In this document: piece by piece, positions 1 through 38,073 of the stretch
Position numbering within the stretch: position 1 is the stretch's first letter
Layout: each line of letters begins with the position of its first letter
DNA from: Candidatus Gottesmanbacteria bacterium RIFCSPHIGHO2_01_FULL_40_15
GTDB taxonomy: Bacteria; Patescibacteriota; Microgenomatia; 2-02-FULL-39-11
Assembly (NCBI GenBank): GCA_001779115.1
Contig: MFJF01000005.1
Location: forward strand, 38,849-76,921
DNA length: 38,073 nucleotides
Direction of reading: 5' to 3'
The notes under the pieces: model-generated
Seen by the model: the letters and a program-made list of their open reading frames with translations, nothing else
The model's database searches: none
Told to the model about the DNA's origin: nothing
Position numbers and translations under genes: made by a program

Positions 1-205
1 TCTAAACCGGAAGGCATGATGACCGAGTGAAACGAGGGCAATCCCACCCGCAGCAATCTCCGACAGGACCGACAAAGACGGATGCTTTCCCGAGGTCCGA
101 GGTTGAGAGCACCCCGATAAATATCGGGGCGGTAGGGCGACTTTAATCGTCAACCGAGAGAAATTGTCATCTAAAAACAGAATCCGGCTTACGAGCTTCC
201 GCAGG
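1..205 (+). ncRNA. rnpB: RNase P RNA, 3' portion (5' end off the window)
   Basis: Catalytic RNA of RNase P, which trims the 5' leader of tRNA precursors. The conserved 3' signature ACAGAATCCGGCTTA at about 176-190 matches the bacterial consensus ACAGAACCCGGCTTA, preceded by the GAGAGAAATTGTCATCTAAA stretch. The GTGAAACGAGGG segment near 27-38 fits the conserved GTGAAA core region. A perfect hairpin CCCCGATA/TATCGGGG (112-129) would be a peripheral helix. The 5' conserved GAGGAAAGTCC region is not present, so the gene is cut by the window edge. The 3' end near 202-205 is estimated; the downstream TCCGC/GCGGA stem followed by a T-rich stretch may end transcription. It converges on the perM-like gene. 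Confidence 0.85.
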
Positions 206-230
206 TTTTTTGGCGGATTATTTATTTATA

Positions 231-1217
231 TCAGGTAATACCGGCAGCGGATCCTTTCAATCGGAAGTATTGGGTAAAGACAGTTTCAACAGTAACAACA
301 ATCGGGACGGCCAATACTGCTCCCCCGATTCCACCGATTTTTAAACCGACCAATATTGCCAAAATTGTAACCAGAGGGGGCACCCCGACAACCCGGCTCA
401 TTACAATCGGAACAACAATCTGGTTCTCCAATTGCTGAATGGCAAAATAGAGTATGATCATAAAAACAGGATGGAGACTTGATACCGTAAATGAAACGAT
501 TATTGCCGGTAATGAAGCCAAAATTGGTCCTATATTGGGGATTATTTCGAGAATCCCGGCAAGAATTGCCAAAGGCAAAGCAAAAGGAATTCCCAATAAT
601 ACAAGACCGATGTAGGTGAATATGCCGATACTTAAAAGTAATGCCAGCTGTCCCCTAACCCAGGCACCTAACCGCTCTTCAACCTTTTTAATGACAGTGA
701 TTACCGTTTCACCCGGGCCATCCCCCAAAACTTGCTGAAGATAAGCATCCAGATTCTTTCTCTCAAGAGTGAGATAAAAGGTGATGACGAAAATTGTAAA
801 TAGCGCAACGATATTATTGAATATACCCAACGAAACTTTAAAAATATTCTCGCCTAAGGTTGTTATCTGCTGTGAAAAACTCCTGGGGTCGATATCGGCT
901 TGTGGTAAAAGGATATTCAAATATGAGGGTAATCTTTCCGCCAGGTTTAAAGTTTGGTTGACCAACGGAGGCAGAATTGTTGAGCCGGCAAAAATAATCA
1001 CCAGAATTAACCCTATATATATGAGGATGATACCTAAAACTCTGGGGATGCGGTATTTTTCAAGACCGTCAACCATCGGTTTGAATGCCGACATCAAAAT
1101 AAAAGAAATGAACAACCAGGAGATTATTTCCGCTATCTGGAAGAGAAATCTTAAAAACAGAAGGAATATTACAGTAAATATTATGGTTTTATGGGAAATT
1201 TCAATTCTTTTCGGCAT
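231..1217 (-). CDS. PerM / AI-2E family transporter
   Basis: Polytopic inner-membrane protein of the PerM/AI-2E exporter family (PF01594), 328 residues, about the usual length. It shows two N-terminal hydrophobic segments (about 12-45 and 60-85), a soluble central loop, and a C-terminal block of helices. The family-typical motif EIIPNIGPILASLPA lies near residue 220, and a QQLENQIVVPIVMSR stretch near 262. The substrate cannot be told from sequence; family members have been linked to autoinducer-2 export or Na+/H+ exchange. It starts 13 nt after the miaA stop and is probably the last gene of the miaB-miaA operon. No clear Shine-Dalgarno sequence precedes the ATG. Confidence 0.9.
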   Translation of the reverse strand: MPKRIEISHKTIIFTVIFLLFLRFLFQIAEIISWLFISFILMSAFKPMVDGLEKYRIPRVLGIILIYIGLILVIIFAGSTILPPLVNQTLNLAERLPSYLNILLPQADIDPRSFSQQITTLGENIFKVSLGIFNNIVALFTIFVITFYLTLERKNLDAYLQQVLGDGPGETVITVIKKVEERLGAWVRGQLALLLSIGIFTYIGLVLLGIPFALPLAILAGILEIIPNIGPILASLPAIIVSFTVSSLHPVFMIILYFAIQQLENQIVVPIVMSRVVGVPPLVTILAILVGLKIGGIGGAVLAVPIVVTVETVFTQYFRLKGSAAGIT

Positions 1218-1230
1218 GACAAAGAAATTA

Positions 1231-2241
1231 TCAATTTCGAGTATACCATTTATCAGCCCTTTCCACTATTTTCACATCATAATCGGGCTCTGAAATATCA
1301 AACTCCAAAACTTTATTTTTGAATTCTTTTTTCATTTTGTTAAACCATGTAAGCTGGCGTTTGGCATAATTAAATTCTTCGATTTTCCACTTTTGTACAA
1401 TGGCTTTCAATTGATCGGGAGTTAAATTTTTTCCCTTTTTAAGATATTTAAAAAACTGGGGATATGGTATGGCTGACAAAGCCGGTAACCGCTCATCCAA
1501 TCTCCTTTCCATGAGTTTTTTTATTTCGGAAAGAACATCTTCGGTCAATCTCTTTTTTACTCGGAGATTGATCAATTGGTGAAGAATTTTTTTCGAAGCT
1601 GTCAGATAAAGCATCATCCAGTCGTCTGATGTTACCGGCGCATTAGTTGAATAATTAATTCCTGAAGTTTCTATCGCCCTTATCAACCTTCTTTTATTAT
1701 GCCGGTCTGATTGATTCATTTTTTTAAATCTGACAGGATTAATTTGTCTTAAAATTCCGGACAGTTTTTCAACCGTCACCGGCTCCAATTTTTTTCTTAA
1801 TTTATAATCGGGAGGAATATCCAAACTCTCCATAGGGCTTATCAGCGTTTTAATATAGAATCCCGTGCCGCCTACAACTATCGGTATTTTGGATCTTTTC
1901 CGGATATCGGTAATTACCAGCCCGGCCAAGCGGCGAAAATCAGCCGGATTAAAGATAAACCCCGGGTCTGTGAGATCAACCAACCAAACGGGAATTCCCA
2001 TTTTTTTCCTGTAACCGACAGTAAAATTATTATTTTTAATATTCAACCGGCGGTTTTCGATAACCAGAAAAGATGCCGGGGAAATATCTTTCCCGGTGGC
2101 TATATCCAATCCCCGGTATACATGGCGGCTATCAGCTGATATTAATTCCCCGTTCAATCTTCTTGCCAATTTTACGGCGAGGGCAGTTTTGCCTACGGCT
2201 GTAGGTCCGGCAATGATAAGAAGTTTATTTTTTTGTGCCAT
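1231..2241 (-). CDS. miaA: tRNA dimethylallyltransferase MiaA
   Basis: Transfers the dimethylallyl group from DMAPP to N6 of adenosine 37 in tRNAs that read UNN codons, the first step of ms2i6A synthesis. The P-loop GPTAVGKT is at residues 12-19, followed by DSRHVYRGLDIATGKD, equivalent to the family DSRQVYRGMDIGTAK motif. The VGGTGFYIKTLI motif is near residue 122 and DRHNKRRLIRAIE near 178. The length of 336 residues is slightly above the family norm of about 310. It overlaps the end of miaB, the next enzyme of the same pathway, by 17 nt, so the two are surely co-translated. Confidence 0.96.
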   Translation of the reverse strand: MAQKNKLLIIAGPTAVGKTALAVKLARRLNGELISADSRHVYRGLDIATGKDISPASFLVIENRRLNIKNNNFTVGYRKKMGIPVWLVDLTDPGFIFNPADFRRLAGLVITDIRKRSKIPIVVGGTGFYIKTLISPMESLDIPPDYKLRKKLEPVTVEKLSGILRQINPVRFKKMNQSDRHNKRRLIRAIETSGINYSTNAPVTSDDWMMLYLTASKKILHQLINLRVKKRLTEDVLSEIKKLMERRLDERLPALSAIPYPQFFKYLKKGKNLTPDQLKAIVQKWKIEEFNYAKRQLTWFNKMKKEFKNKVLEFDISEPDYDVKIVERADKWYTRN

Positions 2242-3442
2242 TAATTAAATCTTCAAGAATTTGCCAGCGCTTTTTTTTCTCATTATGGGGAACATCATCT
2301 TTGAATACTTTATGCGCGGCGGTTTGGGGCCTGTCTGAATACATTGATATATAGGCTTTATAAAATCGGGCCCTTTTTGCCAAATCGAGGGTTGAATTAA
2401 ATTCTTTTTCCGTTTCCCCGCAGAAACCGACGATAATGTCAGTTGAAATACGGACATTTTTTATTTTTCCTCTTATTTTATCCAAAAGGCGCAGATATTG
2501 TTCCCCGGTATACCAACGGTTCATCCTCTTCAATACCGAATTGCTACCTGACTGAACCGCGATATGCAGGGAACGGGTAATATTTCCATGCCGGCTGATC
2601 ACATCAATCAGCTCATCGGAAAAATCCCAGGGATTGCTGGAAATGAAATTAACCGTTTCCAAATCAGATATTGAAGCAATATCTTCCAATAACATGGGAA
2701 AAAGAGTAGGAATCCGGAGGCGATTAAGATGTTTGACATATACCGGTTTTACCAGCCGGCCGTCATTTAAAGAGTAATTCTTAATAACTTTTCCGGAAAT
2801 ATTTTCTTTTTTACCAAAATAAGTTTTATGCCAATCCCGTAAAACCTGAACATTTTCCGCACCGGCAACCAAATCCGCACCATAAGAATTGACATTCATA
2901 CCCAAAAGGGTTATTTTTTTAAAACCTTTTTTTATAAGCTGCCGGCATTCATTTAGAATTTCATCATAAGGCCGGCTTATTTCCCTTCCCCTGGTGAAAG
3001 GAACTACACAAAATGTACAGAAATTGTTACAACCGTTGGAAACGGGAACCCAGGCGGTAATTATGTCAGATCTTACCGGTTCATGATCAAAACCGACTTC
3101 TTCGATCGGCAGAAATTCATCAACATAAGGCATCCTTTTTTTTATCAGACGGAGAAAATTTCCGGTTTTATCCCTGACAGCCATACCGACCATACAACCG
3201 GTTACAATTATTTTTTCCGGTAAGCCGTTTTTTAATTTATTAATTACCAGATTGTTAACGGTTCCGTAAACACGGTGTTCGGCCATTTGTCTGACCATAC
3301 AAGTATTTATAATAACGCGGTCGGCTTTATATATATTGTTGACCCTGACCATACCGCGACTTTCCAACATTGCGGCAATTCTTTCCGAATCCGATTCATT
3401 TTGTTGGCAACCGAAAGTCTTTATGTAATATGTTGGACTCAT
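2225..3442 (-). CDS. miaB: tRNA i6A37 methylthiotransferase MiaB (no TRAM domain)
   Basis: Radical SAM enzyme that adds the 2-methylthio group to i6A37 of tRNA. The N-terminal UPF0004 domain carries three cluster cysteines (FGCQQNESDSE, INTCMV, VTGCM), and the radical SAM CxxxCxxC is in SNGCNNFCTFC. The length is 405 residues against about 440-460 normally. The chain stops shortly after the SDRPQTAAHKVFKDDVP segment, so the C-terminal TRAM RNA-binding domain is missing. There is also an insertion of roughly 50 residues after LLGMNVNSYGADL. RimO or MtaB are alternatives, but the tandem with miaA favours MiaB. It is first gene of its operon, with a -10 box almost touching the start codon. Confidence 0.93.
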   Translation of the reverse strand: MSPTYYIKTFGCQQNESDSERIAAMLESRGMVRVNNIYKADRVIINTCMVRQMAEHRVYGTVNNLVINKLKNGLPEKIIVTGCMVGMAVRDKTGNFLRLIKKRMPYVDEFLPIEEVGFDHEPVRSDIITAWVPVSNGCNNFCTFCVVPFTRGREISRPYDEILNECRQLIKKGFKKITLLGMNVNSYGADLVAGAENVQVLRDWHKTYFGKKENISGKVIKNYSLNDGRLVKPVYVKHLNRLRIPTLFPMLLEDIASISDLETVNFISSNPWDFSDELIDVISRHGNITRSLHIAVQSGSNSVLKRMNRWYTGEQYLRLLDKIRGKIKNVRISTDIIVGFCGETEKEFNSTLDLAKRARFYKAYISMYSDRPQTAAHKVFKDDVPHNEKKKRWQILEDLINGTKK

Positions 3443-3452
3443 GGCTTTTGGT

Positions 3453-3461
3453 ATTTTAGCA
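3453..3461 (-). promoter_or_regulatory. miaB promoter, extended -10, near-leaderless
   Basis: On the minus strand TGCTAAAAT forms an extended -10 box. It ends 10 nt before the miaB ATG, so the predicted transcript start is only about 4 nt upstream of the codon. A weak -35 (TTAAAA) sits 17 nt upstream. No Shine-Dalgarno site fits between box and start. The 11-mer TGCTAAAATAC recurs exactly at the tRNA-Pro promoter. Confidence 0.6.
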
Positions 3462-3542
3462 GATAAATTCAGTTATTTTAATGTAACAACCGGTTTTTAA
3501 AATCTTTTTATCTGTTTTATACCATTCCGGAAATTTTTTGGT

Positions 3543-3548
3543 TATAAT
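3543..3548 (+). promoter_or_regulatory. -10 box of the sugar dehydrogenase gene, leaderless
   Basis: A consensus TATAAT lies 8 nt before the ATG of the dehydrogenase gene, so transcription should begin within about 2 nt of the start codon. No good -35 is visible (TACCAT at 17 nt spacing). AGGA lies too close to the ATG to serve as a Shine-Dalgarno site. Confidence 0.55.
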
Positions 3549-3556
3549 TTAGGATA

Positions 3557-4672
3557 ATGAAAAAAATTTTGATTATTTTATTTATTGTAACGGGAGGAAT
3601 CCTATTTTATTTTTCCCAATCAAATAAAGCCCAACCGACACCGCAAAAGAATCAATCGGGATCAGTTCCGGAGTTGCCTGCGGTAACGGTTATTGCTGAA
3701 AATCTAGAAACTCCCTGGGCGATTGCCTTTTTACCGGATGGCAGCATGCTGGTGACGGAACGGCCCGGCAGAGTAAAACTAATTGATCTCAACGGAAATC
3801 TGGAGGCGACACTTGTCGCTGAACTTAACCACGTCAGGGAAATAGGTGAAGGCGGACTATTGGGAATTGCCATCCACCCTGAATTCACATTAAACAATTA
3901 TGTTTACTTATATTACACTTATACCGGAGACGGTAACAATACTTTAAACCGGGTTGTACGAATGAAATATACCGGCAAAAGGCTTAGCGATGAGGAAATT
4001 ATTGTTGACGGGATTCCGGGAGAAGCAAATCACAACGGAGGAAGAATCAAGTTCGGACCCGATAATAATTTATATATTGCAACCGGAGATGCTCAAAATC
4101 CCTCCCAGGCACAAAATGTAAAATTGCTGGCAGGAAAAATTCTGCGGACGACAGATGAAGGAGTACCGGTTAAGGGAAATTCTTATGAAAACGCCGTTTA
4201 CTCATACGGGCACAGAAATGTTCAGGGGTTTGACTGGGATAGTAAGGGTAATTTATGGGCAACTGAACATGGCAGATCAGGAACTTTATCCGGTTTTGAC
4301 GAATTAAATTTTATTGAAAACGGTATTAATTACGGATGGCCTGATATACAGGGCAATGAGAACAGGGAAGGAATGCGGCCTCCGAAAAGACATTCCGGTG
4401 CTTCAACTACATGGGCTCCGGCCGGTGCGGCTTTTATAGACAACTCATTATTCTTCGGCGGATTGAGAGGATTGACTCTATATGAAGCGAAAATTGAAAA
4501 TGACAGTGTTACAGCAATTATTGAACATTTTAAGGGAGATTTCGGCAGATTACGGGAAACAATCAGGGGACCTGACGGAATGCTTTATATTTCAACAAGT
4601 AACCGTGACGGCCGTGGCGAACCGGACGAAACCGATGATAAAATAATAAGGATTAATCCGACTAAAACTTAA
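3557..4672 (+). CDS. PQQ-dependent sugar (glucose/sorbosone-type) dehydrogenase, membrane-anchored
   Basis: Six-bladed beta-propeller of the soluble glucose dehydrogenase/GSDH family (PF07995), which oxidises sugars with PQQ outside the cytoplasm; some homologues have other or unknown substrates. The 371 residues start with a hydrophobic helix (about 3-20) and a short Gln/Pro-rich linker, typical of a signal anchor. Propeller motifs are clear: LETPWAIAFLPDGSMLVTER, GGLLGIAIHPEF, GGRIKFGPDNNLYIATGDA, YSYGHRNVQGFDWD, ATEHGRSG, NGINYGWPDI and RGPDGMLYISTSNRDGRG. It is divergent from miaB, convergent with the 74-aa gene, and stands alone. No PQQ biosynthesis gene is nearby, so the cofactor would have to be scavenged, or the protein uses something else. 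Confidence 0.88.
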   Translation: MKKILIILFIVTGGILFYFSQSNKAQPTPQKNQSGSVPELPAVTVIAENLETPWAIAFLPDGSMLVTERPGRVKLIDLNGNLEATLVAELNHVREIGEGGLLGIAIHPEFTLNNYVYLYYTYTGDGNNTLNRVVRMKYTGKRLSDEEIIVDGIPGEANHNGGRIKFGPDNNLYIATGDAQNPSQAQNVKLLAGKILRTTDEGVPVKGNSYENAVYSYGHRNVQGFDWDSKGNLWATEHGRSGTLSGFDELNFIENGINYGWPDIQGNENREGMRPPKRHSGASTTWAPAGAAFIDNSLFFGGLRGLTLYEAKIENDSVTAIIEHFKGDFGRLRETIRGPDGMLYISTSNRDGRGEPDETDDKIIRINPTKT

Positions 4673-4686
4673 CTGCTTAAATAAAA

Positions 4687-4911
4687 TTATAGGTTTGATT
4701 CCAATTCCTCTATTTTGTCAGTTAAATCATCAATTGCGGCACTGAGCATAATGGCTTCCTGATGATTGATTTTTGTTGAAACGGACTCGGTCAGATCAGG
4801 TTGGCTGATTGAGATATTTTTTAATAATTTACCTTCGTAAAATGAAAGCTTTTCTTTTAGCAATTTCAACCTCTTCTCAATTTTTACTATATTGTTTTTT
4901 CTGTTTCTCAT
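4687..4911 (-). CDS. small coiled-coil protein of unknown function
   Basis: This 74-residue protein is not recognised as a known family. It is very rich in Lys, Glu, Ile and Leu. Two helical stretches, residues 8-30 (KIEKRLKLLKEKLSFYEGKL) and 50-73 (with DDLTDKIEELESNL), have heptad-like spacing and suggest a coiled-coil hairpin. It has no cysteines and no membrane segment. It follows coaBC by 22 nt and is probably the last gene of that transcript. No strong Shine-Dalgarno site precedes the ATG. It is accepted as real because it fills the gap exactly and has neighbour-like codon use. Confidence 0.55.
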   Translation of the reverse strand: MRNRKNNIVKIEKRLKLLKEKLSFYEGKLLKNISISQPDLTESVSTKINHQEAIMLSAAIDDLTDKIEELESNL

Positions 4912-4933
4912 AACCGTAACATTTTTTTATTAA

Positions 4934-6160
4934 TCAAATGATTTTTTTACTTACCAGTGCGTCCAAAATACTTTCGGCTATAATTTCTTTAGTGTTTTTT
5001 TTAATTATTTCCTCAGATCCTCCCGGCGTCACTAATTTTACTTCATTATAATCGGAAGCAAAGCCTATATCTAATCTTCCAACATTGTTAATAATTATGC
5101 AATCCGACCGGCTTTTTTCAAACAGATCCCCCACTGATTTTTTTAAGTCCGCTTCTTTCGGATTAAAAACTGCTTTAAACCCGATCAGAATTATTCCCGG
5201 GTGCCATTTTTTGATTTTATTGATGATTTTCTCGCCTGGGTTGAATGTTACGGTGAAACTTTCACTGCTGGTCAATTTACCTTTATAAGTTTTATCGGGA
5301 ATAAAATCTGATACTGCTGATGAATGGAAAATTATATCATATAAAGGAGAATATTTTTCAAGTATTCCTGACAAATCGGAAACAGTTGAAAAGGTTACCT
5401 GTTTAAAAGGATAATCCGTTTCAGCAGCATTTTGAGACCGGAGCAGCAATACTTGCGCCCCTCTTTTGTAACAGGCTTCGGCCAGAAATTTTCCCATTTT
5501 ACCGCTTGCCTCGCTGTTAATTGACCTGACCTGATCAATGGGTTGGCGGGTCGCACCGGAGGTTATGAGAATTTTTTTGCCTAATAGCTGCTTTCTTTTT
5601 TCCAATAGATTTGAAACATATACTTCCAGATAACCCGTATTTTTTAAACGGCCTACTCCGGTATAGCCGCAGGCTAAATCTCCGCGGTCCGGATTTATTA
5701 CAAAATAGCCTCTTTTTTTTAATTTTTTCAGATTTTCCTGAACGGCAGAATTAGCCCACATATTACTGTTCATGGAAGGAGCAAAAATTACCGGACATGT
5801 AACAGCCAATATTAAAGTCGTCAGATAATCATCGGCAATCCCGTTGGCTGCTTTTCCGATTATATTGGCTGTTGCGGGTGCAATTAAAAAGACATCGGTT
5901 TTATCAGCCAGACTTATATGTTCGACTTTTTTATCCCTGATGACCGGCCGGTAATCAAAATTATCAGGAACAATCAGATTACAAACTTTGACATTATTTA
6001 CCGATGAAAACATTTCCGCCGGAAACATTCTGGTTGCGTTTTCCGTCATGACAACCGAAACAGAAATATTTTTCCGCTGAAGATTTTTTACAAAATCAAC
6101 CATTTTATAACCGGAGATTCCGGCTGATATTCCCAAAGTAAGTTGAAATTTTGCTTTCAT
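4934..6160 (-). CDS. coaBC: CoaBC: phosphopantothenoylcysteine decarboxylase / phosphopantothenate-cysteine ligase
   Basis: Bifunctional cytosolic enzyme of coenzyme A synthesis. The N-terminal flavoprotein domain (about 1-185) decarboxylates 4'-phosphopantothenoylcysteine: it has the catalytic His in VEHISLADKTD, the APATANIIGKAANGIADD flavin motif, the PSMNSNMW motif with its catalytic Asn, and the flap Cys in LACGYTGVGR. The C-terminal ligase domain begins at KKILITSGATRQPIDQVRSI, where the usual NRSSGKMG reads NSEASGKMG. The 408 residues are normal length. It follows the ABC permease gene by 20 nt without a Shine-Dalgarno site. No other CoA gene is nearby except a possible kinase near 18 kb. 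Confidence 0.95.
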   Translation of the reverse strand: MKAKFQLTLGISAGISGYKMVDFVKNLQRKNISVSVVMTENATRMFPAEMFSSVNNVKVCNLIVPDNFDYRPVIRDKKVEHISLADKTDVFLIAPATANIIGKAANGIADDYLTTLILAVTCPVIFAPSMNSNMWANSAVQENLKKLKKRGYFVINPDRGDLACGYTGVGRLKNTGYLEVYVSNLLEKRKQLLGKKILITSGATRQPIDQVRSINSEASGKMGKFLAEACYKRGAQVLLLRSQNAAETDYPFKQVTFSTVSDLSGILEKYSPLYDIIFHSSAVSDFIPDKTYKGKLTSSESFTVTFNPGEKIINKIKKWHPGIILIGFKAVFNPKEADLKKSVGDLFEKSRSDCIIINNVGRLDIGFASDYNEVKLVTPGGSEEIIKKNTKEIIAESILDALVSKKII

Positions 6161-6180
6161 ATATTGTTAACTTTGTGATT

Positions 6181-6963
6181 TCAGCTTGAAGCTGACGTGT
6201 ATCTTTTCAGAGATATTCTCCAAACATACAGGCTAAACCATAATATAAGTAAACTGACAAACAAAGTTAAAATGATAAAAGGAGTTGCCAATATTCCCAA
6301 TAACGCTTTTACAGGAAAGGACATCATAATGCCGACCGGGATAACAAAAGTAATCAATGATCTTACAGGTTGGGTGTAAACGTCTATCGGAATTTTACCC
6401 ATGCCAATTAAATCCCGGTAAATCATAATCGCATGATCGATTTCGGTGGTCAGAACCGCCAAAGACAAAACCAGAATGTGAAAAGAAGTGGCAATTACCA
6501 GGCTGTTAATTATCAGAATAATATAGGATATAATGCCGATTAAAGTTATACCGGGAATTTTGAACAGGGTGTATCCGATAATCAATATAAACGGTCCGAG
6601 AGTCATTAAATCAAGAATATCCGTCCAGCCAAAAAGCGACCGGAAAAGTGCATTGACAGGTTTAACCAATATCATGTCAAAATTACCGGAAACAATGTAG
6701 TACCTGAAGCGGTAAACTTCCCGGAAAAGCATCTGAGTTGTAGAATCGATAAAATTAAAGGTGAAATAAAAAAGCAAAACTTCATAAAAGCTATATCCGG
6801 CCAAAGCTTCTGTTTTGGTAAAAAGAAGAAGGAGAAAAGAAAAAAAGAATAAAAAGCGGATTATTTTTCCGGCTAAAAAAAGTGCAGCGCCAATCCGTGA
6901 AACAAAAAACGATTGAACTGATGATGAAGTCATTAACCACCAGACTTTAAAGTATTTAACCAT
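6181..6963 (-). CDS. ABC-2 type permease subunit (COG3694/COG4587-like)
   Basis: A 260-residue integral membrane protein of the ABC-2 permease type, similar to the paired permeases that accompany COG4586 ATPases. It has about six hydrophobic segments, among them residues 28-48, 108-130, 138-160, 200-225 and 225-248. The sequence RYYIVSGNFDMILVKPVNALFR resembles the family segment in which a conserved proline follows the first cytoplasmic helix. It lies 4 nt after the other permease gene and is the third gene of the exporter operon. The substrate is unknown; export is likely from the class of system. Confidence 0.88.
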   Translation of the reverse strand: MVKYFKVWWLMTSSSVQSFFVSRIGAALFLAGKIIRFLFFFSFLLLLFTKTEALAGYSFYEVLLFYFTFNFIDSTTQMLFREVYRFRYYIVSGNFDMILVKPVNALFRSLFGWTDILDLMTLGPFILIIGYTLFKIPGITLIGIISYIILIINSLVIATSFHILVLSLAVLTTEIDHAIMIYRDLIGMGKIPIDVYTQPVRSLITFVIPVGIMMSFPVKALLGILATPFIILTLFVSLLILWFSLYVWRISLKRYTSASS

Positions 6964-6967
6964 GAAT

Positions 6968-7780
6968 TTATTTTCCTTCAGCGGTATAAATTTTTAATCC
7001 TTTTTTCCAGACAAGCCTGGCAAAAAGATATAGAAAAAAAATCCAGAACAGAGTAATAAGAAAACCTTTTAAAATCTGGGACAGCAGAATATTACCAAGA
7101 TAAATTTTTAGCGGAAAAAATACCAGGTAGGTAAACGGCAGAAATTCAATCAGGGAATAAACAGGTTGAGGAACTATGTCCAAAGGAAAATATGTACCGG
7201 CCATAAAAGCAATTATTATGAAAAAAATAAACCGGGGTGCCCAGTATTCCCTTGACCAGAAACCGATAAATGAAATCAGAATACTGATAATAAAATAAAG
7301 TATCACTGATAAAAACAATGAAAAAATAAACAGAATAAGAAATATCGGATCTGACTGCACTATAAATCCCGGTTTTAACAGCAGTATAATTAACACAATT
7401 TCAATCACGGCAAAAAAAGTATTTATTGATTTATCGGCCAGATCACGGAAAAGGTTAAAAGCAAAATAATCCATCGGCCTGATGAGAAAATTGGATAAAG
7501 TTCCCTGATTAATTTCTTCAGCAATTCTTTGCGTCTGAGTTGCCAGAACAATACCGTTTATAAACGTAAGCAGTACTATATATGTCAGCATCTGATTCTT
7601 GGTGTAATTAAAAATCTGATTCCGATTACCGTATATGGCTGACCAGAGAAAATAAGAGATTAAAACTGATACTATAACCCTGACCCGCCAGAGAAGAAAA
7701 TTAAGCCTGTAGGCGAAGTATTCAGCTAAGTAATTTTTAGTTACATAAAAATACTTAAACACTTTTCCCTTCAAATACAA
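6968..7780 (-). CDS. ABC-2 type permease subunit (COG4587/COG3694-like)
   Basis: A 270-residue polytopic membrane protein and second permease of the same exporter. It shows about six membrane segments. The motif EEINQGTLSNFLIRPMDYFAFNLFRDLADK near residues 87-117 parallels the GNFDMILVKPVN stretch of its partner, so the two permeases are distant paralogues that likely form a heterodimer. The start overlaps the end of the ATPase gene by 26 nt, indicating translational coupling. Basic residues follow the N-terminal Met and flank the last helix. The substrate is unknown. Confidence 0.88.
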   Translation of the reverse strand: MYLKGKVFKYFYVTKNYLAEYFAYRLNFLLWRVRVIVSVLISYFLWSAIYGNRNQIFNYTKNQMLTYIVLLTFINGIVLATQTQRIAEEINQGTLSNFLIRPMDYFAFNLFRDLADKSINTFFAVIEIVLIILLLKPGFIVQSDPIFLILFIFSLFLSVILYFIISILISFIGFWSREYWAPRFIFFIIIAFMAGTYFPLDIVPQPVYSLIEFLPFTYLVFFPLKIYLGNILLSQILKGFLITLFWIFFLYLFARLVWKKGLKIYTAEGK

Positions 7781-8735
7781 AACTTATAATATCTTCCAAT
7801 TCAGGTTCTTCGACTGTTAAATCACGAACCTTATTTTTTTCTAAAAGTTGCACCGTTACATTTTTTGCTTTTTCCTTATCAACTTTTAGAACCGCTTTGC
7901 TTCCTTCAATAAGCTTAATTTCGCCCAAATTCTTTAATTTATTTTCGGGTGCATCACTATAAAAATGAACCGTGATTATTTTATGAAAGGAATATTTCTG
8001 CGACAGACTTTCCAGACTGCCGTCATAAATCAGTTTTCCTTTGTTAATAATAATTACCCTCCGGCATAACTCCTTAACATCGGCCATATAGTGACTGGTC
8101 AGGAGTATGGTGGCCTTATACTTTTTGTTGTAATTACCGATAAAATCACGCATTTTTTTCTGCATGACGATATCAAGCCCAATCGTTGGTTCATCCAGGA
8201 AAAGAACTTTAGGATGGTGTATTAAAGCGGCAATCAATTCCATCTTCATTCTCTGTCCGAGTGATAACTGGCGGACCGGCTGATTAATAAGACTGCCGAC
8301 ATCAAGAAGACCGGTTAACTCATCAAGATTTTTCCGGTAAACATCCTCTGAAAGTTCATAAATTTCCTTATTCAAACGGAACGATTCAACTGCAGGCAAA
8401 TCCCACCAAAGCTGATTTTTTTGGCCCATCACCAGACTGATCTTTTTTAGGAAATCGGCTTTTCTCTCAAAAGGAATATATCCCAATACCTCAACAATAC
8501 CGGACGAATGATAAAGCAAACCGGATAGACATTTAAGCGTTGTGGTTTTTCCGGCTCCGTTGGGACCGATAAATCCCACCAATTCACCTTCCCTTATTGA
8601 AAATGAGATTCCATCCACAGCTTTCACTTCAGAGTACTTCCGGTGAAAAAGGGAGTTGATGGTAGGAATAAGACCTTCTTTTCTTTTGTAAACACGGAAA
8701 TATTTTTTTAATCCGGTTACTTTAATTGTATTCAT
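7755..8735 (-). CDS. ABC transporter ATP-binding protein (COG4586-like)
   Basis: Energises the two following ABC-2 permeases. It has Walker A GPNGAGKTTT, Q-loop MGQKNQLWWDLPAVES, signature LSLGQRMKME, Walker B VLFLDEP, and H-loop LLTSHY, with a C-terminal regulatory tail. The LWWDLP segment and the extended N-terminus are typical of the COG4586 group that pairs with COG4587/COG3694 permeases. The ATG at 8735 is chosen because MNTIKVTGLKKYF begins the family homology. A longer reading from a GTG at 8753 is possible in frame, but that GTG lies inside the proposed -10 box. Confidence 0.93.
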   Translation of the reverse strand: MNTIKVTGLKKYFRVYKRKEGLIPTINSLFHRKYSEVKAVDGISFSIREGELVGFIGPNGAGKTTTLKCLSGLLYHSSGIVEVLGYIPFERKADFLKKISLVMGQKNQLWWDLPAVESFRLNKEIYELSEDVYRKNLDELTGLLDVGSLINQPVRQLSLGQRMKMELIAALIHHPKVLFLDEPTIGLDIVMQKKMRDFIGNYNKKYKATILLTSHYMADVKELCRRVIIINKGKLIYDGSLESLSQKYSFHKIITVHFYSDAPENKLKNLGEIKLIEGSKAVLKVDKEKAKNVTVQLLEKNKVRDLTVEEPELEDIISFVFEGKSV

Positions 8736-8743
8736 AAAGTTAT

Positions 8744-8752
8744 AGTATAGCA
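8744..8752 (-). promoter_or_regulatory. ABC exporter operon promoter, extended -10, leaderless
   Basis: The minus strand carries TGCTATACT, an extended -10, ending 8 nt before the ATG at 8735. Transcription would start within about 2 nt of the start codon. No Shine-Dalgarno site is present, and the -35 region is poor (ACTCTT), as is common for extended -10 promoters. Confidence 0.55.
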
Positions 8753-8800
8753 CTTAACGGAGGCTAAAGAGTAAAATTGCAGATTCTTTATGAGGAATAC

Positions 8801-8856
8801 AGAAGAACTCCCACTAGTCTCTGAGAGTTCTTCTTAAAGGAAAACCGCCTTAAGAA
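8801..8856 (-). terminator. two overlapping hairpins after hup
   Basis: Downstream of hup the transcript can form TTCTTAAGG/CCTTTAAGAA (8831-8856, one bulge) or AGAAGAACTC/GAGTTCTTCT (8801-8834, 10 bp, 14-nt loop). The two share the bases AAGAA (8831-8834), so they compete. The second stem is strong but lacks a U-tract, so a classical intrinsic terminator is uncertain. The hairpins probably define the hup 3' end or an RNA-stability element. Confidence 0.45.
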
Positions 8857-8866
8857 TTGATTGGGC

Positions 8867-9139
8867 TTATCTGATTGATTTCTTAAGAGCTTTTCCCGCT
8901 GTAAAACCGGGAGTTTTCCTGGATGGAATATTAATGGGTTCTCCGGTTTGCGGATTTCTCCCTTTTCTGGCAGCTCGGGACCGAACCATAAAAGTACCAA
9001 AGCCCGTGACGACAACCTTATCTCCTTTTTTAAGAGTATCGGTTATGGCACTAAAAACGGAGTTAACTGCATCTTTGGCGGCTTTGGCTGTAAGATTGGC
9101 TTTTTTGGCAACGTGTTCAACTAAATCAGCTTTTGTCAT
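8867..9139 (-). CDS. hup: HU-family DNA-binding protein
   Basis: Small nucleoid protein that binds and bends DNA as a dimer. The 90 residues are the standard length. It has the helical N-terminal half (MTKADLVEHVAKKANLTAKA), the GDKVVVTGFGTF motif near residues 39-50, and the beta-arm with GRNPQTGEPINIPSRKTPGF (residues 61-80), including the proline that intercalates into DNA. The start follows a very strong Shine-Dalgarno sequence. It has its own promoter, and the gene is monocistronic between rny upstream and the ABC operon downstream. Confidence 0.97.
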   Translation of the reverse strand: MTKADLVEHVAKKANLTAKAAKDAVNSVFSAITDTLKKGDKVVVTGFGTFMVRSRAARKGRNPQTGEPINIPSRKTPGFTAGKALKKSIR

Positions 9140-9146
9140 ATGAAAA

Positions 9147-9158
9147 GATCACCTCCTT
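9147..9158 (-). promoter_or_regulatory. extended Shine-Dalgarno site of hup
   Basis: The minus strand reads AAGGAGGTGATC, a 12-nt stretch complementary to the full bacterial 16S rRNA 3' tail (GATCACCTCCTT). It lies 7 nt before the ATG. Such a long match is far stronger than at any other gene in this window and suggests very high translation or ribosome occupancy. Confidence 0.8.
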
Positions 9159-9224
9159 TTTGTTCCCGGCAGATTATCGGGAGGGCAGGCAGAATTATGT
9201 GGATTGTTATAATAACCCAAAAAC

Positions 9225-9253
9225 AATTTAGACAATTTTTTTATCGTTGTCAA
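9225..9253 (-). promoter_or_regulatory. hup promoter
   Basis: A perfect -35 TTGACA is separated by 17 nt from the -10 TAAATT on the minus strand. The predicted start lies about 79 nt before the ATG. GACAA (in the -35) and TTGTC (in the spacer, next to the -10) form an inverted repeat that could be an operator. The leader contains a TCCCG/CGGGA hairpin before the Shine-Dalgarno site. Confidence 0.75.
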
Positions 9254-9343
9254 GCCCCAAATGGAGTACATCGGAACAAATTATCTGCTGGAAGTGTTAA
9301 AAAAAACCTTTATGACAATCCAAACTAAAAAGCAGTCAGCTGA

Positions 9344-10870
9344 TCAATGAACGGTTTCCGTTACCCGCAATTCCCGGATGGAGGTTATTTTTATTTGCCC
9401 GGGAAAGGTTGGGAATTTCTTTTCAATTTCATCCCTGATTTTTCGGGTTGTAACAACAACCTGTGCGTCATCCATTTTGCCGGAATCGACAATTACTCTC
9501 AATTCCCTGCCTGCCTGAAGCGCATATGCTTTTTCAATTCCGGAAAATGAAGTAGCGATATCTTCCAGACTTTTTAACCTTTTGACATATTCATCAATAT
9601 TTTCATACCTGGCTCCCGGCCGGGAACCGGATATGGCATCGGCAACATAAACGATAACCGCTTCCAATGACGGAAAAGGGATGTCTTCATGATGAGCGGC
9701 AACGCAATCAATAATAGCCTTAGGCATATTATTTTTTTTAAGTAATTCAACACCCAGTTGGACATGGGAGCCCTCTTTATCGGTAATTACTTTTCCAATA
9801 TCGTGTAAAAGACAGCCTAATCTTACAACGTTTATATCGGCTCCCAATTCGGAAGCCAGCGCAATTCCGATTTTAGTTTCCTCAAGCGTATGGGCAATCA
9901 TATTCTGGCCATAAGAAAATCGGAATTTAAAACGGCCGAGCAGGGCAATTTTGTCCGCAGGAAGGTTATATACTCCGACAGTATGACAAAGTTTTTCACC
10001 TTCCTTAAACATTATTCTTTCAATTTCCTCTTTAGTTTGTTTAACCAACTCTTCTATCCTGACAGGCTGAACGCGTCCGTCTTTAATCAGTTTTTCAAGA
10101 GTAACTCTGGCTATTTCCCTTCTTACAGGATCAAATGAAGATAACCTGATCACGCCTTCCTCATCAAGATCAACGTCGACACCGGTTGCCATTTCGAAAG
10201 CCCTGATGTTTCTTCCTTCTTTTCCGATAATTCTTCCTTTAAAATCCTCATCGGTTATTTTTATGGTTGAAACAGTATATTCCGGAACGTAATCAGTAGC
10301 TCCGTGTCTCATGGCATCAATGAGAATTTCCCTGACTTTACGGTCCGCTTCCTGTTTTGCCTGATTTTCAGCTTCCTTTATCCTAACGGCAATTTCCTCT
10401 TTCAGTTTTTCTTCAACTGCAGTAAGTATTAAATTTTTTGCTTCATCACGGGTAAGATGGGCAACATTTTCCAATTTGGAAATCAAATCATTCCGGTATT
10501 TATCAATTTCAGCTAATTTTTTATTAATTGAATCTTCCCTGTTTTTCATGGATCTTTCCCGATCATCCAATTGCGCCAGTTTCTTATCAATATTTTCTTC
10601 TTTGGCTATAATCTTCTGTTCAATGGTCAAAGCTTCCTGCCGAATCTTACGCGATTCCTCTTCGGCTTCCCTTTTAATTCTGAAGGCTTCATCTTTAGCC
10701 TCAATTAAAATAGCTTTGGCTTCCGTTCTGACTTCATTTATATTCGTTTCAATTATTCGGGGCGGCGGGGACTGTACCGGAATTGATTTTGTCTTTTCAG
10801 GTTCTTTTACTTCCAGCTGTTTTTCTATTTTTTCCAACCTGTTTAAAATTGTTTTTAGTACCGATAACAT
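9344..10870 (-). CDS. rny: ribonuclease Y (RNase Y) lacking the usual membrane anchor
   Basis: Endoribonuclease that starts mRNA decay. The 508 residues comprise a long charged coiled coil (about 45-190), a KH domain with GRIIGKEGRNIRAFE (about 212-226), and an HD domain with LLHDIGK (about 354) and the following GSHVQLG and HHEDIPFPS motifs. The C-terminal RELRVTETVH closes the family homology. Standard RNase Y begins with a transmembrane helix; here the chain begins MLSVLKTILNRLEKIEKQLE, a short amphipathic helix. The start is supported by an AGGAGG site directly upstream. It lies downstream of recX behind a 176-nt gap with its own likely promoter. Confidence 0.95.
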   Translation of the reverse strand: MLSVLKTILNRLEKIEKQLEVKEPEKTKSIPVQSPPPRIIETNINEVRTEAKAILIEAKDEAFRIKREAEEESRKIRQEALTIEQKIIAKEENIDKKLAQLDDRERSMKNREDSINKKLAEIDKYRNDLISKLENVAHLTRDEAKNLILTAVEEKLKEEIAVRIKEAENQAKQEADRKVREILIDAMRHGATDYVPEYTVSTIKITDEDFKGRIIGKEGRNIRAFEMATGVDVDLDEEGVIRLSSFDPVRREIARVTLEKLIKDGRVQPVRIEELVKQTKEEIERIMFKEGEKLCHTVGVYNLPADKIALLGRFKFRFSYGQNMIAHTLEETKIGIALASELGADINVVRLGCLLHDIGKVITDKEGSHVQLGVELLKKNNMPKAIIDCVAAHHEDIPFPSLEAVIVYVADAISGSRPGARYENIDEYVKRLKSLEDIATSFSGIEKAYALQAGRELRVIVDSGKMDDAQVVVTTRKIRDEIEKKFPTFPGQIKITSIRELRVTETVH

Positions 10871-11014
10871 ATTTACCTCCTTAAACGGAATTAGTAAGAA
10901 AAAAAATCCTGAAGATTAACGGAACTTAAGAATTTGAGGAAAGCACGGCCTTATTACCGTGTAATGCATTGATGTTTTGGTTATTAATAATTTGCCAAGA
11001 CATTAAACTTTCCG

Positions 11015-11020
11015 ATTATA
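11015..11020 (-). promoter_or_regulatory. possible rny -10 box
   Basis: A TATAAT on the minus strand lies just after the recX stop, with no good -35. If used, it gives rny a leader of about 140 nt containing a CACGG/CCGTG hairpin (near 10945-10962) and a T8 run near 10895. This leader would be unusually long for this genome. Confidence 0.35.
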
Positions 11021-11046
11021 AATTCCTTAATTCAGGTTTATCTATT

Positions 11047-11532
11047 TTAACTTTTTCCCATTTTTGAGTCAATGACTTTATGGGTTACGGACCAGGAAAA
11101 ACCGCGTCTTAAAAGATGCATTTTCAATTTTTCAATAAAAAGTCTCCTGTCTGTTTCCAAGGATAATTTTTTCATTTGTTTATCAATTATTTTTTCCGCT
11201 TTTGTTATTTCAGTACCTTTTTCCTGAGATGAAAGAAGATCGTCAATCAGATCACGGCCGATACCCTTTATTTGAAGTTCATACCTTATTATCTTTTCTC
11301 CTCTTATTGAATACACAGTTCTTTGTTCTATCCACCACTCGGCAAACTCTTTATCGTTTACCAGATTTATTTTTTTCAGATCTTTTAAGACAACGGATGT
11401 GAGATTAGGAGGAAGCTTTTTTTTCAGTATATAGAAATCCAATTTCTTCTTTAATTCGAAAGAACTTCTCGGGCGGAAGGACAGAAGTTTGAGGGCATAA
11501 TTTTTAACCTTTTGGAGCTCATCATCATCCAT
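11047..11532 (-). CDS. recX: RecX regulatory protein
   Basis: Modulator that binds the RecA filament and usually inhibits its extension. The sequence shows the three-helix repeats of the RecX family (PF02631): [34 protein letters not shown] with [14 protein letters not shown], and [18 protein letters not shown]. The ATG at 11532 is preferred because it overlaps the recA stop by only 8 nt, consistent with coupling. A longer reading from 11559 would add nine residues and overlap recA by 35 nt. The recA-recX pair is the common bacterial arrangement. Confidence 0.88.
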
Positions 11533-12565
11533 TAACGCTTTTTGTTCTGCCGACGACATTTTCTTTCATTTGACCTGACTTGTATGATTTCCAAATTGCA
11601 TCCATTAATTCTTTGGCGGCTTTGGGGTTTTCGGCCAAATAAATCCTCACTGCTTCTTTTCCCTGACCGAGTACTTTATCCTGATGTTTAATAAAAGTAC
11701 CTGATTTGGTCAAAATCCCGAATTCCAAACCAAGATCAATAATGGATCCTTCCCGGGAAATTCCGCTTGCCAAAATATCAAACTCGGCAATTTTAAACGG
11801 AGGAGAAATTTTATTTTTGACTACCCTGACACGATGACGGGACCCGACTACCGTGTCTTGGCTTTTCAATGTTTCAATTTTTCTAATATCGAGCCTTAAT
11901 GAGGCATAAAACTTCAAAGCCAAGCCTCCGGGGGTTGTTTCAGGATTGCCAAACATTATTCCTATTTTTTGCCTGAGCTGATTGGTAAAGATAGCAACAG
12001 TTTTTGATTTGGAGATGACACCGGTTAACTTTCGCAATGCCTGCGACATGAGGCGGGCCTGAACCCCCATTACGGAATCTCCCATTTCACCTTCGATTTC
12101 GGCTCTGGGTACAAGTGCGGCAACTGAATCAATAACAACCACATCAATACCTCCCGACCTTATCAGAGTTTCGGCAATCTCCAAAGCCTGTTCACCGGTA
12201 TCAGGTTGGGAAACTAACAGATCATCGAGTTTTACACCTAACTTTTGCGCCCAAATCGGGTCCATGGCATGTTCGGCGTCAATAAACGCGGCCACTCCAC
12301 CCATCCTTTGAGTTTCGGCAATAATTGACAAGGTGATGGTTGTTTTTCCTGATGCTTCGGGTCCGAAAATTTCAATGATTCTGCCCCGGGGAACTCCCCC
12401 GACTCCTATAGCCATATCCAAAGTTATGGAACCGGTGGGAATTACTTCCATTGCCATTTTAGAAGATGGCTGGTCACCCAAACGCATGATCGAACCGCGA
12501 CCGTATTGCTTTTCGATTGTCTCCATGGCTAAGCGGATTGCCTGAAGTTTCTGATTAACTGCCAT
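11525..12565 (-). CDS. recA: RecA recombinase
   Basis: ATP-dependent strand-exchange protein and coprotease, 346 residues. Walker A reads GPEASGKT (residues 68-75), where most RecA proteins have [20 protein letters not shown], Walker [15 protein letters not shown], loop L1/L2 region with [15 protein letters not shown] and [21 protein letters not shown], and the [16 protein letters not shown] motif are intact. The acidic C-terminal tail is short and basic here. AGGAGG stands 6 nt before the ATG. It is first gene of recA-recX and divergent from tRNA-Pro across a shared promoter region. Confidence 0.98.
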
Positions 12566-12629
12566 ATCATCCTCCTTTAAATTTTATTGTCGGGGCAGAA
12601 TTTTTAAGTAAATAAGCTTTCCCATTTTT

Positions 12630-12642
12630 GCATAACATATGC
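12630..12642. promoter_or_regulatory. perfect palindrome between recA and tRNA-Pro, candidate operator
   Basis: GCATA-ACA-TATGC is perfectly symmetric in its arms. It covers the proposed recA -10 box on the minus strand (12634-12639) and touches the TG of the tRNA-Pro extended -10 on the plus strand. This is the position expected of a repressor site such as an SOS box, but it does not match known LexA boxes (CTG-N10-CAG or GAAC-N4-GTTC). Confidence 0.35.
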
Positions 12643-12663
12643 TAAAATACAAGAGTTTTCCAA
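12634..12663 (-). promoter_or_regulatory. possible recA promoter
   Basis: On the minus strand TTGGAA (-35) and TATGTT (-10) are 18 nt apart, giving a leader of about 62 nt with an AGGAGG site. The match is moderate. An alternative is TTGTAT 17 nt before AAAAAT. Confidence 0.4.
12640..12648 (+). promoter_or_regulatory. tRNA-Pro promoter, extended -10
   Basis: TGCTAAAAT is an extended -10 box, identical to that of miaB. The predicted start is about 32 nt before the mature tRNA, leaving a 5' leader for RNase P. There is no recognisable -35. Confidence 0.55.
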
Positions 12664-12686
12664 GTCATAGGGTTCCATTTGAAATA

Positions 12687-12760
12687 CGGGGATTGGCGCA
12701 GTTGGCTAGCGCGCACGCATGGGGTGCGTGAGGTCGAGAGTTCAAATCTCTCATCCCCGA
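12687..12760 (+). tRNA. tRNA-Pro (anticodon GGG)
   Basis: A full cloverleaf folds: acceptor CGGGGAT/ATCCCCG, D stem GCGC/GCGC with loop AGTTGGCTA, anticodon stem CACGC/GCGTG with loop ATGGGGT, 5-nt variable loop AGGTC, and T stem GAGAG/CTCTC with loop TTCAAAT. The anticodon at loop positions 3-5 is GGG, reading CCC and CCU. C1-G72 and discriminator A73 are the bacterial prolyl-tRNA identity elements. The CCA end is not encoded (ACAAC follows), so it must be added by a CCA enzyme. Confidence 0.97.
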
Positions 12761-12843
12761 CAACGCACCGTTCAAAAACGGTCTTACACAATATAGGAAC
12801 GAACTTTTCTAAAGTAGGATAATATTAAATTACTAAAACCGAA

Positions 12844-12868
12844 GCTAAAAGAGAACCGTCCCCTTAGC
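12844..12868 (-). repeat. inverted repeat with a GGGGACGGTTCTC core after rpsI
   Basis: GCTAA/TTAGC (5 bp) flank a 15-nt loop that holds GGGGACGGTTCTC on the minus strand, abutting the rpsI stop codon. The core resembles a motif that recurs in REP/IS200-type repeats of other bacteria. It could equally be a weak terminator loop of the ribosomal operon. There is only one copy in this window. Confidence 0.3.
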
Positions 12869-13354
12869 TCAGCGTTTGGGGGATTGTTTTTTGGCACGGG
12901 CGCTTTGGGCCAGTCCTGCTTTTCTTCTCTCCCTCATACGGGGATCACGGGTCAGGAATCCTTTTTTTCTTAAAATCGGCCGGAATTTTTCTTTATCAAT
13001 TTGTAATAGTGCTCGGGAAACACCGTGAATAAAAGCACCCAACTGACCGTTTAATCCTCCGCCGGAGACCCTGGCCGTGACAGCAAAACGACCGACAGTA
13101 TTGGTTGTTCTGAAAGGCTCCAGATAAATTTTTCGGGAAGCCAGCCCGGTAAAATATTCCTCTGCCGGGCGGCTATTTATAAATACTTCTCCCTTTTTAA
13201 CCGTCAGAGTGCCAACGGTAACTTTACCGTTACCGGCCGGGTACAGTCTGATTCTGGCTGTAGATTCTTTTCTTCTTCCCACCGCATGAAAAAATTCATC
13301 AACTTTAACCTTTTTTTCTTTTTTCTCTTTTTTTTCTTCTATTTTTTTCGGCAT
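12869..13354 (-). CDS. rpsI: ribosomal protein uS9
   Basis: Small-subunit head protein whose C-terminal tail reaches the P-site tRNA. The core runs from FFHAVGRRKESTARIRLYPG-like sequence through the GGGLNGQLGAFIHGVSRALLQ helix to the basic tail RDPRMRERRKAGLAQSARAKKQSPKR, ending in the usual Lys-Arg. A Lys/Glu-rich N-terminal extension of about 20 residues is present. The ATG at 13354 is preferred; a GTG at 13369 is in frame and would add five residues. It follows rplM by 12-27 nt and is the last gene of the ribosomal block. Confidence 0.95.
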   Translation of the reverse strand: MPKKIEEKKEKKEKKVKVDEFFHAVGRRKESTARIRLYPAGNGKVTVGTLTVKKGEVFINSRPAEEYFTGLASRKIYLEPFRTTNTVGRFAVTARVSGGGLNGQLGAFIHGVSRALLQIDKEKFRPILRKKGFLTRDPRMRERRKAGLAQSARAKKQSPKR

Positions 13355-13381
13355 AGTTTTATTTTTCACCTTATCCGGCTT

Positions 13382-13804
13382 TTAACTTTCAAATTTATGC
13401 TTGTAGGAATGAGTCTCACCAGGAAAGACATAAAGTCTTTTCAACATGCTAGCCCTTAATTTGTTTTTGGGTAACATTCCTGATACCGCTTCATGAATGA
13501 TTCTGTCAGAGTGATTTCCGATAAGATCCTTAAAGAATTTGACTTTCCTTCCACCCGGATAGCCGGAAAAATGTTCATATTGTTTTTGTTCTTCTTTCTT
13601 ACCGGTTACCCGAACTCCAGCAGCATTGATAACTACTACATGATCACCGCAATCCAGATAAGGAACAAAATAATCTTTATCTTTACCGATTAATCTTGAC
13701 GCTATTTGTGTGGCTAAACGACCAAGTATTTTGTTTTTGGCATCAAAAATATACCAACCGCGATTTATGTCTTGAATACCGGTAGTAGCAGTAAAATTTT
13801 TCAT
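13382..13804 (-). CDS. rplM: ribosomal protein uL13
   Basis: Early-assembling large-subunit protein that binds 23S rRNA. The 140 residues match the family length. Motifs are RGWYIFDAKNKILGRLATQIA near the N-terminus, YFVPYLDCGDHVVVINA, KQYEHFSGYPGGRK, and AVSGMLPKNKLRASMLKRLYVFPG. The ATG overlaps the rplQ stop by 4 nt, so translation is coupled. The rplM-rpsI pair follows rplQ directly, so it joins the alpha operon here. Confidence 0.97.
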   Translation of the reverse strand: MKNFTATTGIQDINRGWYIFDAKNKILGRLATQIASRLIGKDKDYFVPYLDCGDHVVVINAAGVRVTGKKEEQKQYEHFSGYPGGRKVKFFKDLIGNHSDRIIHEAVSGMLPKNKLRASMLKRLYVFPGETHSYKHKFES

Positions 13805-14256
13805 TTTTTGTTTGCCGGATCTTTCTCCGGTTTATCCTTGCCTTTGGTTTTTCCTTTTTTAATTACTGTCTTTTTTTCTGCAGATTTTGGAACTTCAGGT
13901 TTGGTAACTGTCCATTCCATCAGTACTTCCTGGGCATTATCCCCCTGTCTATTAGCCAGCCTTATCATCCTGATATAGCCGCCAATTTTATTCTGAAAGC
14001 GCGGAGCAATATCTTCAACTAATTTTTTAACCGGTTCTTTGGAATTCAAAAATGAACTGATTTGAATAATCGAAGTACGTGAACCGTCTTTGGCTTTAGT
14101 AACAAGCTTTTCAATCAGGGAGGTAACAGCCTTTGCTTTGGCATAAGTTGTTTTAATCTTGCCATGCATAATAAAAGAATAAGCAAGACTTCTAAAAAGC
14201 GCTTTTCTTTCTTTAACGTCCCTGTTTAATTTTTTACCGTATACCTTATGTTTCAT
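13801..14256 (-). CDS. rplQ: ribosomal protein bL17
   Basis: Large-subunit protein near the exit-tunnel rim. The core is MKHKVYGKKLNRDVKERKALFRSL, then the HGKIKTTYAKAKAVTSLIEKLVTKAK segment and GGYIRMIRLANRQGDNAQEVLMEW. The 151 residues exceed the usual 115-125: about 33 Lys/Pro-rich residues (from KPEVPKSAEKK on) form a disordered basic C-terminal tail. It follows rpoA by 15 nt, as in the alpha operon of most bacteria. Confidence 0.97.
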   Translation of the reverse strand: MKHKVYGKKLNRDVKERKALFRSLAYSFIMHGKIKTTYAKAKAVTSLIEKLVTKAKDGSRTSIIQISSFLNSKEPVKKLVEDIAPRFQNKIGGYIRMIRLANRQGDNAQEVLMEWTVTKPEVPKSAEKKTVIKKGKTKGKDKPEKDPANKK

Positions 14257-14271
14257 GTTTAATAAATTTTA

Positions 14272-15189
14272 CTAAACCGTCAGGGCAATGCCTCTTTTTC
14301 TTAATATTTCTTCAATATGGGATACTGATTTGGCACCCAAGTTTTTAATTTTATAAAGTTCCTTTTTCGGTGTACCCAGTAATTGGCCAACCGTATCGAT
14401 TCCTCCGTTATGCAAAGCGTTGACAATTCTTGTCTGTAAATCCAACTCTTCCAATGTCATCTTAAGCACTTCTTCGGAGATTGCCGGAGCTACGGCTACA
14501 GATTCGGATGATTTTGCTTTGGGCTCATAAATTTGCATAAAAAAGGCAACCAGATTTTTGGCAGCTTCTTTGATGGCATTTCCCGGGGAAACAGTTCCGT
14601 CCGTCCATATTTCCATTATTAGTTTATCAAGATTCGTCATTCTGCCGACACGGGTAGCTTGAACCCGGTAATTTACCCTTTCAACAGGACTGAAAAGCGC
14701 GTCAAGAATCATGGTGCTCAATTCTTTACCTCCCTGATAATCTTCTGAGGGAACATATCCGTATCCTGATTCAATGGTAAGTTCCATATTGAGCTTGGCT
14801 TTATTGGTAGTTAATTCTCCCAGGTAGAGATCCTTATTAATAATTTCCGCATCAGGGCATACTATATCCTTGGCATAAATTTTAGCCGGACCCTTAACAT
14901 TGAGTTTAGCAATAGCCTCTTTATCCGATTGCAACTTGACTTTTATTTTTTTCAGATTAAGCGTTAATTGAATTATATCTTCTTTCAACCCGGTAAGCGT
15001 GGAGAACTGGTGCTTGACCCCTTCAATTCTAACCCTGGTTATGGCGGCACCTTTGAGAGATGATAACAGGACGCGTCTTAAACTGACCCCTAAAGTATGT
15101 CCGTAACCCTGTTCTAAAGGTTCAAATGAAAAAACCCCGTAATTTTCGGTGACAGACTCCTCTTTTATTGTAAATTTTGGTTCAACCAT
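14272..15189 (-). CDS. rpoA: RNA polymerase subunit alpha
   Basis: Forms the dimer on which RNA polymerase assembles. The N-terminal domain (about 1-225) has FEPLEQGYGHTLGVSLRRVLLSSLKGAAIT and the AGxEFST-like VKHQFSTLTGLKEDI. The C-terminal domain (about 245-305) with LDLQTRIVNALHNGGIDTVGQL and IKNLGAKSVSHIEEIL is a complete helix-hairpin-helix module for upstream DNA and activators. The 305 residues are typical. AGGAGG stands 6 nt before the ATG. A GC hairpin followed by a T-rich stretch separates it from rpsD. Confidence 0.98.
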   Translation of the reverse strand: MVEPKFTIKEESVTENYGVFSFEPLEQGYGHTLGVSLRRVLLSSLKGAAITRVRIEGVKHQFSTLTGLKEDIIQLTLNLKKIKVKLQSDKEAIAKLNVKGPAKIYAKDIVCPDAEIINKDLYLGELTTNKAKLNMELTIESGYGYVPSEDYQGGKELSTMILDALFSPVERVNYRVQATRVGRMTNLDKLIMEIWTDGTVSPGNAIKEAAKNLVAFFMQIYEPKAKSSESVAVAPAISEEVLKMTLEELDLQTRIVNALHNGGIDTVGQLLGTPKKELYKIKNLGAKSVSHIEEILRKRGIALTV

Positions 15190-15220
15190 AAATCCTCCTG
15201 TTTTATTAATAATAAAATAA

Positions 15221-15242
15221 CCCGGAGTTACTTTTTACCGGG
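15221..15242 (-). terminator. weak hairpin between rpsD and rpoA
   Basis: On the minus strand CCCGG/CCGGG (5 bp, 12-nt loop) begins at the rpsD stop codon and is followed by TTATTTTATTATT. It could be a leaky terminator that lowers rpoA expression relative to the ribosomal genes. An AT palindrome TTTTATTA-A-TAATAAAA follows at 15201-15217. Confidence 0.35.
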
Positions 15243-15855
15243 AGTAGTATTCAATAATAAGCTGTTCATTAATGTCTTCCGCAACATCATCCCTTTTCGG
15301 TAACCGGACAACTTTTCCAACCGGACCCTTCCGGCTTAACCATGAAGGAATTTGAGGGTCTTTAATTTCCAGCATTTTTTTAACCGGCGGTGTTTGCAGT
15401 ATTTTCAGTTTCAGACTAATTACCATATCCGGTTTAACCTGAAAGGACGGAATATCTACTTTTTTATCATTTACGGATACATGACCATGGGTAACATATT
15501 GCCTGGCGGCATCTCTGGTAGGAGCAATATTAAGCCTGTAAAGAACGTTATCAAGCCGCCTCTCAAGCATTGTTAATAATGCTTCTCCGGTATTTCCGAG
15601 TTCCATTTCAGCAATTTTAAAGTATTTGGAAAACTGTTTTTCCAAAAGTCCATAGATTCTTTTTACTTTCTGTTTTTCCCTCAGCTGAATACCGAAGTCG
15701 GACATTTTTCTCTTTCTTTTCTGTCCGTGCACACCCGGTGTTATTTTTAGTCTTTTCAATAAATTGTGATGGGAATTAGATCCGGGTGTTTTTAGTCCTA
15801 AATCCACCCCTTCCCGTCTGGCCAATCTGTTTTTCGGACCTCTATATCTTGCCAT
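15235..15855 (-). CDS. rpsD: ribosomal protein uS4 (zinc-free form)
   Basis: Primary 16S rRNA binder at the 5' domain and fidelity protein. The 206 residues have the N-terminal domain (MARYRGPKNRLARREGVDLGL, ITPGVHGQKRKRKMSDFGIQL) and the S4 RNA-binding domain MLERRLDNVLYRLNIAPTRD plus ARQYVTHGHVSVNDKKVDIPS. The N-terminal cysteine cluster is absent, so this is the C-minus form. It follows rpsK after a 65-nt gap with a long hairpin, a candidate for S4 autoregulation. It precedes rpoA. Confidence 0.97.
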   Translation of the reverse strand: MARYRGPKNRLARREGVDLGLKTPGSNSHHNLLKRLKITPGVHGQKRKRKMSDFGIQLREKQKVKRIYGLLEKQFSKYFKIAEMELGNTGEALLTMLERRLDNVLYRLNIAPTRDAARQYVTHGHVSVNDKKVDIPSFQVKPDMVISLKLKILQTPPVKKMLEIKDPQIPSWLSRKGPVGKVVRLPKRDDVAEDINEQLIIEYYSR

Positions 15856-15878
15856 AGTAATAACTTAATTAATAAATA

Positions 15879-15909
15879 CCGCTCCAAAAAAGAATAATTT
15901 GAGGAGCGG
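15879..15909 (-). promoter_or_regulatory. hairpin in the rpsK-rpsD spacer
   Basis: CCGCTCC/GGAGCGG (7 bp, 17-nt AT-rich loop) lies 24 nt before the rpsD ATG. On the minus strand only TATTTATT follows, so termination is doubtful. On the plus strand the stem is followed by GTTTTTAT. A leader structure before rpsD is a plausible S4 binding site, as S4 controls its own gene in several bacteria. Confidence 0.35.
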
Positions 15910-15920
15910 GTTTTTATAAA

Positions 15921-16289
15921 CTATACTCTTCTTTTTTTCTTAGGCCGAACCCCATTATGGGGCATCGGCGTAACATCAGCAATCATTGTTATCTGCAAAC
16001 CGGCACTTTTCAATGCTCTTAAAGCAGCATCACGACCCGATCCCGGTCCTTTTATGAAAACGTCAACACTTCTTAATCTATTTTTCATCATTACTTTTTT
16101 AACAACCTGATCAACGGCGGAAGTCGCGGCAAAAGGAGTTGATTTCCTGGTACCTTTAAATCCGACACTGCCTGAACTGCCCCAACCGAGAGTATTGCCG
16201 TCAACATCGGTTACAGTAACAATTGTATTATTAAATGTAGAAGAAATAAAAACTTTACCTTTTTCCGCTATTTTTCCTGATTTTTTCAT
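15921..16289 (-). CDS. rpsK: ribosomal protein uS11
   Basis: Platform protein of the small subunit near the E-site mRNA path. The family motifs are [46 protein letters not shown]-type sequence in the first half and [18 protein letters not shown] in the second. The C-terminus is [16 protein letters not shown], the conserved HNGCRPPKRRRV-type tail, here with Val-Arg in place of Cys-Arg. The 122 residues are standard. It follows rpsM by 33 nt in the alpha operon order. Confidence 0.97.
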
Positions 16290-16322
16290 GAATTTTTTTT
16301 ACTTTTTTAAAAATATTATTTA

Positions 16323-16733
16323 TTATTCTTTTTGGCCTGTCGGTTTATCCAGCTTTGCTCTGATATCCTTCCGCATGGCACCGACTGTAGCACGTTTACC
16401 TCTTTTTGTTCGGGCATTGGATCTGGTTCTTTGCCCGCGGACAGGTAAACCCCGAGCATGCCTTAATCCCCGATAAGTATTAATTTCTTTAAGGTGTTTT
16501 ATATTTTCAGCAATTTCGGCGCGTAAATCCCCTTCAACTTTATAATTTTTATCAATAGCTTTTTGGAGGCGGTTAATTTCTTCTTCAGTCAAATTAAGCA
16601 CCTTTTTATTTGCTTCTACATTAGCATTTTCCAGTAAAAGACGGACATTACTCCTGCCTATTCCGTAAAGATAGGTCAATGCGATATCTATCCGTTTATG
16701 ATCTGGTAAATCTATTCCTGCAATTCTAGCCAT
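16323..16733 (-). CDS. rpsM: ribosomal protein uS13
   Basis: Small-subunit head protein that forms intersubunit bridges and touches P-site tRNA. It begins [26 protein letters not shown], has the helix-two-turn-helix region, and the signature [20 protein letters not shown] followed by a basic tail [20 protein letters not shown]. The 136 residues are slightly longer than the usual 118-125 because of the tail. The ATG lies 4 nt after the rpmJ stop. Confidence 0.97.
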
Positions 16734-16737
16734 TAAA

Positions 16738-16851
16738 TTAACCCTGCCTTTGTTTATGCCTGGGATTTTCGCATATTATATATACTTTGCCGCGGCGAAC
16801 TACAACTTTGCATTTCTTGCATCTTTTTTCCACTGACGAATGTACTTTCAT
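16738..16851 (-). CDS. rpmJ: ribosomal protein bL36
   Basis: Tiny zinc-binding large-subunit protein of 37 residues. Translation of the gap between infA and rpsM gives [14 protein letters not shown], then a [21 protein letters not shown] tail. The zinc ligands C11, C14, C27 and H32 are all present, so this is the C-plus form. It occupies the standard place between infA and rpsM. The length is the family norm. Confidence 0.96.
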
Positions 16852-16874
16852 TATTAATATATAAATAAACTAAG

Positions 16875-17093
16875 CTATTTCAGCCTGTATGTAATTCTTC
16901 CTTTACCCAGATCATAAGGGGTTGTTTCCACCTTTACTTTATCCCCAGGCAGAATTTTAATATAATGTATCCTCATTTTCCCAGATAAGTGACACAACAA
17001 TATACGGTCATTTTCTAATTTTACCCTGAATAAAGTGTTGGGCAGTGATTCAATTACCGTTCCTACTTCTTCAGTGGTTCCCTTATGAGTCAT
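16875..17093 (-). CDS. infA: translation initiation factor IF-1
   Basis: Single OB-fold protein that blocks the A site during initiation. The 72 residues contain [41 protein letters not shown] and [18 protein letters not shown], all family hallmarks. The first ten residues ([10 protein letters not shown]) differ from the more usual KEE-rich start. The ATG overlaps the end of map by 11 nt. It is followed by rpmJ, as in many bacteria. Confidence 0.96.
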
Positions 17094-17865
17094 ATTTTTT
17101 GGTCAAAAGAATAATACCGTGGGATGATATTGCCACGGTAGCCTCAAAGAGTCCAGACATTTTACCATCTTTTGTTTGTATTGTCCATCCGTCTCCCCTT
17201 TTAATTACAACTTCTGAAGTTCCCATATTATAGATAACCTCAACAGCAAAAACATTTCCGGGAACAATTTCGGGAGTTTCCAAGCGCGGACGGCTGACAT
17301 AACAGGGAATTTCCGGTTCTTCATGAAGCTTTCGGCCGATACCATGTCCGATCAGGCTTTTGACAACATTAAATCCACCTGATTCAACGGTATTTTGAAT
17401 AGCTTCAGAAATATCATAAATATAATTTCCTTCCTTGACCTGATCCAGAGAATTATTTAATGCCTGCCGGCCAATCTGTAAAAAATTTTCCTTTTCTTTC
17501 GCATTTTTCTCAGAAGGATTCTTAAGATAAACCGACCAGGAAGAATCCGTATGAAATCCGCGGTAAAATACTCCGCAATCGATACCGATAATATCACCTG
17601 GCCTGGCTTTATAACTATTTGGAATACCGTGAACCACAATATCATTTACACAGGCACAAATAGTCCATTTATATCCCGGGACCATTTTAAATGAGGGATC
17701 TGCCCCGCTTTTTGTAATTTCCGTCTCAGCCAAATTGTCAAGTTCCAGCATCGATACGCCAATTTTCAGGCTGCTTAACATTTTAGTCATAACATTATTC
17801 AAAATCATACCTCCTTCCTGCATGATTTTTATTTCCTTATCAGACTTTAATTCAATCCCCGTCAT
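17083..17865 (-). CDS. map: methionine aminopeptidase, type I
   Basis: Removes the N-terminal Met from new proteins. The dinuclear metal site can be traced: two Asp in [16 protein letters not shown], His in [18 protein letters not shown], Glu in [10 protein letters not shown] (usually TIEP) and Glu in LFEATVAIS. The substrate His of the [11 protein letters not shown] motif is also present. The 260 residues are usual for type Ia enzymes without a zinc-finger extension. It overlaps the upstream kinase gene by 14 nt and infA by 11 nt. Confidence 0.95.
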
Positions 17866-18421
17866 TATTGTTGACAGAATTTATAATATGGTGAAGTTGG
17901 CGAAAAAACTTATCCTTGGAATCATTATTCCTGATAATAAAATCTGCGGTTTTTTTCAATGAATTAATTTTTAAATCATTAATTTCGTAATCATCTCTTT
18001 TCTTTATATCCTTTTCTGACAGATTTCTTGAAATCCTTTTAATTAGCCTTTTTATCCGTATCTGTTTCCGGCTTTCAAGAAAAATTATTTTTATTGAAGA
18101 CAAATAACGCTTAAAGTATTTATACTCCTCTGGACTACGCATTCCTTCAACAACTGCCAGATTATTTTTTTTCAAAATCGAAAATATTTGCCTAATATTT
18201 TTTCTGGCATATACATCAAGGCCGTAAATCCCCCTCAGTTTTCTTCTTATTTTATATTCGTTTTCCTCCGTAGACTGTAATTTTTGCTTCTTAAGATAAC
18301 TTCCGGTAATATCACCCATTCTGATAACCGGAATATTTTTATTAACAAAAAAATTCCCGGCTATTGTTTTTCCTGTTCCGGGCAAACCCGTAAGGATAAC
18401 AACAGTTTTAGACATTTTCAA
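17852..18421 (-). CDS. P-loop nucleotide kinase of the UPF0200 / dephospho-CoA kinase-like type
   Basis: A 189-residue P-loop protein. Walker A is GLPGTGKT (residues 12-19), followed by VIRMGDITG, then EENEYKIRRKLRGIYGLDVYARK, VVEGMRSPEEYKYFKR, KIIFLESRKQIRIKRL and KKRDDYEINDLKINSLKKTADFIIRN segments. This motif order resembles the UPF0200 family known mainly from archaea, within COG0237, which also holds CoaE. The reaction is unproven: dephospho-CoA or another small nucleotide are possible substrates. It lies between adk (8 nt upstream) and map (14-nt overlap), so it is co-expressed with the ribosome. Confidence 0.7.
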   Translation of the reverse strand: MKMSKTVVILTGLPGTGKTIAGNFFVNKNIPVIRMGDITGSYLKKQKLQSTEENEYKIRRKLRGIYGLDVYARKNIRQIFSILKKNNLAVVEGMRSPEEYKYFKRYLSSIKIIFLESRKQIRIKRLIKRISRNLSEKDIKKRDDYEINDLKINSLKKTADFIIRNNDSKDKFFRQLHHIINSVNNNDGD

Positions 18422-18429
18422 ATCAGATC

Positions 18430-18999
18430 TTACAGAAAATCTAAAATTGCCTGGCTCACTTCTTCAACTGACCGATTACCTTCAACCTGTAACAAAATTC
18501 CCAAATTTTTAAAATAATTTACCAACTCCTGTTCCATTTGCCTGTATTCTTTCAATCTCTTCCTTATCCTGCCAGGAGTATCATGAGAAATCCTGCTTCC
18601 GGGAAACAGTTTCCTTTTTCTTATTATTAGCCGGTCGTAAGCTTCATTATCACTAATATTAAGATAAATAAATTTATCGATCGCATATCCTATTTTATCC
18701 ACATAGGAAACCAGAAATTCTGCCTGATTGATATTTCTGGGAAATCCGTCCAGTATAAAACCTTTTTTTGACTGCGGCTCTTTTAATTTATCACGCCAAA
18801 GTTGATACATGATGTCATCCTGAACATAGCTTCCCGATTCCAAAGCCAAACGACAAATCCTGCCAATTCTGTTATTCATTTCGGCTGCTTTTCTTACTAA
18901 ATCTCCCGAAGTTAAAACCGGCAAATTCAGTTCCCGGGATAAAATTTGCGCCTGTGTCCCTTTGCCGGATCCTTCAGGGCCGTAAATAATCAGATGCAT
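18430..18999 (-). CDS. adk: adenylate kinase, short LID form
   Basis: Interconverts ATP+AMP and 2 ADP. P-loop GPEGSGKGTQ (residues 8-17), AMP site LTSGDLVRKAAEMN, and the motif GFILDGFPRNINQAEFL are clear. The LID is short with no zinc cysteines. The usual GRxDDT of the LID reads RISHDT here, so the Arg and first Asp are shifted or replaced. IRKRLKEYRQMEQELVNYF follows normally. At 189 residues it is shorter than E. coli Adk (214). It sits 6 nt after secY, the common secY-adk-map order, with no Shine-Dalgarno site. Confidence 0.93.
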   Translation of the reverse strand: MHLIIYGPEGSGKGTQAQILSRELNLPVLTSGDLVRKAAEMNNRIGRICRLALESGSYVQDDIMYQLWRDKLKEPQSKKGFILDGFPRNINQAEFLVSYVDKIGYAIDKFIYLNISDNEAYDRLIIRKRKLFPGSRISHDTPGRIRKRLKEYRQMEQELVNYFKNLGILLQVEGNRSVEEVSQAILDFL

Positions 19000-19005
19000 T
19001 GAGAT

Positions 19006-20292
19006 TTACTTCAGAAAACCTTCGTAACTTCGCATTACCAGTTGGGCCTCTATCTGTTTTACAGTTTCCAGTACTACAGAAACTACAATCAGAATTGAAG
19101 TACCGCCTATGGTTAAGGCTGATATTCCGCTTATTTGACGCGCGATTGCAGGCATAACTGCAATTACTCCCAAAAAAACCGCTCCGGCCATGGTTATTCT
19201 GGTTAAAATGTAATTGAGATAATTGGCTGTAGGAGTACCCGGCCTAATTCCGGGAATGAAACCGCCGTATTTTTGTATTTCTGAGGAAATTTTCTGAGGA
19301 TTAAAAGTAATGGCTGTATAAAAATAAGTAAAACCGATTACCAGTAAAAAATAAAATAGGTTATAAACAAGACCTTCAGAAGAAAAAAGCGATACCAGAA
19401 AATTGGCTGCACCTCTAAGTGTATTATTGGGAATCTGTGCGGCAAACCGGCCGACCAGTTGTGGTAATAATACGATGGAAACGGCAAAGATTATGGGAAT
19501 TACACCGGCCTGATTCAATCTTAAGGGCAAGTAGGTTGTTGAACCCCCGTAAAGTTTGTTTCCCCTGATTCTTTTCGCATATGTTACCGGTACCTGGCGG
19601 ACTGCTTCGTTAATAAATACAATTCCAGCGACAACAACAAAACTTAATGCTCCGAAAATAAGAATATTGGAAACCAACTCCTGGGAAACCAGAGACAGGG
19701 TTTGTCCGAAAAAAACAGGCAGACGACCGACTATACCGGCAAAAATAAGCAGAGAAATTCCGTTACCAATACCAAATTCCGAAATAAGTTCACCCAACCA
19801 CATGAGAAGTACAGTACCGGCAGTCATTGTTGTCATAAGAGAGATTAAAAACAAAGGCGATAGCGATTCGATAATTCCCTGATTTCTCAATAACGCATAC
19901 ATACCCAGCGATTGAAGAACTGCCAAAGGAATAGTAAGGAAACGGGTATACTGATTTATCTTTTCCCTGCCCGATTCCCCTTCTTTTTGCAGTTCTTCGA
20001 GTTTGGGAAAAACAATAGTTAAAAGCTGAAGTATGATGGAAGCGTTAATATAAGGATTAAGTCCGATAGCCATTACGGAAAAATTGGCCAGAGTACCGCC
20101 TGAAAAAATATCAAGAAGACCCAGGAATTCACTTTGAGCAAAAAGAGCTTTAAGCTTTTCAAGATTTACTCCTGGAACCGGAATGTGCGCAAAAATTCTG
20201 AAGGCAAAAAAAATTAAAGCTGTAAAAATTATTTTTTTCCGGAGTTCTGGTGTTTTAAATGCAAGAATTATGGGTCTCAAATATTTATTCAT
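19006..20292 (-). CDS. secY: protein translocase subunit SecY
   Basis: Channel subunit of the Sec translocon. The 428 residues have ten membrane segments. Characteristic motifs are AHIPVPGVN (first periplasmic part), [15 protein letters not shown]-type [19 protein letters not shown] (pore and TM2), the [18 protein letters not shown] loop, VPVTYAKR and [18 protein letters not shown], and [13 protein letters not shown]. The start overlaps the rplO stop by 4 nt. It feeds membrane insertion for the envelope proteins seen elsewhere. Confidence 0.98.
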
Positions 20293-20741
20293 ACCTTAGA
20301 ACTTAATACTTTACCTCCGGCTGAAATTATTTTTTTTGCAGCAGATTTGGACGTGGGAATATTTATCTGGAGCGGAACTTTTACCTGACCGTCTCCCAAT
20401 AATTTAACACCATAAACAAGTGCCAAATCTTTTTTAACAAACCGTTTTTCGAATAGAAAATTAACATCTACCACAGTATTTTTGGGAACAGATTCCAAAT
20501 CTTTAAGATTTATAATTAAAGGTTTAGAATTTACTCTTTTATTTCTGCCTTTACCCCTGAAAAGCGGCAGCCGTCTGACAAATTGTACTCCGGCTAAACC
20601 CTGACTTAGGGGAATTTTCCCCCTTGATTTTTGTCCTTTTGTACCCCTGCCGCCGGTTTTACCTTTGCCTGATCCCAATCCCTGGCCGAGTCTTTTTTTC
20701 TTTCCTTTTGATGTTTTGGATAAATTATTCAGATTAACCAT
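20289..20741 (-). CDS. rplO: ribosomal protein uL15
   Basis: Large-subunit protein with a long glycine- and lysine-rich N-terminal extension ([28 protein letters not shown]), followed by [17 protein letters not shown] and the globular domain ending in [13 protein letters not shown]. The 150 residues are standard. It begins 3 nt after rpsE; normally rpmD (uL30) lies between these two genes, and here there is no room for it. Confidence 0.97.
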
Positions 20742-20744
20742 AAT

Positions 20745-21185
20745 TTAGACTTTTTTTAATTTTTTTAATGCAGCGAATGCGGCATATACATTAGATGCTT
20801 TATTATCCGTACCTAAAATTTTTGAAACAATATTTTTTATTCCAGCAGCTTCAATAACAGCCCTGATACTGCCGCCTGCTCTGATACCGGTTCCGGGCGG
20901 TGCCGGTTTCAGAAAAATTTTTGCGGCACCCAGCTTTAACCTTATTTCATGCGGAATAGATGTTTTAACAATTGGTACATCAATCATATGTTTTTTCGCA
21001 TAACTTGAGGCTTTTCTTATCGAAGACGCAACATCAACCGCTTTTCCCAAACCCACACCGACTCGGCCTTTTTTATTACCGACAACAACCAAAGTGGAAA
21101 AACCGATCTTATTACCGCCGGATGTTTTTTTGGAAACCCGGTTAACTGAAATCACTTTTTCAACAAATTCATCTCCGTTTATCAT
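20745..21185 (-). CDS. rpsE: ribosomal protein uS5
   Basis: Fidelity protein at the mRNA entry and decoding side of the small subunit. It has the double-stranded RNA-binding N-terminal part FVEKVISVNRVSKKTSGGN and the motif VVVGNKKGRVGVGLGKAVDV, then IFLKPAPPGTGIRAGGSIRAVIEAAG-type sequence. At 146 residues it is shorter than E. coli uS5 (167), with little beyond the core at either end. The start overlaps the rplR stop by 4 nt. Confidence 0.97.
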   Translation of the reverse strand: MINGDEFVEKVISVNRVSKKTSGGNKIGFSTLVVVGNKKGRVGVGLGKAVDVASSIRKASSYAKKHMIDVPIVKTSIPHEIRLKLGAAKIFLKPAPPGTGIRAGGSIRAVIEAAGIKNIVSKILGTDNKASNVYAAFAALKKLKKV

Positions 21186-21541
21186 ATTTTAAGTCCATTG
21201 TCTCTGGCCTTATCTGCCAGAATTTTAATCCGACCGTGATAATGATATCCCCGCCGGTCAAAAACAACTTTATTAATTTTTGCTTTTTTAGCTTTCTTGG
21301 CAAGCAATTGCCCAACCAAAGAAGCGATTTCCTGAGGCTTCAGATTTTTTAAATTTTGGGACTTTAGCTCTTTTTGATGGACTGATAACAACGTCTTGCC
21401 ACTGAAATCATCAATAAGCTGGGCACTGATGTATTTATTGGAACGGAATACGGCCAGACGAGGTCGGGATGAGGAACCGCGTATCCCTTTGGCAATAATT
21501 GATTTTTTCTTGTTTCGAATCAGCAAATGTCTTGGTATCAT
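21182..21541 (-). CDS. rplR: ribosomal protein uL18
   Basis: Binds 5S rRNA in the central protuberance together with uL5. It has a basic N-terminus (MIPRHLLIRNKKKSIIAKGI), the RPRLAVFRSNKYISAQLIDD motif, and KVVFDRRGYHYHGRIKILAD with the conserved YHGR near the C-terminus. The 119 residues are the normal length. It lies 14 nt after rplF. Confidence 0.97.
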   Translation of the reverse strand: MIPRHLLIRNKKKSIIAKGIRGSSSRPRLAVFRSNKYISAQLIDDFSGKTLLSVHQKELKSQNLKNLKPQEIASLVGQLLAKKAKKAKINKVVFDRRGYHYHGRIKILADKARDNGLKI

Positions 21542-21555
21542 AATATATTAAATTT

Positions 21556-22116
21556 TTATTTTCCGGGTGCACCGCCAACGGCTTTGGCAGCTTTTCCAAC
21601 TTTCTTTCTGATAGTTTCTCCCAAATACCTGATTCCTTTGCCTTTATAAGGCTCCGGCGGACGGACACGTCTTATTGTAGCGGCAATTTCACCAACGAGA
21701 TATTTATTGATTCCGGTTACAGTAATTTTACTATCGCTAACTTTAAACGAAATTCCTTCAGGAGCAATTATCGGGACCGGGTGGGAAAAGCCAACATGAA
21801 GTGTAAGTTTATTACCCTCAATTTGCGCCCGATAACCTACTCCGATCATTTCCAAAGTTTTATGCCAACCAGACTTAACACCGGTGACTGCATTTCTTGT
21901 CAATGAATAATAAAGCCCCAATAGGCTCAAATCCTTTTGGTCGCCTTTTTTTTTAAAAGTGATCATATTAGATTCCAGAACAGGCTGAAGCTCTTGGGGT
22001 ACCGGTAAAGTCAATGAACCAAGAGGACCGGACACGACCATGTTATTACCGTCAATATCAACCTTGACTTCGGATTCAATTGTAATTGGTTTTTTTAATT
22101 TAGCCATTTTATTCAC
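21556..22116 (-). CDS. rplF: ribosomal protein uL6
   Basis: Large-subunit protein near the factor-binding centre, with two similar domains. The MSRIG-type start is replaced by MNKMAKLKKPITIESEVKVD; KMAKLKK may in fact start at the second Met. The hallmark MIGVGYRAQIEGNKLTLHVGFSHPV-type segment and the C-terminal PPEPYKGKGIRYLGE are intact. The 186 residues are slightly above the norm through a Lys/Gly/Ala-rich tail. It overlaps the rpsH stop by 4 nt. Confidence 0.97.
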   Translation of the reverse strand: MNKMAKLKKPITIESEVKVDIDGNNMVVSGPLGSLTLPVPQELQPVLESNMITFKKKGDQKDLSLLGLYYSLTRNAVTGVKSGWHKTLEMIGVGYRAQIEGNKLTLHVGFSHPVPIIAPEGISFKVSDSKITVTGINKYLVGEIAATIRRVRPPEPYKGKGIRYLGETIRKKVGKAAKAVGGAPGK

Positions 22117-22502
22117 CAGATTTTACAGATTAACTCTCCTCCCAGTTTCTTTTTTCTGGCTTCCTTATCAGAAATAACTCCTTCGGGAGTTGATAATAAA
22201 GCTATTCCCAAACCGCTATAAACTCTAGGAATTTCCTTATAACCGGTGTAAGAACGCCTCCCCGGTTTGCTGATAATTTTAATATCAGTTATTTTGGGTT
22301 TTTTATCCTGATAAAGCAGGTCTATTAATAAATTTTTACCGACTTTTGCATTTTTTACTTCAATTTTTCCGAGAAAACCGTAGCGGCTCAATACGTTAGC
22401 CAGTGCCTGCTTATACTTTGAATGAGGTATTTCTACCCGGGTTTTCCGGGCCATATAAGCATTTTTTACTCTTATAAGAAAATCAGAAACAGGATCAGTC
22501 AT
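22113..22502 (-). CDS. rpsH: ribosomal protein uS8
   Basis: Binds the central domain of 16S rRNA; in many bacteria it represses the spc operon by binding its mRNA near rplE. It begins MTDPVSDFLIRVKNAYMARK and ends with the conserved STPEGVISDKEARKKKLGGELICKIW, the STSxG..T...A....GGE..C.VW signature. The 129 residues are standard. It lies 9 nt after rpsN. Confidence 0.97.
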   Translation of the reverse strand: MTDPVSDFLIRVKNAYMARKTRVEIPHSKYKQALANVLSRYGFLGKIEVKNAKVGKNLLIDLLYQDKKPKITDIKIISKPGRRSYTGYKEIPRVYSGLGIALLSTPEGVISDKEARKKKLGGELICKIW

Positions 22503-22511
22503 AATATTTGT

Positions 22512-22697
22512 TTACCAACTGGCTTTAATAACTCCGGGTAACTGGCCTTTGTGCGCCAGTTCCCTGAAGCATAAACGACATAAACCGAACCGGCGGTAAA
22601 ACCCCCGGCTTCGTCCGCACAATTGACAACGATTACGGAATCTAACGGTAAACTTTTGCTTTTTTTTGAATTTGACAATATCAGATTTTTTAGCCAT
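22512..22697 (-). CDS. rpsN: ribosomal protein uS14, zinc-binding type
   Basis: Small-subunit head protein, 61 residues. C24, C27, C40 and C43 form the zinc ribbon ([22 protein letters not shown]), so this is the C-plus form. The C-terminal [20 protein letters not shown] is the conserved RNA-binding tail. An overlapping longer frame (to 22702) is a shadow. The gene has no Shine-Dalgarno sequence and is preceded by its own promoter-like sequence, unlike its close-packed neighbours. Confidence 0.96.
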
Positions 22698-22712
22698 ATC
22701 ATTTGGTATGAA

Positions 22713-22739
22713 ATTATAGCACGCTTAGCAGTATATCAA
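22713..22739 (-). promoter_or_regulatory. promoter-like sequence inside the spc operon, before rpsN
   Basis: In the 51-nt gap between rplE and rpsN the minus strand has TTGATA, a 15-nt spacer and TGCTATAAT. The -10 hexamer is perfect and has the TGn extension. The predicted start lies about 9 nt before the rpsN ATG. The 15-nt spacer is short, which the extended -10 may compensate. Confidence 0.55.
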
Positions 22740-22748
22740 TTATTTCTT

Positions 22749-23288
22749 TCATTCTTTTTTAAACGGAAAACCGAGATGAGACATTAATTTTTTAGAAGAG
22801 TTTGCACCGGCATTTGTTACAAATGTTATTTCCAGTCCCCTGATTTTGTCAACCTGGCTGTAATCTATTTCCGGAAAAACTATCTGTTCTGATAAACCAA
22901 GCGTATAATTTCCCATTTTATCAAAACCGGTATTGGGAATGCCCCTGAAATCCCTGATACGGGGAAGAACGATTTTGGATAATTTTTCAATAAAATCAAA
23001 CATTTTCCTTGCTCTTAATGTAACTTTAATTCCGACAACATCACCTTTTCTGACTTTGAAAGTGGATATATCCTTCCGGGCAACGGTCGGAACAGCTTTT
23101 TGGCCGGTTATTATACTTAGCTGTTGGATCACCTGATCAATAACCTTTTTATTGCTAAGAGCCTCGCCCAGACCGACATTAATTACAACCTTTTCCAGTT
23201 TTGGAACTGACATGATGTTTTTCAGACCGAGTTCCTTAAATAACTGTTGCCTTCCTTTTTGATGATAATTATCGTAAAGAGTTGTCAT
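22749..23288 (-). CDS. rplE: ribosomal protein uL5
   Basis: Contacts 5S rRNA and the P-site tRNA. It contains MSVPKLEKVVINVGLGEA, the RKDISTFKVRKGDVVGIKVTLR segment, RIRDFRGIPNTGFDKMGNYTLGLSEQIVFPEID-type region and C-terminal ANSSKKLMSHLGFPF. The 179 residues are standard. It starts 3 nt after rplX, and the following 51-nt gap to rpsN is the longest within the spc part of the operon. Confidence 0.97.
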   Translation of the reverse strand: MTTLYDNYHQKGRQQLFKELGLKNIMSVPKLEKVVINVGLGEALSNKKVIDQVIQQLSIITGQKAVPTVARKDISTFKVRKGDVVGIKVTLRARKMFDFIEKLSKIVLPRIRDFRGIPNTGFDKMGNYTLGLSEQIVFPEIDYSQVDKIRGLEITFVTNAGANSSKKLMSHLGFPFKKE

Positions 23289-23291
23289 TTT

Positions 23292-23606
23292 TTATATTTT
23301 TGCTTTGCATTTCCGGCAAATTCTGAACTTTTTTTTATTTTTTTCCAGACTATATCCTATCCGTGTTTGTTTACCGCATTTGGGACAGATAAGGGATACA
23401 TTACCAACAACCAGCGGCCTTGAAAATGATATTATTCCTCCCGGATTCTGTTCGTCCCTTTTTTTCATGTGTTTTTTATACACATTAAGACCGGGGACCA
23501 AAACACTTGCTCTTTTCGGGAAAACTTTCTCAATTTTTCCGCGTTTACCCTTATCTTTGCCGGCGGTAATCAATATCTCATCTCCTTTTTTTAATTTCAA
23601 GACCAT
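23292..23606 (-). CDS. rplX: ribosomal protein uL24
   Basis: Assembly initiator of the large subunit. The KOW motif is at residues 6-32 (KKGDEILITAGKDKGKRGKI), followed by NVYKKHMKKRDEQNPGGIIS. The C-terminal part has two CxxC pairs (CPKCGKQTRIG and CRKCKAKI), a zinc ribbon seen in many bacterial uL24. The 104 residues are standard. The start codon shares one base with the rplN stop. Confidence 0.97.
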   Translation of the reverse strand: MVLKLKKGDEILITAGKDKGKRGKIEKVFPKRASVLVPGLNVYKKHMKKRDEQNPGGIISFSRPLVVGNVSLICPKCGKQTRIGYSLEKNKKKFRICRKCKAKI

Positions 23607-23980
23607 TAATAAACCTCCTGGGCCATGGAAACAATCTTGTTAAATCCTTTTTCTTTTAATTCCCTAGCGACCGGTCCGAAAATTCTGGTGCCTTTTGGAT
23701 TTTTATCATCAGGGTTATCAATTATTACGGCAGCATTATCATCAAACCGGATATATGAACCGTCCGGTCTTCCTTTTTCTTTTCTTGTTCTGACCAATAC
23801 CGCTTTCACCATTTCGTGATTTTTAACCTGTCCTGTCGGACTGGCCTGTTTAACTACACATGTAACGATATCACCTAATTCTGCCTTTTTTTTATTTCCC
23901 CGACCGTGTACCTGAATAACTGCCAATCTGCTGGCACCGGTATTATCAGCAACATTTATAATGGATCTTAATTGGATCAT
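23606..23980 (-). CDS. rplN: ribosomal protein uL14
   Basis: Interface protein that forms a bridge with the small subunit. The 124 residues begin [20 protein letters not shown] and contain the [42 protein letters not shown]-type and [28 protein letters not shown] segments, which are conserved in nearly all bacteria. It overlaps the rpsQ stop by 4 nt. Confidence 0.98.
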
Positions 23981-24204
23981 AATATCTCCACCAGCAAATA
24001 ATGTTTTTCTTTTGAAACAGGTCTCACCTGCCTAATCCTGACACTGTCACCGACATTAACCTTTTTATCTTCATTATGAACTTTATACCTTTTTGTTCTG
24101 ATTAAAATTTTCCGGTAAACAGGATGAGTGACCTGTCTTTTTACTTCGACAATAATTGTTTTATTCATTTTTGTTGATACAACTTTTCCTGTCAGTTTAT
24201 TCAT
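23977..24204 (-). CDS. rpsQ: ribosomal protein uS17
   Basis: OB-fold 16S rRNA binder in the small-subunit body. The 75 residues contain [40 protein letters not shown] and the signature [20 protein letters not shown]. The N-terminal arm is shorter than in E. coli. It overlaps the rpmC stop by 4 nt. Confidence 0.97.
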
Positions 24205-24407
24205 AATTTAGCCAACTCCTTTTGTCTTATAATTGTTTTTATTCTTGCAATATTTTTTCTTAACTTACTTTCGATATTGACATCTTTTGATTTACCCGCC
24301 GACTTGTCAAGATTTGTTTTTTTTAGCTGATCAATTAATTCCTGATATTTTTTATTCAATTCAGAAACGGATCCAGATAAATATTCTTTCAATTCAGTTT
24401 TTTTCAT
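24201..24407 (-). CDS. rpmC: ribosomal protein uL29
   Basis: Small helical large-subunit protein at the tunnel exit, part of the docking site for trigger factor and SRP. The family core is ELKEYLSGSVSELNKKYQEL at the N-terminus and LRKNIARIKTIIRQKELA at the C-terminus. The middle (TNLDKSAGKSKDVNIESK) replaces the usual short turn, with an elongated loop. The 68 residues are typical. It follows rplP by 3 nt. Confidence 0.93.
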   Translation of the reverse strand: MKKTELKEYLSGSVSELNKKYQELIDQLKKTNLDKSAGKSKDVNIESKLRKNIARIKTIIRQKELAKL

Positions 24408-24410
24408 AAT

Positions 24411-24818
24411 TTATTCTTTTCTAACGAATTTGGTTTTTATCGGCATTTTTGAACCGACAACATTCATCGCTTTCCGAGCAGCTTCCTCAGTGATTCCGCT
24501 GATTTCGTAAATAATCCTTCCGGGCCTTATTGGAAAAACAAATTCAACAACATCTCCTTTACCGCCTCCCATTCTGACTTCCGGCGGTTTATCACTGACA
24601 GGTTTATCGGGAAAAATTCTGATATAGACCCGTCCGCCCTTTTGGGTATATCTTGTTAACACGCGCCGGCCGGCTTCCAATTGCCTGGAAGAAATCCAAC
24701 CCGGCCGGGTAGCCTTGATACCGAAATCACCAAATACAATACTGGTTCCCCGACTGGCATTCCCTCCAAGTGTTCCCCGAAATTGTTTTCTATATTTAGC
24801 TCTTTTAGGTGTAAACAT
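24411..24818 (-). CDS. rplP: ribosomal protein uL16
   Basis: Late-assembling protein near the peptidyl-transferase centre and A-site tRNA. It starts MFTPKRAKYRKQFRGTLGG, and shows the FGDFGIKATRPGWISSRQLEAGRR motif and the RMGGGKGDVVEFVFPIRPG segment with the conserved MGxGKG. The 135 residues are standard. It follows rpsC after 30 nt. Confidence 0.98.
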   Translation of the reverse strand: MFTPKRAKYRKQFRGTLGGNASRGTSIVFGDFGIKATRPGWISSRQLEAGRRVLTRYTQKGGRVYIRIFPDKPVSDKPPEVRMGGGKGDVVEFVFPIRPGRIIYEISGITEEAARKAMNVVGSKMPIKTKFVRKE

Positions 24819-24848
24819 AATAAAAATTAATTTTTACGATTCATTAAT

Positions 24849-25517
24849 TTATATATTAGATTTGCATATCCAAACTTTAACACCGACATATCCGGATTTT
24901 GTTAAAGCAGGAATATGAGCAAAATCGATATCTGCTCTGATTGTAGACAGCGGAATGCTGCCGTATTTATATGTTTCTTTTCTTCCAATTTCGGCACCGG
25001 CAATCCGGCCGGAAAGCATTATTTTGGCGCCTTTCGCTCCGGCATTTTTTGTTTTTTCCAGAGCAAAATTAACAACTCTTTTATGCGGCAGTCTTTTTTC
25101 CAACTGTTCGGCAATTTGTGACGCGACAAAATAAGCATTAAGATTTGGTTCTTTTACGGGTTCAACTCTGATATCCAGCTTAATTGAATTCTTCTGATCT
25201 GCAATTAATCCCGAATCTTTGCGGTGTTTTATAATACTATTTTGAATAAATTTTTTTAATTCTTCCAACCCCTGTCCTCCCCGGCCGATTACCATTCCCG
25301 GTCTGACAACATGAAGAATTATATTAATGGTATTTATAGACCTTTCAATTTCCACTGAAGTTAATCCAACTGATTTTATGCGTTTAAACAGCAGTTCTCT
25401 CAAACGGGTATCTTCAAGAACAAAATTTTTGTACTGCTTATGTCCGGCAAACCAGCGGGATTCCCAAGTATGGGTTGTACCTAAACGGAAACCATTGGGA
25501 TTTATTTTTTGACCCAT
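24849..25517 (-). CDS. rpsC: ribosomal protein uS3
   Basis: Forms the mRNA entry tunnel with uS4 and uS5. It begins MGQKINPNGFRLGTTHTWES. The KH domain (about 60-110) has RPGMVIGRGGQGLEELKKFI. The C-terminal domain contains GAKGAKIMLSGRIAGAEIGRKE and IRADIDFAHIPALTKSGYVGVKVWI. The 222 residues are typical. A GGAG site lies 9 nt before the ATG. rplV ends one base upstream. Confidence 0.98.
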   Translation of the reverse strand: MGQKINPNGFRLGTTHTWESRWFAGHKQYKNFVLEDTRLRELLFKRIKSVGLTSVEIERSINTINIILHVVRPGMVIGRGGQGLEELKKFIQNSIIKHRKDSGLIADQKNSIKLDIRVEPVKEPNLNAYFVASQIAEQLEKRLPHKRVVNFALEKTKNAGAKGAKIMLSGRIAGAEIGRKETYKYGSIPLSTIRADIDFAHIPALTKSGYVGVKVWICKSNI

Positions 25518-25988
25518 TTAAATATTCTCCTTACCGGTTTTACTTTTCTTTCTAATCTTCCCTGTCAGGGCTTTTAGAGCGCCTGTGTCTTGTAGACGCT
25601 CTGATTTTTCATCAGGTTTAATATTTACATCAGTCTGTTTTTTTGCGGAAACTTTTTTATTTTCAACCACTTTTACCATGATATGGCTGGTTCTTTTTTT
25701 AATCGAATGGGCCATACCCCTGCTGACAGGTTGCCATCTTTTTAAAATTGGACCTTTATTGACTATTACTTCCTTTATAATTAAATCCGTTGAATTCAAT
25801 TTAAGATTGTTAACGGCATTAGACTTGGCTGATAAAACTGCCTGCGACAACAGTCTGGCAGCTTTTCCGGGAACAAACTGCAATCTGTCCAGAGCCTTAT
25901 TCGGCGCAAGTCCGACAGTTAATTTTGACAAAGCCTTCATTTTTTTCGGTGATATTCTCTGATATTTGATTATGGCGTGAGTTTCCAT
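25518..25988 (-). CDS. rplV: ribosomal protein uL22
   Basis: Its beta-hairpin loop lines the peptide exit tunnel, where macrolide resistance mutations arise. The core (about 1-112) has YQRISPKKMKALSKLTVGL, ALDRLQFVPGKAARLLSQAV and KRWQPVSRGMAHSIKKRTSHI, the KRxxPRxxGRAxxIxKRxSHI signature with Met in the loop. About 44 extra residues, Lys-rich (KKVSAKKQTDVNIKPDEK onward), form a disordered tail; the total of 156 exceeds the usual 110-120. It lies 20 nt after rpsS. Confidence 0.96.
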   Translation of the reverse strand: METHAIIKYQRISPKKMKALSKLTVGLAPNKALDRLQFVPGKAARLLSQAVLSAKSNAVNNLKLNSTDLIIKEVIVNKGPILKRWQPVSRGMAHSIKKRTSHIMVKVVENKKVSAKKQTDVNIKPDEKSERLQDTGALKALTGKIRKKSKTGKENI

Positions 25989-26008
25989 ATAGTTTGAAAA
26001 AATTATTG

Positions 26009-26293
26009 TTAAGTTTTTTCCAAAATTCTTTTAGTAACCTGTCCGTGACCCCGAAAAGTTCTGGTCGGCGCAAATTCTCCCAGTCGGTGACCAACCATAC
26101 TTTCGGTAATAAATATTTCAATAAATTTTCGTCCGTTATGAACGGCTATTCTGGACCCGACGAAATCAGGAGGTATCTGACTTGCCCTGGCCCATGTTTT
26201 GATAGGGACGGTATCATCTTTTTGCTTGCCTTTCAAAACTTTTTTTAGTAAATTCTGGTCAATATAGGGACCTTTTTTACTTGATCTTGACAT
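26009..26293 (-). CDS. rpsS: ribosomal protein uS19
   Basis: Small-subunit head protein, partner of uS13. The 94 residues begin [20 protein letters not shown] and contain [20 protein letters not shown] and the conserved [30 protein letters not shown]-type region. The family signature is intact throughout. It starts 5 nt after rplB. Confidence 0.98.
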
Positions 26294-26298
26294 ATTTT

Positions 26299-27069
26299 TT
26301 ATCTCTTTCTCTTTGAAATAATATATTTATTCGAATATTTTTTCCTATTGCGGGTAATTTTCCCCCTGGCAATTTTACCCCATGGAGTTTTGGGATGTTT
26401 TAAACCGACTCCGGAGCGGCCTTCACCGCCGCCGTGAGGATGGGAATCGGGATGCTGGGCAGTTCCTCTGACAGTTGGTCTTCTACCCATACGTCTTGCC
26501 CGTCCGGCTGTTCCCAGCGGTGTATCTTTCCAGGAAGCATTACCCAATTGCCCAATTGTTGCCAAACCGGAACTCCGAACCCGGCGGACTTCACCTGAAG
26601 GCATTTTCAAATGGACAAAATCTTCTTCTTTGGCTAATATTGAAGCTTGGGTTCCGGCACCTCTTACTAATTGGCCGCCGCGGCCGGGATGAAGTTCAAT
26701 ATTATGAACCGAAATTCCTACGGGAATATTTTTAAGGGGCATGGCATTCCCCGTTTTGGCTTCAACATCGTTTCCGGAAATTACCGTATCACCGATATTA
26801 ACCCCGACCGGTTTTAACATATATCTTTTTTCACCGTCGGTATAATGAACCAGTGCCAAATCAACATTTCTATTGGGATCATATTCAAAAGCAACTATCC
26901 GGCCGACTACGTCAAACTTATTTCTTTTAAAATCAATATTCCGATAAAATCTTTTTTGACGTCCTCCCTGATGTCTGACTGTTATTTTTCCGGTATTATT
27001 TCTGCCTGATTGTTTCCGTAAAATCCGCAGCAGAGATTTTTCCGGTCTGATAGCCGTATATTTATTCAT
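26299..27069 (-). CDS. rplB: ribosomal protein uL2
   Basis: Required for subunit joining and peptidyl-transferase activity. The C-terminal [11 protein letters not shown] motif with its essential His is intact; the preceding loop reads [16 protein letters not shown] in place of VRGVAMNPVDHPHGGG. At 256 residues it is about 17 shorter than E. coli uL2, mostly because the N-terminus starts at [20 protein letters not shown] and lacks the usual MAIRKYKPTSPGRR part. The start codon shares a base with the rplW stop. Confidence 0.98.
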
Positions 27070-27371
27070 TAAGTTTTACCTCCGACTTCAAAAAGTTCAA
27101 TGATTTCTCCTTTTTTTAATTTGACTCTGGCCCTTTTTTTATCCGCAAGCTTACTTTTACGCCTTTTTTTTCCGACTAATTTAACTTTGCCTTTGATTAT
27201 TAAAGTGTTTATTCCGGTTACATGAACATTGAACAGGCGTTCCACTTCTTTGGTAATTTCTATTTTATTGGCAGCTTTGTCAACATCAAAAGTGTAAACC
27301 CCGGATTTAACATCCGATAAAGATTTTTCGGTAATAACAGGTTTCTTGATAACAATATTTCCGAGAATCAT
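27069..27371 (-). CDS. rplW: ribosomal protein uL23
   Basis: Tunnel-exit protein and docking site of trigger factor and SRP. It has VIKKPVITEKSLSDVKSGVY at the N-terminus, ANKIEITKEVERLFNVHVTGINTL in the middle, and the Lys-rich loop VGKKRRKSKLADKKRARVKL. The 100 residues are standard. It lies 9 nt after rplD. Confidence 0.97.
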   Translation of the reverse strand: MILGNIVIKKPVITEKSLSDVKSGVYTFDVDKAANKIEITKEVERLFNVHVTGINTLIIKGKVKLVGKKRRKSKLADKKRARVKLKKGEIIELFEVGGKT

Positions 27372-27380
27372 GTTGATTTT

Positions 27381-28142
27381 TTATTTATTAACGGTTTTTA
27401 TACCCGGGTAAAGGGTTTTTTTATCCTTTTTCATTTTTCCGGAAATAGCAGTTGATCCGGATTTTTCCCTCAAAGATTCAATTACTTTTTTCATTAAAAT
27501 TACATTTGTTGCTTTCATAACTTCATATGTATTGAGCTGATTAACAGGAGTTACGGAAAGATTTTGCAAATTCCTGGATGCCAAAAAAACTTCCCGATTA
27601 ACTTTATCAGTCACCAGAAGAGTTTTTGTAAATTTATCTTTTTTCTTGTTAAAAAGATTAAAACTCGTTAGAAATTTAGCCATTTCTTTGGTTTTTGGAG
27701 GAAAATCATTAAAATCCATAACAATTTTTACCGAATCGGAGTTAAATTTTTGCGTAAGAGCTTGAAAAAGAGCTTTTGTTTTCATTTTATACGGAAAATT
27801 AAGGCTGTAATTTCTGATTTTCGGTCCGTGGGCAATTCCGCCACCGACAAAAATCGGTGCTTTGATGTCGCCATGTCTGGCCCGGCCGGTACCTTTCTGG
27901 CGGTATATTTTCCGGGTTGAACCCGAAGTTTCGCTTCTCGTTTTTACTTTATGCGTTCCTGCCCTTTGATTGGCCAGGTAAATTCTGACTGCCTGGGCTA
28001 AAAGTTGAGGATTTACCGGTACACCGAATATTTCGGACGGAAGAGTAATTTTAGCAATTTTATTACCCTGCAAATTAAAGACATCCGTTTTTAAAACGGT
28101 TTTATCTAAATCATTTCGGGTAACCGGTTTTTTTCGGGGCAT
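27381..28142 (-). CDS. rplD: ribosomal protein uL4
   Basis: Lines the exit tunnel; in E. coli it also represses the S10 operon by stimulating termination in the leader. The tunnel loop TRSETSGSTRKIYRQKGTGRARHGDIKAPIFVGGG-type region (about 68-102) is clear. The 253 residues exceed the usual 200-215, with about 18 extra N-terminal residues and about 30 basic C-terminal ones. It starts 3 nt after rplC and lies downstream of a hairpin that could be its regulatory target. Confidence 0.97.
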   Translation of the reverse strand: MPRKKPVTRNDLDKTVLKTDVFNLQGNKIAKITLPSEIFGVPVNPQLLAQAVRIYLANQRAGTHKVKTRSETSGSTRKIYRQKGTGRARHGDIKAPIFVGGGIAHGPKIRNYSLNFPYKMKTKALFQALTQKFNSDSVKIVMDFNDFPPKTKEMAKFLTSFNLFNKKKDKFTKTLLVTDKVNREVFLASRNLQNLSVTPVNQLNTYEVMKATNVILMKKVIESLREKSGSTAISGKMKKDKKTLYPGIKTVNK

Positions 28143-28145
28143 ATT

Positions 28146-28802
28146 TTATTTTTCCTTAAATATTTTTCTGATTATTAATAAAGAGTTTCTTTTTCCGGCT
28201 ACCAATCCTTTCACTGTCAGGATATCTTTATCCGGGTCGACATTAATAATTTCCAAATTTTTCACCGTGACTCTGTCATTTCCCATCCGGCCGGCCATTC
28301 TTTTTCCTTTATAAACCCGTCCAGGAGTGGTGGTTTGACCTATTGAACCGGGAGCTCTTTCACGATCTGACTGTCCGTGTGTTCTGGGGCCTCCTTTAAA
28401 ATGATGCCTTTTGACGACACCGGCAAATCCAATACCTTTTGATGTGCCGGTAACCCAGACCCGGTCACCAGCCTTAAACACTTCCGAAGCGGTAATTTTA
28501 TTTCCCGGTTTTACAGATTCCCCGACGGAATCAATGTCCTCAAGTTTTACTTCTTTTAAAAAACGGGGCGGATTTTTATCCATCCCCGATTTTTGCAATT
28601 GTCCCAATAATGCTTTAGAAATAGTTTTCGGACGGCGGTTACCCAATCCGAGAATGACGGCATCATAGCCGTCTTTGTCTTTTTGTTTTATTCCGACAAT
28701 ACGACAAGGACCGGTTAATATATTGGTAACCGGAATTCTATTACCCTTTTTGTCAAAAGTTTGAGTCTGATTAATTTTTGATCCGATTATTGCATTTAAC
28801 AT
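28146..28802 (-). CDS. rplC: ribosomal protein uL3
   Basis: Early-assembling large-subunit protein reaching the peptidyl-transferase centre. Motifs are AFKAGDRVWVTGTSKGIGF-like VFKAGDRVWVTGTSKGIGFA, VVKRHHFKGGPRTHGQSDRE, and SIGQTTTPGRVYKGKRMAGR with the conserved Gln that is methylated in E. coli. The 218 residues are standard. It is first gene after a strong terminator-like hairpin, and its ATG has no Shine-Dalgarno site. Confidence 0.98.
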   Translation of the reverse strand: MLNAIIGSKINQTQTFDKKGNRIPVTNILTGPCRIVGIKQKDKDGYDAVILGLGNRRPKTISKALLGQLQKSGMDKNPPRFLKEVKLEDIDSVGESVKPGNKITASEVFKAGDRVWVTGTSKGIGFAGVVKRHHFKGGPRTHGQSDRERAPGSIGQTTTPGRVYKGKRMAGRMGNDRVTVKNLEIINVDPDKDILTVKGLVAGKRNSLLIIRKIFKEK

Positions 28803-28822
28803 GATAAATAAAAAAATTCTCT

Positions 28823-28850
28823 AAAAAAATTAGCCCCGGATCGGGGCTAA
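28823..28850 (-). terminator. terminator-like hairpin between rpsJ and rplC
   Basis: The minus-strand RNA forms TTAGCCCCG/CGGGGCTAA (9 bp, 3-nt loop) followed by seven U residues, a textbook intrinsic terminator. Only 20 nt remain to the rplC ATG. Just upstream, CTCTATTG/CAATTAGAG can form a second hairpin, and a CGGAT segment near 28864-28868 could pair with ATCCG in the terminator loop. It may act as an attenuator for the S10 operon. Confidence 0.8.
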
Positions 28851-28946
28851 ATAGATTCCTAATCCGTGTACTCTAATTGTCTGCAATAGAGCAGAACAGA
28901 AACTTAACTTTTTTTTCTAATTTATCGTAGTTTCTTAACACTGGCC

Positions 28947-29255
28947 TTACATTTTGATAGTAATATCCACTCCAGCAGGTAATTCCAAATGCATAAGAGA
29001 ATCGATAGTTTTATCCGTCGGTTCAATTATATCAATTAGCCGTTTATGAGTTTTAATTGTAAAATCCTCACGGCTATCCTTATCGGTAAAGGGAGACCGA
29101 GGGACGGAATAATGTTCACGATGCGTCGGAAGCGGAATAGGACCTACAACACGGGCACCGGTTCTTATAGCCGTATCCAATATTTTCTGACAGGAATCAT
29201 CAATGATTCGACCGTCATAAGCTTTTAAACGTACTCTTATTCTCCCTTTCGGCAT
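28947..29255 (-). CDS. rpsJ: ribosomal protein uS10
   Basis: Small-subunit head protein and, as NusE, part of transcription antitermination complexes. It contains [60 protein letters not shown] and a C-terminal [12 protein letters not shown]. The 102 residues are standard. It follows tuf by 28 nt and is separated from rplC by a 144-nt spacer with a strong hairpin. Confidence 0.98.
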
Positions 29256-29283
29256 TCGTTTTAAAGGTTCCTTATACCAATAA

Positions 29284-30468
29284 TTACTTTATTATTTTTG
29301 TGATAACTCCGGCACCGACTGTATGTCCGCCTTCGCGAATAGCATAGCGCTGACCTTCCTCCAGAGCTACCGGAACTATCAATTTTACAGTCATTTTGGC
29401 ATTATCACCGGGCATCACCATTTCAACACCTTTAGGCAAAGTTACTTCCGCGGTAACATCTGTTGTTCTAATGTAGAATTGAGGCCTGTATCCGGTAAAA
29501 AACGGAGTATGACGGCCTCCTTCTTCCTTAGTCAGAATATAAGCCTCTGCCTCAAATTCCGTATGAGGTGTAATTGAACCGGGCTTGGCGATTACCTGGC
29601 CTCTTTCGACCTGGTGTTTTTCGATTCCTCTTAAAAGAAGGCCGACGTTGTCGCCGGCTACACTCTCTGATAAGGATTTTCTGAACATTTCAATTCCGGT
29701 AATTACGGTTTTTTGAGTCGGTTTAATTCCGATAATTTCTATTTCTTCATTAATTTTTACAGTTCCCCTTTCAGCCCGACCGGTAACAACAGTACCCCGG
29801 CCTTTGATAGAAAAGACATCTTCAATAGGCATAAGGAACGGTTTTTCCGTATCTCTTTTAGGTTCAGGAATATATTCGTCAACTACATTCATAAGTTCCT
29901 GGATGGCTTTTACATCCGCCTCATTCCCCTCAAGAGCTTTCAAAGCGCTTCCTTTGACAAAAGGCACTTTATCTCCGGCGAAACCATATTTTGTAAGAAG
30001 TTCCCTAACCTCCATTTCAACAAGGTCCAATAGTTCTTTGTCGGCAACCATATCGGTTTTATTCATAAAAACAACTATGGCCGGAACATTGACCTGGCCT
30101 GCTAAAAGTATGTGTTCCCGGGTTTGCGGCATCGGTCCGTCAGGAGCGGAAACTACAAGAATAGCGCCATCCATTTGAGCGGCACCGGTAATCATATTTT
30201 TAATGTAATCAGCATGTCCTGGAGCATCAATATGGGCATAATGGCGTTTTTCCGTTTCATATTCCGAATGATGAATATTGATGGTAACCCCGCGGGCTTT
30301 TTCTTCCGGAGCGTTGTCAATTTCTTCATATTTTAAAGCTTTGGCTAATCCTTTATCCGCCAATACATGGGTGATTGCTGAAGTCAGAGTTGTTTTTCCG
30401 TGATCAACATGGCCAATTGTACCGATGTTAAGATGCGGTTTGGTCCTTTTAAAAGTATCTTGAGCCAT
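29284..30468 (-). CDS. tuf: elongation factor Tu
   Basis: GTPase that brings aminoacyl-tRNA to the ribosome. The 394 residues have G1 GHVDHGKT (19-26), effector RGVTIN (about 59-64), DAPGHAD (about 80-86), NKTD (about 135) and the SALKALEG-like G5. Domains 2 and 3 follow with [26 protein letters not shown] and the C-terminal VGAGVITKI. It has its own promoter and an AAAGGAG site. It leads a tuf-rpsJ transcript that may read into the S10 genes. Confidence 0.99.
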
Positions 30469-30500
30469 TAATATTTCTCCTTTCGCTTTTTTAACTAAAT

Positions 30501-30527
30501 AAAAAACTACCCAAGTTTTTTTGGGTA
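30501..30527 (-). terminator. hairpin plus U-tract at the 5' end of the tuf mRNA
   Basis: TACCCAA/TTGGGTA (7 bp, 6-nt loop) is followed on the minus strand by G and six T. From the promoter the transcript would start at about the first base of the hairpin. No minus-strand gene lies upstream, so it cannot serve to end an upstream transcript; it must act on the tuf RNA itself, as attenuator or stability element. Confidence 0.65.
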
Positions 30528-30533
30528 ATCAGA

Positions 30534-30562
30534 ATTATACAATAAGGATTGTGGCGGCGCAA
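30534..30562 (-). promoter_or_regulatory. tuf promoter
   Basis: The minus strand has TTGCGC and a perfect TATAAT separated by exactly 17 nt. The start is predicted near 30527, giving a leader of about 59 nt with a terminal hairpin and an AAAGGAG site. It is back to back with the DUF4349 promoter, whose -35 lies 33 nt away. Confidence 0.8.
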
Positions 30563-30594
30563 GTGGTGTGTAATAAAATCACAATTATGGTCCA

Positions 30595-30624
30595 TTGACA
30601 GCTGTTATCGGTTTAAACTACGAT
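30595..30624 (+). promoter_or_regulatory. DUF4349 gene promoter, near-leaderless
   Basis: A perfect -35 TTGACA and TACGAT (-10) are 18 nt apart. The -10 ends 12 nt before the ATG, predicting a leader of about 6 nt. No Shine-Dalgarno site is present between them. Confidence 0.6.
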
Positions 30625-30636
30625 GAGATTATATAA

Positions 30637-31527
30637 ATGTTTGAATTTATAAAAACTCATAAAGTTACGGTAATTCTCCTTTTGGTAATCGCATTGTTCC
30701 TTTTTAAAAATATTTTTGTGGCGTTTCCGTTTTCAGACAGAACTCAAAGGAATTATACCGGCGGCTATGATACAGGGATTTCCCAGGAAATGAACCTCAA
30801 ATCCGCGCCGGCTTTTGAAAGAAACATTCTGCCTCCTTCTTCAGATTACGCCCCGGCACCTGAAGTTTCTGATCGAAAAGTTATCCGGGAATCCCAAATG
30901 TCCCTGCAGGTTAAAAATGTCCGAACGGCTGTTGATGAAATAACTGACTATGCCCAAAGGCAGGACGGTTATATGGTTAACACTTCAATTTCCAATCCCG
31001 GAGAAGCTCCAACCGGTACTATTACCATCCGTATTCCTCAAACAAAATTAAACGACTACCTTTCTTTTTTGAGAACCTTGGGTATCAAAGTTGTTTGGGA
31101 AAATATTTCAGGAACTGATGTGACCGATGAATATGTCGATTTGGACGCAAGGATTGCCACTCTTAATCAAACTCAAGCCAAATTTGAGGAAATATTTACC
31201 AGGGCAACGGAAATTTCCGATATTATCAATATTCAAAGGGAAATTATTAATACCCAATCCCAGATAGATTCTTATAAAGGCCAACAGAATTATCTTGACA
31301 AAAGCTCTCAAATGTCGAAAATTACAGTATATCTGTCAACGGATGAATTCTCCCTACCCTATGCTCCTTCCGAATCCTTCAGGCCTGAAGTTATCTTTAA
31401 ACAGGCGGTCAGAACTCTGGTTACCCTGATTCGGAAAATTGCGACTTTAATTATCTGGACTTTGGTATATTCAGTGATTTGGGTCCCGGTATTGATACTG
31501 ATATTATATTTAAAAAGGAAGAAATAA
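30637..31527 (+). CDS. DUF4349 domain membrane protein
   Basis: A 296-residue protein of the DUF4349 family (PF14257), whose function is unknown. An N-terminal membrane helix (about 9-30) is followed by a Pro-rich linker, then the domain (about 85-265): VIRESQMSLQVKNVRTAVDE, GEAPTGTITIRIPQTKLNDY, and a coiled coil DLDARIATLNQTQAKFEEIF. A second membrane helix (about 265-291) and a basic end KRKK close it, so the domain should face outward. It is the only plus-strand gene in the right-hand 25 kb, set between tuf and fusA and ending 19 nt from the fusA stop. Confidence 0.85.
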   Translation: MFEFIKTHKVTVILLLVIALFLFKNIFVAFPFSDRTQRNYTGGYDTGISQEMNLKSAPAFERNILPPSSDYAPAPEVSDRKVIRESQMSLQVKNVRTAVDEITDYAQRQDGYMVNTSISNPGEAPTGTITIRIPQTKLNDYLSFLRTLGIKVVWENISGTDVTDEYVDLDARIATLNQTQAKFEEIFTRATEISDIINIQREIINTQSQIDSYKGQQNYLDKSSQMSKITVYLSTDEFSLPYAPSESFRPEVIFKQAVRTLVTLIRKIATLIIWTLVYSVIWVPVLILILYLKRKK

Positions 31528-31546
31528 ACTTCAAGGTGAGTCTTTT

Positions 31547-33667
31547 TCAGCCGCGGACGACCTGAGGATTAACACTGGCTACTATTTTTTCCGTAATATT
31601 TTTTGGTACTTCTTCATAATGTGAAGGTTCCATATAGTAAGTGGCCCTGCCTTGAGAGAGAGATCTTAGTGTTGTGGCATAACCGGATAATTCCGAAAGA
31701 GGTACTAAAGCATTTATTATTGATACTTTCCCTCTTTTTTCAGTATTTAATATTTGGGCACGTTTGCTGGATAAATCTCCAATTACAGTTCCCATAAATT
31801 CATCGGGAGTGGTAACTTCCACTTTCATTATCGGTTCCAGTAAAGAAAGTCCGGCCTGTTTTACGGCATTTTGAAGTGCAATACTTCCGGCAATTTTGAA
31901 TGCAATATCTGAAGAGTCGACTTCATGGTAAGTTCCGTCATATAAAGTTACTTTAATATCAACCAACGGATAACCCGCCAATACGCCTTTTTCCAAGGCT
32001 TCTTTAACTCCTTTTTGAACTGACGGAATAAATTCATTGGGAATGGCTGCTCCTTTGATGGCATTGACAAATTCATATCCTTCTCCCCTGCTTTTAGGTC
32101 CAACTCTTAACAAACAATGCCCGTATTGACCGCGACCGCCTGTTTGCCGGATATATTTTCCTTCACCTGATGCTTCACTTTTAATGGTTTCCTTATAGGC
32201 AACCTGCGGGGCACCGACGTTGGCGTCCACTTTAAATTCCCTTTTCATTCTGTCAACCAATACTTCCAAATGCAGTTCTCCCATTCCCCAGATTATGGTC
32301 TGACCGGTTTCCAAATTTGATTTGACGATGAAGGTAGGATCTTCTTCAGCCAGTTTTTGCAGTGCCTGACCCATTTTTTCCTGATCAGCTTTAGTTTTGG
32401 GTTCGATAGCTAATGATATAACCGGTTCAGGAAAGCTAATCTGTTCCAGAAGAATAGGATTTTGGGGATCTGATAAGGTATCCCCTGTGCCCGTATCTTT
32501 CAGACCGACAATTGCCACAATTTCTCCGGCCAGCGCTTCCTGAATATCTTCACGCTGGTTGGCATGCATTAACAAAAGGCGGCCAATTCTTTCCTGTTTT
32601 CCTTTGGTTGTATTCCAGGTGTAAGAACCTGAGTTTAAGCGCCCAGAATAAATGCGCATATATGTCAGTTTTCCGACATGAGGATCCAACTGAATCTTGA
32701 AGGCTAAGGCGGAAAACGGTTGATCGGTATAAGTTTTCCGGACTTCTTCCTGATTGGTTTTTGGGTTTACACCTTTGATTAAAACAATATCAAGAGGAGA
32801 AGGCAAATAGTCAACTATCGCATTAAGAAGAGGTTGAACTCCTTTATTTCTTAAAGAAGACCCGGCATAAATCGGAACCAGTTTATAGGCAATTGTAGCC
32901 TGTCTTAAAGCTTTTTTAAGCTCATCAAGATCAGGTTCCTTGCCTTCCAAATATTTTTCCAACAGAGAATCATCATTTTCACAAATCTGCTCTATTAACT
33001 TGTGCCTGTAAGTCTCAACGTCTTTTTTCATATCAGCCGGTATTTCGTCCTTAATTTCATATTCGGCTCCCATCTCATCGCTACCCCAAATCAGACTTTT
33101 TTGAGTTAAAAGATCAACGATACCTTTAAAATCATGCTCTTTGCCAATCGGCAAAGTCATTACTGCCGGATTGGCACCTAAACGGTCTTTTATCATTTTC
33201 ACTGTCCTATGAAAGTCCGCCCCTAATTTATCCATTTTATTTATGAAACAGATTCTGGGGACTTTATATTTATCAGCCTGATGCCAGACAGTTTCTGACT
33301 GAGACTGTACTCCTTCTTCAGCATCCAGGACGGTTACTCCGCCGTCAAGAACTCTTAATGACCGCTCTACTTCAGCGGTAAAATCAACGTGGCCGGGAGT
33401 ATCAATTATATTTATTCTGGTACCGTGCCAAAAAGTGGTAGTGGCTGCAGCCATAATGGTAATGCCTCTTTCTTTTTCCTGGGGCATCCAATCCATTTGG
33501 GTAGTTCCTTCATCAATATCACCTAATTTATAGGTTTTACCGGTATAATAAAGGATTCTTTCGGTCGTGGTTGTTTTTCCGGCATCAATATGCGCAATAA
33601 TTCCAATATTTCGGATTTTTTCAAGAGAAACATTTCTTTCTTTAGAATCGGTTGATTGTCCTGCCAT
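31547..33667 (-). CDS. fusA: elongation factor G
   Basis: Translocation GTPase. The 706 residues include G1 [19 protein letters not shown] (near 25), [19 protein letters not shown], and NKMDKLGAD. Domain 2 has [14 protein letters not shown], domain 3 [20 protein letters not shown], domain 4 [14 protein letters not shown] with the tip loop, and domain 5 [22 protein letters not shown] and [17 protein letters not shown]. It follows rpsG after a 72-nt gap with a terminator-like hairpin, and has no Shine-Dalgarno site. Confidence 0.99.
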
Positions 33668-33686
33668 AATTTTTAATAAATTCTAT

Positions 33687-33716
33687 AAAAAAATAACTAG
33701 GGTATAAAATCCCTAG
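33687..33716 (-). terminator. terminator-like hairpin between rpsG and fusA
   Basis: CTAGGG/CCCTAG (6 bp, 8-nt loop) is followed on the minus strand by TTATTTTTTT. It ends 19 nt before the fusA ATG. A TAGAAT hexamer (5 of 6 to -10 consensus) overlaps the end of the U-tract and sits 12 nt before the ATG, so a near-leaderless fusA promoter could overlap the terminator. Confidence 0.7.
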
Positions 33717-33739
33717 CTTAATGCAAAAAAAACTTTCCC

Positions 33740-34216
33740 TTACCAACGGAAATGTGAAAAGGCTTTATTGGCTTCTGCCATTCGGTGGGACAAATCTTTT
33801 TTCCTGACAGCCTCACCGGTATTATTGTAAGCATCAACAAGTTCCGCCGCCAGCTTGTCCGAAAAAGTATGGTATTCCTTATTGGATCTTTTGTTGGCAG
33901 CTTCGATAAGCCATCTTATTGACAGGGATATTTTTCTGTCTCCGCGTACTTCCGTTGGCACCTGATAAGAAGCACCGCCTACCCGGCGGGATTTGACTTC
34001 CATTCTTGGACTGACATTATTTAAGGCAGACTGAAAAACTTCGAGCGGATCGAGTTTTTTACTTTTTATTTTATCAAGAGCATTGTAAACCTGTTTTTGG
34101 GCTACCGATTTTTTTCCGCTGAGCATTACCCGATTAATAAATCTGTTCAACAGCCTATTTCCGAAAATCGGATCGGGTTCAATTACTCTTTTTTTTATTT
34201 TTCCAGCTCTCCCCAT
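33740..34216 (-). CDS. rpsG: ribosomal protein uS7
   Basis: Organises the 3' domain of 16S rRNA in the small-subunit head. It begins MGRAGKIKKRVIEPDPIFGN, contains LLNRFINRVMLSGKKSVAQK, SPRMEVKSRRVGGASYQVPTEV, and ends with VRKKDLSHRMAEANKAFSHFRW, the family C-terminus. The 158 residues are standard. It lies 24 nt after rpsL in str-operon order. Confidence 0.98.
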   Translation of the reverse strand: MGRAGKIKKRVIEPDPIFGNRLLNRFINRVMLSGKKSVAQKQVYNALDKIKSKKLDPLEVFQSALNNVSPRMEVKSRRVGGASYQVPTEVRGDRKISLSIRWLIEAANKRSNKEYHTFSDKLAAELVDAYNNTGEAVRKKDLSHRMAEANKAFSHFRW

Positions 34217-34240
34217 AATGCATTAATTGGTAATTTTATT

Positions 34241-34711
34241 TCAGACGGCAGGTGCCGGTTGGTGAGTGGCGCCCGGTACTTCAGCACGGGTTGAAATGTC
34301 CGCACCGCCTGATTTAGTACCGTATTTTGATCTTCCTTTTTTACGGCTTGCGACACCGGAAGTATCATATTTACCACGAACGATATGATATTTAACTCCG
34401 GGAAGATCTTTGACTCTGCCGCCGCGAACCAGAACAATGGCGTGTTCCGTTAATTCATGACCTATACCGGGAATATAAGCGGTGATTTCCTGTTTATTTG
34501 AAAGTCTGACCCTGGCAACTTTTCTCAATGCGGAATTGGGTTTTTTCGGAGTCATAGTTTTTACCAAAGTTACAACTCCCCTTTTAAAGGGAGCCGGAAT
34601 TTGCTTCATTTCCCGGTCTTTGGCATTAAAGTATTTTCTTAAAGCAGTAGCTTTAACTTTTTTAGCAGTCTTTTTACGACCGTATTTGATTAATTGATTT
34701 ATTGTCGGCAT
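34241..34711 (-). CDS. rpsL: ribosomal protein uS12
   Basis: Decoding-centre protein. [20 protein letters not shown] (53-72) and [20 protein letters not shown]-type region (90-109) are conserved; K56 and K101 correspond to E. coli K43 and K88, so no streptomycin-resistance substitution is seen. Compared with E. coli (124) the 156 residues include about 13 extra N-terminal ones (around [14 protein letters not shown]) and a C-terminal tail of about 23 residues after YGTK. It is preceded by a terminator-like hairpin. Confidence 0.98.
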
Positions 34712-34726
34712 AACTTATTAAGACTT

Positions 34727-34753
34727 AAAAAATTGGAACTTTCAGAAGTTCCA
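34727..34753 (-). terminator. terminator-like hairpin between rpoC and rpsL
   Basis: TGGAACTT/AAGTTCCA (8 bp, 4-nt loop CTGA) is followed by A and six T on the minus strand. Only 15 nt remain to the rpsL ATG. A TATATA about 7 nt upstream of the stem could be a -10 box that would place the hairpin at the transcript's 5' end, as at tuf. Confidence 0.75.
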
Positions 34754-34807
34754 CTGTTTATATAAAACTAATAAAAAACTAATTCCTGATGAACCGGCAG
34801 AGAAGAG

Positions 34808-37800
34808 CTATAAAGCTTTAATTATTGCTCTTTCGGGTGTAACCGGAATAAGTCTTCCGATTATAACATTTTCTTTCAGACCTAACAAATTATCTTCTTT
34901 ACCTGCCAAGGCAGCATCAGTTAAGACACTGGTTGTTTCCTGAAATGAGGCGCTTGACAACCAAGATTGGGTGTAAAGCGATGCCCGTGTTATTCCCAAA
35001 ATTATAACTTGGGCTGTAGAGGGCTCACCTCCTGAGGCCAAAATTCTGGAATTTTCTTCTTCAAAATAAGATTTGTCAACCAATTCACCCGGAAGAAGAA
35101 TAGTGTCTCCCGGGCTCTCTATTCTAACTTTATCGCTCATTTTTCTGATAATTACCTCAAAATGTTTATCATGAATCGGGATTCCCTGAGATTCGTAAAC
35201 TTTCTGAATTTCGGCGAGCAGATAATTTTGAGTATCAATAACGCTTCTTATCTGCAGGACTTCTTTTATGTCAAGAGGTCCCATTGTCAGCGCCTCACCC
35301 GCGGAGATTATTTCCCCATCTTTAACCCTTAATTCACTTGTTTTTGGTACAAAATAATTTCTTTCCTCAACCGGTTTTATAGCGACACTTTTAATTTTAA
35401 TATCGTAGCCGTTATCTTTTTCTTCAACGGTAACTTTTCCGGAAATATCCGCAAGCGGTGATGTTATTTTCGGTGTTCTTGCCTCAAATAATTCTTCCAC
35501 TCTGGGTAATCCCTGAGTTACGTCAAGACCGACAATACCGCCGGCATGCCTGACTCTCATTGTCAATTGAGTTCCCGGTTCTCCAATTGATTGTGCGGCA
35601 ATGATTCCGACCGGTGTTCCTATTTCAACAAATTTTTTAGTAGCCAAATCAATACCGTAACAATTAGCACATAACCCTTGTTTAGACTCACAAGTTAAAG
35701 GTGAACGAACAGTTACACTTTGAACGTCTTTTAACTTAATGAGAATATCTTCAGTTATCAATTCACCTTTTTTTAAAATAGCTTTTTTTGATTTAGACAG
35801 TTGTACGTCTTCGGCTAAAACTCTACCCACAACTCTCAATTCCAGAGATGATTGCCTTTTATCAGTTCTTCCTATTTTAAATCCCTTGGTTGTCCGGCAA
35901 TCTTCTATCCTGATTATGGCATCATGAGCTACATCAATCAGCCTTCTGGTTAAATACCCTGCATCTGCTGTTTTTAAAGCGGAATCGGTTAATCCTTTTC
36001 TTGAGCCGCGGGTAGAAGTAACGTATTCAAATATGGATAACCCTTCCCTGTAGTTGGATTTTGTTGGCAGTTCAACAATTTTACCTAATGGATCAACAAC
36101 CAATCCTTTAACGGCAGATAACTGTTTAAGCTGATCTTTGGAAGCCCTGGCTCCTCCTGAATTAATGATTAATTTAACCGGATTGTCATTGCTCATCGAA
36201 CCCCAGGTTGAATCGGCCAGTCTTTCAGTAATATCTATCCAAATTTCATTCTGGAGCCTCTTTCTTTCTTCATTGGTGATCAGACCCTGCTGATAATTCT
36301 GTTCAACTTCAGCAACTCTATTTTCAGCTTCCCTGATCATTTTTTTCTTTTCGGGAATAATGATATTGTCAAACAGGGAAACCGATACTCCGCCGGCAAG
36401 AGTTGCTCCCATAAAGCCGAAGTCTTTAAATCTGTCTATTAATGCGGAAACCTCTTCCTGGGAAAAGAGGTCAAATGCTTTGGTAATTATGGATTTAATT
36501 GTACCGACTTTGACGTTGTCATTATAAAATCTTAATTCAGGAAGAAGTATTTCATTAAATAAAACACGGCCTCCGGATGTTCTCAAGATTTTTCCTCCAA
36601 TATAAACCCTGATCGGTTCCCTTAAATCAATTTTTCCAGACTGGAAAGCATGGATTACTTCTTTTTCATCACTGTATATATGCAAATCTTCATCACTAAT
36701 TGAATTTGAAGCTTCGGGGAGACTGGTCAAGTAAAAGCATCCCAGAGCCATTTCTTTATTAGGTATTGTAATCGGTGTTCCGTCAGCAGGTTTTAATAAA
36801 TTGTTGGTAGGCATCATTAATTCTTTAGCTTCATCCTGAGCTGATTGGGATAATGGAACATGGACAGCCATCTGGTCGCCGTCAAAATCTGCATTATATC
36901 CGGCACAGACACAAGGGTGAATTCTAATGGCCGAACCTTCAATCAGAATAGGATAAAAAGCCTGTATTCCGAGCTTATGAAGAGTAGGCGCCCTGTTTAA
37001 CAGTATCGGATGATTCTTAGTAATTTCTTCGAGAATGTCAAATACTTGGGCTTCTCTTCCTTCAAGAATATTTTTGGCGCTTTTAACATTAGGAGCCAGT
37101 CCTCTCATTATCAGTTCTCTTAGTACAAACGGTTTAAAAAGTTCCAATGCCATTTCTTTGGGGAGACCGCATTGGGTTAATTTCAGTTCGGGACCGACAA
37201 CAATGACTGATCTGCCCGAATAATCAACCCGTTTTCCCAAAAGATTTTGTCTAAATCTGCCCTGTTTTCCCCGTAACATATCGGACAGGGATCTCAATTG
37301 TTGTCCTCCGGCGGCACGACCAGTTGGTCTTTGGCTGGCATCAATAAGTGAATCAACAGCCTCCTGAAGCATTCTTTTCTCATTCCTCAGAATTATTTCC
37401 GGAGCACCCAATTCGATTAGATGTTTTAAGCGGTTGTTGCGGTTAATTACTCTCCTGTATAAATCGTTAAGATCTGATGTGGCAAATTTTCCCCCGGTCA
37501 ACTGTACCATCGGACGCAAATCAGGCGGAATAACAGGTAAAATCGTGATAATTGTCCATGAAGGCTCTATTCCGGATTTTTTCAAACTCTCAATAACTCT
37601 TAATCTTTTAGTAGCCTTTATTTTTCTTTGACTTACGCTTTCCTGGGCCTCTTTTCGCAAGACGCCGATAATTATGTTCAATTCCATTTTTTTAAGTATA
37701 TCCAGGATACATTCAGCCCCCATACCGACTGTCAGAAAAGAGGCTACATTGTATTCCCTTAACTTTAAATATTCGTCCTCTGATATTACGGTGTGGGGTT

Positions 37801-38073
37801 TAACCCTGTTTACAAGTTCGGAAATAGTAGTATAAATTTCCTTTGCTGTAGCTTCCTCAGAGGCAAATTCTTCAGATAAAATTGTCAGTTGCTGTTTTTT
37901 CCGAAAATCCAATTCCTGGAGAGTTAAATCCCTGGTTTCCTTACTTTTAATTTTTTCAGACATAACTTTTTTTTCACTGGCGAATTCCTTCTCAAATTCG
38001 GCTATTTTTCCCTGATAGACTTTTTGTCTTTCTTCCTTTCTCTTTTCAAAAACTGATTTAAGATTATCCTGCG
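34808..38073 (-). CDS. rpoC: RNA polymerase subunit beta', partial (N-terminus off the window)
   Basis: Catalytic subunit of RNA polymerase. The reading frame stays open to the right edge beyond the Met at 37963, so the gene is cut there and lacks about the first 150 residues with the N-terminal zinc finger. Present are a charged coiled-coil insertion like that in actinobacterial beta', [33 protein letters not shown], the catalytic [16 protein letters not shown] with its three Asp, the second zinc site (EDCRTTKG plus [11 protein letters not shown]), and the trigger-loop region [12 protein letters not shown]. It is followed by rpsL across a 96-nt spacer with a hairpin. Confidence 0.98.

Follow-up and report, generated by a model that had tools for sequence, protein, structure and literature searches.

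The window, by which we mean the whole stretch of 38,073 nucleotides analyzed here, derives from a member of Microgenomatia (Patescibacteria), with relatives including Gottesmanbacteria and Roizmanbacteria, and its minus strand carries rpoC, rpsL, rpsG, fusA, tuf, and rpsJ, followed by rplC, rplD, and the remaining S10-spc-alpha genes. Between rpsJ and rplC, whose ATG is at 28802, lies a spacer of 144 nt containing most of the features collected in Table 1. The hairpin in this spacer (TTAGCCCC-GATCC-GGGGCTAA; 9 pairs, 6 of them G-C) was found just as an initial annotation of the DNA had described it, GC-rich, followed by seven U residues, and placed 20 nt before rplC, and the second, upstream hairpin reported there also folded in the MFE structure. 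This terminator ranked at the top of a scan of the region from 24 to 38 kb, in which 25 terminator-like sites were detected against 15.4 expected. Its placement upstream of the S10 operon, as given in the annotation, holds only in part: the terminator heads the genes from rplC onward, but rpsJ, which encodes S10, is situated 5' of it, so that a gate at this position would sit at rplC and S10 itself would not be controlled. The folding stability of the whole spacer (161 nt) was unexceptional (z = -1.88), and the case therefore rests on comparison with relatives.

Table 1. Position of the putative attenuator and its neighboring genes in the window
Feature	Position	Strand	Basis
rpsJ (S10), 5' of the terminator, outside the gate	28947..29255	-	NF001861, 143.4 bits
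Candidate mini-ORF GTG...TAG, VLRNYDKLEKKVKFLFCSIADN*	28873..28941	-	Frame search; start codon uncertain, no ATG
Upstream (second) hairpin CTCTATTGCAGACAATTAGAG, arms CTCTATTG/CAATTAGAG	28871..28891	-	MFE and centroid fold; overlaps the end of the candidate mini-ORF
Putative antiterminator strand A, CGGATTAGG	28858..28866	-	Duplex with terminator -13.6 versus shuffled -8.0 kcal/mol, p 0.005; CGGAT conserved in most relatives
Partner of A: 3' half of terminator 5' arm, loop, first 3'-arm bases	28837..28845	-	Complementarity; A:T predicted at a probability of 0.87 while the terminator is incomplete
Intrinsic terminator hairpin TTAGCCCCGATCCGGGGCTAA	28830..28850	-	Sequence and terminator scan; a terminator directly 5' of rplC in 13/14 window-family genomes
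U-tract, 7 T (TTTTTTT)	28823..28829	-	Sequence and terminator scan
20-nt gap from U-tract to rplC, without recognizable Shine-Dalgarno, too short for a promoter	28803..28822	-	Sequence
rplC (L3), gene 1 of the putatively gated operon	28146..28802	-	TIGR03625, 236.7 bits
rplD (L4), gene 2 of the putatively gated operon	27381..28142	-	TIGR03953, 213.7 bits

Other features of the locus were also observed. The start of rplC has no Shine-Dalgarno sequence, and in some relatives (L085, L089, and L092) the start codon directly follows the U-tract (TTTTTTTATG); tuf has AAAGGAG. Further terminator-like hairpins with U-tracts occur on the minus strand shortly 5' of rpsL, fusA, and tuf (34734-34753, 33695-33718, and 30505-30530, respectively), the one before tuf beginning almost at the predicted transcription start, and these may be further attenuators. 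On the opposite strand, a gene for a DUF4349 protein (30637-31527, +; PF14257) splits the str operon between fusA and tuf.

Spacers or regions upstream of rplC were gathered from the window family (f1, 14 genomes), from f8 together with f41, from f6 and f3, and from other Microgenomatia. The conservation of the hairpin in relatives, which the initial annotation had named as a check, was clearly borne out, with a terminator-like hairpin and U-tract no more than ~110 nt 5' of rplC in 13 of 14 f1, 29 of 30 f6, 21 of 23 f8, 12 of 30 f3, and 17 of 27 other sequences, against shuffled means of 0.2, 1.4, 0.7, 0.6, and 0.8, respectively. The f3 count is lowered by a strict loop limit, and GAGTGAG...CTCACTC-TTTTT hairpins are visible in most f3 sequences. 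The U-tract of the relatives usually ends a few to ~30 nt 5' of the start codon, so that no promoter fits between the terminator and rplC; for the window, the initial annotation had seen no clear promoter in this gap, and the distance from U-tract to rplC indeed leaves no space. Nearly all leaders of f6, f3, and f8 have a promoter of the TTGAC/TATAAT type 5' of the terminator (TTGACC-17-TATAAT in f6; TTG(A)-17-TATACT, the -10 being extended, in f8; TTGCAT-17/18-TAnAAT in f3), which most relatives carry within the spacer, and transcripts of the operon must therefore cross the terminator. No clean -10 was found in the spacers of the window, L082, L083, L084, and a few other f1 members, which may depend on a weak promoter or on read-through from tuf-rpsJ, and the lack of a clear promoter is where the case for the window itself is weakest.

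These observations bear on the plainest account of the hairpin, namely that it ends the tuf-rpsJ transcript and that rplC is served by a promoter of its own. Such a boundary would suit the strong U-tract after rpsJ, but only 20 nt are left before rplC, the promoter of most relatives is placed so that rplC transcripts have to traverse the terminator, the f3 leader stays with rplC even where rpsJ is far off or missing from the locus, and the antiterminator strand described below is conserved. We regard this account as highly improbable, and the comparison of sequences supports a role of the hairpin as a conserved attenuator of the rplC operon, more than as a unit boundary.

A possible CGGAT/ATCCG pairing had been proposed from the window alone, and it proved to be one part of a longer complementarity: CGGAT (28866-28862) can pair with ATCCG (28841-28837), and the duplex extends to CGGATTAGG/CCCCGATCCG, with 8 pairs, including one G-U, and one mismatch. 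This alternative pairing of strand A with the terminator (A:T) is conserved in relatives and is mutually exclusive with the terminator, as in ribosome-mediated attenuators. The strands are CCGGATTGG or CAGATTGG with CCAATCTG in f6, CTCGGATGAG/CTCAACCGAG in f8, and GGATGTAGGG with varying terminators in f4. Because MAFFT misaligned f1 members with replaced hairpins (L082, L084, and L093) in alignment A1, pair counting was abandoned in favor of duplex energies, which were controlled by shuffles and swaps. By this measure, A paired with its own terminator better than did dinucleotide shuffles (p<=0.05) in 9 of 14 f1 and 9 of 9 f6/f6r leaders, and a leader's own A surpassed the A of another family in 2149 of 2572 cross-family swaps, except that f1 terminators are matched by A from f4 or f8 no less well than by the A of f1 itself. 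Swaps within f1 favored the leader's own A over that of another genome in 115 of 182 cases, which is suggestive but not decisive, and those across f6 genomes (41/88) carry no information, as both A and T hardly vary in that family. Between the congeners L082 and L084, both sides of the pairing have been replaced (GGATTaGG/CCcGATCC versus TTTGGCaGG/CCGCCAAA). Strand A was not found in f17, f21, f30, and f3, and the class-wide A:T test failed for these families.

The strongest conserved feature, a mini-ORF stop abutting the antiterminator, suggested ribosome-mediated attenuation, which was absent from the options considered in the initial annotation. The mini-ORF of the relatives spans 3-20 codons, and its start often coincides, or nearly so, with the predicted transcription start. 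In f6, the ATG lies 7-10 nt after the -10 hexamer in 25 of 25 leaders, which puts it no more than ~3 nt from the expected transcription start, and the first in-frame stop falls 5-10 nt before A in 20 of these, compared with 2 and 0 in the other two frames and with a mean of 1.39 (maximum, 6 of 24) when the ATG-A segment was shuffled; this frame test left out 5 of 30 loci for which the script found no expected A, ATG, or -10. When only one leader per genus was retained, a stop 0-15 nt before A was present in 14 of 14 (2 and 5 in the other frames), and the ATG-to-A lengths were evenly spread modulo 3. A held-out set of 16 additional f6 leaders, collected once the rule was fixed, had the stop at 0-15 nt in 15 cases (2 and 4 in the other frames) and at 5-10 nt in 8 (shuffles, 1.0; maximum, 5). 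All 12 f1 leaders with an ATG carried a stop 0-14 nt before A (other frames, 2 and 3; shuffled mean, 2.56, with 0 of 2000 shuffles reaching 12). The 25 mini-ORFs of f3 (3-7 codons) all end 16-22 nt 5' of the conserved helix that follows, compared with a scatter of -67 to +33 in the other frames, and in f8 the stop precedes GTCTC by 6-16 nt in 15 of 20 leaders, with 4 more at a TGA within CGGATGAG. The arrangement is missing from several genomes of f6 (L344, L347, and L323). Judging from these sequences, the frame-keeping of the mini-ORF stop is not predicted by conserved RNA structure alone, and the short ORF typical of a ribosome-mediated attenuator is found in the relatives (comparison of f1, f6, and f3 together with the folding model, translation being predicted).

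The peptides encoded by the f6 mini-ORFs (9-20 codons) are unrelated. More generally, leader peptides differ between and within families without a common residue run, and no regulatory codons for one amino acid were found in them. An arrest peptide or an amino-acid sensor was rejected because the peptides differ and the reading frame moves against the RNA motif.

In the spacer of the window, no ATG mini-ORF was present, only a GTG frame, which starts 5 nt past the rpsJ stop and whose TAG lies 6 nt before A. Mini-ORFs with a GTG start were seen in another family, too (L292 and L295; GTG GAT AAR GTT CGT CAT TAG). Since chance alone can readily place a stop at such a distance in AT-rich DNA, the mini-ORF of the window is a candidate only; we infer that the window works like its relatives, either from the GTG start or through translation coupled to rpsJ.

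In the folding model, the ribosome was taken to cover -12 to +15 nt relative to the P site. As long as the terminator was incomplete, the A:T probability in f6 was 0.85 with no ribosome and 0.84-0.88 when a ribosome stood 3-9 codons short of the stop; it was 0.74 at two codons and 0.34 once the stop codon occupied the A site. The corresponding values in the window were 0.87, 0.87-0.88, 0.77, and 0.16. In the model, A:T is thus broken only by a ribosome at the mini-ORF stop. Strand A of f6 hardly pairs upstream (0.02), and the antiterminator is predicted to be the more stable state in many full-length f6 leaders. The complete terminator of f1 is predicted to be more stable than A:T, so that the antiterminator there could act only kinetically, as a delay, and f1 leaders with a stop 9-15 nt from A displayed a small masking effect in the folding.

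The proposed mechanism relies on the order of elements in the RNA, namely a very short ORF, strand A, the terminator, and rplC. With no ribosome on the mini-ORF, A would engage the terminator's 5' arm and loop, and RNA polymerase would read through; a ribosome at the mini-ORF stop would cover the start of A, allowing the terminator to form and shutting the operon. The signal sensed would be the completed translation of a mini-ORF that has no common regulatory codon, plausibly as negative feedback on translation capacity. The conserved terminator, the upstream promoter of the relatives, the A:T complementarity, and the in-frame stop at a fixed distance are apparent from the comparison. Termination at the hairpin presumably occurs in vivo, and the sign of the response, with completed translation leading to termination and its lack to read-through, is that predicted by the model. 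On balance, the hairpin is probably the terminator half of a translation-gated transcription attenuator of the rplC-rplD... operon in Microgenomatia.

Leaders that bind r-proteins are known to control such operons, among them the L4/S10 system of E. coli (PMC10931766) and a predicted L4 leader 5' of rplC in Archaeoglobi (PMC7247131), and the initial annotation had envisaged an L4-like attenuator at this site. L4, L3, or another product of the operon would then bind the leader 5' of A and stabilize the terminator, with the mini-ORF being incidental or modulating access. The conserved domain of ~100 nt between mini-ORF and terminator in f3, the conserved f8 element CCAAAAGTCTC, and the f4 loop CCUA, which by eye could pair with UAGGG of A, are consistent with such a ligand. 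However, autogenous control leaves the in-frame stop of the ATG frame at a fixed distance unexplained, the leaders have no Rfam match, and no conserved r-protein aptamer was recognized in f1 when its spacers and alignment A1 were inspected by eye, which makes this possibility rather unlikely in our view. What stands of the earlier proposal is a conserved attenuator, with a terminator, upstream promoters, and alternative pairing in relatives, but not one of the E. coli type, whose leader precedes rpsJ; here, rpsJ is 5' of the terminator. Ribosome-mediated attenuation without regulatory codons fits better than an E. coli-type L4 attenuator.

The additional conserved structure in f3 and f8 suggests a further ligand, and an r-protein-binding element could act together with a ribosome-gated mini-ORF on one antiterminator strand. 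Conserved non-coding structure does accompany the mini-ORF in f3, f6, and f8, but f1 has little conserved structure besides A and T, and the ligand is hypothetical, so we consider a mixed device of this kind very unlikely. The sign of the response might also be reversed, with a ribosome on the mini-ORF opening the 5' hairpin and favoring read-through. An f6 subclade (L331, L332, L334, L340, and L353; also L060 and L070) has lost strand A and carries the terminator ATCCTT...AAGGAT-TTTTTTTT inside the mini-ORF, where an initiating ribosome would more likely block termination, i.e., act with the opposite sign. In the common f6 type, strand A is almost free of upstream pairing and a ribosome at the stop lowers A:T, which renders the reversed sign distinctly unlikely.

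Conserved leaders of other kinds were encountered in the same survey. In f8 (L110, L113, L115, and L271-L289), GATACTTTGG, placed between -35 and -10, and CCAAAAGTC(TC), placed in the leader, make up a conserved inverted repeat across the promoter, either an operator or an RNA stem, and in L117 and L118 this repeat is a compact hairpin with compensatory changes. The strongly conserved structured domain of f3 (L208-L237; CAGTAGATCGCGCGTC...GATACGGCGATT...GATACTGAGTGAG), which is situated between the mini-ORF and the terminator before rplC, had no Rfam match among three loci scanned. Other Patescibacteria classes (L299, L303, L308, L309, and L316) have different conserved leaders, with a promoter and a hairpin before rplC and no obvious mini-ORF (e.g., ATAACGGAATAAT...GTCCTTAAGGAAACTAT...GTCGGAAAAG-TTTTTTTT). 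The rpsJ-rplC spacers with CATAGCCAATRCGGC...GCTATGG, or with a GCATGCGGGCA..TGCCGCCCGC hairpin, in Chloroflexota and another bacterium (L004-L009, L040, and L041; L020, L023, L029, L034, and L045) look like further r-leader candidates. In the sample of the phylum outside Microgenomatia, only 6 of 24 loci had a terminator before rplC, and several leaders (L299 and L303) had no ATG after the promoter; the claim of translation-gated attenuation is therefore limited to Microgenomatia.

Among known systems, ribosome-mediated attenuation of the trp/ilv type is similar in having a mini-ORF, mutually exclusive antiterminator and terminator, and a stop-codon ribosome that masks the antiterminator, as modeled here; in the M. 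tuberculosis ilvB1 attenuator, ~26 nt are masked by the ribosome at the stop, so that the antiterminator cannot form (PMC13236596). The window and its relatives also have the intrinsic terminator that such attenuators carry in the leader, 5' of the first gene. Unlike that type, the leaders described here precede ribosomal-protein genes and have no family-wide regulatory codons, the mini-ORF starts at or near the predicted transcription start, and the f6 antiterminator is predicted to form by default, with A almost unpaired with upstream RNA. The E. coli S10 operon, controlled by L4 in a leader before rpsJ (PMC10931766), shares attenuation at an intrinsic terminator in the leader of an rplC/rplD operon, whereas the leader here lies between rpsJ and rplC and a translated mini-ORF is indicated. 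The predicted L4 r-leader of Archaeoglobi, located directly 5' of rplC-rplD-rplW-rplB (PMC7247131), is comparable in its position, but it is archaeal, a predicted L4 binder, and without Rfam similarity to our leaders; the table of new r-leaders published there has none for Patescibacteria. L20 (infC) and L10(L12)4 (rplJL) of B. subtilis, cited in PMC10931766, are r-protein transcription attenuators, which likewise choose between terminator and antiterminator in the leader of an r-protein operon but are read by an r-protein, as opposed to a ribosome on a mini-ORF. Rfam scans at gathering and permissive thresholds returned no relevant family: the window matched only tRNA-Pro at threshold, the best sub-threshold match to the spacer was rimP (29.7 bits versus 47), and the scanned relatives gave none. 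No comparable device in Patescibacteria was described in the literature searched. Given the lack of an Rfam match and of such a device in that literature, the arrangement is best classed as a new form of attenuation and not as a member of the L4/S10 family.

We give about an even chance to the broader proposal that this control is class-wide in Microgenomatia, where finishing a leaderless mini-ORF would shut r-protein transcription and the leader would serve as a sensor of ribosome capacity with no r-protein ligand and no regulatory codons. The control of r-protein synthesis is known mainly as feedback of free r-proteins on their own mRNA. If our proposal is true, the largest r-protein operon would be read out by the translation of a mini-ORF, instead of or besides r-protein feedback. 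Patescibacteria have reduced genomes and few ribosome-assembly factors (PMC12641178), and in this lineage, of which few members have been cultured, the leader would sense translation capacity directly. The rule of an in-frame stop <=15 nt from the antiterminator can be checked, and the way in which Patescibacteria balance ribosome production would become testable with simple reporters.
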